From Methylocystis echinoides (lineage in GTDB: Bacteria; Pseudomonadota; Alphaproteobacteria; Rhizobiales; Beijerinckiaceae): DNA of 64,000 bases. Of this stretch, positions 1-64,000 are shown piece after piece. Position 1 is the stretch's first letter, and the number at the start of each line of letters is the position of its first letter. The notes under the pieces are model-generated. The model ran no database searches. It had not been told where the DNA came from and saw only the letters and a list, made by a program, of their open reading frames with translations. The DNA is taken from contig NZ_CP156084.1 in the NCBI RefSeq assembly GCF_040687965.1, positions 1,502,501-1,566,500 of the forward strand. Reading direction: 5' to 3'. Position numbers and translations under genes: made by a program.

Positions 1-709
1 TTTTGCGGCGTTGGCCGAAGGCCGCCTGCGTGACGCGCGACAGCGCGCGCGCGTCGCAGGGCAGGGGGGTCGGGTTGGGAATGAGCTCGACCACCGAGGA
101 CGTCACTTTTGGCGGCGGCGTGAAGGCCGCGGGCGAGACGTCGAACAAGATGCGCGCCTTCGTGCGCCAGCCACAGAGCACCGCCAGTCGTCCATAATCG
201 GCGCGCTGGGCGGGCGTCGCGACGATGCGCAGCGCCACCTCCTTTTGAAACATCAGCACGTAACGGTCGAAGACCGACGGCCAGGGCTCGACCTCGATCC
301 AGCGCGCGAGCAGAGCGGTCGCGACATTATAGGGAAGATTGGCGCAGATGCGGGCGCCGTGCGGAGCGCCCTGCGCCCGCGCCAGCGCCGCGACGTCGAT
401 CTCGAGCGCGTCGCCCTCGACGATGGCGAGGCGCCCAGGATAATGCGCGGCGATTTCGGCGAGCGCGGGCAGGCAACGCGCGTCGCGCTCGATTGCGACG
501 ACGCGGGCCCCCTGCGCGAGCAGCGCGCGGGTGAGGCCGCCGGGGCCGGGGCCGATCTCCACGACGACCGTGTCGTCGAACGGCCCGGCGGCGCGGGCGA
601 TTCGGCCCGTAAGATTGAGATCGAACAGGAAATTCTGGCCGAGCGCCTTCCTCGCGTCGAGCCCATGACGCAGGACGACCTCGCGCAGCGGCGGAAGCGC
701 GTTGGTCAT
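1..709 (-). CDS. rsmA: 16S rRNA dimethyladenosine transferase RsmA (KsgA), 3' end cut off by window
   Basis: Methylates two adjacent adenosines near the 3' end of 16S rRNA, a late step of 30S assembly, using S-adenosylmethionine. Visible: the KALGQNFL box near residues 21-28, the SAM-binding loop EIGPGPGGL (51-59), an acidic residue ending the second strand (E74) and the family signature NLPYNV (124-129). About 236 codons lie in the window; the family is about 270-285 residues, so only the C-terminal tail is missing. The ATG overlaps the pdxA stop as ATGA, so the two genes are translationally coupled, the usual pdxA-rsmA pair of Proteobacteria. The call is secure. Confidence 0.95.
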
Positions 710-1701
710 GAAGTCATCCGTCCTGCGAGCCTGATCGCCTCGATGAGGCTCGTGGGGTCCGCGACGCCTTTGCCGGCGATGTCGAAGGCCGTGCCATGGT
801 CGGGCGAGGTGCGCACAAAGGGCAGGCCCAGCGTGACATTGACCCCGCGATCGAAGGCCAGCGTCTTGATCGGAATGAGCGCCTGATCATGCGTCGGACA
901 AAGCGCGACGTCGTATGTGGCGCGCGCCGCCGCATGGAACATGGTGTCGGCGGGGAAGGGGCCGCGCGCGTCGATCCCCTTGGCCCGCAACGCGTCGATC
1001 GCCGGCGCGATCGTGTCGATCTCCTCGCGGCCGAGGGCGCCGTCCTCGCCCGCATGCGGGTTCAGCCCCGAGAAAGCGAGGCGCGGCTTCGAAAGGCCGA
1101 AGCGGTCGCGCAAGTCGCGCGCGACGATCTCTCCCGTCTCGACGATGAGCTCGCGCGTCAAGCGGCGGGGCGCCTCGCTCAAGGGGATATGAATGGTGAT
1201 CGGCACGACGGCGAGCTCCTGCGACCACAGCATCATCACCGCTCGCCACGCGCCGCCATAATGGCGCGAGGCCAATTCGCCGAGGAACTCGGTATGGCCG
1301 GGATGCGCGAAGCCGGCGGCGTAAAGGACCGATTTTGCGATCGGATTGGTCACGACCGCGCGCGCCGCGCCGGCGACGACGCTCTCCACGGCGCGTTCGA
1401 TCGACGCCACGGTCGCCGCCGCATCCTCCGCAAGCGGCGCGCCGAAGGCGCCCCGCACCGGCCGCCCTACCGGAACCACCGGAAGCGCGCGGGCGAAAAC
1501 CGCCGTGGCCTCTCCTGCGCCGGTCTCTTCGATGGGCGCGTCGATCCCGAGCGCCTGCGCCGCGCGCGCCAGCTGCGCGGGATCGGCGACAACGAAAAAG
1601 GGGGGCAAAGCGGCGGCGGCGCGCGCCATATAGGCCTTGAGCGTCAGCTCGGGGCCGATGCCGGAGGGATCGCCTTGCGTGACGGCGAGGGGGAGTATCA
1701 C
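706..1701 (-). CDS. pdxA: 4-hydroxythreonine-4-phosphate dehydrogenase PdxA
   Basis: Oxidises 4-hydroxy-L-threonine phosphate with NAD in the DXP-dependent pyridoxal phosphate pathway; a cytosolic metal-dependent homodimer. The 331-residue product has the family length and begins with the conserved [11 protein letters not shown] segment (about residues 8-18). Also visible are GHTEFLGEL, a metal-histidine region, NPHAGE and the [10 protein letters not shown] motif. The start is GTG at 1701; no better in-frame ATG lies near it. The stop overlaps the start of rsmA by 4 bases. No surA gene lies immediately upstream, unlike the common surA-pdxA-rsmA order, so this unit is either headed by pdxA or has been rearranged. 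Confidence 0.95.
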
Positions 1702-1939
1702 GGCGCGGCCGATTGCTCATGAGTGGACATGCGGGACACTTGCCCATATGGGCCCGGAAATCAAACGCCGGCTGGCCCTCCGATGACATCGCTTTTTTGG
1801 ATGGCGGAGCGCCGCTCGCGGCGATGTGGAACCTTCCGAACCATGCCGCGCGGCCGAATTTGTTGCAGCGCAGTAAAAATTTTCTTCCCTCGCGCAGCGG
1901 GGAGGGGCGGGCCTGGCGCCATGGATAGCTGAAATGCAA

Positions 1940-1970
1940 AACCCCGGCGGACCGCCGGGGTTCTTTTCTT
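1940..1970 (-). terminator. Bidirectional-looking intrinsic terminator
   Basis: A 9-bp GC-rich stem (AACCCCGGC at 1940-1948 paired with GCCGGGGTT at 1954-1962) has T-rich sequence on both sides. On the minus strand it lies about 30 bases past the stop of the small secreted protein. The rest of the gap between pdxA and that gene (1702-1991) shows no convincing gene. Confidence 0.75.
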
Positions 1971-1991
1971 CAATCGCCGTCAAAGAGCGGC

Positions 1992-2234
1992 TTAACGCGC
2001 GCCCTCGAGAATGATGTTTCCGGAGGGATCATGCGGACGGTTCTGAAAGACCTGCTCCGGCTGGCGCCGCATTGCGTCGCGCGGACGCGCGCTGAGCGCC
2101 TCGTCACGCTGATGCGCAGCGGTCGCGTCCTGCCAAACCTGGCCGAAATCGAAATAGCGCTCATAGGCCAACGCGGAGCCAGCGGATAACAGGAGGCCGA
2201 GCGCTGCTGCAGGCAACATCCATTTCAACGACAT
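1992..2234 (-). CDS. Small secreted hypothetical protein (80 aa)
   Basis: I do not recognise the family. The chosen ATG at 2234 has a strong GGAGGAG ribosome site directly upstream, which argues against the longer in-frame opening at 2336. The product starts with a clear Sec signal peptide: MSLKWM, a hydrophobic AALGLLL core and a likely cleavage after SALA near residue 23. The mature part is about 57 residues, charged, with a basic, Arg/Gln-rich middle (RDAMRRQPEQ) and no Cys. It is followed by an intrinsic terminator and preceded by the grxD terminator, so it is probably a single-gene transcript encoding a periplasmic protein of unknown role. Confidence 0.7.
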   Translation of the reverse strand: MSLKWMLPAAALGLLLSAGSALAYERYFDFGQVWQDATAAHQRDEALSARPRDAMRRQPEQVFQNRPHDPSGNIILEGAR

Positions 2235-2383
2235 TGTTCTCCTCCACTCCAAAGCGCCGAGGGACGCCGGCGTTTCATGAAGAACAGTGTCCGTCATTTG
2301 CCTGTCACAAAAAAGTGCAGGATTCTCGCCTCTCAAATTTTGCTTGTGCGCCTGCGGCGCCGGCAGGCCGCCTGCCGATCCAT

Positions 2384-2422
2384 CGAAAAAACAAATGCGC
2401 GCCGCTTGGTTGGCGGCGCGCA
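2384..2422 (-). terminator. Intrinsic terminator of grxD
   Basis: A perfect 10-bp stem (TGCGCGCCGC at 2396-2405 with GCGGCGCGCA at 2413-2422, 7-base loop) is followed on the minus strand by a T-rich tract (A-rich 2384-2395 on the plus strand). It lies about 30 bases beyond the grxD stop. Confidence 0.85.
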
Positions 2423-2451
2423 GACGTCTTGAATCTCTGTGTCAGAAGCGC

Positions 2452-2793
2452 TCAGGCTTTGCCGGCCTGCGCGTGCGGCACGCCTTCCTTGTCGAACAGC
2501 GCGACGAGCTCGCCCGACTGGAACATCTCGCGGGTGATGTCGCAGCCGCCGATGAACTCGTTCTTCACATAGAGCTGCGGGATCGTCGGCCAGTTGGAAA
2601 AGGCCTTGATGCCTTCGCGAATGTCGCCGTCGGCGAGGACGTTGATCGCTTTGTAGGGCACGCCGAGGTGGTTGAGGATCTGCACCACCTGCATGGAGAA
2701 GCCGCATTGCGGGGCCTGCGGCGTGCCTTTCATGAAAAGCACGACGTCGGAAGATTCGATCTCGCTTTTGATGCGGCTGCTGATGTCGGACAT
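2452..2793 (-). CDS. grxD: Monothiol glutaredoxin, Grx4/GrxD family
   Basis: A CGFS-type monothiol glutaredoxin that carries or transfers [2Fe-2S] clusters in the cytosol, usually as a complex with a BolA protein. The 113-residue product has the FMKGTP motif, the CGFS active site (about residues 31-34), the WPTIPQLYV cis-proline segment and the GGCD glutathione-binding motif. The ATG has an AAGGA ribosome site. The next gene upstream is a BolA-like protein, the expected partner, and purL precedes that. The call is secure. Confidence 0.95.
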
Positions 2794-2842
2794 CTGTTTT
2801 TTCCTTTCACGCGGCGTTCAAGGCGCCGCCGGCTCTCATTGT

Positions 2843-3073
2843 TTAAGGGGCGCGGGTCGTCAGCGCCAGCGCATGCAGCTCCGTGCCGAGCCGGGAGCCG
2901 AAGGCGGCGTTGACGAGCTGATGCTGGCGCACGCGCGTGAGCCCGCGAAACGATTCCGAGACCACGGTCGCGGCCCAATGGTCATTGTCGTCCGCGAGCG
3001 CGGTCAGTTCCACCGTGGCGTCCGGCAGAGCTCCCTTGATGATCTTCTCGATTTCCGAGGCGGGCATCGGCAT
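2843..3073 (-). CDS. BolA family protein
   Basis: A small (76-residue) BolA/IbaG-type protein, known to form [2Fe-2S]-bridged heterodimers with CGFS glutaredoxins and to serve in iron-sulfur trafficking or iron sensing. The start at 3073 is preferred over the longer opening at 3154 because it follows an AGAGGA ribosome site and avoids overlap with purL. The conserved BolA core is visible: the MPASEIEKIIKGALPDA opening, the central HWAATVVSESF segment and the C-terminal RVRQHQLVNAAF helix ending in ELHALAL. It sits between purL and grxD, the common alphaproteobacterial arrangement. Confidence 0.92.
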   Translation of the reverse strand: MPMPASEIEKIIKGALPDATVELTALADDNDHWAATVVSESFRGLTRVRQHQLVNAAFGSRLGTELHALALTTRAP

Positions 3074-3092
3074 TCGGTTCGTCCTCTTTGCG

Positions 3093-5390
3093 TCATGAAT
3101 TGTTGGAAAAGGCTCCGTCGTCTCCGCCCATATAGGCCGGAAGCGGCGATTCATGCGCGCGGCGGAGATCCGAGAGCAATATCGGCGCCTCGCCCGGCAG
3201 GTTCAAGGAATCGCCGCCCGTGACGCCGATGGGCTGGACGGGAACGCCCCGCGCCGCCGCCGCGGCGCGAATCGCGGCCGCAGCCTCTGTCGATGCGGCG
3301 AGGAGATAGCGCCCCTGGTCCTCGCCGAAGAGCGCCGCATGCGCCGGCCCGTCGGGCAAGGCGTCGAGCGTCGCGCCGATTGCGCCCGCGAGCGCCATTT
3401 CGGCGAGCGCCACGGCGAGGCCGCCGTCCGCGAGATCATGCGCCGCCGTGACTTTGCCTCCGAGGATCTGAGCGCGGACGAAATCGCCGTTGCGCCGCTC
3501 GGCGGCGAGATCGACCGGCGGCGGCGCGCCCGCGCGGCGTCCGCAGAGATCGACGAGATAGGCCGACTGGCCGAGCCAGCCTGCCGTGTCGCCGATCAGG
3601 AGGATGACGTCGCCAGCGCGGACGAAGCCGGTCGGGGCCGACTGCGCGACGTCCGCAATGACGCCGACGCCGCCGATCGCCGGCGTCGGCAGAATGCCGG
3701 CGCCCTGGGTCTCGTTGTAGAGCGAGACGTTGCCGGAGACGATCGGGAAATCCAGCGCCGCCGCGGCCTCGCCGATCCCCTGCAGGCAGCCGACGAACTG
3801 GCCCATATATTCGGGCCGCTCGGGGTTGCCGAAGTTGAGGTTGTCGGTGAGCGCCAGCGGCGTCGCGCCGCGCACGGTGATGTTGCGCCAGGCCTCGGCC
3901 ACGGCCTGTCTGCCGCCCTCGACGGGGTCGGCGGCGCAATAGCGCGCGGTGACGTCGGTCGTGAGCGCGAGGCCCTTGGGGCCGTCCTTGACCCGGATCA
4001 CCGCCGCGTCGCCGCCCGGCTGACGGACGCTGTTGCCGAGGATGAGATGGTCGTACTGCTCCCAGACCCAGCGCTTCGAACAGAGGTTGGGCGTCGCAAG
4101 CAGTTTCAACAAGGCGTCGCGGTTCGATAGGGGCGGCGTCACGGACGCCGGGTCGATGACCGGCTGCTTCGGGGTCCGAACCCAGGGCCGGTCATAGACC
4201 GGCGCCTCGTCGCCCAATTCCTTGATCGGCAGATCGGCCTTCACCTCGCCCTCGTGCTTGACGACAAAGCGCAGCGTGTCGGTGGTCTTGCCAACAATGG
4301 CGAAGTCCAGGCCCCATTTACGGAAGATGGCCTCCGCCCGCTCCTCGAGCTCGGGCTTCAGCACCATGAGCATGCGCTCCTGACTTTCGGAGAGCATCAT
4401 CTCATAAGCGGTCATGCCTTCTTCGCGGCAGGGCACGGCGTCGAGATCGAGCTCGATGCCGAGATTGCCCTTCGCCCCCATCTCTACGGCGGAGGAGGTG
4501 AGGCCGGCGGCTCCCATGTCCTGAATGGCGATGACGGCGCCCGAGGCCATGAGTTCGAGACAGGCTTCGAGCAGGAGCTTTTCGGAGAAAGGATCGCCGA
4601 CCTGGACGGTTGGGCGCTTCTCCTCGGCGTCGGCCTCGAAGGAGGCCGAGGCCATGGTCGCGCCGTGAATGCCGTCGCGCCCGGTCTTGGAGCCGAGATA
4701 AACGATCGGATTGCCGACGCCGGCGGCCGCCGAATAGAAAATCGAATCAGCGCGGGCGAGGCCCACCGCCATGGCGTTGACGAGAATATTGCCGTCGTAA
4801 GACGAATCGAATTCCGTCGAGCCGCCGACCGTCGGCACACCGAAGCTGTTGCCATAGCCCCCGACGCCCGCCACGACGCCCGAGACGAGATGGCGGGTCT
4901 TGGGATGCTCGGGCTGGCCGAAGCGCAGAAGGTTGAGGCAGGCGATCGGCCGCGCCCCCATGGTGAAGACGTCGCGCAAAATGCCGCCCACGCCCGTCGC
5001 CGCGCCCTGATAAGGCTCGATGAAGGAGGGGTGATTATGGCTCTCCATTTTGAAGACGCAGGCGTCGCCGTCGCCGATGTCGATCACGCCGGCGTTTTCG
5101 CCAGGGCCGCGAATCACCCAGGGGGCCTTGGTCGGCAGCTTGCGCAGATGGATGCGGGACGACTTGTAGGAGCAGTGCTCGTTCCACATCGCCGAGAAGA
5201 CGCCGAGCTCGGTAAAGCTGGGCGTCCGGCCGATGAGCGAGAGGATGCGCGCATATTCGTCGGGCTTGAGCCCATGCGCGGCGGCGAGTTCGGCGTCGAC
5301 TTTCGGTTCGGCTTTCGAGGCGATGGCGGTCAATGGGGCGGACCTTGCGCAAGGGGCGGCGCTTTTTTGGGCGCCGCTGCGGCGCATCAT
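3093..5390 (-). CDS. purL: Phosphoribosylformylglycinamidine synthase subunit II PurL
   Basis: Catalyses ATP-dependent conversion of FGAR to FGAM in purine synthesis, together with PurS and PurQ, which are not in this window. The 765-residue reading has all landmarks of the small (non-fused) Pur[13 protein letters not shown] [23 protein letters not shown], the ATP/metal motif [19 protein letters not shown] and the C-terminal [14 protein letters not shown]. Homologues begin close to [11 protein letters not shown], so the first 20-odd residues may not be translated; a TTG at 5333 would give about 746 residues and sits 8 bases after a weak AAGG. The start is therefore uncertain. Confidence 0.95.
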
Positions 5391-5522
5391 GCGCCGATTT
5401 GCCCGAGGTTCTCAGGCGTTTCTCGCCGTCTCGATTAGCGCCCGCCGTGCTGCAAAGCAACAGCGCCGGATTGTTGCGCAAGAGCCACAATAAGGAAGAA
5501 TGAACTCTCCACAGGCTTTTTC

Positions 5523-5536
5523 TTGATATTTATCAA
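5523..5536 (+). promoter_or_regulatory. FNR/FixK-type box upstream of ompW
   Basis: TTGATATTTATCAA is a perfect match to the TTGAT-N4-ATCAA consensus of FNR, FixK and Anr proteins. It is centred about 95 bases before the chosen start of the OmpW gene. A -10-like CATAGC near 5554 would place the box near position -40, as in a class II activator site. The gap 5391-5624 holds no gene that I can see. Confidence 0.75.
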
Positions 5537-5624
5537 GCAGCGCAGGACTGAAACATAGCAACCTTCGCTCGACTCGGCGCGACGGCGTCGACCGTCTGCC
5601 AAGAGAATTCTAATGGGGGTTCCG

Positions 5625-6557
5625 ATGAGGAATATTGTCCGCGGCGCTTTTGCTGCGATTGCCATGGGGACGGCCGCCGTCTCCGCTTACGCGGCCGATC
5701 TGCCTAGCATCAAGGCGCCGCCGCCGCCGCCGCCGGTGATCGAACCCTTCCATCCGTTCCAGGTCCGCCTCAAGGTCGGCGGCGTGATCCCGACCGAGGG
5801 CTCGGCCTACATCACCGACCGCGGCACCGGCAGCTATCTCGCCGTGCCCGGCATCAACCCCTGGCCGCAGACGGCGCTCAACACCCTCGGCTACAGCGGC
5901 GGCCCGACGACGCCGTTCTTCGGCGCCAATACGAACATCTCCTCGTCCATCGTCCCGATGATCGACGTCGCCTATTATCTGACGAAGAACTGGGCGATCG
6001 AGGCGATCTGCTGCGTCACCCCGCATCACGTGACCGGCGTCGGCCCGCTTCAGGGCGCGAGCGTCATCAAGACCTGGGTGTTCCCGCCGTCCCTGATGCT
6101 GCAGTATCACTTCACGAATTTCGGCGCCTTCCAGCCCTACGTCGGCGTCGGCGTGAACTTCACCGCCTTCTGGGGCACCCGCGCCGGCAACCAGACGCAG
6201 CCGATCGCCGCGATCAACCCGGCCCTCGCCACCGCGGTCCCCGGCTTCACCGCCTGGACCAGCGCCTATTCGGCGAGCATCACCCCGTCCTGGGGCGTCG
6301 TCGGCCAGGCCGGCATCGACTATATGTTCAACGACCGCTGGGGCGTGAACGTCGACGTCAAATACATCATGATGGAGCCGACCGCGCATGTGTGGGCCGT
6401 CGCCAATACGACGCCGGTCTCGGTGGGCAGCGGCTGCTTCAACTGCGGTCCGGTGTTCGTTCCGCTGAACCTCGCGGTGAAGATCAATCCGGTCGTCATC
6501 TCGGGCGGCCTGACCTACCGCTTCGGCGCCGACTGGGGCGTTCCGAGACTGTTCTGA
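5625..6557 (+). CDS. OmpW family outer membrane beta-barrel protein
   Basis: An eight-stranded outer-membrane barrel of the OmpW type, thought to pass small hydrophobic molecules. From ATG 5625 (preceded by GGGGGT) the product is 310 residues; an ATG at 5613 is also possible. A signal peptide ends near SAYAAD, followed by a proline-rich stretch (PPPPPP). The barrel shows alternating aromatic strands, the family pattern of two-residue turns (KNWAIEAICC, DRWGVNVDVKY) and a C-terminal aromatic residue (RLF). It carries two Cys pairs (ICC and CFNC), unusual for OmpW. The upstream FNR-type box suggests induction at low oxygen, as reported for E. coli ompW. Confidence 0.88.
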   Translation: MRNIVRGAFAAIAMGTAAVSAYAADLPSIKAPPPPPPVIEPFHPFQVRLKVGGVIPTEGSAYITDRGTGSYLAVPGINPWPQTALNTLGYSGGPTTPFFGANTNISSSIVPMIDVAYYLTKNWAIEAICCVTPHHVTGVGPLQGASVIKTWVFPPSLMLQYHFTNFGAFQPYVGVGVNFTAFWGTRAGNQTQPIAAINPALATAVPGFTAWTSAYSASITPSWGVVGQAGIDYMFNDRWGVNVDVKYIMMEPTAHVWAVANTTPVSVGSGCFNCGPVFVPLNLAVKINPVVISGGLTYRFGADWGVPRLF

Positions 6558-6585
6558 TCGACTTAACCCCCCGAAACAGAAAACG

Positions 6586-6612
6586 CCGGCCCCTCGCGGG
6601 GCCGGTTTTTTT
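6586..6612 (+). terminator. Strong intrinsic terminator of the OmpW gene
   Basis: An 8-bp stem (CCGGCCCC 6586-6593 with GGGGCCGG 6598-6605, loop TCGC) is followed directly by seven T (6606-6612), 28 bases after the stop codon. Confidence 0.95.
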
Positions 6613-6768
6613 GTGATTCTGTGCAGCGTCCTCGTTCTTTTTCGACCAGCGTTCTGGGGACGTGGCCGAAGCGATTACGAAAGTCAAAAAAACGGAGGAG
6701 CCGCGAAGGCGGCGTCTCGCGCGCGCCGCGCGTCGCCTGCCGATCAGACGCCCTTGCCCGACTTCTTC

Positions 6769-7647
6769 CTATTCGCCGAGCAGGCGACAGATGGCGTCGA
6801 GCTGGTCGAGGGTCTGATAGCGGATGCGGACCTCGCCGCGCTCCCCTTGATTCTTGATTTCCACGGCGAGGCCGAGCGCGTCGGCGAGCGTCTTTTCCAG
6901 CGCCCGCGTGTTCGCGTCCTTTTCCGGCCGGGGCCGCTTGCCGAGCGATGATCCGCCAGGCGCGCCCCCCGCCTGTTGCTCCTGCGCCAGCGCCTCGACG
7001 TCGCGCACGGTCAGGCCGTCTTCGACAATGCGCCGCGCCACGGCCTCGGGATTCTCGACCGCGAGCAGGGCGCGGGCATGGCCGGCGGAAATCGCGCCGT
7101 CGCGCACCAGGGCCTTGGCCGATTCGGGAAGATTCAGCAGCCGCAGCGTATTGGCGACATGGGAGCGGCTCTTGCCGATGATTTTCGCGACGTCGCTCTG
7201 CGAATAGCCGAATTCGGCGCCCAGGCGCTCATAGCCCTTGGCTTCCTCGATGGCGTTGAGGTCGGCGCGCTGCACATTTTCGATGATGGCGAGTTCAAGC
7301 GCTTCCTTGTCGTCGGCCTCGTGAATGACGATCGGCACCTCGGCGAGCCCGGCCGCCTGCGCCGCGCGCCAGCGCCGCTCGCCCGCAATGATCTCATAGG
7401 CGTCGGCGACGCCGGGGATGGCGCGCACGACAATGGGCTGGATGACCCCCTTTTCACGAATCGAATTGGTGAGATCGGCCAGATCCTCTTCCCGAAACTG
7501 GCTGCGCGGGTTTCGAGGATTGGGGCGCAAAAATTCGATCGGCGCCTTGCGCTGACCGCGCGGCCGCTCGACGGGCGCGGCCTCTCCAGCGTCGCCCAGC
7601 AGCGCGGCCAGGCCGCGGCCCAGCCGTCGGCGCGGTTCTTCAGCCAT
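6769..7647 (-). CDS. parB: Chromosome partitioning protein ParB
   Basis: Binds parS sites, spreads as a CTP-dependent clamp and drives origin segregation with ParA. The 292-residue product has the N-terminal ParA-interaction motif RRLGRGLAALLGD (residues 7-19), the CTPase motifs LRPNPRNPR and GERRWRAAQAAG, and the central helix-turn-helix (YSQSDVAKIIGKSRSHVANTLR region). The C-terminal dimerisation domain ends in DQLDAICRLLGE. It is last in an rsmG-parA-parB run and two parS sites lie within 5 kb, typical of an origin-proximal locus. Confidence 0.97.
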   Translation of the reverse strand: MAEEPRRRLGRGLAALLGDAGEAAPVERPRGQRKAPIEFLRPNPRNPRSQFREEDLADLTNSIREKGVIQPIVVRAIPGVADAYEIIAGERRWRAAQAAGLAEVPIVIHEADDKEALELAIIENVQRADLNAIEEAKGYERLGAEFGYSQSDVAKIIGKSRSHVANTLRLLNLPESAKALVRDGAISAGHARALLAVENPEAVARRIVEDGLTVRDVEALAQEQQAGGAPGGSSLGKRPRPEKDANTRALEKTLADALGLAVEIKNQGERGEVRIRYQTLDQLDAICRLLGE

Positions 7648-7682
7648 ATTTCCCCTCTCCCAATGGCGTCATTACGCGAAGA

Positions 7683-8484
<802 letters not shown>

Positions 8485-8501
<17 letters not shown>

Positions 8502-9132
8502 AATCTGCCTCAGGCGGTGAATTGACGACGATCAATCTGGCGCGCGGATGTGTGCGACTCTCAATTGTCCTAATGTCGAAATTACCGAGGCGGCGGGCGG
8601 CGGTCAATTCGTCCTGCCACTCCTCCCCCTTCAAAAACACGCCCGTTGCGCCGTTTTCCAAGGGTTTGCGCGCCAATTCCATGAGCCGGCCGAGCGGGGC
8701 CAGCGCACGCGCGCTGATGGCCTCGACTTGTCCTACGAGCGGCGGGAGCGCGCCCTCGATTCGTTCGGCATGCACCGTTGCAGGCGCGCCTGTTTCACGT
8801 GAAACAGCGCGCAGAAAAGCGGCCTTGCGTTGGTCGCTTTCAATGAGATGGACCCGAGCGCCGGGACGATCCTTGAGCAATAAGGCCGTCACCAGGCCGG
8901 GAAAGCCGGCCCCCGACCCCAGATCCGCCCACGTCTTGGCTTCCGACGCCGCCGCGAGGACCTGCGCCGAATCGGCGAAGTGCCTCAGCCAGACGTCGTT
9001 GACGCTGTTTGGCGCAACAAGGTTGATCTTGGCCTGCCAGCGCCGCAGCAAGGTCTCATAGAGGCTGAGCTCCTGCTCGATTGGCCGGAGCGCTGGGAAA
9101 CGCTCGAGCGCCTTTGCGCGTCCGGCGCTCAC
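8485..9132 (-). CDS. rsmG: 16S rRNA (guanine527-N7) methyltransferase RsmG (GidB)
   Basis: SAM-dependent methylation of G527 in 16S rRNA. The 215-residue product has the SAM-binding motif [10 protein letters not shown] (about residues 70-79), the [13 protein letters not shown] segment and a cysteine-free catalytic core as usual. It starts with GTG, forming a GTGA overlap with the mnmG stop, so the two are coupled. A perfect parS lies inside the gene and encodes the SRET peptide, so that segment is under double constraint (protein and partition site). Confidence 0.95.
8791..8806. promoter_or_regulatory. parS centromere site 1 (inside rsmG)
   Basis: TGTTTCACGTGAAACA, a perfect 16-bp palindrome identical to the conserved bacterial parS consensus. 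It is about 1.1 kb from parB and lies in the rsmG reading frame. ParB would nucleate here. Confidence 0.95.
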
Positions 9133-10973
9133 GCCCGGCGGGCCCGCGCGGCGAGCAAGGTCAAGGCTGAAGGCGTCATGCCGTCGATGCGCTGGGCCTG
9201 GCCGAGGGTGCGGGGCCGCAGGAACGCCAGCTTGCCGCGCAACTCGGCCGAGAGACCGGCGATCGACTCGTAATCCAGCGCCGCCGGCAGGGCGAGTTGC
9301 TCATCACGGCGAAAGGCGTCGATGTCCGCCTGTTGGCGGTCGAGATAGACGGCGTAACGCGCGTCTGTCTCGATCCGCTCCGCCGTCGCCGCGTCGATTT
9401 CGGAGAGTTCGGGCCAAATTTGGCTCAGGCGCCCCACCGTAATCGCGGGCAGGGCGAGCAGGGCGAAGCCGGTGCGCCGCTGCCCGTCCTGATTGACGGG
9501 CAGCCCCTGCTTGAGCGCCGCGGCCGAGGTGAGCGAGACGCCTTCCAGCAAGACGCGGGCGCGCGTCATTTGCTCGGCGCGGGCGGCGAAAATCTGCCGG
9601 CGGGCTGGCCCGACGCAGCCAAGGTCGATCCCCCTGGGGGTCAGCCGCTCGTCGGCGTTATCGGCGCGCAGGGAGAGCCGATATTCGGCGCGCGAAGTGA
9701 ACATGCGATAGGGCTCGCTCACGCCGCGCGTCACCAGATCGTCGATCATGACGCCGAGATAGGCCTCGGCGCGGTCGAAAACGATCGGGGCCTGATCCGC
9801 GGCGAGCCGCGCGGCATTGAGACCGGCGACGAGTCCCTGCGCCGCCGCCTCTTCATAGCCGGTCGTTCCGTTGATCTGTCCCGCGAAAAACAGTCCCTTC
9901 AGGCGCTTGGTTTCGAGCGCCGGCGTCAATTCGCGCGGATCGACATAATCATATTCGATGGCATAGCCCGGTCGCAGAATGCGCGCCGCTTCCAGCCCCG
10001 GGATGGCGTGGATGAACGCCTCTTGCGTAGCGACGGGCAGGGAGGTGGAAATCCCGTTGGGATAAACCGTGTCGTCGTCCAGTCCCTCCGGCTCGAGAAA
10101 GATCTGATGGCCGTCACGATCGCCGAAACGCGTGACCTTGTCTTCGATCGAGGGGCAATAGCGGGGCCCCGGGCCGGAAATCGCCCCGGTTTTCAGTGGC
10201 GAGCGATGCAGATCAGCGCGGATCAATTCATGCGACTGCGTGGTTGTCCGGGTCATCGCACAGGCGATCTGCGGATTCTCGAGGCGCGTGGTGAGCGTCG
10301 AAAAGGGCTCGGGCGCTTCGTCGCCAAACTGCTTTTCGAGTGCGTCCCAGCGGATCGTCTTGCCATCCAGGCGCGGCGGCGTGCCGGTCTTGAGCCGCGC
10401 AACGGCGAAGCCGGCCGCACGCAACCGGCGTGAGAGGCCCAGCGCCGGCGGATCGCCCATGCGGCCGGCGGGCGTGCGCACATCGCCGATATGGATGACC
10501 CCGCCAAGGAACGTCCCCGTTGTGATCACGACGGCTTCGGCGCGGATCTCGTCTCCAGCAGCGGTCACCGCGCCGCGCACGCGATCGCCCTCGACCAGAA
10601 GATCTTCGACCGAGCCCTCGAGTACGGCTAGGTTCTGCGTCGCCTCGATCGCCGCTTGCATGGCGGCGCGATACAGCTTGCGGTCCGCCTGAGCGCGCGG
10701 TCCGCGGACGGCAGGCCCCTTGGAGCGGTTCAGCATGCGGAACTGGATGCCGCCGAGATCGGCGACGCGGCCCATCAGGCCGTCGAGCGCGTCGATCTCG
10801 CGGACAAGCTGGCCCTTGCCGAGCCCGCCGATCGCGGGATTGCAGGACATGACCCCGATCGTTTGGCGGGAATGGGTGATCAGCGCGGTCCGCGCGCCGA
10901 CCCGCGCCGCAGCCGCGGCGGCTTCGCAGCCCGCATGGCCGCCGCCAATCACAATCACGTCGAAGGATCGCAT
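9129..10973 (-). CDS. mnmG: tRNA uridine 5-carboxymethylaminomethyl synthesis enzyme MnmG (GidA)
   Basis: FAD-dependent partner of MnmE in modifying the wobble uridine (U34) of several tRNAs. From ATG 10973 the product has 614 residues, the family length. The longer in-frame reading to 11282 runs through a parS site and into mnmE and is not credible. Visible: the FAD-binding [10 protein letters not shown] (about residues 9-18), [12 protein letters not shown], the GTFLGG and PPRLDGKT segments, [10 protein letters not shown] and the C-terminal helical MnmE-binding part. Its stop overlaps rsmG by 4 bases. Confidence 0.96.
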
Positions 10974-11003
10974 CGCCTGCACAGTTCCTGGCCCCAGCTT
11001 GCC

Positions 11004-11019
11004 TGTTTCACGTGAAACA
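11004..11019. promoter_or_regulatory. parS centromere site 2 (mnmE-mnmG gap)
   Basis: A second perfect TGTTTCACGTGAAACA palindrome, in the 55-base gap between the mnmE stop and the mnmG start, 2.2 kb from site 1. Confidence 0.95.
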
Positions 11020-11028
11020 GGCTGCCTG

Positions 11029-12327
11029 CTACTTTCCAATGCAAAAGCGGGAGAAAACCGCGTCGAGCACGTGCTCGACGTCGACGGCGCCGACAATGCG
11101 CCCAAGCGCCCGCGCTGCGGAACGTAAATCCTCCGCCACAAATTCCAAGTCTTTTTCGCGCGCCTCGGCGGCTTCGACCGCGAGAAGGGCCGAGGCCACG
11201 GCGGCGCGGTGCCGCTCACGAATGAACAGAGCGGCGCCGCCGTCGCCCAGTCTCGCCTCGGCCCGCGCCGCAACGGCTGCAAACAGCTCTTCCAGCCCGG
11301 CGCCGGTCGAAGCTGAAATGCCGAGCCAACCTCCGGGGGCGGTAAAAAGATCGCCTTTGGTGGCGATCTTCAAGACCTGCGTCCCCCCCGGGATATGCGC
11401 GGGCTCGGTCTCGCCGCCGGGCGACAGCCACAATAGCAGATCGGCGGTTTCGACCCGCCGCAGCACGCGGTCCACGCCGATCCGTTCGATCTCATCCGCC
11501 GCTTCGCGCAGCCCCGCGGTGTCGATGAAGGTAACCGGGAGACCCTTCAAATCGAGATGGGCCTCGATCATATCGCGGGTCGTGCCGGGGGTCGGGGAGA
11601 CGATCGCGAGGTCACGACGCGCGAGCGCGTTGAGCAGCGTGGATTTGCCGGCGTTGGGCGGCCCCAGCAGCATGACGAGGAAGCCCTCGCGCATCCGCTC
11701 GGAGGCCGGGGCCTCGGCGAGCGCCGCCTGCATCGCGCGGCAAAGCGGCGCGAGGCGCCGGCAGAGCCCGTCGCGGTCGAAACTCCCCACGTCAGCCTCG
11801 TCGCTGAAATCGAGTTCGGCTTCGACGAGCGCCAGAGCGTCGACGAGCGCCGCGCGCCAGTCCTCCACCTGCCGGCGCAAGGCCCCGCCGGCGATGCGCA
11901 ACGCCTGGCGCCGCTGCCCTTCGGTCTCCGCGTCGATGAGATCCGCCAGCGCCTCGGCCTGGGAGAGATCCAATTTGCCATTGGCGAAGCCGCGTCGGGC
12001 GAATTCGCCGGGCTCAGCCGGACGCAGGCCCGGACGGCGCGAGAGCGCCTGGAGCACGGCGTCGACCACCGCCCGGCCGCCGTGAATATGCAGCTCGGCA
12101 TAGTCCTCGCCTGTCGGGGACTGGGGCGCGGGGAAAAACAGCGCCAGCCCCTGATCGAGCGCCTCGCCGTTTTCCGGGTCGCGCAGGGTGACGAAGCGGG
12201 CCTGACGGGCGGCGCCCCGTGCGCCAGTGAACTCCACCAGAACAGTCCCGGCAGCCGGTCCCGAGAGTCGGATCACGGCGATCGCCGCGCGACCCGCCCC
12301 GGAGCCAAGGGAAAAAACCGTATCCAT
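11029..12327 (-). CDS. mnmE: tRNA modification GTPase MnmE (TrmE)
   Basis: G protein that works with MnmG on U34 of tRNA. The 432-residue product has the N-terminal tetrahydrofolate-binding domain ([11 protein letters not shown]), a helical domain split by the G domain, and the G motifs [12 protein letters not shown] (G1), TPGTTRD (G2) and DTAGLR (G3). The C-terminal FSRFCIGK carries the catalytic Cys of the C-[IL]-G-K ending. The neighbouring order mnmE-mnmG-rsmG-parA-parB is the standard origin-proximal run. Confidence 0.96.
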
Positions 12328-12329
12328 GG

Positions 12330-13298
12330 CTAGCCCGCAGAAACCCGCGCAGGCGGATGCGCCTCACTGCCGCGAAGCCGCTGCCGGTAGATGCGGCGGA
12401 AGGCGAGGGTGGGCGCGTCGGTGCGGACGGACGCTTCCTCGCCAGGCGGCGGGACTTCGCCCGGCAGGGACGACTCGACGATCCGCCGGTCCTCGGTGGC
12501 GATACGGCCGTTCATCAGTCGGAACACTGGATGGAGCAGCGGCGAGCGGGCAAAATCCCGGAGAGTGAGCAGCAGCAGCCGGGTCGTCCTGTCGTCTTCG
12601 GGGATGCAGGCCACCATGAGACGCAACAGCTTCCCCGGCGGGTCGATGCAGAGCTCCATGACATTGGGAAAGCGGTAGTCGAGGCTCCCCGGACGCGTCT
12701 CGCCATTGATTTCATTGGAGATATGAAGCCCGTAGGGGCGCTCCTGCAGGAGCATGTCCATCCGCGCGCCCTCAACGAGCCGGCTCAACTCCTTGCCGAT
12801 CGTCCGGCGATGGACATAGGGCAGATGCGGCATGTCGAGCATATTTTCCATCACCCGCGTCCAATGAGCGCGCCAAACGACGGACTGGGCGCACAGCACG
12901 ACCTTGGGGGCGGTAAAACTCTCCGAGACGTCAGGCTCGGTCGGCGGCGCGAAGCCCGTATGGAGCCACACGAGCCCGGCGATCTCGCGCACGGGCAGGG
13001 CGATGGCGCTCAGGGTTTCGAGCTTGGCGTCCGGATTCCAGGGGACGCCGCAATTGCGCCCCGTCCCGTCGAACCGCCAGCCATGGAAGGGGCACTCGAT
13101 CTCGCCCCCCGCCACCCGGCCGAGCGACAAAGCCACGCCCCTATGCGGGCAGCGGTCGATGAGCGCGGCGGCCGTGCCGGCGGGGTCGCGGAAGAGAACG
13201 ACGCGCTCGCCCGCGATCCGGAGCGGGAGCGGCGTCCCGGGTCTCAAATCCCCGGAAAGGGCGACGAAGGTCCAGACATTGGCGAAATTGGCGAACAT
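12330..13298 (-). CDS. Rieske non-heme iron oxygenase, alpha-subunit type
   Basis: An aromatic-ring-hydroxylating-type oxygenase; the substrate cannot be read from sequence. From ATG 13298 the product is 322 residues. The Rieske [2Fe-2S] ligands are the CPHRG and CPFHGW motifs (CxH...CxxH) about 20 residues apart near residues 50-75. The mononuclear iron motif is ENMLDMPHLPYVH (about residues 150-162), the D-x2-H-x4-H arrangement. Length and layout resemble vanillate O-demethylase and related single-component terminal oxygenases. No reductase gene is adjacent. It and the HNH gene separate mnmE from rho. Confidence 0.85.
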   Translation of the reverse strand: MFANFANVWTFVALSGDLRPGTPLPLRIAGERVVLFRDPAGTAAALIDRCPHRGVALSLGRVAGGEIECPFHGWRFDGTGRNCGVPWNPDAKLETLSAIALPVREIAGLVWLHTGFAPPTEPDVSESFTAPKVVLCAQSVVWRAHWTRVMENMLDMPHLPYVHRRTIGKELSRLVEGARMDMLLQERPYGLHISNEINGETRPGSLDYRFPNVMELCIDPPGKLLRLMVACIPEDDRTTRLLLLTLRDFARSPLLHPVFRLMNGRIATEDRRIVESSLPGEVPPPGEEASVRTDAPTLAFRRIYRQRLRGSEAHPPARVSAG

Positions 13299-13333
13299 TC
13301 CGTGCCTAGCGTCCGACGTTGGGGATGGAGGGA

Positions 13334-14284
13334 TCAACCTTTGAAGACATTGCTTCGATGCCATGCCAAGAATTTCGGGTGGGGGCGCAAATCGGGCCTC
13401 TTCGGGACAAGCAGCCGCTCATTCCCGCCGAGGAAGCGGTCAATCGTATCCGGAAGCCGATCTTTCGCGAGGAGCAGCCTGTAATCGTCATCCACTGAGA
13501 TCAGACCCCTGTCGAACATCCAATGGAAAGTTCCCGAGAGCGCCATGCCGTTGCGGACACTGTCGGGCCCACGGTGCTCGACCGGTCTAATATGCGCGGC
13601 CTGAACCTCGGAGCGACCGCCGCCGTTGATTATCTTAACGCCGCACATGGCGCAGGTGTCGAGGTAAGCGTCTTTCACCGCAGCAGCAAATGCCCTGTCT
13701 CTAAACGGCCGCGACGTGAGTTGTTCGATGATCCGACGATCCTGTTCGAGGGGCTCGTCGTAGATAAATTTAGATCCTTCTTCGGAAAAGCCCGGAATCG
13801 GCTGCAAAGGCGCTTCGGGGATGTCTGGCGCTAATCGAAGGCGCGGTTCGGCCCCAATGATGTGACCAAAGCCGGCAGCCCAAATCAAATCGTACTCGGC
13901 GTCGCTCAGATTTCGAACCGCGCGCCCGAATGCGCCCTTGTTCGTCGAGCCGTCCGGCTTCTCAAGACCGGACTCGTAAAAGTGGCTTCCTTCGCGGAAA
14001 TGAACCGGACGCGTGAATTGAAGATAATCCTCTACCTCTGCGAAAAAATGATCCGCGCGTGTCGGATCGGGGGCGACGCGGACGAGACGCGCCGTTGCAA
14101 AATAAACCTGCGCGCCGCCTCGGCTGGCTGGGTCGTTTGAGGATCGCCTCGGCTCGTAATAGACGATCCAGTCGCCGACTGCGCGTTCCACCTGATTCAA
14201 ATAAGTCTTTGGAAAATGATAACGCACCTCGGGGAGGTCGTCATAGGACGACGCGCTCTTCGTGGTGAACACCGCCTTCGTCAT
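13334..14284 (-). CDS. HNH endonuclease with an N-terminal PUA/EVE-like domain, candidate modification-dependent restriction enzyme
   Basis: The 316-residue product has a C-terminal HNH_2-type nuclease: a zinc-like CAMC pair, AAHIRPVEH (first catalytic His), RNGMALS (Asn) and FHWMFDRGLIS (second His) at about residues 213-275. The N-terminal 120 residues (a RYHFPKTYL start, GDWIVYYEPRR, then a LQFTRPVHFRE strand) look like a small beta-barrel of the PUA/EVE kind. Such domains read modified bases and are found fused to HNH nucleases in predicted single-gene type IV restriction systems. The DNA is less GC-biased at third positions than its neighbours, consistent with transfer. No methylase is adjacent. 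The nuclease call is firm; the barrel assignment is inference. Confidence 0.8.
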   Translation of the reverse strand: MTKAVFTTKSASSYDDLPEVRYHFPKTYLNQVERAVGDWIVYYEPRRSSNDPASRGGAQVYFATARLVRVAPDPTRADHFFAEVEDYLQFTRPVHFREGSHFYESGLEKPDGSTNKGAFGRAVRNLSDAEYDLIWAAGFGHIIGAEPRLRLAPDIPEAPLQPIPGFSEEGSKFIYDEPLEQDRRIIEQLTSRPFRDRAFAAAVKDAYLDTCAMCGVKIINGGGRSEVQAAHIRPVEHRGPDSVRNGMALSGTFHWMFDRGLISVDDDYRLLLAKDRLPDTIDRFLGGNERLLVPKRPDLRPHPKFLAWHRSNVFKG

Positions 14285-14380
14285 GGTCTCGCCCGGCGAC
14301 GCTTCAGCCCAAACCCCAAAGCGCAGCTTGTCACCTACTGCGGCGCGCCCGAAGGACAGCGCGCGCCGCAGCTTGGCTCG

Positions 14381-15649
14381 TTAGGTGTTCATCGAATCGA
14401 AGAAGGCCTGATTGCCCTTCGGGGTTTCTCTGAGCTTTCCGAGCAGGAATTCGATGGCGTCGACCGTGCCCATCGGATTGAGGATGCGGCGCAGGACGTA
14501 CATCTTCTTGAGTATGTCGGGCGCGACGAGCAGGTCTTCCTTGCGGGTGCCGGAGCGCGTGATGTCGAGCGCCGGGAAGACGCGCTTGTCGGCGACCTTG
14601 CGGTCGAGAATGATTTCGCTGTTGCCGGTGCCCTTGAACTCTTCGAAAATCACTTCGTCCATGCGCGAGCCGGTGTCGATCAGCGCGGTGGCGATGATGG
14701 TCAGCGAACCGCCCTCCTCGATATTGCGCGCCGCGCCGAAGAAGCGCTTGGGGCGCTGCAGAGCGTTGGCGTCGACGCCGCCGGTCAGCACCTTGCCGGA
14801 TGACGGCACCACGGTGTTGTAGGCGCGGCCCAGACGCGTGATCGAATCGAGCAGGATCACCACGTCGCGGCGATGTTCGACGAGGCGCTTGGCCTTTTCG
14901 ATCACCATTTCGGCGACCTGCACATGGCGCACCGCCGGCTCGTCGAAAGTCGAGGAAATGACTTCGCCGCGCACGCTGCGCTGCATGTCCGTGACTTCCT
15001 CGGGACGCTCGTCGATCAGCAAAACGATCAGATAGCATTCCGGGTGATTGGTGGTGATCGACTGCGCGACGTTCTGCAGCAGCACCGTCTTGCCCGTGCG
15101 CGGCGGCGCGACGACCAGCGCGCGCTGCCCCTTGCCGATCGGCGCGACGAGGTCGATGACCCGCGCGGACAGGTCTTTCTTGGTCGGATCGTCGATTTCG
15201 AGCTTCAGGCGCTCGTCGGGATAGAGCGGCGTGAGATTGTCGAAGGGCACCTTGTGGCGCACCTTCTCGGGATCCTCGAAATTGATGGTGTTGACCTTGA
15301 GAAGAGCGAAATAACGCTCGCCCTCTTTCGGGCTGCGGATCATGCCCTCGACCGTGTCGCCGGTGCGCAGTCCGAATTTGCGGATCTGCGAGGGCGACAC
15401 GTAGATGTCGTCCGGACCCGCGAGATAGTTCGCGTCGGGCGAACGCAGGAAGCCGAAGCCGTCCTGCAGCACCTCCACGACGCCCTCGCCGACGATCTCG
15501 ACGTCGCGGCTGGCGAATTGCTTCAAGATCGCGAAGAGCAGCTCCTGCTTGCGCAGCAGCGACGCATTTTCGACTTCATGCTCCTCGGCAAAAGCAAGAA
15601 GCTCGGCGGCGGACTTTGCCTTCAAGTCCGAAAGTTTGATTTCCCGCAT
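14381..15649 (-). CDS. rho: Transcription termination factor Rho
   Basis: Hexameric RNA-dependent ATPase that ends transcription at C-rich, untranslated RNA. From the conserved [10 protein letters not shown] start at 15649 the product has 422 residues, the standard length; 22 extra in-frame codons to 15715 are ignored. Visible: the RNA-binding cold-shock domain ([15 protein letters not shown]), Walker [13 protein letters not shown] (about 178-189), Walker [11 protein letters not shown] and the secondary-site loops. The hemE-hemJ-rho order next to the origin is conserved in this order. Confidence 0.97.
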
Positions 15650-15808
15650 GTGGGCCTTCGATAAGAGACGAGCGTTCGGAGAGAGGGCAGGGGGATGGGA
15701 ATAAATGTTCCGCACGCCGAGACAGTGCTTCGGCGGTCGACGACTCGACTATCTGCCAGAGGTGAGGATTATTCTCATAAAGGTTTTTTCCGCGCGACGC
15801 AAGCGCCC

Positions 15809-16228
15809 TCAGAAGGGCTTCACGATCGCCATGACGACGATCCCGATCATGAGCACGGTCGGAACCTCGTTGATTGCGCGGAAGAAACGCGAGGAGTGAC
15901 GGTTGGCGTCGCTCGCGAACCGCCGGAGCAGCGCGCCGTCATAAAAATGGGCGCCGGTGAGAAGCAGGACAAGCCCGGCCTTCACATGAAACCAGCCCTG
16001 GGCGAAGGCGCCGGCGTCCGCCGCCATGAACGCTCCGGTGAGCCAGGCGACGACCATCGCCGGGGTCATGATGTAGCGATAAAGCCGCCGCTCCATGATC
16101 TTGAAGGTCTCGGACTGCGGCCCGGACGCCGTCTCCGCGTGATAGACGAACAGACGTGGCAAATAAAGCAGCCCCGCCATCCAGCTGATGATGGCGACGA
16201 CATGCAAGGCCTTGATCCAGAGATACAT
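15809..16228 (-). CDS. hemJ: Protoporphyrinogen IX oxidase HemJ
   Basis: The integral-membrane protoporphyrinogen oxidase used by most alphaproteobacteria that lack HemG and HemY. The 139-residue product has four predicted membrane helices, with the conserved His in WIKALHVVAIISWMAG (about residue 9) and the LYLPRLFVYH segment. It begins one base after the hemE stop with an AGGAG site inside the end of hemE, so the two heme genes are cotranscribed. Rho follows 160 bases later. Confidence 0.93.
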   Translation of the reverse strand: MYLWIKALHVVAIISWMAGLLYLPRLFVYHAETASGPQSETFKIMERRLYRYIMTPAMVVAWLTGAFMAADAGAFAQGWFHVKAGLVLLLTGAHFYDGALLRRFASDANRHSSRFFRAINEVPTVLMIGIVVMAIVKPF

Positions 16229-16229
16229 T

Positions 16230-17270
16230 CTAGCTCCTGCCGAAACCGCGCCTCACCTTGGCGACGAGACGCTCGACATGCTCGATCGGCGTTTGCGGCA
16301 AAATGCCATGTCCGAGGTTGAAAATATGTGGACGACCGTGGAAGGCGTCGAGAATCGTATCGATTTCGCGATCGAGCGCCGAACCGCCGGCGAGCAGCGC
16401 CAGCGGATCGAGATTGCCCTGCAGGCAGACGGTCGAGGCGGTTTCGCTGACGGCCCAGCTGGCGTCGAGCGCCGTGTCGAGCCCATAGCCCTCGGCGCCG
16501 AGCCGGCGGGTCAGCCCCGGAAGCTGCGCGTCCGCGCCGCGCACGAAGGCGATGACCGGCGTCGCCGGGCGCTTCTCCTTCAGCGCCGCGACCATGCGGG
16601 CGATGGGCCTGGCGCACCAGGCCTCGAATTCATTGGCCGGGAGGACGCCCGCCCAGCTGTCGAAAATCTGCACGACTTCGACGCCGGCGTCGACCTGGCG
16701 GGTCAAATAGTCGACCGAGGCCTCGACCAGCCGGTCGATCAGTTGCTGAAACGCCTCGTGGTGCCGGAAAGCGAAGAGGCGGGCGGGTGCCTGGTCGGGC
16801 GTGCCCTTGCCCGCGATCATGTAGCTCGCAACCGTCCAGGGCGCGCCGCAGAAACCGATGAAGGCGACGTCGCCGGGCAACTGCGACTTCACCCGATCGA
16901 TGGTCTCGAAGACGGGCGAGAGTTTCTCCACCTCGAAGGCGCCGAGACGGGCGACGCCCTCGGGCGTCTCGATCGGCGCGAGCCGCGGCCCCTCGCCCGT
17001 CTCGAAAGAGACCGTCTGCCCCATGGCGTCGGGAACGACGAGAATGTCGGAAAAGAGGATCGCCGCGTCGAAGTGGAAGCGCCGAATCGGCTGAAGCGTC
17101 ACTTCGGCGGCCATGGCCGGCGTGTAGCAGAAATCGAGGAAGCTTTTCGCCTGCGTCCGCAGCGCTCGATATTCCGGCAGATAGCGTCCCGCCTGACGCA
17201 TGAGCCACAGCGGCGGGACCTCTTGCGCGACGCCGCGCAGGGCCGCGATCAGGGGTTTTTCCTCGGTCAA
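16230..17270 (-). CDS. hemE: Uroporphyrinogen decarboxylase HemE
   Basis: Decarboxylates the four acetate side chains of uroporphyrinogen III to give coproporphyrinogen. The 346-residue product has the signature PPLWLMRQAGRYLPEYR (about residues 19-35), GPRL, GFCGAPWT and the C-terminal FNLGHGILPQTP. The first usable codon is TTG at 17270: an ATG three codons further up is followed at once by an in-frame stop. It is divergent from maf across the probable replication origin, as in Caulobacter and many Hyphomicrobiales. Confidence 0.96.
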   Translation of the reverse strand: MTEEKPLIAALRGVAQEVPPLWLMRQAGRYLPEYRALRTQAKSFLDFCYTPAMAAEVTLQPIRRFHFDAAILFSDILVVPDAMGQTVSFETGEGPRLAPIETPEGVARLGAFEVEKLSPVFETIDRVKSQLPGDVAFIGFCGAPWTVASYMIAGKGTPDQAPARLFAFRHHEAFQQLIDRLVEASVDYLTRQVDAGVEVVQIFDSWAGVLPANEFEAWCARPIARMVAALKEKRPATPVIAFVRGADAQLPGLTRRLGAEGYGLDTALDASWAVSETASTVCLQGNLDPLALLAGGSALDREIDTILDAFHGRPHIFNLGHGILPQTPIEHVERLVAKVRRGFGRS

Positions 17271-17705
17271 AGCTCACATCTCCCGCATCACTCGGCTCAG
17301 GTCCTTGCAAATGTGACGTAGCCCGAAAGCCCAAAAAATTAAAATCCTTTAAAAAAGGATTGATTTACTTTTTGTTAACCAACGATCGGCAGTGGTTAAT
17401 TTTTGTTAACCTTTTCTCCACAGGGCCGGCCGGGCGGGACGACTCTCCCGCCCGCCCGCCGAGAATCGGGAAGAGCGATAAAAATATTTATTATTCAATT
17501 ACTTACTTCTAGAGCTCGCTGGGGAAAAACCGGGCTCTGAATGTTTATGAGTCTTGAGCCGTCGATTCACGGCGCCGCGTTGGAGATCGGCTTGCCTGTT
17601 GAAAGCCGGTCGTGGATATGCCCAGCTGTCGACAGCGCCCCGTCGAGACGAGCGCGCCGTCCCCGCTTTCCAAAGTTTTTAGCCCTGGCTGTGGATGAGC
17701 CATTC
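17271..17705. other. oriC: Probable chromosomal replication origin (oriC) between hemE and maf
   Basis: A 435-base gap without a credible gene in a window where gaps are usually under 100. It contains AT-rich stretches at 17330-17412 and 17477-17512. DnaA-box-like 9-mers are TTCTCCACA (17414-17422), TGTGGATGA (17690-17698), each one mismatch from the consensus, and the weaker CGTGGATAT (17611-17619). Several TTAAC motifs (17374-17411) resemble CtrA half-sites. GANTC sites occur at 17441-17445 and 17549-17553. Inverted repeats lie at 17343-17361 (AATCCTT/AAGGATT) and 17432-17453 (GGGCGGGA/TCCCGCCC around a GACTC). Position next to hemE and the nearby parABS locus fit an alphaproteobacterial oriC. 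Confidence 0.75.
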
Positions 17706-18332
17706 GTGAGCGAAGCCCCGTCCTTCTCCCTCTGGCGCGCCGACGCGCCGCTGATTCTCGCCTCGAAAAGCGCCGGCCGGCGGCAGGTGCTGGCTCAGGC
17801 CGGCCTGCCCTTCGAATCATGGCCCGCTGACGTGGACGAGCGTGCGATCGAACAGGCGCTCGGTCCTGTCGGCGCCGATTCGGTCGCGCAGGCGCTCGCC
17901 CGCGCCAAGGCGCTTGCCGTCTCGGTCGAGGCGCCGGGGCGTCTCACGCTCGGCGCCGATCAGGTGGCAAGCTGCGGCGAGCGGCTCTTCGGCAAGCCCG
18001 AAAGCATGGAGAAGGCGGCGGCGCTCTTGCGCTTTCTTTCCGGCCGCCGGCATCGGCTGCACGCGGCCATCGCGCTCGCGCGCGATGGCGCGGTGATCTA
18101 TGAGACGGTGGCCCACGCCGATCTCGAGATGCGGCCTTTGAGCGACGCCTTCATCGACGCCTATCTCGCGGCGATGGGAGAGACGGCGCTGACGACGGCC
18201 GGCGCCTATCAGGTCGAAGGTCTGGGCGCGCATCTTTTTCAAGAGGTTGCGGGCGATCACTGGACGATCATGGGCCTGCCGTTGTTGCCGCTTCTCGACG
18301 TTCTGCGTCGCATCGGCGCGCTCGTCGGGTGA
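17706..18332 (+). CDS. maf: Maf/YceF family nucleoside triphosphate pyrophosphatase
   Basis: Maf proteins hydrolyse non-canonical or modified nucleoside triphosphates (dTTP/UTP or m7GTP) to monophosphates. From GTG 17706 the product is 208 residues and starts just before the family opening ([14 protein letters not shown]); the longer in-frame ATG at 17541 would run through DnaA-like boxes and is rejected. Visible: ASKSAGRR (about residues 18-25), the metal-binding GADQV and the [14 protein letters not shown] substrate segment. SxSxxRR fits the family, but the sub-specificity cannot be read. It is followed four bases later by coaE; aroE, often between these two, is absent. Confidence 0.9.
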
Positions 18333-18336
18333 TCTC

Positions 18337-18924
18337 GTGCTGAAGATCGGTCTCACCGGCTCCATCGGCATGGGCAAATCGACCACGGCGCAGATGTTTC
18401 GCGACGCGGGCGCGCCAGTGCTCGATTCTGACCAGATCGTCCACGATCTTTACCGTGGCGCGGCCGTGGCGCCGATCGAAGCGGCCTTTCCAGGCGTCGT
18501 CGTCGACGGCGTGGTCGACCGCGGGCGGCTTGCCGAACGGGTCCTCGGCGATCCGGACGCCTTGAAGCGGCTCGAAGACATTGTGCATCCGCTCGTCTGG
18601 GCCGCCCGCGATGCGTTCTTGACGGAGCAGGAAGCGAAGGGCGCGCGCCTCGTCGTCTATGACGTGCCGCTGCTCTTCGAGACGGGCGCCGAAAAGAGCG
18701 TCGACGTCATTGTCGTCGTCTCGGCGCCGGAAGATGTGCAAAAAGCCCGCGTTCTGGCGCGACCCGGCATGACGGCGGAAAAATTCGCAGCCATCCTCGA
18801 AAAGCAGGTTCCCGATTCGGAAAAGCGCGCGCGCGCCGATTTCGTGGTGCGCACGGACCAGGGACTCGACGCGGCCCGCGCCCAGGTGCAGGAACTTCTG
18901 CGGACATTGGCGGCGAGAGCTTGA
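18337..18924 (+). CDS. coaE: Dephospho-CoA kinase CoaE
   Basis: Last step of coenzyme A synthesis, phosphorylating the 3'-hydroxyl of dephospho-CoA. The start is GTG 18337, right before the P-loop [12 protein letters not shown] (about residues 5-16); the reading upstream belongs to maf in another frame. The 195-residue product also shows the acceptor-binding [11 protein letters not shown] and the lid region. The stop codon directly abuts the dnaQ start. Confidence 0.94.
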
Positions 18925-19653
18925 ATGCGCGAAATTGTCTTCGATACCGAAACCACCGGCCTCGATCCGGCGCAGGGCCACCGCGTCGTCGAGATCGGCG
19001 CGGTCGAGATTTCCAATCTCATCCCGACCGGCCGCATCTTCCACGCTTATATCGACCCCGAGCGCGACATGCCGGAGGAGGCCTTTCGCGTTCACGGCCT
19101 CTCGCGTGAATTCCTGCTGCAGCACCGGAAGTTTCGCGAGATCGTGGCGGAATTCGTCGATTTCATCGAGGACAGTCCGCTCGTCGCCCACAACGCCGAA
19201 TTCGACGTGCGCTTCCTCAACGCCGAATTCGCTTTGCAGAAATTGCCGGCGTTGTCGCCCGCCCGCATTATCGACACGCTCGCCATGGCGCGGCGGCTTC
19301 ACCCCGGCAGTCCGGCGTCGCTCGACGCGCTCTGCCAGCGTTACGGCGTCGATCTATCGCGGCGCGACAAGCATGGCGCTTTGCTCGACGCCGGGCTCCT
19401 GGCGGAGGTCTATGCCGAGTTGCGCGGCGGACGGCAGGCGGCGCTGTCGCTTGCAACCGTCGGCGTCGCGCGTCGCGCGCAAATCGGAAATGATCTGTTG
19501 CGCGCGCGGCCGGCCCCGCTTCGAGGCCGTCTGACCGCGCTCGAGGACGAGGCGCATCGCGCCTTCCTGTCCACGCTCGGGAAGGCCGCCCTCTGGGACA
19601 AATATCTGCCGCAGATTGAAGAAAGCGGAGAGCAACCGCCCTCCGCCGCTTGA
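18925..19653 (+). CDS. dnaQ: DNA polymerase III epsilon subunit (3'-5' proofreading exonuclease)
   Basis: Proofreading subunit of the replicase. The 242-residue product has the DEDDh exonuclease motifs: DTETTGLDP (motif I, about residues 7-15), HNAEFDVRFLN (motif II) and HGALLDAGLLAEVY (motif III, His and Asp). A C-terminal tail of about 60 residues should bind the alpha subunit. It abuts coaE without a gap, in the usual maf-coaE-dnaQ origin-flanking operon. Confidence 0.95.
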   Translation: MREIVFDTETTGLDPAQGHRVVEIGAVEISNLIPTGRIFHAYIDPERDMPEEAFRVHGLSREFLLQHRKFREIVAEFVDFIEDSPLVAHNAEFDVRFLNAEFALQKLPALSPARIIDTLAMARRLHPGSPASLDALCQRYGVDLSRRDKHGALLDAGLLAEVYAELRGGRQAALSLATVGVARRAQIGNDLLRARPAPLRGRLTALEDEAHRAFLSTLGKAALWDKYLPQIEESGEQPPSAA

Positions 19654-19674
19654 GTCTCCGTTCGCTCCGCGAAC

Positions 19675-20163
19675 TTAAGCGTTCGCCGTTCCCTGCTGAC
19701 CGGCGGCTTCGGCGGCCTTTTGCTGATAGAGCGCGACGAAATCGATGGGGTCGATGTAGAGCGGGGGGAAGCCGCCGTTGCGCGTCGCCTCCGCCACGAT
19801 CTGGCGCACGAAGGGGAAAAGCAGGCGCGGGCATTCGATCATCACGATCGGATGGACCTGCTCCTGGGGGATATTAATGAGGCGGAACACGCCGCCATAT
19901 TCGAGGTCGAGCTTGAACAGCACGTTGGGACCGTCGCCGGCCTTGGCGTCGAGCGTCAGCGACACTTCGAAATCGGTGGGCGCGAGCTGTTTGGCGTTGA
20001 CGTTGACCTGAATGGAAATGTCAGGCGCCTTCTGCTGCGGCCCGAGCGAGTTCGGCGCATTGGGGTTCTCGAACGAAAAATCCTTCAGATATTGCACGAG
20101 CGCATTGAGGGCCGGCGCGCCCCCCGCCGCAGCGTTGGCGCCATTTCCATTTGTGTCGGTCAT
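19675..20163 (-). CDS. secB: Protein-export chaperone SecB
   Basis: Tetrameric cytosolic chaperone that keeps preproteins unfolded and hands them to SecA. The 162-residue product has the typical alphaproteobacterial low-complexity N-terminus (NGNGANAAAGG), the [13 protein letters not shown] opening of the fold, [13 protein letters not shown] and the conserved [32 protein letters not shown] block. It is convergent with dnaQ, 21 bases apart, and downstream of fxsA. Confidence 0.97.
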
Positions 20164-20248
20164 CTGAGGGATCTCCAGCCTTGCGCTGACAAGAAAAAAA
20201 GCCGCGCCCGCCTAACACGTCTGCCTCTCGCGAACAAGGCTGCGGCGC

Positions 20249-20716
20249 TCACGGCGAGGGCGCCGAGAGCCCGTCCTTCTTGCGGCGCTTGCGTTTGGGC
20301 CGGCCGCTCGCCGTGAGATGTTTCCACTCGTGCGGGGCGAGGTCGATCGTCTGCGGTCCGGCGGCGCGGGCGTCGCCGCCACGGCTGCGGAAGCGGGCCA
20401 GCAGGCCGGCGCGGAAGGAAGGCGATTTCAGCGCCAGGCCGGCGATGTCCGAGGCGAAGCCTGGCAGGATCAACAGGAGCGAGGCGAGCGCCTGCAGGAC
20501 GCCGTCGAGCATGGCGCCGTCTGCGCGCAGCCGCCCGCGCTCGCGCCAGACCGTCAGCAGGCGCCTCACGTCGGAGAGGCCGAGCGCGGTCGTGCCGAGA
20601 CCGAGCGCAATCGTGGCGAGAAGCCCCACCGCCCGCAGTACGAACGCGAAGGCGAGAATTTCAAGCGCGAGCCAAAGGCCCAGCGCCAGGCCGATGAGCT
20701 TGGTCCTGTCGTTCAC
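20249..20716 (-). CDS. fxsA: FxsA family membrane protein
   Basis: A small inner-membrane protein; overexpression of FxsA in E. coli relieves exclusion of phage T7, but its normal role is unknown. The GTG at 20716 (VNDRTKLIGLALG) is chosen because the rest of the long upstream reading overlaps the divergent tim44 promoter. The 155-residue product has three to four hydrophobic segments (LALGLWLALEILAFAFV, LLATIALGLG, LASLLLILPGFASD) with the family's LLLILPGFxSDxxGL motif, and a highly basic tail (RPKRKRRKKDG). It is located upstream of secB, 85 bases away, as in related genomes. Confidence 0.85.
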   Translation of the reverse strand: MNDRTKLIGLALGLWLALEILAFAFVLRAVGLLATIALGLGTTALGLSDVRRLLTVWRERGRLRADGAMLDGVLQALASLLLILPGFASDIAGLALKSPSFRAGLLARFRSRGGDARAAGPQTIDLAPHEWKHLTASGRPKRKRRKKDGLSAPSP

Positions 20717-20849
20717 GGCTGGAAGGCTCTCCCGCGGGCTCGCAAGAACGCCTTGCGGCGTAATGCCTGCGGCGATCCGCGCGGCCCTTGATTCGTGACA
20801 CGCGAGCCGCGACATGGTAGCCGAGAAAAGCTCGATCTGGGAGAGATCA

Positions 20850-21536
20850 ATGTCGCCCTCCGGCGAACCCTTCGACCCGTCGCTGATCGTCTTCGCGGCG
20901 CTCGCCATCTTCGTCGTCTGGAAGCTGCGCTCCGTGCTCGGCGTGCGCGTCGACCGCGAGCAGGCTCCGCCCGCCCGGTTCGAGCCGCGGCGCGCTTCGC
21001 TGGGACCGGCCCCGTTGCCCGGCGCGCCGCCGGCCGAGGATATGCCGGCCCTGCGCCCCGACGACCACTGGAGGGGCGTCGCCGAAAAGGAGGACGCGGC
21101 CCCCGGCCTCGACGCCATCGCCGCGGCCGACCCCCGTTTCGACGGCCGCGCCTTTCTCGACGGCGCCCGTCGCGCTTACGAAATCATCGTGACGGCCTTC
21201 GCCAAGGGCGACCGCGACACGCTGCGGCCGCTTCTCTCCAAGGACGTCTTCGACGGTTTCGCCGGCGAGATCGCCCGCCGCGAACAGGCCGGCGAAACCA
21301 TGGAGACGGCCATTGTCGCCATCGACTCGGCCCTCGTCGACGCCGCCCGCGCCGCGCCGCGCTTGAACGAGATCACCGTGCGCTTCGCCGTGCGCCTGAT
21401 GACCATCCGCAAGGACAAGGCGGGCGAGACGATCGACGGCGGCAATACCGTGCCGGTCGAGGAGCTGTGGACCTTCGCGCGCAATCCGCGCGCCTCGGAC
21501 CCGAACTGGAAGCTCGTCGCCACCCGCGCCGTCTGA
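20850..21536 (+). CDS. Tim44/TimA-like domain protein
   Basis: Related to the matrix domain of mitochondrial Tim44; the bacterial role (membrane-associated, near secB) is not settled. ATG 20850 is chosen because a GGGAGAG site lies 5 bases upstream. The 228-residue product has an N-terminal membrane helix (SLIVFAALAIFVVWKL, about residues 10-25), a proline/alanine-rich linker and the Tim44-like domain from about residue 85 (FLDGARRAYEIIVTAFAKGD, LLSKDVFDGF, and a final LWTFARN...WKLVATR). The conserved tim44-mltA-smr operon follows, opposite to fxsA-secB. Confidence 0.88.
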   Translation: MSPSGEPFDPSLIVFAALAIFVVWKLRSVLGVRVDREQAPPARFEPRRASLGPAPLPGAPPAEDMPALRPDDHWRGVAEKEDAAPGLDAIAAADPRFDGRAFLDGARRAYEIIVTAFAKGDRDTLRPLLSKDVFDGFAGEIARREQAGETMETAIVAIDSALVDAARAAPRLNEITVRFAVRLMTIRKDKAGETIDGGNTVPVEELWTFARNPRASDPNWKLVATRAV

Positions 21537-21540
21537 TCCC

Positions 21541-22686
21541 TTGCGCGCGCCGGGGGATTTCGCGCCTCTCTCCTTCGCGGCGATCCCCGGCGCCGGGGCG
21601 GATGATCTCGACGCCGCCCTGTCCGTCTTCCGGCGTTCCGCCGCCCGGCTTCTGGGCGGCGAAGACGCGCAACGACCGGCCTGCGCTCCCTCGCCCGCGC
21701 TGATCGCCGCCGCGCGCGCCGCGCTGACCGATCCAGTCCCGGGCTCGGAATTTTTTTCGCGCTGGTTTACGCCCTTCCGTCTCCCCCACAAAGGCTTCGT
21801 CACGGCCTATTACGAGCCGGAGGTCGACGCGCGGCTCGCGCCCGAGCCGGGCTTTGAGACAGCGGCGCTCTCCCGTCCGCCCGACCTCGTCACGCTCAAC
21901 GCGGCGCCGCTTGTCGCGCCGACGGGCGAGACGCTGACGAGCGGGCGCCGATTGCCGGACGGCAGGCTCGCGCCCTACCCCACGCGGCGCGAAATCGAGG
22001 AGGCGGAGGCGAAGGAGGACGAAGCGATGGCGCGGCTTCATCCTGTGGAGCGCGCGACGCGGGCGTCTCGAAGCGGGGCGCCGATCGCCTATGTGCGAGA
22101 TCCGGTCGAGCTTTTTCTCATCCAGGTGCAGGGCTCGGCGCGCCTGCGCCTCCCCGACGGACGCCGCCTCGCTCTCACCTATGACGGGCGCAACGGCTGG
22201 CCTTACACGTCAGTCGGCCGGCTCATCATCGAGCGGGGGTTGGCGCCGGCGGCGGAGATGTCGCTCGAGCGGCTGAAGGCGACATTGCGGGAGATGGGGG
22301 TCGGGCGCGATCAGCCAGGGCGAAGGCTGATGCAGGAAAATCGATCTTATGTATTCTTCCGCCTCGACGACTCAGACGACCGGCGCCTCGGGCCGATCGG
22401 GGGCGAAGGCGTTCCCTTGACGCCGCTGCGCTCGATCGCCGTGGACCGGTCGCTCTGGAGCTATGGCCTCCCCTTTTGGATCAGCGCGCGGATCCCGTGG
22501 GAAGGCGAAGCGGAGACGGGATTTCAGCGGCTGATGATCGTGCAGGACACGGGATCGGCGATTTTGGGCGCGGCGCGCGCCGATTTGTTTTTCGGCGCCG
22601 GCGACCGCGCGGGCGCGCTCGCCGGCCGCGTGCGTCACGACGCGGATGTCGTCGTCCTGCTCCCGCGCGAGGCGCCGGCGCCATGA
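21541..22686 (+). CDS. mltA: Membrane-bound lytic murein transglycosylase A (MltA)
   Basis: Cleaves the glycan backbone of peptidoglycan with formation of 1,6-anhydromuropeptides. The 381-residue reading starts with TTG four bases after the tim44 stop. The MltA domain shows FVTAYYEPEVDA, the QVQGSARLRL strand, ENRSYVFFR and the 3D-type catalytic segment QDTGSAILGAARADLFFG, whose first Asp is the expected acid/base. No obvious lipobox or signal peptide precedes it, so export is unclear and the true start may differ. Overlaps smr by 4 bases. Confidence 0.9.
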   Translation: MRAPGDFAPLSFAAIPGAGADDLDAALSVFRRSAARLLGGEDAQRPACAPSPALIAAARAALTDPVPGSEFFSRWFTPFRLPHKGFVTAYYEPEVDARLAPEPGFETAALSRPPDLVTLNAAPLVAPTGETLTSGRRLPDGRLAPYPTRREIEEAEAKEDEAMARLHPVERATRASRSGAPIAYVRDPVELFLIQVQGSARLRLPDGRRLALTYDGRNGWPYTSVGRLIIERGLAPAAEMSLERLKATLREMGVGRDQPGRRLMQENRSYVFFRLDDSDDRRLGPIGGEGVPLTPLRSIAVDRSLWSYGLPFWISARIPWEGEAETGFQRLMIVQDTGSAILGAARADLFFGAGDRAGALAGRVRHDADVVVLLPREAPAP

Positions 22687-23246
22687 GCGACAAGCCGCGC
22701 TACATGCGCCGCCTGACCCATGCCGAGGCGGAGTTGTGGACAATCGTCACGGCCAATGTGCGCCCCTTTCACGCCAGGTCTCCCGCGCAAAACGAAGCGC
22801 CGCCCGCGCCTGTCGTTGCGGAATCGCTGCGCGAGGCCGGTCAAAAGCCCGCGCCCGTCGCCCATCTCGACCGCCCGCCCGCCCCCAGGCCCCCGGCGCC
22901 GCTCGTCGAGATCGACCATCGCACCCGGGTAAAAATCAAGCGCGGGCGCCTCGACGTCGACGCGCGGCTGGACCTCCACGGCATGCGCCAGGACGAGGCG
23001 CAGCGCGCGCTCACCGGCTTTCTGCGCCGCGCCCAGGCCGACGGCGCCAAGGTCGCCATCGTCGTGACGGGCAAGGGCCTGTCGCGCGAGGAGGGCGGCG
23101 TGTTGCGCCGGGTCGTGCCGATGTGGCTGCAGGCCCCGCATTTGCGCGACGTCGTCGTCGGCTTTGGCGAAGCGGCGCGCCATCACGGCGGCGAGGGCGC
23201 GCTTTACGTGCAGATCCGCCGCGCCGAGCGAATGCGGCGCCGCTGA
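22683..23246 (+). CDS. Smr domain protein
   Basis: Small MutS-related (Smr) domains act as nucleases on branched or ribosome-bound nucleic acid; the role of this stand-alone type is not established. The ATG overlaps the mltA stop (ATGA). The 187-residue product has a proline-rich, disordered first 90 residues and then the Smr core: LDLHGMRQDEAQRAL (about 98-112), VVTGKGLSREEGG and a final GGEGALYVQIRR. This tim44-mltA-smr run is widely conserved next to the origin in Hyphomicrobiales. Confidence 0.9.
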   Translation: MSDKPRYMRRLTHAEAELWTIVTANVRPFHARSPAQNEAPPAPVVAESLREAGQKPAPVAHLDRPPAPRPPAPLVEIDHRTRVKIKRGRLDVDARLDLHGMRQDEAQRALTGFLRRAQADGAKVAIVVTGKGLSREEGGVLRRVVPMWLQAPHLRDVVVGFGEAARHHGGEGALYVQIRRAERMRRR

Positions 23247-23320
23247 ACTCGCCGAACGTCGCCAGCGTCTTATTCTCTTATGGATCGCAAAAAACGGCGC
23301 GACGGGAGAAGGAGGGCCTG

Positions 23321-24103
23321 ATGTTTACGGGCAAGACGGCGCTGGTCACCGGGTCGACGCGCGGCATCGGCTTCGAGATCGCCCGCGCCTTCGCGGCCAA
23401 AGGCGCCAATGTCGTCGTCAATGGCGCCGGCGATTCCGCTCGCGTCTCGGCCGCTGCATCTGAAATCGCAAAGGAGTTTGGGGTGGAGGCGCTCGCCTGG
23501 CGCGCCGACGTCTCCGACCCTGAAGAGGTCGACGCCATGGTTGCGGCGGCGCGCGAGAAGTTTGGCGTCGTCGACATTCTCGTGGCCAACGCCGGCGTGC
23601 AGCATGTGGCGCCGATAGAAGACTTCCCGCTGCAAGAATGGCGGCGGGTGCTCGACACCAATCTCTCATCCGCTTTTTACGCCTTGCGGGCGGCCTTGCC
23701 GGGAATGAAGGCGCGGCAATGGGGACGCGTCATTTTGATCGCGTCTGCGCACGCCTCGATCGCTTCGCCCTATAAGAGCGCCTATGTCGCCGCCAAACAT
23801 GGCCTCGCCGGCCTCGCCAAGACCGCGGCGCTGGAAGTCGCCAGCCACGGGATCACCGTCAACGCCATCGCGCCGGGCTATGTCTGGACGGAACTCGTCG
23901 AACGCCAGATTCCGGCGACGATGGCGGCGCGCGGCATGACGCGCGAGGAAGTCATCGACAAGGTGCTGCTCGCCGCGCAGCCGACGCGCCGCTTCGTGAC
24001 GCCTCGAGAGGTCGCCGCCTTCGCCGTCTTCCTCGCCTCCGAGGAAGCCCGCGCCATCACCGGCGCCATTTTACCGATGGATGGCGGCTGGACGGCGCAA
24101 TGA
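23321..24103 (+). CDS. 3-hydroxybutyrate dehydrogenase (short-chain dehydrogenase)
   Basis: NAD-dependent oxidation of D-3-hydroxybutyrate to acetoacetate, used when poly-3-hydroxybutyrate is mobilised. ATG 23321 has a strong GAAGGAGGG site; the long reading upstream overlaps smr in another frame and is discarded. The 260-residue length matches the bdhA group exactly. Visible: TGSTRGIGFEIA cofactor loop (about 10-21), NAGVQ, the SAY-x3-K active site (Ser, then YVAAK), PGYVWTELVERQIP (the substrate-loop signature with Gln) and GGWTAQ at the C-terminus. Family and substrate are likely rather than proven. Confidence 0.88.
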   Translation: MFTGKTALVTGSTRGIGFEIARAFAAKGANVVVNGAGDSARVSAAASEIAKEFGVEALAWRADVSDPEEVDAMVAAAREKFGVVDILVANAGVQHVAPIEDFPLQEWRRVLDTNLSSAFYALRAALPGMKARQWGRVILIASAHASIASPYKSAYVAAKHGLAGLAKTAALEVASHGITVNAIAPGYVWTELVERQIPATMAARGMTREEVIDKVLLAAQPTRRFVTPREVAAFAVFLASEEARAITGAILPMDGGWTAQ

Positions 24104-24296
24104 TGAACCGCTCCGAGCAATTTTTTAGGTTTCCGCCCGAGCGCGCCAATCACTGAAAATGCACGACGGCGCCGTTGAGCCCAGCAGCTCGGCGCCGTTG
24201 GCGTTGACGGGGCGACGACTAAACCTTAACCGTATTCTTGGCCGAGCGCTTTCGTCGAGACATTGCCCCTTCGTGAGCCCATTTTGGAAAAAGCCC

Positions 24297-25556
24297 ATGT
24301 CGATGAGCGCGTATCGTAGGAGAATCTTCGTTTCGATAGAGGTTTTCGCAATCCTCATCGTCTCCGCCGGGCTGTGCGAGATCGCATTACATGTCTTGAA
24401 CCTTCCACCCGCCCCGACCGTTGGATGGAAATGGGAGACGAGCCCGTATAAGTCAGACCTTTACGCCAGTAAGAGCGACGTTAACCAATTAGGTTTGCGG
24501 GGGCGCCCTATTAATTACGCCAAGGACGATTTCGTTGTCGTGCTGGTGGGGGATTCTTACGTCGAGGCGGGCTTCCAACCGAAAGAGAGAATGCCCGAGA
24601 GAGTTCTCGAGGATATCTTGAAGACCAAGCATCGACGCGATGACATCAAGGTATTCAGCGTTGCTTCCGCGGGATGGGGACAGGATCAGGAAGTCCTGGC
24701 TCTGAGCGCATATCTCGCAGAGTTCCGGGCCGATCTCGTATTGATGTGGCTGACGCCCATAAACGACTATTGGGAGAACGGGAACATAGACAGAAGCGTG
24801 ACGAAGGTCGCGGGGCGGATCAAACCGACTTTCGACCTGCGCACGGGCGATATCGAGACCCCTTCGTTTCGTTCGAAGTTGTGGCTGCTCCTGGAGGCGC
24901 TGTCGGCGCGCCTTCATTTTGGCCAAGGAGGCACAATAGAGCAGCTTTACTTGGACGATTGGCTCAACCATACGCCTCGGTCGTCTCTTGCGCCGACCTC
25001 GGCGTCCTCGTGTCCGGCGACCGAAGTCGGTCAGCTGGACATCGTGGATTCTTCCTATCCTCAAATCACCGCTGTCACCGGAGAAGACGTCGCGAATGGC
25101 CGCAGCCACTTCTCTCGTTTCATCAGACCTCTCGGCGCACGTGAATTGTATCAAATCGACATCACGCACCGCTTGATTCAAAAAGCCAGGGACGTCGCAA
25201 AACGAAGCGGCGCGCAGTTCAAAGTGCTGAACACCTTCGATGGCGAGCTGGATAAGGCGCTCAAGCGCGTGAGTTGCGTGAGAGACGCGACGTCCGGCGA
25301 CCTGTACAAAACTGATTTTTCGGATATGGCGTTCGATTTCAAGGACGACGCATTTCGGGATGTGGTCCTGCGCGTCAATATATCGGCGGATAAGCCGACA
25401 CTTGTTTCCAGCCGGGATTGGCACTTGAACCACGAAGGAAATCTGGTGGCCATGGGTGCGCTGGCCGACAGGTTGATGTCCGATGGCCTCTTGGAAAGAG
25501 CGGGCGAACGCGCAGCGACCAAGACGAGCAAACGAGGTCCCGACCTTCTCCAGTAA
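24297..25556 (+). CDS. Membrane-anchored SGNH/GDSL-fold hydrolase-like protein, unknown substrate
   Basis: From ATG 24297 the product is about 419 residues (an ATG two codons later is equally possible; no strong ribosome site). One membrane helix near the start (FVSIEVFAILIVSAGLCEIAL, residues about 11-31, shown here as position only) anchors a periplasmic domain. That domain has GDSYVEAGF (nucleophile Ser, block I), a second-block Gly (ASAGWGQDQ) and DWHLNHEGN (catalytic His) near the C-terminus, the pattern of SGNH proteins that O-acylate or deacylate polysaccharides. Base composition is visibly lower in GC than the flanks, suggesting transfer. The neighbours give no pathway. Confidence 0.7.
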   Translation: MSMSAYRRRIFVSIEVFAILIVSAGLCEIALHVLNLPPAPTVGWKWETSPYKSDLYASKSDVNQLGLRGRPINYAKDDFVVVLVGDSYVEAGFQPKERMPERVLEDILKTKHRRDDIKVFSVASAGWGQDQEVLALSAYLAEFRADLVLMWLTPINDYWENGNIDRSVTKVAGRIKPTFDLRTGDIETPSFRSKLWLLLEALSARLHFGQGGTIEQLYLDDWLNHTPRSSLAPTSASSCPATEVGQLDIVDSSYPQITAVTGEDVANGRSHFSRFIRPLGARELYQIDITHRLIQKARDVAKRSGAQFKVLNTFDGELDKALKRVSCVRDATSGDLYKTDFSDMAFDFKDDAFRDVVLRVNISADKPTLVSSRDWHLNHEGNLVAMGALADRLMSDGLLERAGERAATKTSKRGPDLLQ

Positions 25557-25605
25557 TGAGGAGAGGGGTGCGGCCCGACGCGACGGCCGCGCCAAATCCG
25601 GCCCA

Positions 25606-26397
25606 TCAATAGAGAAATCCCACGACGCGCGCGGGCGCGGCGGAGGCGCCCTTGAGGCGCAGCGGGAAGACGGCGACGTCAAAGCCGTGGCTCGGAAGCT
25701 GATCGAGACCGCGCAATTGCTCCATCTGCCAATAGGGCTTGCGCCGGCCGACGAGATGCCCCTGCCAGAAGATCGAGGAATCGTTCGCCTCTTTCGATTT
25801 GCGGATCTGGTGATGAAAGGGCAGGTCCCATCCCCATTGATCGATGCCCATGACGGTGACGCCTCGGTCGATCAGCCATTCTGTCGCCGGCGCGCTCATG
25901 CCGGCGCCTTTCTTCCAATAGTCCTTCGAGCCCTGAAAGGCGTCGCGGCCGGTTTGAATCAAGGCGATGACGCCCGGTTCGAGCGTCGCGCCGCTTTCCT
26001 GCAGACTCGCCGCCATGTCGTCGGCGGTAATCTCTTCGCCGTCGGCCTTGTGCCGCATGTCGAATTTGACGCCGGGGCCGAAACAGAGGTTAAGCGGCAT
26101 TTGATCGATCGCCGCCGCCGCGCCGCCGTCGAGAAGCTCGGGGCCGTAATGCCAGGGCGCGTCGATGTGGGTCGTCGAATGAACGCCCATCTGCGTGATC
26201 GTGTCGTCGGCCCAGCCGGCGAAGCTTTTGGGAAAAAGTCTGAACGGAAGCCCGAGCGCGCGCACGAGCCAGCGCGCTTTCCAATGTTTGTGATGTTTGA
26301 TCTTGACCCGCATGAAAAACGGATCGTTGCAATTATAGGCGATCTCCTTGGAGAGATCGACGATGCGCGCGGGCCGCGCGCGGCTCGTCACTGACAT
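25606..26397 (-). CDS. Cyclase family protein (kynurenine formamidase-like fold)
   Basis: Metal-dependent hydrolase of the cyclase superfamily; known members include kynurenine formamidase and isatin hydrolase. The start at 26397 follows a GAGG site and overlaps the upstream SDR stop by 10 bases; an ATG at 26418 is also in frame. The 263-residue product shows the metal motif as HSTTHIDAPWH (about residues 72-82; consensus HxGTHxDxPxH, so Gly is replaced by Thr) and a GIDQWGWD segment. It is last in a three-gene operon with an SDR and a YheT-type hydrolase, which points to a small-molecule or lipid conversion I cannot identify. Confidence 0.8.
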   Translation of the reverse strand: MSVTSRARPARIVDLSKEIAYNCNDPFFMRVKIKHHKHWKARWLVRALGLPFRLFPKSFAGWADDTITQMGVHSTTHIDAPWHYGPELLDGGAAAAIDQMPLNLCFGPGVKFDMRHKADGEEITADDMAASLQESGATLEPGVIALIQTGRDAFQGSKDYWKKGAGMSAPATEWLIDRGVTVMGIDQWGWDLPFHHQIRKSKEANDSSIFWQGHLVGRRKPYWQMEQLRGLDQLPSHGFDVAVFPLRLKGASAAPARVVGFLY

Positions 26398-27200
26398 AAA
26401 ATTTTCCTCATGATCCATTCGTAGAAAAACTGCGGGGAGACGCGCTTCATCACGAGCAGGAGCCGCTGGCTCGGCATGGCGACGACATAACGCAAGGCGG
26501 GCTCGGGCACGTTTAGAATCCGCGCGACGAGTTCAGCGACCGGCTCCGCTGTCGACGCCTTCGCTTCGAAGGCGCGCCGCTTGCGCAGGAACAGATCGAA
26601 GGCCTTTCCATAGACGCCCTCGCGCGTCGCCTGCGACACGCGCCGCGCCGTATGAATGTCGGTCTTGAAGTCTCCGGGCTCGACAATGACGACCCGCACG
26701 CCGAAGGGCCGCAACTCGAAACGAAGGCTTTCGCTCAACGCCTCCAGCGCCGCCTTGCTCGCGCAGTAATGCGCGGTGAACGGCAGGCCGATCTGTCCGG
26801 CGAGCGAACTCATATTGACGATGACGCCGCGGCTTTCCCGCAACGCCGGCGCCGCCGCCCGGCACAACCGCAGGGCCCCGAAGAAATTGGTTTCAAGAAT
26901 GGCCTTCGCCTCCGCCATGGAGACGTCTTCGACCGCGCCCCGCTGCGAAAACCCGGCGTTGTTGATCAATGCGTCGAGCCTTCCAGCCTTCTCGAGAACC
27001 TGCGCGACCCCTGCTGCGACTGAGGCGTCGTCGTCGACGTCCATCTCCAAACTCTCGACGTTCTCGATTGTCGCATGGGTGCGCGCCGCGCCGAAAACCC
27101 GCCAGCCTTCCGCGGCGAGCCTTTCGGCGCAGAGTCGGCCAATCCCTTTTGAGGCGCCCGTAATCAGCGCGACTCGTTTTGTCTCGATCTCTTGGGTCAC
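26388..27200 (-). CDS. Short-chain dehydrogenase/reductase, substrate unknown
   Basis: GTG 27200 overlaps the stop of the upstream hydrolase (GTGA), which fixes the start. The 270-residue product has TGASKGIGRLCAERL (cofactor loop), DVDDDASV, NNAGFSQRG, the catalytic Ser in NMSSLAGQIG and YCASK with Tyr and Lys. The C-terminal third (VPEPALRYVVAMPSQRLLLVMKRVSPQFFYEWIMRKIL) resembles SDRs of the lipid-active or retinol-dehydrogenase-like group with a hydrophobic, membrane-leaning end. The role is unassigned. Confidence 0.85.
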   Translation of the reverse strand: MTQEIETKRVALITGASKGIGRLCAERLAAEGWRVFGAARTHATIENVESLEMDVDDDASVAAGVAQVLEKAGRLDALINNAGFSQRGAVEDVSMAEAKAILETNFFGALRLCRAAAPALRESRGVIVNMSSLAGQIGLPFTAHYCASKAALEALSESLRFELRPFGVRVVIVEPGDFKTDIHTARRVSQATREGVYGKAFDLFLRKRRAFEAKASTAEPVAELVARILNVPEPALRYVVAMPSQRLLLVMKRVSPQFFYEWIMRKILCQ

Positions 27201-28198
27201 GGCCGTCTCATCCCGAATTTGGCGCGCAGCCAACCCGCGACCACGCGGTCGTGCCACGGAACGGGGTTGCCGGCGCCGTGAAATCCCAAATGCCCGCCGT
27301 GTGGCGAAAGCGCAGTTTCGATGGCCGGCAGGCGCGCCCAGTCGATTGCGTCATAACATGCCTGTGGAATCCAGGGATCGTCCAGGGCGTGAACGATCAG
27401 CGTGGGAAGCCCTATGCCGGCGAGGAAGGCGCCGGCTGAGTTGGTTTCGTAATAGGCTTCTGCGCCGCGATAGCCGAAGAGCGGCGCAACGAAGCGATCG
27501 TCGAATTCGAAAACTGTGCGCGCGCCAGCCACGGCGGCGCGCTGGGCCGTGGTCAACGCCGCGCCGGGCGCGAGCGCCTCGCGCTTCATCGCCGTGAGCA
27601 GGTAGCGGTGGTAGACGATGTTGCGCGGCGCCATCATGCGCGCGCAGGTCGCCGCCAGATCGAGCGGGGTCGATACGACGGCGGCGCCCAGGATGGGCAA
27701 ATCGCCGACGCCCTCGCCCATGAATTTGAGAATGAGATTGCCGCCGAGCGAATGGCCGAGCAGGATCACGCCCCGCCGCAGCAGATCGGCCGGAAGCGCG
27801 CGCAGCGCGGCGGCGAGGTCTTCCGTGCGTCCGGCATGGTAGCGGCCCGTCGACGTCGGGCGCGACGGCCCCGATCCGCGCAGATTGAGCCGAAGCACAG
27901 GCCAGCCGTCGTCGACGAGCCGCCGCGCCGTCGCAATCACATTGACGCTCGCCTCGGAGCCGGTCAGGCCATGCACGAGAACGATGAGCGGCCGTTCCTG
28001 CGCGCCCGCCGGTCGGTCGAGACGCGCCGCCAGACGGTCGCCCTCCGAGACGGGCAATAACAGGCGCTCCGCGCCCGGGGGATTGGCCGGCCTCGGCGCC
28101 AGCATGTTCCGGATCGTCTGCAGATCGGGCCCGAGCCAGGGCGCGCGCTCGCGGAAGCGTGGAATCGAGAAAGGCGCGGCGTCGTCCATTCGGGCCAT
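27197..28198 (-). CDS. YheT-type alpha/beta hydrolase
   Basis: A serine hydrolase of the YheT/ABHD1-3 group, some of which act on lipid esters. The start is uncertain: ATG 28198 and ATG 28189 both lack a clear ribosome site. From 28198 the product is about 333 residues. Visible: the PWLGPDLQTI opening typical of the group (in place of NPHLQTI), VHGLTGSEAS (oxyanion region), the nucleophile elbow GHSLGGN, DDPWIP carrying the acid, and SPHGGHLGF with the catalytic His. It heads the operon with the SDR and the cyclase-like protein and is divergent from the xoxF-like gene. Confidence 0.85.
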   Translation of the reverse strand: MARMDDAAPFSIPRFRERAPWLGPDLQTIRNMLAPRPANPPGAERLLLPVSEGDRLAARLDRPAGAQERPLIVLVHGLTGSEASVNVIATARRLVDDGWPVLRLNLRGSGPSRPTSTGRYHAGRTEDLAAALRALPADLLRRGVILLGHSLGGNLILKFMGEGVGDLPILGAAVVSTPLDLAATCARMMAPRNIVYHRYLLTAMKREALAPGAALTTAQRAAVAGARTVFEFDDRFVAPLFGYRGAEAYYETNSAGAFLAGIGLPTLIVHALDDPWIPQACYDAIDWARLPAIETALSPHGGHLGFHGAGNPVPWHDRVVAGWLRAKFGMRRP

Positions 28199-28317
28199 GG
28201 AGGGGGTAAAAAATAGCCGAGTTCGAGCCATTGCCCCGCTGGGACAAAAGCGCCCGCTTGCATTCCTCTCCATTCCATATTCTTTGAGCCGAGGCGGTGC
28301 AAACGAGAGAGTGCCGA

Positions 28318-30801
28318 ATGAGCGTTTTTGTTCTGAATTTGACCCCTGCCGAGGTCGTGAAACTCTTGCGGACCGAAATACAAGCGGCCTGGGGCGCGCC
28401 CGAACTCAACATTGGCGGGCAAAAGGAATATCTCATCCAGGAAGAGTTCGACGCCGCCGCCTATGGCGTTACGGACAAGACGAACGTCGACCTCGTGACG
28501 TCGACCGCAACCTTAACCATAGAGCCGCGCGTCGAAAGCGGTTACTGGGTGCTCGAAACCATTGTCGAACGCGACCTCGGCGCCGTCCGGAAGCGCGAGG
28601 AATATGGGATGGTCCCTTCCGAGCTCTCGCTCGACGCCTTCGAGGCGGAGCTCGAGGCCTCGGACGTCAAGCGCACGAGCGTGCGGCTTTTGACGCAGAC
28701 CCCTGAAGGGAAAGACGCTTTCGACCGCTGGCTCGTGGCGGCGCAGGCGAAGCGCGGCCACATCGAAAGGGAGACCAAGGAGAAGAAAATGAAAACCGAC
28801 ACAAGGAACCTTCTGGCCACCACGGCGCTCATCTGGCTCGTGGGCGCCGGCGCCTATTACCTCGGCAATTCCCAGCAGAGCGAGAAAGCGTCCCCGGCGC
28901 ATGAAACCGCGAGCGTCTCAGAGCCTCACGCGCCCGCGTCGCAGAACGCGTCAGCCGGGTCCGCGCCCGCAGCCGAACCTGTCGCCTCCGCCGCCCCTGC
29001 GCCGCAGACGGCTGCGCCGGCCGCGCCCGCCGCTCCGGCTGACTCTTCCGACGAGCTTCTCGCTTTGCAGAAGGACCCCAAGCAGTGGGTGTCGCCGACG
29101 GGCGACTACGCCAACGTCCGCCACTCGGCGTTGAAGCAGATCACCGCCGACAATGTGGCGAAGCTGCAGCTCGCCTGGCAGTTTTCGACGGGCGTTCTGC
29201 GCGGCCACGAGGGCGCGCCGCTGGTCGTGGGCGACGTGATGTATCTGCATACGCCGTTCCCCAACATCGTTTATGCGCTCGATTTGAAGGATCCCGACCA
29301 CAAGATCCTCTGGAAATATGAGCCCAAGCAGGATCCGTCGGTCGTGCCGGTGATGTGCTGCGACACGGTTAACCGCGGCCTCGCCTATGGCGACGGCAAG
29401 ATCTTCCTCGCCCAGGCCGACACGACGCTCGTCGCGCTCGACGCCAAGACCGGCAAGCTCGTCTGGTCGGTGAAGAACGGCGATCCGTCCAAGGGCCAGA
29501 CCTCGACCGCCGCTCCGCATGTGTTCAAGGACAAGGTCTTCGTCGGCATCGCCGGCGGCGAGTTCGGCGTGCGCGGCCATATCACCGCCTATTCGGTGAA
29601 GGACGGCAAGCAGGCGTGGCGCGGCTACTCCATGGGCCCGGACGCCGACACGCTGATCGACCCCGACAAGACCACCCATCTCGGCAAGGTCGTGGGCAAG
29701 GATTCGGGCATTTCGACCTGGCAGGGCGACCAGTGGCAGACGGGCGGCGGCACCACCTGGGGCTGGTATTCCTACGATCCTGAGCTGAACCTCGTTTATT
29801 ACGGCTCGGGCAACCCCTCGACGTGGAACCCGGTGCAGCGCCCGGGCGACAATCGCTGGTCGATGACGATCTGGGCGCGCGACCTCGACACCGGCAAGGT
29901 GAAGTGGCTCTACCAGATGACGCCCCACGACGAGTGGGACTATGACGGCATCAACGAGATGGTGCTGGCCGACCAGCCGATCGGCGGCAAGACGGTCAAG
30001 ACGCTGGTTCACTTCGACCGCAACGGCTTCGGCTATACGCTCGACCGCACCAACGGCGATCTGCTGGTCGCCGAGAAATACGATCCGGCGGTGAACTGGG
30101 CGACGAAGGTCGACATGGATAAGGCGTCGCCGACCTATGGGCGTCCGCTGGTCGTCGACAAATATTCGACGCAGCACAATGGCGAAGACACCAACACGCA
30201 GAACGTCTGCCCGGCGGCGTTGGGGTCGAAGGACCAGCAGCCGGCGTCCTACGACGCGGCGACGGGTCTGTTCCTGGTGCCGACGAACCACGTCTGCATG
30301 GACTATGAGCCGTTCCGCGTGAGCTATACGGCGGGTCAGCCTTACGTCGGCGCGACGCTGGAGATGTTCCCGGCGGGGCGGGTTCTCGGCGACGGGACGA
30401 ACCACACCGGCAATTTCATCGCCTGGGACGCGAAGGTCGGCAAGATCGTGTGGTCGAACAAGGAGCAGTTCTCGGTTTGGGGCGGGGCGACGTCGACGGA
30501 CGGCGGCGTGACCTTCTACGGGACGCTCGAAGGCTATCTGAAGGCGGTCGACACCAAGACCGGCAAGGAGCTCTACAAGTACAAGACGCCGTCGGGCATC
30601 ATCGGCAACGTCATCACCTATGAGGCGGGCGGCAAGCAGTATGTGGCGGTGCTGTCGGGCGTCGGCGGCTGGGCGGGCATCGGCCTGGCGGCCGGTCTCT
30701 CCAAGTCCAACGAGGGCCTCGGCGCGGTCGGCAATTACGCCTCGCTCGCCAATTACACCGCGCTCGGCGGCGTGCTCAGCGTGTTTGCGCTGCCGGAGTA
30801 A
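28318..30801 (+). CDS. XoxF-like lanthanide-type PQQ methanol dehydrogenase with an extra N-terminal domain and membrane anchor
   Basis: Periplasmic PQQ alcohol dehydrogenases oxidise methanol and pass electrons to a cytochrome c. From ATG 28318 the product is 827 residues, about 200 longer than usual. Residues 1-157 form an unrecognised charged domain. Residues about 164-183 form one hydrophobic helix with no clear cleavage site, followed by an Ala/Pro-rich linker to about 235. The rest is a full eight-bladed PQQ domain beginning [12 protein letters not shown]. It has the vicinal disulfide CC (347-348), GGEFGVRG and the DYD triplet (541-543) that marks lanthanide-using XoxF enzymes. MxaF enzymes carry Ala at the third position. 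No xoxG or xoxJ is adjacent. The enzyme class is firm; the topology is inference. Confidence 0.9.
28777..28791 (+). promoter_or_regulatory. Internal ribosome site and ATG inside the xoxF-like gene
   Basis: AAGGAG (28777-28782) lies six bases before an in-frame ATG at 28789. Starting here gives a 670-residue protein that opens with MKTDTRN and the membrane helix, much like an ordinary XoxF with an export signal. The same frame may thus yield a long and a short product, or the upstream segment may be a separate gene that has lost its stop codon. Confidence 0.6.
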
Positions 30802-30811
30802 ACAAGAAGAA

Positions 30812-30836
30812 GGGCGCTCGGTTCGACCGAGCGCCC
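30812..30836 (+). terminator. Hairpin after the xoxF-like gene
   Basis: A perfect 10-bp stem (GGGCGCTCGG with CCGAGCGCCC, loop TTCGA) begins 11 bases after the stop. There is no T tract, so it may act as an mRNA 3' stabiliser or a weak terminator. Confidence 0.65.
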
Positions 30837-30904
30837 GGACTGTTGACGAACAGGCGTCGACGCCCCGCCCGCTGTCGGGATGAGGACGCCTCCGCCCGTC
30901 AATA

Positions 30905-31294
30905 TCAATAGAAGCCAGGCCCCCACGGACCCCAGGCGCCCCAATCCATCATCGCCTGCTGGTTCATTTCCGCCGCCATCAGCTGGTCGCTGGCGATGTT
31001 CTTCGCAATGCGCATCTGCTGGTAATTCTGATAGGCGGCTTCGTTGCCGACATAGACGCACTGGCATCCCGCGGCGTCGGCGTAAACATAGAAGTTCTTG
31101 CCGTTCTTCACATGGGGAACGAGCCTGTTCTGCGGCATCGCCTTGAGATTGGCGAGCTTCGCCGGCGTATCGGCGATCTTCATGTTGAATTGCGCCGCGG
31201 CGAGCATGTTTTCAGTGTCCTGCGCCCCGATGCTCGCGCAGGCGGAGAGGATCAAACCCAGGCCAATCGGCGCCGCCAATTTTTTCATCTGCAT
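30905..31294 (-). CDS. Small hypothetical lipoprotein
   Basis: ATG 31294 follows GGAG and opens a lipoprotein signal peptide (MQMKK, hydrophobic stretch, lipobox LSAC near residues 17-20), so the longer opening is rejected. The mature part is about 109 residues. It has a region resembling a small surface domain (KNFYVYADAAGCQCVYVG, with a CQC pair) and a Gln/Met-rich helix (YQNYQQMRIAK, QLMAAEMNQQAMM), ending in a Trp/Gly/Pro-rich tail (WGAWGPWGPGFY). I do not recognise the family. It is convergent with the xoxF-like gene, 103 bases apart. The gap 31295-31488 upstream holds no visible gene. Confidence 0.75.
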   Translation of the reverse strand: MQMKKLAAPIGLGLILSACASIGAQDTENMLAAAQFNMKIADTPAKLANLKAMPQNRLVPHVKNGKNFYVYADAAGCQCVYVGNEAAYQNYQQMRIAKNIASDQLMAAEMNQQAMMDWGAWGPWGPGFY

Positions 31295-31488
31295 CTCGCT
31301 CCGTACTAAAGGTTTGCCTGTAATTACGCTTTCGACTTGCGCGCGGGCCGCGCGGCGCAGCTTGTGCGCCGCCTGCCGCAAAAAGCAAGTGCTTGGCCGT
31401 CACATTGAGAATATTTCTTAAGCGGCAGCGCGGATCGCCTGCGAAACATGCATCCGGGCGTTTTTTGCCGCATGTGGCCCGCTGACGC

Positions 31489-31710
31489 CTAACAGCAGCG
31501 GAACGCCCGTTCGCCGCCCACGCCGAAACGGGCGTTTTCCCGCGCGCGGAAGAACTCCTCGCGGGTCATGACCGGTCGACCCCGATGCGCGGCGCGGGCA
31601 TGGGCGACATAAGCGTCGTAATCGCCCTGCCCGACCATCAGCCGCGCGCCGTCCCGCAGTTTCGCGGCGATCTTGGCGAGATCAAGCCCCGGCAGGCTGC
31701 AGCAGCTCAT
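31489..31710 (-). CDS. YbdD/YjiX family small protein
   Basis: A 73-residue protein of the family that accompanies CstA/BtsT transporters (ybdD beside cstA, yjiX beside btsT in E. coli); its role is not known. It starts at 31710 inside the 3' end of the transporter gene (overlap 29 bases). The family core is visible: a short helix, LMVGQGDYDAYVAHARAAHRG (position about residues 22-42) and PVMTREEFFRARENARFG. The C-terminus ends in Cys-Cys. Cotranscription and coupled translation with the transporter are likely. Confidence 0.88.
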   Translation of the reverse strand: MSCCSLPGLDLAKIAAKLRDGARLMVGQGDYDAYVAHARAAHRGRPVMTREEFFRARENARFGVGGERAFRCC

Positions 31711-33760
31711 CTTCGCTCTCCCGCGTCGTGACGGTCGTTGCAGCGCGCGCCGCGCGGATGGCGCGGAGCGCGAAGCCGAGAAGGGACAGAACCAGCACGA
31801 TGTAGATCGCGCAAAGGCTGGCGTCGACATAGTCGTTGAAGATCACGCGACGCATCTCGTCGAGCGTTTTCGCCGGCGCGAGCAATTGGCCCTTGTCGAG
31901 CGCCGCCGAAAATTTCCGGGCGTGCGCCAGAAAGCCGATGCGCGGATCGTCGTGGAAGATTTTTTCCAAGCCCGCCGTCATGGTGCAGATGTAGAGCCAG
32001 GCGGTCGGGATGATGGCGACGAAGGCGTAACGTTCGCGCTTCATGCGATAGAGCACGACGACGCAGAGCGTCAGCGCCATCGCCGCGAGCATCTGATTGG
32101 CGATGCCGAAGAGCGGCCACAGCGTATTGATGCCGCCGAGCGGGTCGATGACGCCCTGATAGAGGAAATAACCCCAGCCAGTGACCGCAATGCCGGTCGC
32201 GACGAGATTGGGGCCCCAGGCCTGGGTCTGCCGGAAGGCCGGAACGAAAGCGCCGATCAGGTCCTGGATCATGAAGCGCGCGACGCGCGTGCCGGCGTCG
32301 ATGGTCGTGAGGATGAACAGCGCTTCAAAGAGGATGGCGAAATGGTACCAGAAAGACATGGCGGTCGAGCCGCCGATGACGGAGGAAAGAATTTTCGCCA
32401 TGCCGACGGCGAGCGTCGGCGCGCCGCCGGTGCGCGACAAAATGCTTTTCTCGCCCACTTCCTGCGCCACGCCGGCGAGCGTCTCCGGCGTCACTGCGAA
32501 TCCCCATGAGGAGATCGCCGCCGCGGCGGCGTCCGGCGTCGCGCCGATGACCGCCGGCGCGCTGTTCATCGCGAAATAGACGCCGGGCTCCAATACGCTC
32601 GCGGCGATCAACGCCATGATGGCGACGAAGCTCTCCATCAGCATGGCGCCATAGCCGATGATGCGCGTCTGCGTTTCGTCGGCGATCATCTTCGGCGTCG
32701 TGCCCGACGCGACCAGCGCGTGGAAGCCGGAGACCGCGCCGCAGGCGATGGTGATGAACAGGAACGGAAACACGCTGCCGGCGAAGACCGGGCCCGTGCC
32801 GTCGATGAAGCGGCTCACGGCCGGCAATTGCAGATCGGGCCAGACGATGAAGATGCCGAGCGCCAGCGACAGGATCGTGCCGATTTTCAGGAAGGTCGAG
32901 AGATAGTCGCGCGGCGCGAGCAGGAGCCACACGGGCAGCACCGAGGCGACGAAGCCATAGGCGATGAGCATGAAGGCGAGCGTCTCGCCCTTATAGGTAA
33001 AGAGCGTCGCGAGCGTCGCGTTCTCGGCGACCGTGCGGCCGAAGGCGATGCTCAGGATGAGCAGCGCAAAGCCGATCGCCGACATTTCGCCGATTCGGCC
33101 GGGCCGCAGGTAGCGGCCATAGACGCCCATGAAGACGGCGATCGGCAAGGTCGCGAAAACCGTAAAGGCCCCCCAGGGGCTGTCGGCCAGCGCCTTGACG
33201 ACGACGAGCGCCAGCACGGCGAGCAGGATGATCATGATCGAGAGTATGCCGACCATGGCGATGACGCCGGGCGCATCGCCCATCTCGGTCTTGATGAGAT
33301 CGCCGAGCGAACGTCCGTCGCGGCGCGTCGAGATGAAGAGGACGAGAAAATCCTGCACCGCGCCCGCGAAAATCACGCCCGTGAGCAGCCACAGCGTCCC
33401 GGGCAGATAGCCCATCTGCGCCGCGAGCACGGGGCCGACCAAGGGGCCGGCGCCGGCGATGGCCGCGAAATGATGGCCAAAGAGCACCCATTTATCCGTT
33501 GGCACATAGTCGAGACCGTCATTGCGCCGATGCGCTGGCGTGCGTCGCGTCGCGTCGAGCCGCAGAACCGTGTCCGCGATGAAGCGCGAATAGAAGCGGT
33601 AGCCGATGGCGTAGACGCCGATCGCCGCGGTGACGAGCCACATGGCGTTGACCGGTTCGCCGCGGGCCGTCGCGAGCGTATAGAGCGCATAGAGCGCCAA
33701 CAGGAAAACCAGCGCCCAGGACGCGAAAGAGAGAGGATGCTTGCCAACGATCCGAGACAT
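31682..33760 (-). CDS. CstA/BtsT family pyruvate:proton symporter
   Basis: An inner-membrane carrier of the CstA family; E. coli CstA and BtsT take up pyruvate (CstA also peptides). From MSRIVGKH at 33760 the product has 692 residues with about 16-18 hydrophobic segments. Conserved family segments are DYVPTDKWVLFGHHFAAIAGAGPLVGP-like (about residues 83-109), GYLPGTLW, the IACGAVSGFHALVASGTTPK region and FGIANQMLAAMAL. The YbdD partner overlaps its 3' end. No LytS/LytR-type sensor genes for pyruvate are adjacent. Confidence 0.92.
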   Translation of the reverse strand: MSRIVGKHPLSFASWALVFLLALYALYTLATARGEPVNAMWLVTAAIGVYAIGYRFYSRFIADTVLRLDATRRTPAHRRNDGLDYVPTDKWVLFGHHFAAIAGAGPLVGPVLAAQMGYLPGTLWLLTGVIFAGAVQDFLVLFISTRRDGRSLGDLIKTEMGDAPGVIAMVGILSIMIILLAVLALVVVKALADSPWGAFTVFATLPIAVFMGVYGRYLRPGRIGEMSAIGFALLILSIAFGRTVAENATLATLFTYKGETLAFMLIAYGFVASVLPVWLLLAPRDYLSTFLKIGTILSLALGIFIVWPDLQLPAVSRFIDGTGPVFAGSVFPFLFITIACGAVSGFHALVASGTTPKMIADETQTRIIGYGAMLMESFVAIMALIAASVLEPGVYFAMNSAPAVIGATPDAAAAAISSWGFAVTPETLAGVAQEVGEKSILSRTGGAPTLAVGMAKILSSVIGGSTAMSFWYHFAILFEALFILTTIDAGTRVARFMIQDLIGAFVPAFRQTQAWGPNLVATGIAVTGWGYFLYQGVIDPLGGINTLWPLFGIANQMLAAMALTLCVVVLYRMKRERYAFVAIIPTAWLYICTMTAGLEKIFHDDPRIGFLAHARKFSAALDKGQLLAPAKTLDEMRRVIFNDYVDASLCAIYIVLVLSLLGFALRAIRAARAATTVTTRESEDELLQPAGA

Positions 33761-33792
33761 GTCGCGCGCGCCCCGCGGGTTCACCCCCCTCC

Positions 33793-33957
33793 CCCCGCTC
33801 GCGGGGAGGCAGGGTGAGGGGCGAGGGATATCAAGAGACTCAGCCGGAAAATATCGATGATGGCCGAAAGCGTCTAGAACAGCCTTCGACTTGCGCCTGG
33901 CGGCTTTCTTCGCTCGTCGGGGCCGGGCTTGTGGATGCCCGGCGCAAGGCCGGGCAT
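33793..33957. repeat. Intergenic palindromic repeats in the cstA-metH gap
   Basis: The 223-base gap (33761-33983) holds a hairpin CCCCGC-TC-GCGGGG (33793-33806) followed by a G-rich GGTGAGGGG string. It also holds a 9-bp palindrome ATGCCCGGC/GCCGGGCAT (33935-33943 with 33949-33957). Elements of the second kind are common extragenic repeats in Hyphomicrobiales. They may also end metH transcription. No gene is visible. Confidence 0.6.
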
Positions 33958-33983
33958 GACGGTAAGCGGCCGGCGTAGAGGGT

Positions 33984-37699
<3,716 letters not shown>

Positions 37700-37703
<4 letters not shown>

Positions 37704-38599
37704 GCGGGTGCTTTCTCGCGAACGGGACGGACGCCGAGCAAATGGCAAATGGCGAAGACCATGTCGGCGCGATTGTTGGTGTAGAAATGGAATTCGTCGA
37801 CCCCGGCGCGGGCGAGGCCCATCACCTGTTCGACGGCGGTCGTGGCGGCGACGAGGGCGCGCGTCTCGGGGTCGTCGTCGAGACCCTCGAAACGTTCGGC
37901 GACCCAGCGCGGCACGCTCGCGCCCGCCTTCTGCGCGAAACTTGCGACCTGGCGGAAATTGCGGATCGGCATGATGCCCGGCACGATCGGGATTTTGACG
38001 CCCCTGGCGCGCGCCTTGTCGAGGAAGCGGAAGTAGATGTCGTTGTCGAAGAAGAACTGCGTGATGGCGCGCGTCGCGCCCGCGTCGATCTTCACTTGCA
38101 ACGCGTCGAGGTCCTGTTCGACCGACGAACTTTCGGGGTGGCCCTCGGGATAAGTGGAAACCGAAATTTCGAAATCGTGCAGGCGGCGGATGCCCCGCAC
38201 GAGTTCGCAGGAACTGGCGTAGCCTTTGGGGTTGGGCTCGAACTTCGCGCCGACGCCGGTGGGCGGATCGCCGCGCAGCGCGACGATATGGCGGACGCCC
38301 GCCTCCCAATAGCCATGCAAGATCTCATCGATTTCCGCGGCCGACGACGAGACGCAGGTCAAATGCGCGGCGGGGTTCATCCGGGTCTCGCGGGCGATGC
38401 GCGCCACGATGGCGTGGGTGCGTTCGCGCGTCGAGCCGCCGGCGCCATAGGTGACGGAAACGAAATGGGGATCGAGCGCCTCGAGCCGTTTGACCGACTC
38501 CCAAAGCTGCTTCTCCATTTCCGCCGTTTTGGGCGGAAAGAATTCATAGGAGATTTTAAACTGCTTGCCGGCGGCGGTAGGATGAAGCGCGTTGAACAT
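37700..38599 (-). CDS. metF: Methylenetetrahydrofolate reductase MetF
   Basis: Reduces 5,10-methylene-THF to 5-methyl-THF with an FAD cofactor, supplying MetH. The 299-residue product shows [10 protein letters not shown] (about residues 16-25), [19 protein letters not shown] and [10 protein letters not shown]. Its ATG shares one base with the stop of the upstream regulator (TGATG) and its own stop overlaps metH by 4 bases, so all three genes are translationally coupled. Confidence 0.96.
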
Positions 38600-39609
38600 C
38601 AGACGATCTCATAAGAAGAAGCGGGTATCTTATCGGCGATGACGCGCGGGTCCCGCGCGAGCCACAAGGAAACGGTGAGCTTGGCTCCTTCCCTGGCGTC
38701 CGGCGCGAGCTCACGGTGCAGGACCGTGTCGAGCCCCGCCTGGGCGATGAGCCCGGCGATCTCGTCTTTTGAAAAGCCGAGCCGGCGATGGGCGTGCTTG
38801 TCGCGTAGCGCCTCTTCCTGGTGCGGAGCGAAATCCACGACGAGAAGGCGCCCGCCCGGCGCCAGCACGCGCGCCGCCTCGCGCAGGGCGCGGGCGGGAT
38901 CGTCGAGATAATGCAGCACCTGATGCATGATCGCGAGATCGACCGAATTGCGCTCGACCGGCAGCGCATAAATGTCACCCTGGCGCAGTTCGATATTGCG
39001 CAGTCCGGTCTCCTCCATCCGGCCGCGCGCGACGGCGAGCATGGCGGTGGAGAGATCGACGCCGATGGCGCGTTCGGCCAGCGGCGCAAAGAGCTCGAGC
39101 ATGCGCCCCGCGCCGGCGCCGAGATCGAGGACGCAGCGCAGCGGCGCGTCGCCGACGGCGTCGCGCATCGCCGCTTCGACGAGCGCCTCGGGCGCGTGCA
39201 GCGAGCGGATATCGTCCCATTCGGCGGCATGGGCGGCGAAATAGCGGGCGGCGTTTTCGGCGCGGGCTTGGCGCACGTCGGCGAGCCGCGCCCGATCTTC
39301 GCCGAGGACTGGATCGCGTGGATCGAGCCAGGCTGACAAGTCGCGGGCGAGCGCCCCCGCCGCGCCGCCGGGCGCGAGGCGGAAGAAGGCCCAGGCGCCC
39401 TCGCGGCGCCGCTCGACGAGGCCTGCTTCAACCAGAAGCTTGAGATGGCGCGAGACGCGCGGCTGCGACTGGCCGAGAATGGCCACCACCTCGCTGACCG
39501 TGAGTTCGGATTGCGACAGAAGCGCAAGGAGGCGTAACCGCGTCTCTTCGGCGGCGGCGTTGAGCGCCGCGAGCGCCGGCTCGAGCCTGAGAATGTGCGG
39601 TTCGGTCAT
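38599..39609 (-). CDS. ArsR-type regulator fused to a SAM-dependent methyltransferase domain
   Basis: From ATG 39609 (GAGAAG site) the product is about 336 residues. Residues 1-95 form a winged helix of the ArsR family (ETRLRLLALLSQSELTVSEV, QPRVSRHLKLL recognition helix). Residues about 100-320 form a class I methyltransferase fold with DLGAGAGRMLELFA, MHQVLHYLDDP and GGRLLVVDF. Proteins of this make-up stand upstream of metF and metH in many alphaproteobacteria and are thought to sense SAM or SAH and control methionine genes. A palindrome upstream of the start is its probable operator. Whether it methylates anything is unknown. Confidence 0.88.
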   Translation of the reverse strand: MTEPHILRLEPALAALNAAAEETRLRLLALLSQSELTVSEVVAILGQSQPRVSRHLKLLVEAGLVERRREGAWAFFRLAPGGAAGALARDLSAWLDPRDPVLGEDRARLADVRQARAENAARYFAAHAAEWDDIRSLHAPEALVEAAMRDAVGDAPLRCVLDLGAGAGRMLELFAPLAERAIGVDLSTAMLAVARGRMEETGLRNIELRQGDIYALPVERNSVDLAIMHQVLHYLDDPARALREAARVLAPGGRLLVVDFAPHQEEALRDKHAHRRLGFSKDEIAGLIAQAGLDTVLHRELAPDAREGAKLTVSLWLARDPRVIADKIPASSYEIV

Positions 39610-39642
39610 CGGCTTCTCGGTCAAACAGGCTTCTCGGTTAAG

Positions 39643-39660
39643 ATATAAAGATATCTATAT
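39643..39660 (-). promoter_or_regulatory. Probable operator of the regulator-metF-metH operon
   Basis: ATATAAAGATATCTATAT, an AT-rich near-palindrome with a perfect AGATATCT core, lies 34-51 bases before the regulator start in an otherwise GC-rich gap. It coincides with the most likely -10 region on the minus strand. ArsR-family dimers bind such 16-20 bp symmetric sites, so autoregulation is the natural inference. Confidence 0.65.
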
Positions 39661-39754
39661 GCGTTGATTGCGCGGGAGGCAAGCGCCGCGGCGCCCGGAA
39701 ACCTCGTTCTTGAAACAGCGGCAACTTGCCGCTTGACGGGAATCGCAAGCGGGG

Positions 39755-40130
39755 GCATCCTTGACCTACATCGCACCCGTCTCCAACACATTGCGAGGCG
39801 GGACCGCTCGGGCGGGACCTCGAGACGGCAGCGATCAGGATGCGTCGGCGAACTCCCCTGTCGTCGGCGAAGCCGTTGCAACAAGGTTGCGAGAGGAGCA
39901 TGACGCCACCGGGTCAGATTGCGTGACCGGCGTTCCGTTCCGGTCACTCGGGAAGTCAGGCTAGCGCTGCCTGAGCTCCCGAAACCTCCCTAGAGCTGCA
40001 ACATACCAGGGTTAGCCCGCCGCGAAGGCCAAGCAGCGGGCGGCCCTCTTCAAAGACTGGACAATCCAGACCGCTTCCAAGGAAGCTTCGGCCCCGTGCG
40101 CGATCAGGCGACGGGGCCTTTCGTCGTTTG
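39755..40130 (+). ncRNA. Structured gene-free stretch, candidate non-coding RNA ending in a terminator
   Basis: About 620 bases (39661-40281) hold no credible gene. On the plus strand, nested perfect stems pair GCATCC (39755) with GGATGC (39838), ATCGC (39770) with GCGAT (39831) and CCGTCTC (39777) with GAGACGG (39822). A second hairpin pairs TCGGGA and TCAGGC (39948, 39956) with GCCTGA and TCCCGA (39969, 39977). GCTTCC/GGAAGC follows. Last comes GGCCCCGT/ACGGGGCC (40090-40097 with 40111-40118) and then TTTCGTCGTTT, like an intrinsic terminator. I could not match it to RNase P, tmRNA, 6S, SRP RNA, or a cobalamin or SAM riboswitch. Strand and ends are inferred. Confidence 0.4.
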
Positions 40131-40281
40131 GCGCCTTCCCCCATCCAGCCGCGCTTCACGTTGCCGCCTTCCCCCGCAAGGGGCGAAAGGAACGCGCCTC
40201 AGGCGCGCCATTCGCGTTGCGCCCGTTTCCCGCCGGGGAGAAGGCGGCTCGCCGAGGGTGAGACGGATGAAGGCAAAGAAA

Positions 40282-40309
40282 AGCCCTCCTGCCCGGGAGC
40301 AGGAGGGCT
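40282..40309 (-). terminator. Intrinsic terminator of the CoA-transferase gene
   Basis: A perfect 11-bp stem (AGCCCTCCTGC 40282-40292 with GCAGGAGGGCT 40299-40309, loop CCGGGA) is followed on the minus strand by TTTTCTTT, about 30 bases past the stop. Confidence 0.93.
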
Positions 40310-40339
40310 CTTACGTGCGGCGCTACGGCCGCCCGACCC

Positions 40340-42301
40340 TTACGCCGGGGCCTTTTCTTCTTCGCTGGCGACGACCTGGAGGAAGGTCTCGGCGGCTTCG
40401 CGGCGTTCGAAGACGTGGGGCTGCAGGCCGCGCTTGGCCATGGCCTCCTTCATCTTCATGCGGGCGAAGGCGCTCGTCGCATAGCGCGTCGTGGTCAGAT
40501 AGTAGTGCTGGCTCAAATATTCGATCATCTCGGCGTAATCGTCGTAGAGCGCCTCGTTGATCCGCGCGCCGTCGTGGTTGACCACGGAATTGACGCGCTT
40601 GCCGACCTTCTCGCAGGCGGTGACCAGCGCCTTGCGCATCTCGTCGATGTCTTTCTTGGTGCGCGCATGCCAGCCCTCGAGATTGAGGAACAGAATATTG
40701 CGCGCCGGATCGTAGCTGATGCGCTGATCGAGGTTGAGGTTCAGCAGATCGTTGATGAGGTCCATCGGCTCGTCGATGAAGATGCGCTTGTCCATCAATT
40801 CCGGCTCGTTGATGATCGGCTTGAAGGACATGAACGGCAGAATGTGCTTGTCGATGTCGATGCCGGGCGCGATCTCGACGAGCTCCAGGCCCTTGTCCTT
40901 GAGCTGGAAGACGCAGCGTTCGGTCACATAATAGACCGGCTGTTTGCGCTTCTGCGCGAACTTGCCCGAGAAGGTGATCTGCTCGACGGAGTTCAGAAAC
41001 TTCTTGTTGCGGCCCTCCTGGGCGATGTTCACCTTGCCGTCGGCGATCTCGACCCGCAGCCCGCCATTGGTGAAGGTGCCGGCGAAGACGACGAGCCGCG
41101 CATTCTGGCTGATGTTGATGAAGCCGCCGCAGCCGTTGAGGCGGCCGCCGAATTTCGACGTGTTGACGTTGCCTTGCAGGTCGCATTCGGCCATGCCGAG
41201 GCAGGTCATGTCGAGACCGCCGCCGTCATAGAAGTCGAACTGCTGGTTCTGCTGGATGATGCTGTCGGCGTTGGTGGCGGCGCCGAAGCTCGATCCCGAG
41301 GCGAGCACGCCGCCGATCGCGCCGGCTTCCGTCGTCAGCGTGATATAGGGCGTGAGCTTTTCTTCATTGGCGACGGCGGCGATGCCTTCCGGCGCGCCGA
41401 CGCCGAGGTTTACGACGCCGTTCGGCGGCAGTTCGAAGGCGGCGCGGCGGGCGATCACCTTGCGCTCGTCGAGCGGCATTTTGGCGAGCTTCTCGACCGG
41501 CACGCGAACTTCGCCGGCGAGCGCCGCATTATACATCACGCCGTAATTCATCCGGTGCATTTCCGGCTGATCGGCGACGACGACGGCGGACACCAAAATG
41601 CCCGGCACATGCACGTCCTTGGGTTTGATCGACCCCTGTTCGACGATGCGCTCGACCTGCGCAATGACGAGGCCGCCATTATTGTGGGCGGCCATGGCCT
41701 GCGCCAGATTGTCGAGGACGAGCGCCTCCTTCTCCATGCTGATATTGCCGGAAGGATCGGCCGAGGTGCCGCGGATGAAGGCGACGTCGATCTTGGTGGC
41801 GATATAGAAGAGCCACTCCTCGCCCTGTATATTGTGATATTTGACGATGTCCTCGGTCGTTACCTCGTTGACCTTGCCGCCGCCAAAGCGGGGATCGACG
41901 TAAGTGTAGAGGCCCACCTTGGAGAAGAGTCCGGGCTGGCCGGCGGCGCAGGCGCGATAAAGCTGCGAGATGACGCCCTGGGGCAGGTTGTAGCCCAGAA
42001 TCTTGTTTTCCTGGGCGGCCTGGGCGACCTTCGGCATGCGCCCGAAATTGGCGGCGATGACGCGCTTCAACAGACCTTCATGGTGAAAGCGGCCGGTGCC
42101 GAGGCCCTTGGAGTCGCCGGCGCCCGCGGTCATGATGAGAGTGAGGTCGCGCGGATGCTGCGTCTCGACGAAGCGCTTTTCCAGGGCGGCGTGCAGCGCC
42201 TCGGGAATGCAGCTCTGGACGAAGCCCGTGGTGGTGACGACGTCGTTGTCGCGGATGAGCGCAATCGCCTCGTCGGCGCTGATGACCTTGTTGTTCGCCA
42301 T
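40340..42301 (-). CDS. Acyl-CoA:acetate/3-ketoacid CoA-transferase, fused alpha and beta halves with C-terminal extension
   Basis: A class I CoA-transferase, moving CoA between acyl-CoA and a free acid (acetate, acetoacetate or similar). The 653-residue product contains both halves. The first has VVTTTGFVQSCIPEAL and GAGDSKGLGTGRFHHEGL; the second has NLGVGAPEGIA and the catalytic Glu in TTEAGAIGG (about residues 330-338). The usual fused enzymes end near residue 520. Here about 130 further residues follow (KDIDEMRKALVTACEKVGKRVNSVVNHDGARI region), an extra alpha/beta domain. The substrate is unknown; a role beside 3-hydroxybutyrate dehydrogenase in polyhydroxybutyrate turnover is possible. 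Confidence 0.88.
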   Translation of the reverse strand: MANNKVISADEAIALIRDNDVVTTTGFVQSCIPEALHAALEKRFVETQHPRDLTLIMTAGAGDSKGLGTGRFHHEGLLKRVIAANFGRMPKVAQAAQENKILGYNLPQGVISQLYRACAAGQPGLFSKVGLYTYVDPRFGGGKVNEVTTEDIVKYHNIQGEEWLFYIATKIDVAFIRGTSADPSGNISMEKEALVLDNLAQAMAAHNNGGLVIAQVERIVEQGSIKPKDVHVPGILVSAVVVADQPEMHRMNYGVMYNAALAGEVRVPVEKLAKMPLDERKVIARRAAFELPPNGVVNLGVGAPEGIAAVANEEKLTPYITLTTEAGAIGGVLASGSSFGAATNADSIIQQNQQFDFYDGGGLDMTCLGMAECDLQGNVNTSKFGGRLNGCGGFINISQNARLVVFAGTFTNGGLRVEIADGKVNIAQEGRNKKFLNSVEQITFSGKFAQKRKQPVYYVTERCVFQLKDKGLELVEIAPGIDIDKHILPFMSFKPIINEPELMDKRIFIDEPMDLINDLLNLNLDQRISYDPARNILFLNLEGWHARTKKDIDEMRKALVTACEKVGKRVNSVVNHDGARINEALYDDYAEMIEYLSQHYYLTTTRYATSAFARMKMKEAMAKRGLQPHVFERREAAETFLQVVASEEEKAPA

Positions 42302-42447
42302 GTCCTTCAGGGTTCCCCTCGAGTCCGCTCTTGGATTGCGCGGGCGCCTCTTCGCGCGGCCGCCAGGCGGTTCTTCTGCTCAAATGACAGGCTCAGAGCC
42401 TAGAGACCGCGTCTGCAAATCGCAATAGCGACGATGCCGCAGGAAGG

Positions 42448-42828
42448 CTAGTCGCCGCGATAGACGCAGCCCTCGAAGCAGCTGTCGCGGAATATGCCGA
42501 CTTCGCAGAGGCCCGGCGCGTCGGGGCGAAGCTCCCGCCAGACGTAAAGACAAAGGTTTTCGAGCGTCGGCTTGCCGAGCCCTTCCAGATCATTGAGGAA
42601 GGAATGGTCGAGCTTCTCGCGCAGTTCGGCGAGGCGACGGCCAAGCTTTCCAAGATCCATCACCCACTGTTCCTCGGGGTGGCGCTCGCCGCGCAGGCTC
42701 ACGCGCACGCGGAAGGAATGGCCGTGCAGATTGCGGTATTTGCCGCCGTCCTTCGCCTCCGGATCGTAAAGGGCGTGCGCCGCCTCGAAATAAAACTCGC
42801 GGTAGACTTCGAACGTCGCCACCTTCAC
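42448..42828 (-). CDS. queD: QueD-like 6-carboxytetrahydropterin synthase family protein lacking the usual catalytic Cys
   Basis: QueD makes 6-carboxytetrahydropterin from dihydroneopterin triphosphate, the first committed step to queuosine. The 126-residue product keeps the zinc ligands H18 (FEAAHAL), H35 and H37 (LHGHSF), the catalytic Asp-His (KLDHSFLND) and CVYRG at the end. Aligned by eye with E. coli QueD, the catalytic Cys27 (HKCGRLHGH) is replaced by Tyr31 (GKYRNLHGH), and the ETC motif Glu by Asp (RDSC). It overlaps queE by 4 bases, so the pathway assignment is strong even though the chemistry may be altered. Confidence 0.85.
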   Translation of the reverse strand: MKVATFEVYREFYFEAAHALYDPEAKDGGKYRNLHGHSFRVRVSLRGERHPEEQWVMDLGKLGRRLAELREKLDHSFLNDLEGLGKPTLENLCLYVWRELRPDAPGLCEVGIFRDSCFEGCVYRGD

Positions 42829-43457
42829 TTGACCCCGATCATCTTGTGGGTTTGCAGCGACAGGCGCCAGCGCGGATGCGCGAGGCAGTAGTCGACCGCG
42901 GCCCTCGTATTGCGCAGAATCTCCGGGCCGTCCATGGGCTGAAGCAGGAAATGGCGGAACTCGAGCCCCTCATAAAGCGACGGCTCCGCCCCTGGCTGGG
43001 GAAAGACGAGCTTCAGCTCGTCGCCGCGCGTCTGTCTGAGCGGCGTTCCGGCCTTGGGCGAAACGCAGATCCAGTCGAGGCCGGGCGCGGCGGCGATCGC
43101 GCCATTGGTCTCGACGGCGATCTCGAAACCCTGCGCGTGCAGGGCGTCGATCAAGGGCGCGTCGATCTGAAGCATGGGTTCGCCCCCGGTCAGCACCGTG
43201 AAGCGGTCGTCCCTCCCCTCGCCCCAGAGCGCCGCCAGATGCGCCGCGAGCCCCTGGGCGTCGGCGAATTTGCCGCCGCCCTCGCCGTCGGTCCCGACGA
43301 AATCCGTATCGCAGAACAGGCATTGAGCGCTGGCGCGGTCTTCCTCGCGCCCGCTCCACAAATTGCAGCCGGCGAAACGGCAGAAGACGGCGGCGCGGCC
43401 GGCCTGGCGCCCCTCCCCCTGCAATGTCTTGAAGGCTTCCTTGACTGAATAGGCCAT
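42825..43457 (-). CDS. queE: 7-carboxy-7-deazaguanine synthase QueE (radical SAM)
   Basis: Radical-SAM ring contraction of 6-carboxytetrahydropterin to 7-carboxy-7-deazaguanine on the queuosine pathway. The 210-residue product opens with SVKEAFKTLQGEG, has the QueE-type cluster motif with a long first spacer (CNLWSGREEDRASAQ, then CLFCD), TVLTGGEPMLQ and the VETNG segment. queD is immediately downstream with an ATGA overlap. queC and queF are not in the window. Confidence 0.94.
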   Translation of the reverse strand: MAYSVKEAFKTLQGEGRQAGRAAVFCRFAGCNLWSGREEDRASAQCLFCDTDFVGTDGEGGGKFADAQGLAAHLAALWGEGRDDRFTVLTGGEPMLQIDAPLIDALHAQGFEIAVETNGAIAAAPGLDWICVSPKAGTPLRQTRGDELKLVFPQPGAEPSLYEGLEFRHFLLQPMDGPEILRNTRAAVDYCLAHPRWRLSLQTHKMIGVK

Positions 43458-43538
43458 GGCTCCGGGGCCCGCCGCGATCCATCCCGCGCGGCCGCTCTAT
43501 CGCTTCGGAGGCCTCAGGTCCAGCGGAAGCCTGAAGGC

Positions 43539-43916
43539 TCACCCGTTCTTGGGCAGATCCGCATCCTTGCCGTCCGGCTCGCCCTTGGGCTGCGGACGCG
43601 GGTCGAGGCTCCGGATATAGGTCGTGATGTCGTCGATTTCCCTGCGCGTAAGGTGCATGTCCGGCATCGGCGGATGCGGGTCGACGAGGAAATTGCCGAG
43701 CTGTTTCTTGTCGGTGCGGCGCTGGGCGATGTCGAAGAAGGAGGGCGCGTCGGCGTTGGCCGAGGTCTGATCCTTCGACACCACATGGCAGGTCGCGCAC
43801 CAGCGCTTGGCGATCACCGCGCCCTTTTGCGCGTCGCCGGCGCTGGCAGGGACGGCGGCGAGCGCCGCGGCGCCGGCGAGGCTGAGAAGAAGCGGGGCGC
43901 GAGAGCGAAGGGCCAT
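43539..43916 (-). CDS. Periplasmic class I cytochrome c
   Basis: From ATG 43916 (AAGGA site) the product is 125 residues with a signal peptide ending near VPASAG. Heme is bound through CATCH (about residues 40-44); a distal Met is offered by PPMPDMHL. The C-terminal helix is REIDDITTYIRSLDP, followed by a short charged tail (KGEPDGKDADLPKNG). A longer in-frame reading to 44201 has no signal peptide at its front and is rejected. It stands alone between queE and the exoR-like gene; its redox partners are unknown. Confidence 0.9.
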   Translation of the reverse strand: MALRSRAPLLLSLAGAAALAAVPASAGDAQKGAVIAKRWCATCHVVSKDQTSANADAPSFFDIAQRRTDKKQLGNFLVDPHPPMPDMHLTRREIDDITTYIRSLDPRPQPKGEPDGKDADLPKNG

Positions 43917-44112
43917 TCCATTTATCCTTTTTGGCGCGCGTGGGCCGCGCGATTCGCCGTTCCGGGGCGGGGCGCGATCAAAGCACAAGTCAGGGGCCGG
44001 CGGAACGCTCCCCGGGCGGCCCGGCGCGTCTCGCATAAACCCCTTGCCCCGGACTTTACAGGCCCGCTCTTCGCGGCTGCAAAAAACAACGTCGAAGCGG
44101 ACTAGTGTAATT

Positions 44113-44141
44113 TTGCAACAGTGGTTGTGCCCTTGTTGCAA
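44113..44141. promoter_or_regulatory. Inverted repeat TTGCAACA/TGTTGCAA, possible operator
   Basis: Perfect 8-base arms (44113-44120 and 44134-44141) separated by 13 bases lie in the 459-base gap between the divergent cytochrome c and exoR-like genes. The symmetry and position suggest a protein-binding site; no factor is identified. Confidence 0.45.
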
Positions 44142-44233
44142 CAGTTCAAAACATAAGCAGCGAGCGCCTTCGCACGAGGCCAGAAGCCCCTTTTCAGCCA
44201 TAAAAGCTGCGATAAGGTCCTTGTGTCACTTGC

Positions 44234-44314
44234 TCATCCAGAGTGCGGGAAGACAGCCCGGCGGCCGCTCGCCGCAGGGGACGGGCGTCTGTTTCCCGAA
44301 AGCGCTCTGGATGA
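44234..44314 (+). other. Long hairpin in the leader of the exoR-like gene
   Basis: TCATCCAGAG (44234-44243) pairs with CTCTGGATGA (44305-44314). Pairing continues inward (TGC with GCG, GGGAA 44247-44251 with TTCCC 44293-44297). The RNA of this stretch would form an extended imperfect stem 62 bases before the start codon. It may be an mRNA leader element, a small RNA or a degenerate mobile inverted repeat. Confidence 0.4.
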
Positions 44315-44375
44315 CGGCCGACGGGGTTTTATTTTGCTTGAGGGACGCCAAGTTTTGAGGCGTCGGGGGACCAGG

Positions 44376-45281
44376 ATGTCGGGTCGCATGATGGTTGGAT
44401 ATGCGCAGAAGGACGCGATCTCCGCCGCAACGCAAAAGCTGCGGCGCGCGGCGCTGCCCGCGAGCCTGTTCGCGGCGAGCTTCGCCATGTTCGTCATGGC
44501 CTTCGTCGATCCGGCCCCGGCGCTCGACGCGCCCGCTGCGCGCGCGCCCGAGACGACGCCCCTGCCGATGTTCAAGAATCCGCGCGCGGCTCTGCGCGCC
44601 GGGCTCGAGACCTACCATAACGGCGACGCGGCCACCTCAGTCGCCGCGCTGCGCTACGCCGCCGAGGGGGGCGAGCCGCTCGCGCAATGGAAGCTCGGCC
44701 GCATGTACGCCGACGGCGACGGCGTCGCGCGCGACGACGTCAAGGCCTACGAGTATTTTTCGCGCATCGTCGAACATTTCGCCGAGGCGGACCCGGACCC
44801 GCGCGAGCGCTCCATGGCGGCAAACGCCTTCGTCGCCGTCGGCCTCTATCTGCGGGACGGCCTTTCGGCGGCGAAGATCGAGCCCGACCTCGACCGCGCC
44901 TTCGAACTGTTCCGCTACGCGGCGACGTATTTTCGCAACGCCGACGCGCAATATTACCTTGGCCGCATGTATCTCGACGGCGTTGGGGTGAAGAAGGATT
45001 TGCGCCAGAGCATGAGCTGGCTCGAGCTCGCCGCGCGCAAGGGGCATCCGCAAGCCCAGGCCGTGCTCGGCCGCCTGATGTATAGCGGCGAGGCGGGCGG
45101 CGGCGCGGCGCAAAAGGCGCGCGGTCTCATGTATCTCACTCTGGCGCGCGACGCCGTCGCCGGCGGCGCCAATGAGCAATGGATCATCGACGCCCAGGCC
45201 AAGGCGCTGGCCTCGGCGAGCGAGGCCGATCGCAAGGCGGCCGTGGCTCTGCTCGAAGACTATCTGCGCGCGCGCAATTAG
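44376..45281 (+). CDS. Sel1-repeat periplasmic protein, ExoR-like
   Basis: ExoR of rhizobia is a periplasmic Sel1-repeat protein that holds the ExoS/ChvG sensor kinase off and so represses exopolysaccharide synthesis. ATG 44376 gives 301 residues with an N-terminal signal or anchor (LPASLFAASFAMFVMAFVDP, position about 27-46). At least three Sel1-type repeats follow (AEGGEPLAQWKLGRMYADGDG, NADAQYYLGRMYLDGVG, GHPQAQAVLGRLMYSG). The spacing and the C-terminal helix (ASEADRKAAVALLEDYL) fit ExoR. The function is by similarity; the ChvG/ChvI genes are not in the window. Confidence 0.8.
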   Translation: MSGRMMVGYAQKDAISAATQKLRRAALPASLFAASFAMFVMAFVDPAPALDAPAARAPETTPLPMFKNPRAALRAGLETYHNGDAATSVAALRYAAEGGEPLAQWKLGRMYADGDGVARDDVKAYEYFSRIVEHFAEADPDPRERSMAANAFVAVGLYLRDGLSAAKIEPDLDRAFELFRYAATYFRNADAQYYLGRMYLDGVGVKKDLRQSMSWLELAARKGHPQAQAVLGRLMYSGEAGGGAAQKARGLMYLTLARDAVAGGANEQWIIDAQAKALASASEADRKAAVALLEDYLRARN

Positions 45282-46162
45282 GCCTCCGGCGCGGCGGCGC
45301 CCCTGAATTTCACCGGGATCAGCAGCCGCCGCACGCCATCCGGACCGGGGGCCGGAAAACGGCCGGCGCGAATGTTCACCTGAATCGACGGCAGCAGCAG
45401 GCGCGGCGCGGCGAGGGCCTTGTCGCGGCTCTGGCGCAAGGCGACGAATTCCTCCTCGCCGACGCCGTCGGCGATCTGCACATTCTTGGCGCGTTGCTCC
45501 GCGACCGTCGTCTCCCAGGCATAGAAGGGGCGGCCGGGCGCCTTGTAATCGTGGCACATGAAGAGCCGCGTTTCCGGCGGCAGGGCCAGCAGGCGGCGGA
45601 TCGAGCGATAGAGCGCGCGCGCGTCGCCGCCGGGGAAATCGGCGCGGGCCGTGCCGTAATCCGGCATGAACAGCGTGTCGCCGACAAAGACCGCGTCGCC
45701 GATCTTATAGGAGACGCAGGCCGGCGTATGGCCCGGCGTGTAAAGCGCCTCGATCGACAGCTCCCCCAGCGGGAAGCGCTCGCCGTCCTTGAACAGGCGA
45801 TCGAAATCACGGCCCTCCGGCGCAATGTCGTCGGCCAGGAACACCGGCCGGAAGAGGTCCTGAACCTTTGTAATGTGTTCGCCGATGCCGGTCCGGGCGC
45901 CCGTGCGCGCCTTCACCACCGGGGCGGCGGACAGGTGATCGGCATGGGCGTGGGTCTCGAGCGCCCATTCGATCGTCAGTCCTTCGGCGCGGGCGACCTC
46001 CAGAATGGCGTCGATCGAACGGGAGTCGGCGACGCCGCCGCCCGGTTCATAATCCAGGACGGGGTCGATGATCGCCGCCTTCTTCGTCGCCGGATCGGAC
46101 ACGAGATAGGTGATGGTGAAGGTCGGCTCGTCGAAAAAGCCGCGAATATCCGCCTGCGACAT
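45278..46162 (-). CDS. MBL-fold persulfide dioxygenase (ETHE1/Blh type)
   Basis: Metallo-beta-lactamase-fold iron dioxygenases of this type oxidise glutathione persulfide to sulfite; Blh is the member controlled by the sulfide sensor BigR. The 294-residue product shows the metal motif THAHADHLS (about residues 69-77), TPGHTPACVSY, FVGDTLFMPDYGTAR and CHDYKAP. It is divergent from a TauE/SafE exporter, which would remove the sulfite formed. It overlaps the exoR-like gene tail to tail by 4 bases. Confidence 0.88.
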   Translation of the reverse strand: MSQADIRGFFDEPTFTITYLVSDPATKKAAIIDPVLDYEPGGGVADSRSIDAILEVARAEGLTIEWALETHAHADHLSAAPVVKARTGARTGIGEHITKVQDLFRPVFLADDIAPEGRDFDRLFKDGERFPLGELSIEALYTPGHTPACVSYKIGDAVFVGDTLFMPDYGTARADFPGGDARALYRSIRRLLALPPETRLFMCHDYKAPGRPFYAWETTVAEQRAKNVQIADGVGEEEFVALRQSRDKALAAPRLLLPSIQVNIRAGRFPAPGPDGVRRLLIPVKFRGAAAPEA

Positions 46163-46223
46163 GTCTTGCCCTTTCAGTTCGCCGCTTCCTGCTTGCTGTC
46201 CTCATATATGCGGGTTATCTAAA

Positions 46224-46241
46224 TAAGCAAGTTCTAATGTA
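46224..46241. promoter_or_regulatory. AT-rich control region between blh-like and TauE/SafE genes
   Basis: The 94-base divergent gap is AT-rich in the middle and contains TTCTAATGTA at 46232-46241. The same 10-mer occurs upstream of the HiPIP gene (50611-50620), and TTCTAATTTA occurs upstream of the sulfide:quinone oxidoreductase gene (51982-51991). A shared sulfur-responsive regulator is inferred. Confidence 0.5.
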
Positions 46242-46256
46242 GGCGACCCCACTCCC

Positions 46257-47045
46257 ATGCTCACGCCTTTCCTCCTGAAACTCGCCGCCGGCGCGTTCTC
46301 CGGCGTTCTCGTCGGCTTTTCGCTGGGTCTTGTCGGCGGCGGCGGCTCGGTCCTCGCCGTGCCGCTTCTCGTCTATTTCGTCGGCGTGCCGGAGCCGCAT
46401 GTCGCCATCGGCTCCAGCGCCGTGGCGGTCGCCGCCAACGCCCTGGTCAGCCTTTGGCACCATGCGCGCGCCGGCACGATCAAATGGCGCTGCGCCTCGG
46501 TCTTCGCGCTCTTCGGGGTCATCGGCGCCTTTGGCGGGTCGACGATGGGCAAGCTCATGAACGGCGAAAAGCTGCTGGCCCTCTTTGGCGTGCTGATGCT
46601 GGTCGTCGGTGCGCTGATGTTCAGAAGCCGCAGCGGCGAGGGCTATCCGCAGGTCCGGCTCAATCGCGAGAACTTTCCGCGCCTCGCGGCCTTGGGGGCG
46701 ACGACCGGCGCGCTGTCGGGCTTCTTCGGCATCGGCGGGGGCTTTCTGATCGTGCCGGGGCTGATGTTTGCGGCGGATCTCCCCATCATCAACGCCATCG
46801 GCTCTTCGCTCGTGTCCGTCACCGCCTTCGGGGTGACGACGGCCGCGAATTACGCGCTTTCCGGCCTTGTCGACTGGACGCTCGCCGCCACCCTGCTCGG
46901 GGGCGGCGTCGTCGGCGGTCTGATTGGGGCGGCGACGGCGCGCCGCCTCGCCGCCGAGCGCGGGGCGCTCGCCATGGTCTTCGCGGCGATCGTGGTCGCC
47001 GTGGCGCTCTATGTGATTTTCCGGGCGGTCGCCGCGCTCGACTGA
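46257..47045 (+). CDS. TauE/SafE family sulfite/anion exporter
   Basis: Integral membrane protein of 262 residues with about eight hydrophobic segments. It has the two-fold TauE/SafE repeat with glycine-rich loops (LGLVGGGGSVLAVPLL near residues 25-40 and GFFGIGGGFLIVPGL near 155-170). Members export sulfite, sulfoacetate or related organosulfonates. Its position opposite a persulfide dioxygenase supports sulfite as the substrate here. Confidence 0.88.
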   Translation: MLTPFLLKLAAGAFSGVLVGFSLGLVGGGGSVLAVPLLVYFVGVPEPHVAIGSSAVAVAANALVSLWHHARAGTIKWRCASVFALFGVIGAFGGSTMGKLMNGEKLLALFGVLMLVVGALMFRSRSGEGYPQVRLNRENFPRLAALGATTGALSGFFGIGGGFLIVPGLMFAADLPIINAIGSSLVSVTAFGVTTAANYALSGLVDWTLAATLLGGGVVGGLIGAATARRLAAERGALAMVFAAIVVAVALYVIFRAVAALD

Positions 47046-47828
47046 TCAGCCGAGCTGCGCGGCGATCGGCACGTGATCGGAAGGCTTCTCGCCCGCGCGC
47101 AACGTCTTCGCGATCTCGACGCCTTGCAGCCTGTCGGCCGCCTGCGGCGAGAGCAGCAGATGGTCGATGCGGATGCCCTTGTTTTTCTGCCAGGCGCCCG
47201 CCTGATAGTCCCAAAAGGTGTAGAGCCCGCCGTCGTCGGTGACGGCGCGCAGCGCGTCGACGTAGCCGAGGTTGACGAGCCGCCGGTAGGCGGCGCGGCT
47301 TTCGGGCAGAAACAGCGCGTCCCCCGCCCAGGCGGCGGGGTCGTGCACGTCGCGGTTCTCGGGAATGATATTGTAATCGCCGGCGAGAACGGTCTTTTCC
47401 TCGAGCTGCAGCAGCGCCGCCGCGTGCTGCGTCAGCGCCTCCATGAAGGCGAGCTTGTAGCGGTATTTGGGCGTGTCGGGCGGATTGCCGTTGGGCGCAT
47501 AGATCGAGGCGACGCGCACAGCGCCCCCCACGCCGTCCGAGAGCACCGCTTCGATGTAGCGCGACTGGCCTTCATGGTCGAAGCCGGGAAGGCCGACATA
47601 CGACTCTTCGATCGGCCGCTTCGAGAGAATGGCGACGCCGTTGAAGGTCTTCTGCCCGTGCAGGACAACATTATAGCCGGCGTCCTCGACCTCGAGGCGC
47701 GGGAAGGCCTCCGTCTCGCATTTAAGCTCCTGAAGGCAGAGTATGTCGGGCGCATCTTCTTTCAGAAAGGCGAGCAGCGGCGTGAGCCGCTGCCGCACGG
47801 AATTCACGTTCCAGGTGGCGATGCGCAA
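47046..47828 (-). CDS. xth: Exodeoxyribonuclease III (AP endonuclease)
   Basis: Base-excision-repair enzyme with 3'-5' exonuclease and AP-endonuclease activities. The 260-residue product has the EEP-family motifs: IATWNVNSVRQR (residues 3-14), LCLQELKCE (metal-binding Glu), IYAPNGN (catalytic Tyr), GDYNIIPE and a C-terminal SDHVPI with the active-site His. It is convergent with the exporter gene without a gap. Confidence 0.96.
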   Translation of the reverse strand: MRIATWNVNSVRQRLTPLLAFLKEDAPDILCLQELKCETEAFPRLEVEDAGYNVVLHGQKTFNGVAILSKRPIEESYVGLPGFDHEGQSRYIEAVLSDGVGGAVRVASIYAPNGNPPDTPKYRYKLAFMEALTQHAAALLQLEEKTVLAGDYNIIPENRDVHDPAAWAGDALFLPESRAAYRRLVNLGYVDALRAVTDDGGLYTFWDYQAGAWQKNKGIRIDHLLLSPQAADRLQGVEIAKTLRAGEKPSDHVPIAAQLG

Positions 47829-47869
47829 AAGGAGCTCCCGGCGGACGACGGGGTCTTGCGCCCCGTTGA

Positions 47870-48385
47870 TCAGTCGAGCCGATAGGCGGCGTGACAGGCG
47901 TTGCAGGCTTGCACGACTTGGCCGAGCTCGGCAAGCGCGGGCCGAAGATCGCCGCCCTGTTTCACTTTCGCGGCTTCCTCGGCGAATTTCGTCGCCTGCA
48001 TATGCATGGTCATGCCAAGCGCGCGCATCTCGTCCGGCATATGGCTCGCCATCATCATGGGCATGTCGCCCTGCGCGCCGGATTTGGCGTCCGGCCGGCA
48101 GGCGGCGGCGCCCGGCGAATTCGCGCCGAGCCGGGCGTCGGCGATTTTCGCCGCCGCCGCGCCGTCGCCCTTTCCGAGCGCCGCGAGAATCTCGGCGACG
48201 GCCTCCTGATGGCCCCGCATATTGGCGAGCATTTTCGCCTTCATCGGGCCTGGAACGTCGACCTCGATGCGCGCGTCCTTAACCATCTTCGACATCATTT
48301 CCATGTGGTCGTGATGGTCCTCCGCGACGGCGGTCCCGGCGGCCGCGAGCGCCAAAGCTGCGGCGGCGTACATGATCTTTCTCAT
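47870..48385 (-). CDS. Cytochrome c'-type heme protein
   Basis: Cytochrome c' proteins are periplasmic four-helix heme proteins that bind NO or CO. ATG 48385 follows AAGGAG. The 171-residue product has a signal peptide ending at TAVAED, a His/Met-rich start of the mature chain (DHHDHMEMMSKMV) and the C-terminal heme site CNACHAAYR (CxxCH near the end, as in this family). Additional Met-rich stretches (DMPMMMASHMPDEM) are unusual and could bind copper. It lies downstream of the HMA-TauE/SafE-cupredoxin gene. Confidence 0.85.
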   Translation of the reverse strand: MRKIMYAAAALALAAAGTAVAEDHHDHMEMMSKMVKDARIEVDVPGPMKAKMLANMRGHQEAVAEILAALGKGDGAAAAKIADARLGANSPGAAACRPDAKSGAQGDMPMMMASHMPDEMRALGMTMHMQATKFAEEAAKVKQGGDLRPALAELGQVVQACNACHAAYRLD

Positions 48386-48451
48386 CCCCAACTCCTTTCC
48401 CCACAAACGAAGACTAATGCGCGGCGCTTCGGATTGCGCCACGGCGAATCG

Positions 48452-50032
48452 TCACGGCGACGGCAGCGTCAGAACCTGCCCCGGCTTGAGCCGGCCCTTG
48501 CCCAGGCCGGGATTGGCGCGCGCGATGTCGCGCCAGCGCCCGGCGTCGCCGTAGAGGCGGCGCGCGATCGCCTTTAGCGTATCGCCGCGCCGCACGACGT
48601 AACGGCGGGGCGCCTCGGCCGGGGCCGGCTGCGCCGTCTCCTGCGGCGGGGAAGGCGCTTCCTGCGCGGTCTCCGGCGCGGCGGGGGGCGGCGCGGCGCC
48701 CGGCTCCGTCACCACGAATTCGCCGCGGATCATGCCCATCCAGCAGCTCCACGGGACGACGCCGCTCTGGGTCGGCGTGAACTCGATCGTCTGCAGCCCG
48801 GGCTTCAAATCGAATTCCAGGCCGAAGGCCGGAACCACGATGCGATTGTTGCAGCTCGTGATCTTCGTGGCGTTGATGACCCATTTGACGGGAACGCCCT
48901 TGGTGAGCGTGAAGCGCGAGGGCTGATAGCCGAGACCGTTCGCCTCCATTTCGATGATCTGCACGGCAGGCGCCGGCGCTAAGCTTGCGATCGGCGCGTC
49001 GGTCTGCCGCATGCGGGCGACGATCGAGGCGAGGTCCACGCCCCAGCCGGTCAGGATGAGGCCGCGATTGATCATCACCGCGCCGAGCGCCACGACGATG
49101 ACGCCCGACGCGCGCAGCAGCCGGTGCGTCGCCGCGCTCGACAGTAGGGAGGCGACCGCGCCGAAGGCGAGCATGACCGGCAGCGTGCCGAGCCCGAAGG
49201 CGAACAGCATTTTCGCGCCCTCGACGGCGCTACCTGTGCCGGCCGCCATGACATACATCGCCTGCAGCGGCCCGCAGGCGATCATCAAGCCGTTGAGGAG
49301 GCCGATGACGAAGGGTCGGTGGCGTCCCCCAGCTTCGCGATAGACCCAGCGTTGAAGCGGCGCCGGCAGACCGAGCCGGAAGCGCCGCAGCGGGGCGAAC
49401 AGCCCCAGCATGTTGAGGCCGAAGACGATGAGAAAGACGCCGGCCGCGACCCCGGCCGCGCCGCGCAACAGCGGCGTGAAGGCGATGAACGCCCCGAGCG
49501 CGCCGAACAGCGCCCCGATCGCCGTGTAGGAGAGCGTCTTGCCCGTCGCGAAGGCGAGGTGCGACAGCGCCGAAGATCGGCCGGCCCCCGCGTCGGCGGC
49601 CGTATAGCTGACGACGAAAGCGCCGCACATGCCGATGCAATGGAAACCGGTGACGAGGCCGAGCACGAAGATGAGCCATAGGCTCATATGCTGGGCGATG
49701 TCCGGCGCGCCGCCGGCGCTGATCCAGCGCGTGTCGACGAGAATGAGCGCCGCAAGCCCCAAAAGCGCGCCGGCGGCGAGCAAGAGACGCCGGGCGAGCG
49801 GCCTTTGCGCGCGCTCCCCTTCCTCGACGCGATAGCCGAGTTCCTCGACGGTCGCGCGCAACGCGGCAAACTCGACGCGCGCAGGATCGTAATCGACGAC
49901 AACCTGCTCTGTCGGATAGGACGCCGTTACCTGGCGCACGCCCGCAAGCTTGCGCAAGCGCGCCTCGATGACATGTTCGCACCCATGGCAATGCATGCCA
50001 CGGGCGCGAAACGTGATTGTCTCGCCGTTCAC
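48452..50032 (-). CDS. Four-domain membrane protein: HMA, DsbD/TauE-SafE, cupredoxin and LysM
   Basis: The 526-residue product joins four recognisable parts. (1) A heavy-metal-associated domain with the copper site MHCHGC (residues 13-18). (2) A six- to seven-helix domain of the DsbD_2/TauE-SafE-like kind (about 110-320, with GFHCIGMCGAF and ACGPLQAMYVMAAG). (3) A cupredoxin-like beta domain (about 345-430) with a Cys in ITSCNNRIVV and another in SCWMGMIRG. (4) After a Pro/Glu linker, a LysM domain at the extreme C-terminus (VVRRGDTLKAIARRLYG). The first three together are known from copper-handling proteins tied to heme-copper or bd oxidase assembly; I do not know the LysM addition from elsewhere. 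Copper relay to a periplasmic site is inferred. Confidence 0.82.
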   Translation of the reverse strand: MNGETITFRARGMHCHGCEHVIEARLRKLAGVRQVTASYPTEQVVVDYDPARVEFAALRATVEELGYRVEEGERAQRPLARRLLLAAGALLGLAALILVDTRWISAGGAPDIAQHMSLWLIFVLGLVTGFHCIGMCGAFVVSYTAADAGAGRSSALSHLAFATGKTLSYTAIGALFGALGAFIAFTPLLRGAAGVAAGVFLIVFGLNMLGLFAPLRRFRLGLPAPLQRWVYREAGGRHRPFVIGLLNGLMIACGPLQAMYVMAAGTGSAVEGAKMLFAFGLGTLPVMLAFGAVASLLSSAATHRLLRASGVIVVALGAVMINRGLILTGWGVDLASIVARMRQTDAPIASLAPAPAVQIIEMEANGLGYQPSRFTLTKGVPVKWVINATKITSCNNRIVVPAFGLEFDLKPGLQTIEFTPTQSGVVPWSCWMGMIRGEFVVTEPGAAPPPAAPETAQEAPSPPQETAQPAPAEAPRRYVVRRGDTLKAIARRLYGDAGRWRDIARANPGLGKGRLKPGQVLTLPSP

Positions 50033-50062
50033 GATCTCGCCGCCGCCGCTTCGGTCGAGGGT

Positions 50063-50248
50063 TTATTTGCCGAGCGTATCCACGCCCAGGAGCTTATACG
50101 CCGGGCAGAAATTAATGAAGGCTGTCGCCAGCGGCACGAGGCCGACAAGGCCCCACCAGCTCTGCGGGCCGATGAAAATCAGGCTCAAGAGAAGAAGGCC
50201 CACGGCGATGCGGATCATCCGGTCGGTTTTTCCAACATTGGGTTCCAT
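50063..50248 (-). CDS. DUF2892 (YgaP-like) small membrane protein 1
   Basis: A 61-residue protein beginning MEPNVGKTDRMIRI with two hydrophobic helices (VGLLLLSLIFIG and WWGLVGLVPLATAFINF), then the conserved CPAYKLLG. DUF2892 is the membrane part of the rhodanese YgaP and commonly occurs in sulfur-oxidation or BigR-controlled clusters. It is upstream of the HMA fusion gene and has a GAGG site. Confidence 0.88.
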   Translation of the reverse strand: MEPNVGKTDRMIRIAVGLLLLSLIFIGPQSWWGLVGLVPLATAFINFCPAYKLLGVDTLGK

Positions 50249-50318
50249 TAAAATCCTCCTTTACCGTGTGGCCCTTGCGCTTAGATGCGCCCGCCGCCGC
50301 GCGGGCTCAATGACTTTG

Positions 50319-50561
50319 TCACCCCCAGAGCGCGCACCAGCCGCGCGCGCTCACCGCCCCCTTGACGACGCCACAGCCGGAGGGCGCCTCGAACCAGGAG
50401 CAATTGGCGCAGCGCTGGCGCCCGTTGGGAGAATTGCGATAGGCGGCGGCGGACTGGCTGGTCTTTGCCCGCGCCGGCGCGAAAAAGGCCTGCAGGCCCG
50501 AAAGAATCCCCGTGGCGGCGACGAGCGTCAAGAACTGGCGCCTGCGTTGATTTACGCCCAT
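50319..50561 (-). CDS. High-potential iron-sulfur protein (HiPIP)
   Basis: Small periplasmic [4Fe-4S] electron carrier. The 80-residue product has a twin-arginine signal (RRRQFLTLVAATG), then the mature chain with the four cluster cysteines in HiPIP spacing: CANC, CGVV and CALW (C-x2-C-x8-C-x13-C). It is divergent from the ArsR regulator across a 155-base AT-rich region. It could take electrons from a c-type cytochrome or from sulfur oxidation. Confidence 0.9.
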   Translation of the reverse strand: MGVNQRRRQFLTLVAATGILSGLQAFFAPARAKTSQSAAAYRNSPNGRQRCANCSWFEAPSGCGVVKGAVSARGWCALWG

Positions 50562-50597
50562 GAGCCGCTCCTTTCCCCGCCGGCCCGCGCCGGCGCT

Positions 50598-50621
50598 TTA
50601 CATTCGATGTTTCTAATGTAA
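50598..50621. promoter_or_regulatory. Operator-like palindromes upstream of the HiPIP gene
   Basis: TTACATT (50598-50604) and AATGTAA (50615-50621) are perfect 7-base arms. Inside them lies ATTC-N8-TAAT (50602-50617), one base from the ATTC-N8-GAAT site reported for SqrR. The 14-mer TTCGA-N4-TCTAA (50603-50616) is also there and resembles the site ahead of the sulfide:quinone oxidoreductase gene. Confidence 0.55.
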
Positions 50622-50680
50622 GGCGGCCGCGCCTGACCAAGAATGCGACAAAAGGGCCCAAGGCGCGCTCGGGGAGCTGC

Positions 50681-50709
50681 TTGACTTCTATATTCGCAAA
50701 ACATAATTT
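50681..50709 (+). promoter_or_regulatory. Promoter and operator of the SqrR/BigR-type regulator gene
   Basis: TTGACT (50681-50686), a 17-base spacer and TAATTT (50704-50709) form a good sigma-70 promoter. ATTC-N8-TAAT (50692-50707) overlaps the spacer and the -10, which would allow the repressor to block its own promoter. The ATG follows the -10 by only seven bases, so the message is probably leaderless. Confidence 0.65.
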
Positions 50710-50716
50710 AGTCGCT

Positions 50717-51091
50717 ATGAATATACGTCTGGCCGAACTCGCGCCGAAGGCCGCCGAGGCGGAGAGCTTCCTCAAGGCGCTCGCCAACCGGCACCGCCTC
50801 ATGGTGCTGTGCGAGTTGCACAAGGGCGAATATTCGGTGACGCGGTTGCAGGAGGCGGTTGGACTGAGCCAGTCCTCGCTCTCCCAGCATCTTGCGCGGC
50901 TGCGCGAAGACAGGCTCGTCAAGACCCGCCGCGAATCGCAGACGATCTATTATTCTCTCGCCAATGAGAATGTGTCTCGGGTCATCGGCCTGCTCTACGA
51001 GCTCTTCTGCGCGGGCGAATGCGGCGAGCCGCCGCCCGCAAAGAAGACGCGCGCGACGGGGGCAAAGCCTAAGAATGGGGTGGCGGCATGA
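50717..51091 (+). CDS. ArsR-family persulfide-sensing repressor, SqrR/BigR type
   Basis: SqrR and BigR repress sulfide-detoxification genes until two cysteines form a polysulfide bridge. From ATG 50717 the product is 124 residues. It has the winged-helix core ([39 protein letters not shown]) and Cys at 32 (MVLCEL) and 98 (LYELFCAGE). These cysteines are 66 residues apart, the spacing of C41/C107 in SqrR. A third Cys (102) and a basic tail follow. No ribosome site precedes the ATG. A DUF2892 gene overlaps by 4 bases. The sensor type is strongly supported, but binding targets are inferred. Confidence 0.9.
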
Positions 51092-51288
51092 GCATTGACC
51101 GAATTGTCATGGCTTTCGCGGGCGCAGTCGTGCTCGTCAGCGTGACGCTGGCGCATTTCGTTTCGCCCTGGTGGCTGCTGCTCACGGGCTTCGTCGGCCT
51201 GAATCTGTTTCAGGCGGCCTTTACAGGGTTTTGTCCCTTGGCCATGATCCTCAAGCGCTTCGGCGTCCGGCCGGGCGCAGCGTTCTGA
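51088..51288 (+). CDS. DUF2892 small membrane protein 2
   Basis: A 66-residue protein whose ATG overlaps the repressor stop (ATGA). It has two hydrophobic helices ([19 protein letters not shown] and [18 protein letters not shown]) and the family's [12 protein letters not shown] ending. It is the second DUF2892 copy within 1.3 kb, one on each side of the regulator. Coupling to a sulfide-sensing repressor suggests a role in sulfur handling at the membrane. Confidence 0.88.
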
Positions 51289-51297
51289 CGGGGCTCC

Positions 51298-51966
51298 ATG
51301 GCGTCGGACTGGACCGCAGACGTTCCGCTGCTGCGCGGGCTCGACGAGTCGACGCGCGGACAATTGCGCGACGGCGCCGTCCGCAAGCAGATCCCCCGCG
51401 GCGCCGTGCTGTTTCGCCCCGGCGACCCTTGCGCGCACTTCCCTTTGATCGTCGCCGGCACGGTGCGCGTGCAGCGCGTGACCGAGTCGGGTCGTGAAAT
51501 CGTGCTCTATCGCGTCGCCAACAACGAGACCTGCATTCTCACCACGGCGTCTCTGCTTTCCGACGACGCCTATTCGGCCGAAGGCGTCGCCGAGACCGAC
51601 GTCCTCGCCTACATCTTGCCTGCCGAGCGCTTCGCCGCGCTGATGAACGCTTCAGCGTCGTTTCGCGCGCTCGTCTTCGACGGCTACTCCAAGCGCATCG
51701 CCACGCTGATGTCGCGCATCGAGGAAATCGTCTGCACGCGAATCAACGTGCGGCTGGCCGAGCGCCTGCTTGCGCTCAAAGGCGCCGACAACCGCATCAA
51801 CGTCACCCAGCAGGCGCTCGCCGCCGACCTCGGCACCGCGCGCGAGGTGGTGGGACGCACGCTCAAGATCTTCGAGCGCTCGGGATGGGTCAAATTGTCG
51901 CGGGGCGGCGCAGAAATCACTGATCCCAAGGCTTTACGCGCGCTATGCGACGCCGAGCGTGACTAA
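51298..51966 (+). CDS. Crp/Fnr family transcriptional regulator
   Basis: The 222-residue product has an N-terminal cyclic-nucleotide-binding-type barrel (IPRGAVLFRPGDPCAHFPLIVAGTVRV region) and a long dimer helix. A C-terminal winged helix follows (INVTQQALAADLGTAREVVGRTLKIFE). The four N-terminal Cys of oxygen-sensing FNR are absent, so it does not carry that [4Fe-4S] cluster. The recognition helix (TAREVVGRTL) keeps the E-x3-R pattern but differs from FNR and FixK, so an altered half-site is expected. It follows the repressor and DUF2892 gene by 9 bases, and a 5-4-5 palindrome lies just after its stop. Confidence 0.9.
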   Translation: MASDWTADVPLLRGLDESTRGQLRDGAVRKQIPRGAVLFRPGDPCAHFPLIVAGTVRVQRVTESGREIVLYRVANNETCILTTASLLSDDAYSAEGVAETDVLAYILPAERFAALMNASASFRALVFDGYSKRIATLMSRIEEIVCTRINVRLAERLLALKGADNRINVTQQALAADLGTAREVVGRTLKIFERSGWVKLSRGGAEITDPKALRALCDAERD

Positions 51967-51973
51967 GTCGCTG

Positions 51974-51987
51974 TTAGAATCTTCTAA
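51974..51987 (+). promoter_or_regulatory. Palindrome ahead of the sulfide:quinone oxidoreductase gene
   Basis: TTAGAATCTTCTAA is a perfect inverted repeat with the 5-4-5 layout of Crp/Fnr boxes (TTAGA-N4-TCTAA). A further ATTCGAAT (51996-52003) and a TATATAAG (52003-52010) lie in the same AT-rich, 86-base gap. It is the natural target of the adjacent Crp/Fnr protein. Confidence 0.6.
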
Positions 51988-52052
51988 TTTAGATAATTCG
52001 AATATATAAGAAGCGCCGCGGCCGGCCCGCGCGTTTCCGGGAGGAAATCTGC

Positions 52053-53333
52053 ATGGCTCATATTGTGATTCTCGGCGCCGGGATCGGCGGCGTCGCGGCG
52101 GCGATCGAGGTGCGCGACGGCGTGAAAAAAGAACATCGCGTGACCGTCGTCTCCGATCTGCCGAACTTCCAGTTCACGCCGTCCAATCCCTGGCTTGCCG
52201 TCAACTGGCGCAAGCCCGATGAACTGAAGGTTGCGCTGGCGCCGGTCTTCCGCAAGAAGAACATCGGCTTTACCGACGTCGGCGCGAAGCGCGTGCACCC
52301 GACCGAAAACCGCATTGAACTCAACAATGGGGAAAGCCTCGCTTACGACTATCTCGTCATCGCGACGGGGCCGAAGCTGGCTTTTGGCGAGATCCCGGGG
52401 CTCGGGCCCCATGGCGGCCACACCCATTCGATCTGCACGTTGCAGCACGCCGAAATCGCCTCTAAGGCCTGGGACGACTTCTGCAAGGACCCCGGCCCGA
52501 TCGTCATCGGGGCCGCGCCGGCGGTGTCCTGCTTCGGCCCGGCGTATGAATACGCCATGATCGTCTCGACGGACCTGCGCCGCCGCGGCATACGCCACAA
52601 GGTGCCGATGACCTTCGTCACCGCCGAGCCCTATATCGGCCATCTCGGCCTCGGCGGCGTTGGCGACACCAAAGGCATGCTCGAATCGGCCTTCCGCGAC
52701 CGCGACATCAAATGGATCACCAACGCCAAGACCACGTCGGTCGAGCCCGGCCTGTTGAAATGCGACGAGCTCAACGACGACGGCTCCGTGAAGAAGGCGC
52801 ATGAGCTGCCCTTCAAATTCGCGATGATGATGCCGGCCTTCACGGGCATCGACGCGCTGATGGGAGTCGAGGGCCTGGTCAATCCCCGCGGCTTCGTCAT
52901 CATCGACAAGAATCAGCGCAACCCGACCTTCCCGAATGTGTTCGGCGTCGGCGTCTGCGTCGCGATCCCGCCGGCCGAGCCCACCCCGGTCGCGACCGGC
53001 ATGCCGAAGACGGGCTACATGATCGAATCCATGGTGACGGCGACCGCCCACAACATTGCGGCGCTCCTCAACGGCAAGGAGGCCAAGGAGGAGGGCACCT
53101 GGAACGCGGTTTGCCTCGCCGATTTCGGCGATCGCGGCGTCGCCTTCGTCGCGCAGCCGCAGATCCCGCCGCGCAACGTCAACTGGTCGAGCGAGGGACG
53201 CTGGGTGCATCTCGCAAAAATCGCTTACGAGAAATACTTCCTGCGCAAGGTGCGCAAGGGCCAGAGCGAGCCTGTTTATGAGCGCTACATCATGAAGCTT
53301 CTCGGCATCGAGCGGCTGCGAAACGCGCTCTAG
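52053..53333 (+). CDS. sqr: Sulfide:quinone oxidoreductase
   Basis: Membrane-associated flavoprotein that oxidises sulfide to sulfane sulfur and reduces quinone. The 426-residue product has the FAD loop ILGAGIGGVAAAIE (about residues 5-18), the YDYLVIATGPKL strand and two expected redox cysteines: C160 (AVSCFG) and C302 (GVGVCV). The C-terminal amphipathic region (KIAYEKYFLRKVRKG) should bind the membrane. A GGGAGGAAA site precedes ATG 52053. It heads a same-direction run through cydP, cydA, cydB, cydX, the RND pair, AhpD-like and rhodanese genes, so sulfide electrons can go through quinol to the bd oxidase. Confidence 0.93.
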   Translation: MAHIVILGAGIGGVAAAIEVRDGVKKEHRVTVVSDLPNFQFTPSNPWLAVNWRKPDELKVALAPVFRKKNIGFTDVGAKRVHPTENRIELNNGESLAYDYLVIATGPKLAFGEIPGLGPHGGHTHSICTLQHAEIASKAWDDFCKDPGPIVIGAAPAVSCFGPAYEYAMIVSTDLRRRGIRHKVPMTFVTAEPYIGHLGLGGVGDTKGMLESAFRDRDIKWITNAKTTSVEPGLLKCDELNDDGSVKKAHELPFKFAMMMPAFTGIDALMGVEGLVNPRGFVIIDKNQRNPTFPNVFGVGVCVAIPPAEPTPVATGMPKTGYMIESMVTATAHNIAALLNGKEAKEEGTWNAVCLADFGDRGVAFVAQPQIPPRNVNWSSEGRWVHLAKIAYEKYFLRKVRKGQSEPVYERYIMKLLGIERLRNAL

Positions 53334-53360
53334 GGGCGAGCGGGCGGGGACGGTCGAGGC

Positions 53361-53522
53361 ATGGCGCGAAGAACGCTGAGGCGGGAACTCACTCTGGCGA
53401 TCGTCTTCAAGGTCGCGGCAATCTTCTTGCTGTGGTTCTGGTTCTTCAGCCCGGCGCAGCGCGTCCACGTCACGCCGGCGGATATGGCGGCGGCCCTCGC
53501 CGGGGGGCCGCCGCCGCGCTAA
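53361..53522 (+). CDS. cydP: Cytochrome bd small subunit CydP-like (53 aa)
   Basis: A small gene of 54 codons between sqr and cydA. The product starts MARRTLRRELTLAIVFKV, has one membrane helix rich in Trp and Phe (AIFLLWFWFFSP) and ends HVTPADMAAALAGGPPPR. The basic start followed by the LWFWFFSP helix and RVHVT is the pattern of CydP, a single-span protein encoded upstream of cydAB in many Proteobacteria. It ends 19 bases before cydA. Confidence 0.82.
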   Translation: MARRTLRRELTLAIVFKVAAIFLLWFWFFSPAQRVHVTPADMAAALAGGPPPR

Positions 53523-53541
53523 CGCTTGAAAGCGACATAAA

Positions 53542-55122
53542 ATGCTCGAACATCTCGACGTCGTCACGCTCTCCCGCCTGCAATTCGCGCTGACGGCGCT
53601 CTATCACTTTCTCTTCGTGCCGTTGACGCTCGGGCTCTCGCTGCTCATCGCCATTATGGAGAGCGTCTATGTGATGACCGGCCGCGAGGTCTGGCGCGAC
53701 GCGGTGAAGTTCTGGGGCACGCTGTTCGGCATCAATTTCGTGATGGGCGTCGCCACCGGCGTGACGATGGAATTCCAGTTTGGCACCAACTGGGCCTATT
53801 ATTCCCATTATGTCGGCGACATCTTCGGCGCGCCGCTCGCGATCGAAGGCCTCATGGCCTTCTTCCTCGAGGCGACCTTCGTCGGCTTGTTCTTCTTCGG
53901 CTGGAACCGCCTCACCAAGGTGCAGCATCTGATCGTCACCTGGTGCGTGGCGCTCGGCTCCAATTTCTCGGCGCTGTGGATTCTCATCGCCAACGCCTGG
54001 ATGAGCAATCCCGTCGGGGCGAAATTCAATCCGCAGACCATGCGCATGGAGCTCTCCTCCTTCACGGAGGTGATGTTCAATCCCGTCGCCCAGTCCAAAT
54101 TCGTTCACACGGTCAGCGCCGGCTATGTGACGGGGGCCGTCTTCATGATGTCGATTGGCGCCTATTACATTCTTCGCCAACGACACGTGCAGATCGCCCG
54201 GCGCTCGCTCACCGTGGCGGCAAGCTTTGGCCTCGCCTCTGCGCTCTCTGTCGTCGTGCTCGGCGATGAGAGCGGCTATACGGCCGGCGAAAGCCAGAAG
54301 ATGAAGATCGCCGCCATCGAAGCGATGTGGGAGACCGAGCCCGCGCCGGCTTCCTTCACGCTCTTCGGGCTTCCCGATCTCAAGAGCGAGACGACCAAAT
54401 ATGAGGTCACGATCCCTTACGTCCTCGGCCTCATCGCCACGCGCTCCTTCGACAAGCCGGTCGAGGGCATCAAGCCGCTCGTGCTGCGCAACGAAGCGCG
54501 CATCCGCAATGGCCTGCCGGCTTATCACTGGCTGACCGAGCAGGGCGGCCGCCCGAACGCCCGCCTGCCGGACGAATTGGAAGGCTCGATGCGCGACGCC
54601 GGCTATGCGCTGCTCCTGAAGCGCATCCGTCCCGACATCGAGAATGCGACGCCCCAGGAAATCCATGAGGCCGCGCTTTCCACCATTCCCGACGTGCCGG
54701 TGCTGTTCTGGAGCTTCCGCATCATGGTGGCGCTCGGCTTCTATTTCATCGCGCTCTTCGCCGTCGCCTTTTACCTGTCGAGCCGGCGCCGCTGCGGCCG
54801 GCCGTGGTTCCTGCGCCTCTGCATGTTGAGCCTGCCGCTGCCCTGGATCGCGGCGGAGCTCGGCTGGATCGTCGCCGAATATGGCCGCCAGCCGTGGATC
54901 ATCGACGGCGTGATGCCGACCTTTCTCGGCGTCTCCAGCGTGCCGGCGGCCAATGTCGCGGCGAGCCTCCTGGCCTTCGTCGTCTTCTATACGGCGCTCG
55001 CCGTCGTCGACGTCGGGCTGCTGATCAAATATGTGCGCAAGGGGCCGCAAGGGCCGCATGAGCCCGAGCTCGAGGCCGGCGCGCTGCCCGAGGCGCAGCC
55101 TGCCTACGACGCCTCACGCTAA
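53542..55122 (+). CDS. cydA: Cytochrome bd ubiquinol oxidase subunit I
   Basis: Quinol-oxidising, heme b558/b595/d-binding subunit of the bd oxidase, which reduces oxygen with high affinity and resists sulfide, cyanide and NO. The 526-residue product has the heme-ligand His in [10 protein letters not shown] (about residue 19-22), [20 protein letters not shown] at the start of the Q loop, a long Q loop (E. coli-like L type) and the Met ligand in FRIMVALGF. It is followed by cydB and cydX. The assembly transporter genes cydDC are not in the window. Confidence 0.96.
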
Positions 55123-55135
55123 AAGGAGAGCGGCG

Positions 55136-56275
55136 ATGTTCGATTATATGACGCTGCGCCTGATCTGGTGGGGGATCCTGGGACTGCTGCTCGTCGGCTT
55201 CGCGGTCATGGACGGCTTCGATCTCGGCGTCGCCATGCTGCATCCCTTCGTGGCGAAGACGGATGTCGAGCGGCGCGTCTCGATCAACGCCATCGGGCCG
55301 GTGTGGGAAGGCAATCAGGTCTGGTTCATCCTCGGCGGCGGCGCCGCCTTCGCCGCCTGGCCGCCGCTCTACGCCGCCTCCTTCTCGGGCTTTTATCTCG
55401 CGATGCTGCTGGTGCTCCTCGGCTTCATCCTGCGGCCGGTCGCCATCGTGTTTCGCGGCAAGCGCGACGGCCTCCTCTGGCGGAAGGTCTGGGACTGGCT
55501 GTTCTTCGTCTCCGGCTTTCTGCCGTCGCTTCTCTTCGGCGTCGCCTTCGGCAATCTTCTCCTCGGCGCGCCGTTCCATTTCGACGCGTCCTTGCGCTTC
55601 ATCTTTGAAGGCTCGCTCCTGGGCCTTCTGCGTCCCTTCCCGCTGCTGTGCGGCGTGATCAGCGTCGTGATGATCGCGATGCAGGGCGCGGCCTGGCTCG
55701 CCGGAAAAAGCCAAGGCGCGCTCGCCGCGCGCGCGCGACGGATCGGCGCGCTCTCGGCGCTGGCCCTCGTGGCGATGTTTCTCGCGGCGGGCCTGTGGAT
55801 CGCGGTGGGCGTCGAGGGCTACCGCATCGAGTCGCCAGTCGACCCCGCCGGCCCCTCCAATCCGTTCGGCAAGGAGGTGATGCGCGGAACGGGCGACTGG
55901 CTCCTGAACTACGCCCGCTTTCCGCTCACCGCGCTCGCGCCCGCGGCCGGATTGATCGGCGCGCTCGTCGCCGCAGTGCTGCTCGCCGCGGGCGTGAACC
56001 GCGGCGCGCTTTTGGCGTCCAGCGTCGCGACGGCGGGCGTGGTGACGACGGCGGGATTCAGCATGTTTCCCTTCCTGTTGCCCTCTTCCTCGCATCCGGG
56101 GCAGAGCCTGACGGTCTGGGACGCCTCCTCGAGCGAGAGAACCCTCGGCCTCATGCTCGTCGCCGTGATCGTCTTCCTGCCCATCGTCCTCGCCTACACC
56201 TCCTGGGTCTATTACGTGTTGCGCGGCCCGGTGACGGAGGCGGCGATCGAAAAGGGCGACGACCACTATTACTGA
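55136..56275 (+). CDS. cydB: Cytochrome bd ubiquinol oxidase subunit II
   Basis: Second membrane subunit of the bd oxidase, structurally paired with CydA. ATG 55136 has AAAAGGAGAG upstream, so the longer in-frame reading inside cydA is rejected. The 379-residue product shows the family opening [24 protein letters not shown] (position about residues 8-31), [28 protein letters not shown] and a C-terminal [10 protein letters not shown]. It lies 13 bases after cydA. Confidence 0.96.
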
Positions 56276-56296
56276 CCAAAAGGGGGGCGACGCCTC

Positions 56297-56401
56297 ATGT
56301 GGTATTTTTCCTGGATTCTCGGCCTCGGCCTCGCCTGCGCCTTCGGCATTTTGAACGCCATGTGGCTCGAACTCGACGACGACGACGACCATCGCAAGTA
56401 A
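56297..56401 (+). CDS. cydX: Cytochrome bd small subunit CydX (34 aa)
   Basis: A 35-codon gene 21 bases after cydB encoding MWYFSWILGLGLACAFG then ILNAMWLELDDDDDHRK. The MWYFxWILG opening, one membrane helix and a Trp-Leu-Glu/acidic tail are diagnostic of CydX, a stabilising subunit of the bd oxidase. A GGGG-rich site precedes it. Confidence 0.93.
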   Translation: MWYFSWILGLGLACAFGILNAMWLELDDDDDHRK

Positions 56402-56429
56402 GGCGAAGCTGCCCGGCCCTGGAGTTTTT

Positions 56430-57391
56430 ATGGACTTCCGTCTGCTCTTGATCCTCGCCGCCCTGGCGGGCGCTTCCCGCGCGACCGCGGGCGAAACGAC
56501 CGTGCATGTCGCGCCCCTCGACGACATGAAGGCGGTGGTCGCCTCGGTCGAGCCCGCTCATCAACTCGTGGCGCGCGCGCGCATCGGCGGCACGGTCACG
56601 TCGCTCAAAATCAAGGAGGGCGACACGGTCGCCGCGGGCGCCGAGGTCGCCGTCGTCGCCGACCAGAAGCTCTTTTTGCAAATGCAATCGCTCGACCAGC
56701 GCATTCGCGCCCAGCAGGCGCAACGCGACAAGGCGAAAACCGACTTCGAGCGCGCGCAGGAACTGCTGCGCCGCGGCGTCTCGACCAAGGTGATGTTCGA
56801 CCAGGCGAAGACCGCGCTCGACGTCGCCGAGCGCAATCTCTCGGCGCTGCAGTCCGACAAGAGCGTCATCGAGCAGCAGGCGGCGGAAGGATCCGTGAAG
56901 TCGCCGGGGCCGGGCCGCATTCTGACCATTCCCGTCTCCGTCGGGCGCGTGGTGATGCCCGGCGAGACGATCGCGACGCTCGCCGAGGATAATTACATCC
57001 TGCGGCTCCAGCTCCCCGAGCGCCATGCGCGCTTCATGCGCGCGGGCGACCGCGTCGAGATCGGGGAACGCGGCGTCAATACGGGCGCGGGCGCCCGCAA
57101 GGAAGGGCGCGTGCGCATCGTCTATCCCGAGATTCAGGGCGGCCGCGTGATCGCCGACGTCGACGTGAAGGGGCTCGATAATTATTTCGTCGGCGAACGG
57201 GCGCGCGTCTATGTGACGACGGGCAAGCGCAACGCGATATTGGCCCCGAAATCCGCCGTCTATCGGCGCGCCGGCGTCGATTTTGTGAAGCTCGCCAATG
57301 ACGCCGAGGTGGTCGTCCAGACCGGGGACGTCCATGGCGAGGCAATCGAGATTCTGTCGGGCCTGCACGACGGCGATGCGGTGCAGACGCC

Positions 57392-57395
<4 letters not shown>
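56430..57395 (+). CDS. RND efflux periplasmic adaptor (membrane fusion protein)
   Basis: Bridges an inner-membrane RND pump and an outer-membrane channel. The 321-residue product has a signal peptide (FRLLLILAALAGASRATAG), a lipoyl/barrel half (RIGGTVTSLKIKEGDTVAAG), a short helical hairpin (about residues 85-150) and beta-barrel strands. It lies 28 bases after cydX and overlaps the pump gene by 4 bases. No outer-membrane factor gene is in the window, so a TolC encoded elsewhere would be needed. Confidence 0.92.
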
Positions 57396-60657
<3,262 letters not shown>

Positions 60658-60661
<4 letters not shown>

Positions 60662-61026
60662 CAAATGATTGGCCCGAGCTCGCCAAGACGCTGACCGCCG
60701 ACCTGCGCAATCTGCGCAGCGGCGCGCCCGAGGTGATGAAGGCCTTCAGCGCCATGGCGACGTCCGCCGGCGCCACTGGCGCGCTCGACGCCAAGACAAA
60801 GGAATTGATCGCTCTTGCGGTGAGCGTCGCCATTCGCTGCGACGATTGCATCGCCTTCCACGCCAAAGCCGCCGCCGGACGCGGCGCGACCCGCGAGGAA
60901 GTGATGGAGACGCTCGGCATGGCGATCTACATGGGCGCAGGACCTTCCGTGATGTATGCGAGCCATGCGCTCGCCGCCTTCACGCAGTTCGACGCCGAAA
61001 AGACGGCCCCGGCGCAGAGCGCTTGA
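60658..61026 (+). CDS. AhpD-like carboxymuconolactone decarboxylase family protein
   Basis: The 122-residue product has the AhpD-like fold with the redox-active pair in RCDDCIAFHAK (Cys-x2-Cys and a following His, about residues 60-70). Such proteins act as thiol-disulfide or peroxide-reducing partners. The ATG overlaps the RND gene stop by 4 bases. In a sulfide-oxidation operon it may reduce persulfide or disulfide intermediates; that is inference. Confidence 0.88.
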
Positions 61027-61047
61027 GGCCCAAGAAAGGAAGAAGCA

Positions 61048-61392
61048 ATGTTCTCAGGTCTGATGTCGAAACTCACGGGCGGCGGCGCGTCGCTGCCGAC
61101 GATCGAGCATGAAGACTTCGCGCGGGTGGTGAAGGAAGGCTCCTGCGCCATCGTCGACGTGCGCGAGCCGCATGAATATGCGGCGGGCCATGTGCCCGGC
61201 GCGCGCAATCTGCCGCTGTCGCAGTTCAATCCCTCACAGCTGCCGCAGGGCCAGTGCGTCATCATCTGCCAGGCGGGCGGCCGCTCGGCCAAGGCGTTGA
61301 CTCAGGCGATGGCGGCCGGCCGCAAGGACGTGCGCCACTATGCGCCCGGCACCGGCGGCTGGCGCGCGCGCGGCGGCGCAGTGTCGGCGTAA
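61048..61392 (+). CDS. Single-domain rhodanese (sulfurtransferase)
   Basis: Transfers sulfane sulfur from persulfide or thiosulfate to thiol acceptors. The 114-residue product is a single rhodanese domain with the VDVREPHEYAAGHVPGARNLPL segment (position about residues 30-52) and the catalytic Cys in the loop CQAGGRSA (about residues 75-82). GAAAGGAAG precedes the ATG. It is the last gene of the sqr-cyd-RND run, a sensible acceptor for sulfur made by Sqr. Confidence 0.93.
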   Translation: MFSGLMSKLTGGGASLPTIEHEDFARVVKEGSCAIVDVREPHEYAAGHVPGARNLPLSQFNPSQLPQGQCVIICQAGGRSAKALTQAMAAGRKDVRHYAPGTGGWRARGGAVSA

Positions 61393-61466
61393 ATCTTGAA
61401 AATGCGCCCTCACCCTTTAGGAGCCTGCGTAATCAGACGTCTCGAAGGGCGAGGGTCGCTGCGGCG

Positions 61467-61587
61467 CATCCTTCGAGACGGCGCCTGCGGCGCCTCCTCA
61501 GGATGAGGGTTTGAAATTTATAGACAGCCAGCAGGAGGATTTCCTCATCCTGAGGAGCCGCCGAAGGCGGCGTCTCGAAGGACGAGG
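61467..61587. repeat. Pair of inverted dispersed repeats
   Basis: Two related 42-45 base copies (61467-61508 and, inverted, 61543-61587) share CCTTCGAGACGG and CCTCCTCAGGATGAGG-type blocks separated by a variable GC palindrome. This is a well-known kind of extragenic repeat in alphaproteobacteria. The pair could fold into one large hairpin and end transcription of both flanking genes. No gene is seen in the gap 61393-61604. Confidence 0.75.
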
Positions 61588-61604
61588 AAATCCGTCACGA
61601 CATC

Positions 61605-62192
61605 TCACGCCGCCTTGCCGATCTCCGTCGCCTTCGGCACGTGGATGAGCTGGCCCGTCTTCACGTCGTAAATATAGCCGTAGATCGGGACGTTCTTCGG
61701 CGTCAGCGGATGCGAGCGGATGCGCGCCACATCCTGCGCGACGCTGTCTTCCTGATTCTTGATCGTGTGCCATTTGATGAAATGACCCGCCGCGCAGCCG
61801 CCGCCATGTTGCGGGTTCGACCATTTCAGCGTCGACATGTCGAGCGAGGCCGTCGCGAGGCTGTCTTCGAGAAGATCGCCCATGACCTCGTCGCAGAACA
61901 GCTCCATGCCGCAATTGGTGTGGTGAATCACGAACCACTCCTTGGTGCCGAGCAGCTTGTGCGAAATCACGAGCGAACGGATGGCGTCGTCCGAGGCGCG
62001 GCCGCCGGCGTTGCGAATGACATGCGCATCGCCTTCCGAGAGGCCGGCGTATTTCGCGGGATCGAGACGCGCATCCATGCAGGTGAGAATCGCAAAGCCG
62101 CGCGCCGGCGGTAAAGCGAGTTCGCCCTTGGCGCCGAAGCTCGAAACATAGGCGCGGTTCGCCGCCATGACCTCATCGACGATCTTGCTCAT
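61605..62192 (-). CDS. Beta-class carbonic anhydrase
   Basis: Zinc enzyme that interconverts CO2 and bicarbonate. From ATG 62192 (GGAGGA site) the product is 195 residues; the longer in-frame reading lacks a ribosome site. The zinc and catalytic residues are in [10 protein letters not shown] (C38, D40, R42) and HHTNCGM (His and Cys, about residues 93-99), with [14 protein letters not shown] between. The sequence belongs to the smaller beta-CA group that includes mycobacterial Rv1284-like enzymes. In a methylotroph it may supply bicarbonate for carboxylation. Confidence 0.92.
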
Positions 62193-62377
62193 TTTTTCCT
62201 CCCCTGGAAGCATCGATTCATTCTCGCTTTCCATGAAGCAAGTCTCCAATGCTTCGAAAGGCTTTTCAAGCAAGGTAAGAATTTCACTTTCGTGACAAAG
62301 TCGCTTGACCCTGCGAGAACAGAAATGTCGTGACGACGCGCGCAAGCGTTACTATATAACATCGCTGTCGGGGGCGC

Positions 62378-63295
62378 ATGGCCCTCAGCGTCAACATGGT
62401 CTTTACAGGAATGTCCGAGCTTCCCGATCTCTACCCCGGTTTCGCCGCGCATTGGATCGACACGCAGGCGGGAAAAATTTTCGCACGCGCCCATGGCGCC
62501 GGGCCGGCCCTGCTCTTGCTGCACGGTTTCGGCGAGACGCATGTGGCCTGGCGCAGGATCGCGCCGGCCCTCGTCGACCGCTTTTCCGTCGTCGTCATGG
62601 ATCTGCGCGGCTATGGCTGGTCGGCGGCGCCCGACAGCGAGAAGGGCGAAGCCTATGCGAAGCGGGAAATGGCCGACGACGTGGTGAAGGTCATGGCGGC
62701 GCTCGGCCATGTGCAATTCGCGCTCGCCGGCCACGACCGGGGCGCGCGTGTCGGCTTTCGCTTGGCGCTCGACCACCCCGGCAGGCTGACGAAACTCGCG
62801 CTGCTCAACATCGCGCCGGTCGACGACGCTTTTGGCGCCGGCGATCTTCAGCGCATGGGCCGCGCCAAGCTCTTGTCCATGGACGCGCCCCGACCCGAAG
62901 AATTGATCAGCCTCGATCCACAAGGGTTCCTCGACGACGCGCTGCAAAGCTCCACGAAGGAGAAGTCGCTCGACGTCTTCGGCGCGGCGGCGCTCGCGCA
63001 TTATCGATCGGCCTTCAACGAGCCGTCGCGCATCCACGCCTTTTGCGAGGATTTTCGCGCCGGCGCGACGATTGATCGCGAGCTGACGCTCGCCGACAAG
63101 GCGGCGGGGAAGAAGCTCAACGTCCCCACGCTCGTCCTTTATGGCGAGACGAGCTTCCCGGCAGGGGGTCCATCGCTCGCCGACGCCTGGCGCGACTGGG
63201 GCGACGGCGTCGTCACCGAGAGCGTCGACAGCGGGCTCTATCTGATGGAAGAAGCGCCCGAGGCGACGCGCGACGCGCTGGACCGCTTCCTCTGA
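62378..63295 (+). CDS. Alpha/beta hydrolase, haloacetate dehalogenase/epoxide hydrolase-like
   Basis: The catalytic elbow is GHDRGARVG, with Asp rather than Ser as nucleophile, as in fluoroacetate dehalogenases and epoxide hydrolases. HGFGETHVAWRRIAP carries the oxyanion region, and DLRGYGWS and YGETSFP are also present. The start is uncertain: ATGs at 62378, 62396 and 62411 are all in frame without a clear ribosome site; 62411 (MSELPDLYPGF) fits homologues best and gives 294 residues. The patatin gene begins on its stop codon (TGATG). The substrate is not known. Confidence 0.85.
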   Translation: MALSVNMVFTGMSELPDLYPGFAAHWIDTQAGKIFARAHGAGPALLLLHGFGETHVAWRRIAPALVDRFSVVVMDLRGYGWSAAPDSEKGEAYAKREMADDVVKVMAALGHVQFALAGHDRGARVGFRLALDHPGRLTKLALLNIAPVDDAFGAGDLQRMGRAKLLSMDAPRPEELISLDPQGFLDDALQSSTKEKSLDVFGAAALAHYRSAFNEPSRIHAFCEDFRAGATIDRELTLADKAAGKKLNVPTLVLYGETSFPAGGPSLADAWRDWGDGVVTESVDSGLYLMEEAPEATRDALDRFL

Positions 63296-64000
63296 TGCCC
63301 CGGCGCGGCGCCCTCGGCCGCCGGACGGTCGCCGTGGCGCTCGGCGGCGGCGGCGCGCGCGGTCTCGCCCATATCAGCGTGCTGCAGGCGCTCGACGAAC
63401 TGGGCGTCCGCCCCGTCGCGCTCGCCGGCGCCTCGATCGGCGCCATCATCGGCGCGGCCTATGCGGCGGGCTTTTCCGGCGAAGAGTTGCGCCACCACAC
63501 CGAGGCCATGCTCAGCAACCGCCTCAAGCTCGCGCGCCGGCTGCTCTATGCGCGGGCGCGGGGGCGCAAGCGGCTGTTCAAGGGCGTCGGCCATCCCTTC
63601 CTTATCGACGGCGAGAGGTTTCTCGACGCCTTCTGGCCCGAGGGCGTGCCGGAGCGGTTCGAGGATCTCGAAATTCCGTTGACGGTGGTTGCGACCGATT
63701 TCCGCCGTCGCTGCGAAGTCGCCTTCTCAAAAGGGCCGCTGCGTCCCGCCGTCGCCGGCTCCATGTCGGTCCCAGGCGTCGTGCGCGCGACGAAAACCGA
63801 GGTCGGCTATCTCGTTGACGGCGGCCTCGTCAATCCGCTGCCTTACGACCATCTGGCCGGCAAGGCGGACATCATCGTCGCCGTGAACGTCTCGGGCAAT
63901 TCGGGCCCCGAAACGGAAATTCGCACGCCCACGGCCTTCCAGACCATGATGGTGGCGACGCAAATTCTCACCAATTCGATCAGCGCCCGCATGATCGAGG
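63295..64000 (+). CDS. Patatin-like phospholipase, 3' end cut off by window
   Basis: Serine lipase/acyl hydrolase of the patatin family (RssA/YchK-like bacterial group). The ATG shares one base with the stop of the upstream hydrolase. About 235 codons are open to the window end. The oxyanion loop ALGGGGARGLAH (about residues 15-26), the nucleophile GASIGAIIG (Ser about 46) and the catalytic Asp in VDGGLVNPLP are all present, so the visible domain is intact. The physiological substrate is unknown. Confidence 0.92.
   Translation, partial: MPRRGALGRRTVAVALGGGGARGLAHISVLQALDELGVRPVALAGASIGAIIGAAYAAGFSGEELRHHTEAMLSNRLKLARRLLYARARGRKRLFKGVGHPFLIDGERFLDAFWPEGVPERFEDLEIPLTVVATDFRRRCEVAFSKGPLRPAVAGSMSVPGVVRATKTEVGYLVDGGLVNPLPYDHLAGKADIIVAVNVSGNSGPETEIRTPTAFQTMMVATQILTNSISARMIE

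What the first reader, a model, noticed from the sequence alone, without database searches (positions are those of the whole stretch)
28318..30801. XoxF-like methanol dehydrogenase with an unknown N-terminal domain, a membrane anchor and an Ala/Pro linker
Ordinary XoxF enzymes are about 600 residues with a cleaved signal peptide. Here one uninterrupted frame encodes a 157-residue unrecognised domain, a single hydrophobic helix without a clear cleavage site, a roughly 50-residue Ala/Pro linker and then a complete XoxF with DYD and the CC disulfide. If translated as read, it would be a membrane-tethered lanthanide dehydrogenase with a cytoplasmic domain, possibly linking periplasmic methanol oxidation to a cytoplasmic partner or signal. 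The enzyme part is seen; topology and purpose are inferred.
Basis: partly seen in the sequence, partly recalled or inferred. Interest (0 to 1): 0.75.

Follow-up and report, generated by a model that had tools for sequence, protein, structure and literature searches.

The report
Membrane-anchored XoxF with extra N-domain
In some Methylocystis methane-eating bacteria, one of several near-identical copies of the rare-earth methanol-oxidising enzyme XoxF is fused, in a single gene, to a probable membrane anchor and an unstudied extra domain, apparently giving the same enzyme a different address in the cell.

Summary
In detail: one frame (28318-30801, 827 aa) encodes a 157-residue domain, one hydrophobic helix, an Ala/Pro linker and a complete XoxF (XoxF5-like). 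The fusion is no artefact: it occurs in 7 of 39 genomes held for this genus (Methylocystis); three have the whole frame, four run off contigs at or inside the XoxF repeat. The N-domain is under purifying selection.

Two results change the picture. First, the anchor also occurs without the N-domain (5 genomes), starting at the homologue of this gene's M158, which here has a good ribosome site; a second, shorter anchored product is likely. Second, catalytic parts of XoxF5 copies within a genome are nearly identical (4-fold divergence 0-0.04; 0.19-0.34 between a fusion and other genomes' copies), while their N-termini differ: gene conversion seems to keep one enzyme with several addresses. No xoxG-like gene lies directly behind the anchored copies examined (0 of 6).

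The N-domain belongs to an undescribed family; stand-alone members often sit in stress islands (Lon, Hsp20, CBS, DUF2267). Its model is confident (pLDDT 92) with no PDB match found. Membrane topology, non-cleavage and the domain's role are inferred.

The parts
28305..28311 (+). GAGAGAG, ribosome-binding-like site of the long (fusion) form
   Evidence: GAGAG before the same ATG in 7 of 7 fusion genomes
28318..28788 (+). N-terminal domain, residues 1-157, of an undescribed family; alpha/beta model with mean pLDDT 91.8
   Evidence: Homologues; model; no Pfam family; no Foldseek PDB match at E <= 0.001
28777..28782 (+). AAGGAG, 6 bases before the internal ATG
   Evidence: G355's N-domain-less anchored XoxF also has AAGGAG before its start
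28789..28791 (+). Internal ATG (M158), homologous to the start of N-domain-less anchored XoxF genes
   Evidence: 81-nt anchor segment 73-79% identical to four such genes, 40-46% to the G031 and G355 fusions
28810..28866 (+). Single hydrophobic helix L165-G183, putative uncleaved signal anchor
   Evidence: 19-residue uncharged run, hydropathy 1.52; topology inferred
28867..29049 (+). Ala/Pro-rich linker, residues 184-244
   Evidence: Translation; length and sequence vary between species
29050..30801 (+). Complete XoxF5-like lanthanide methanol dehydrogenase domain and stop codon
   Evidence: 98% identical to two other copies in the genome
30812..30836 (.). 11-pair GC-rich hairpin just after the stop codon

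Best explanation
This is a membrane-tethered isoform of the cell's ordinary XoxF5. The protein inserts as a signal-anchored, N-in/C-out protein: the N-domain stays in the cytoplasm, one helix spans the inner (or intracytoplasmic) membrane, and a flexible Ala/Pro tether holds an active lanthanide/PQQ methanol dehydrogenase in the periplasm close to that membrane. Gene conversion with the soluble copies keeps the catalytic part nearly identical, so the tethered copy needs no cytochrome gene of its own and can use the same PQQ, lanthanide and XoxG supply; only the targeting part differs. The N-domain is a cytoplasmic docking or regulatory module recruited from a family often found in stress islands. 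In this species the gene probably also gives a shorter anchored XoxF from M158. Shown: the fusion, its conservation, selection on the N-domain, the homogenised catalytic parts, anchor-like copies without the N-domain, no xoxG-like frame next door. Inferred: topology, non-cleavage, localisation, activity, gene conversion as the cause, dual start, role of the N-domain.
For: Fusion in 7 of 39 genus genomes, whole frame in G000, G031, G355 and in protein P0015 of 849 aa. G355 and G025 have no ATG/GTG/TTG at residues 136-190. N-domain dN/dS 0.04-0.25. Same upstream neighbours in G000, G355 and G025. Catalytic parts: 14 within-genome pairs in 5 genomes with 4-fold divergence 0-0.041, against 0.185-0.343 for each of the three fusions with copies of other genomes; the tree groups copies by genome and rejects a clade of the three fusions, p-AU 6.6e-9; low within-genome values also in G002, G030, G009 (0.003, 0.025, 0.034). 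Anchor without N-domain in G355, G025, G010, G009, G022. No xoxG-like frame behind 3 of 3 fusions and 3 of 3 N-domain-less anchored copies examined, against one behind 8 of 8 plain signal-peptide copies. Positive residues precede the helix. The fusion persists in a 2.1 Mb, 98% complete genome (G008; its contig ends inside XoxF).
Against: Neither hydropathy (anchors 1.43-2.24, sister signal peptides 1.37 and 1.73) nor the uncharged run (18-20 against 16 and 18) separates anchor from cleavable signal (8 anchored and 2 signal sequences), and GAGA before YY could be read by signal peptidase. The fusion was not found in 32 of 39 genus genomes (some incomplete), so it is accessory. One homologue (P0003, on a 513 kb contig) reads out of frame in the linker. 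3 of 6 signal-peptide copies with a linker also lack a neighbouring xoxG, so that trait is not peculiar to anchored copies. Where positional orthology is not shown (all but G000/G355), recent duplication instead of conversion is not excluded. I had no expression or proteomic data.
Confidence: 0.55

Rival explanations
1. The hydrophobic helix is a cleaved internal signal: XoxF is released as a soluble enzyme and the N-domain stays behind as a small membrane protein.
For: Small residues GAGA before YY could allow cleavage; hydropathy and run length overlap with those of the sister signal peptides.
Against: A folded N-in part of about 160 residues is unusual for a cleaved signal (general knowledge); the hydrophobic run goes on through aromatic residues (YYLG and the like) in the anchored copies listed; sister copies already supply soluble XoxF.
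Confidence: 0.2
2. Transmembrane sensor: XoxF senses lanthanide or methanol outside and the N-domain reports it inside.
For: [quoted passage not shown] The N-domain shares a 407-codon frame with a CBS pair in G895, and stand-alone members lie in stress islands.
Against: A linker of about 60 to 95 residues cannot easily pass on a conformational change; the anchor occurs without the N-domain in 5 genomes; the catalytic part is kept like the ordinary enzyme rather than specialised; no known output domain; the CBS protein that adjoins a stand-alone member in G355 was not found in G000 or in 5 of the 6 other fusion genomes.
Confidence: 0.13
3. In this species only the M158 start matters, and the N-domain frame is a separately evolving leader that is rarely joined to XoxF.
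For: AAGGAG at good spacing before M158; M158 is the homologue of the start of N-domain-less anchored XoxF genes; P0003 has the parts out of frame.
Against: No stop between the parts in 7 of 7 genomes, as far as the contigs go; conserved upstream ribosome site; no ATG/GTG/TTG at residues 136-190 in G355 and G025.
Confidence: 0.08
4. The copy is a by-product of repeated recombination with no special use.
For: Accessory distribution, found in 7 of 39.
Against: Intact frame over N-domain divergence down to 50% identity, purifying selection, retention in a reduced genome (G008).
Confidence: 0.04

Closest known systems
XoxF5-type lanthanide methanol dehydrogenase (6oc5, 6dam)
   Same: Whole catalytic domain, Cys pair, DYD (DFD in 6oc5)
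   Different: The usual enzyme has a cleaved signal peptide and often a neighbouring xoxG (recalled); here an N-domain, a putative anchor, a linker and no neighbouring xoxG-like frame
Sister XoxF5 copies of the same genome (C1:600679 and C1:1356016)
   Same: Catalytic part 98.7% and 97.6% identical at nucleotide level
   Different: Signal peptide with or without an Ala/Pro linker; both have a xoxG-like gene behind them
N-domain-less anchored XoxF5 (G355 C2:485281, G010 C6:1703513, G009, G022, G025)
   Same: Same kind of anchor and Ala/Pro linker; start homologous to M158
   Different: No N-domain
Membrane-bound PQQ glucose/quinate dehydrogenase family (TIGR03074)
   Same: Membrane-bound PQQ propeller enzyme, in analogy only
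   Different: 157 bits against a cut-off of 833

Membership tests
XoxF-type lanthanide methanol dehydrogenase | Full-length match to the PQQ methanol/ethanol dehydrogenase family | tested here: met
   TIGR03075 740.8 bits, cut-off 480; 6oc5 E 1.8e-295
XoxF-type lanthanide methanol dehydrogenase | Second Asp of the lanthanide site (DYD) with Glu and Asn ligands and the adjacent Cys pair | tested here: met
   WDYDG, GGEFG, Asn of YYGSGN and CC aligned to 4mae and 6dam; which residues are ligands is recalled
XoxF-type lanthanide methanol dehydrogenase | Cleaved Sec signal peptide, soluble in the periplasm | tested here: inconclusive
   Helix lies after a 157-residue domain; hydropathy and run length do not decide
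XoxF-type lanthanide methanol dehydrogenase | xoxG next to xoxF (usual context, not a defining trait of the enzyme) | tested here: not met
   No CxxCH frame in 1.5 kb downstream here nor in G355 and G031; xoxJ not tested
XoxF-type lanthanide methanol dehydrogenase | Lanthanide-dependent methanol oxidation | not testable with these tools
   Needs the purified enzyme
XoxF5 clade | Grouping with XoxF5 in a tree of all XoxF clades | not tested
   Only a better match to 6oc5 and 6dam than to 4mae (979 and 925 against 655 bits); clade labels recalled
CYTH / triphosphate tunnel metalloenzymes (N-domain) | Shared tunnel fold | tested here: inconclusive
CYTH / triphosphate tunnel metalloenzymes (N-domain) | N-terminal ExExK motif (recalled) | tested here: not met
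   The first strand reads SVFV and holds no ExExK

The most novel reading that the evidence does not exclude
A membrane-spanning methanol dehydrogenase whose cytoplasmic domain, from a stress-island family, senses or reports the cell's state (energy or protein damage) and sets where, or for how long, a periplasmic lanthanide enzyme works at the methane-oxidising membrane: a direct inside-to-outside control of lanthanide methanol oxidation, run on a catalytic core that gene conversion keeps nearly identical to the housekeeping enzyme.
Probability: 0.2. Interest if true: 0.85.

Novelty: new variant of a known kind. Interest (0 to 1): 0.6.

Why it matters
Several methanotrophs carry multiple xoxF5 copies (PMC12482762, passages) of unclear purpose. 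Here the copies of a genome differ hardly at all in the enzyme and almost wholly in the N-terminus (plain signal; signal plus linker; anchor; N-domain plus anchor), which turns the question of why there are several copies into a testable one about location. If the tether is real, methanol oxidation can be fixed at the membrane, where recruitment of methanol dehydrogenase by pMMO arrays has been suggested (PMC9445010, passage). It also warns that XoxF trees made from the catalytic part group copies by genome and hide older differences, and that draft assemblies break inside this repeat and list the N-domain as a 'partial' hypothetical protein (P0002 and P0008).

Tried and rejected

Limits: searches scored at most 10 candidates per genome, so genomes without a match may be false negatives (one search missed G025, whose anchored copy one search had found). 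admits only proteins of 0.55-1.75 times the query length, so long fusions could not appear there. In one search seven loci gave no parse (L088, L090, L092, L100, L115, L128, L129), two were read in a wrong frame (L084, L050) and two cut at a wrong place (L044, L113); these four were read instead. So the counts of N-terminal kinds are lower bounds. In one search, 18 of the 21 distinct copies were used; three more divergent ones (L045, L046, L051) were dropped, and between-genome figures were printed only for pairs with a fusion; close species can be nearer (G030 against G002: 0.051; G021 and G023 are neighbours in the tree). G009 failed and was redone from the MCCD motif onward. One search used 6 of 7 fusion genomes; 9 of its 15 pairs were saturated (pN/pS 0.35-0.42).

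Full report
What is there. The frame 28318-30801 (+) is open and encodes 827 aa. Residues 245-827 are a complete lanthanide methanol dehydrogenase: TIGR03075 at 740.8 bits, PDB 6oc5 at 1.8e-295. In the alignments the Cys pair and GGEFG are shared with 6oc5, 6dam and 4mae, WDYDG with 6dam and 4mae (WDFDG in 6oc5), and the Asn of YYGSGN with all three; the roles of these residues as metal ligands are recalled. Residues 1-157 match no Pfam family. Between them lie a 19-residue uncharged run (165-183) and a 61-residue Ala/Pro-rich linker.

The organism. The genome is 4.35 Mb in 4 contigs. Its genus group also holds G023, one of whose contigs has 260,028 bases, the length of the contig of P0038, named Methylocystis hirsuta; four fusion contigs of the group carry record titles such as Methylocystaceae bacterium. 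I take the window to be from a Methylocystis species; the species was not identified.

The fusion is conserved. The N-domain was found in 7 of 61 genomes of relatives, the window's own included, and in 10 of 397 family genomes. Seven genomes, all in the window's genus (39 held), carry it fused to XoxF: G000, G031 and G355 as whole frames (837, 828, 846 codons stop to stop), and G025, G027, G020 and G008 running off contig ends, G027 and G008 inside XoxF, G025 and G020 at its first residues. The other three genomes (G023, G218, G182) have stand-alone members only. One more whole protein of 849 aa, P0015, comes from the protein search. G000, G355 and G025 share the upstream neighbours (alpha/beta hydrolase and SDR, 79% identical), and G000 and G355 also CstA and methionine synthase downstream; G031 and the G008/G020/G027 group have other neighbours.

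Start sites. GAGAG precedes the upstream ATG in 7 of 7. G355 and G025 have no ATG, GTG or TTG at residues 136-190, so in these two the anchor cannot be made from a start just before it. In G000, M158 has AAGGAG at 6 bases; G031 has an ATG at residue 151 with GGGAGGG before it. The N-domain evolves under constraint: dN/dS 0.04-0.25 in the six pairs with unsaturated dS. It is a fast part of its neighbourhood: 69% aa identity between G000 and G355, against 95% for CstA, 94% for MetH and 97% for XoxF.

Anchors without the N-domain. G355 (C2:485281), G025 (C88), G010, G009 (GTG start) and G022 carry the same kind of anchor and an Ala/Pro linker with no N-domain in front. The G000 anchor segment is 73-79% identical in nucleotides to four of these and only 46% and 40% to the anchors of the G355 and G031 fusions, and the likeness to G355's reaches the AAGGAG. 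I infer that a conversion tract from an N-domain-less anchored copy, ribosome site included, replaced the original anchor of the G000 fusion, leaving a gene that can probably start at two places. Anchored copies with or without N-domain thus occur in at least 10 of 39 genus genomes; a family scan for the anchor region at E <= 1e-20 matched this genus only (11 of 397 genomes, not all of these matches reaching the anchor itself).

One enzyme, several addresses. Copies of XoxF5 within a genome differ at 0-4.1% of 4-fold sites (14 pairs in 5 genomes), while each of the three fusions differs from copies of other genomes at 18.5-34.3%; G002, G030 and G009 also show low within-genome values (0.3%, 2.5%, 3.4%). 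The tree groups the copies by genome, with 100/100 support for G000, G355, G031 and G218, and rejects one clade of the three fusions (lnL 621 lower, p-AU 6.6e-9), although the G000 and G355 fusions are orthologous by position. Gene conversion is the simple reading; recent duplication is not excluded for copies without positional orthology. The N-termini are of four kinds: plain signal peptide; signal peptide plus a QxWxLxPEE-like peptide and linker; anchor plus linker; N-domain plus anchor plus linker. A cytochrome (xoxG-like, CxxCH) frame lies directly downstream of 8 of 8 plain copies, 3 of 6 of the second kind, 0 of 3 of the third and 0 of 3 of the fourth, among the copies with 1.5-2.2 kb of downstream sequence examined.

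How it most likely works. A signal-anchored N-in/C-out protein: positive residues before the helix, a long folded domain on the N side, a PQQ enzyme that must be periplasmic on the C side. Neither hydropathy nor run length tells the helix from the sister signal peptides; on checking this I lowered anchoring from 0.6 to 0.55 and raised cleavage from 0.15 to 0.2. The tether would hold an ordinary XoxF at the membrane; the N-domain would dock or regulate it from the cytoplasm. A sensor passing a conformational change through about 60 flexible residues is less likely, though XoxF has been proposed to signal to MxcQ (PMC11845868, passages).

What is in print. Searches for XoxF with membrane-anchored, multiple copies, sensor, transmembrane/fusion protein, gene conversion, MxcQ, proteome/membrane fraction and intracytoplasmic membrane, and for methanol dehydrogenase with signal anchor (two searches listed 12 of 20 and 12 of 15 papers) listed no paper whose title or abstract start describes such a fusion; no held paper has both xoxF and gene conversion. 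The lanthanome survey reports three xoxF5 copies in each of 7 Methylocystis genomes and a patchy tree, and its main text holds none of the words fusion, transmembrane, signal peptide or N-terminal (PMC12482762, passages). PMC13322032 and PMC11102522 use 'membrane-anchored' for other proteins (passages). Only open-licence papers were searchable.

Noticed in passing
L002 (G000 C1:600679), L033, L049, L087, L089, L091: Second kind of XoxF5 N-terminus: after the signal peptide a conserved peptide of the form QxWxLxPEE/D..KY, then an Ala/Pro linker; possibly a docking peptide.
   Followed up: partly
window 30812-30836; L002 and L003 just after the xoxF stop: 11-pair GC-rich hairpin right after the stop codon; similar inverted repeats seen by eye behind the two sister copies, before xoxG.
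   Followed up: no
L138/L139 (G895 C1:3891436-3892464): N-domain and a CBS-domain pair in one 407-codon frame, in another family of the class.
   Followed up: partly
L070-L072, L074-L076, L078: Stress-type islands with Lon, Hsp20, topoisomerase VI, AdoMet synthetase, RNA 3' cyclase and radical SAM genes around stand-alone N-domain genes, in Methylocystis and other members of the order.
   Followed up: partly
P0003: Homologue whose protein reads out of frame from the linker on, on a 513 kb contig: lost fusion or sequencing error.
   Followed up: no
L051 (G218 C2), L045 (G024), L046 (G007): More divergent XoxF copies (80-81% identical to the window's) with an insert before the [11 protein letters not shown] stretch, not homogenised with the others.
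   Followed up: no
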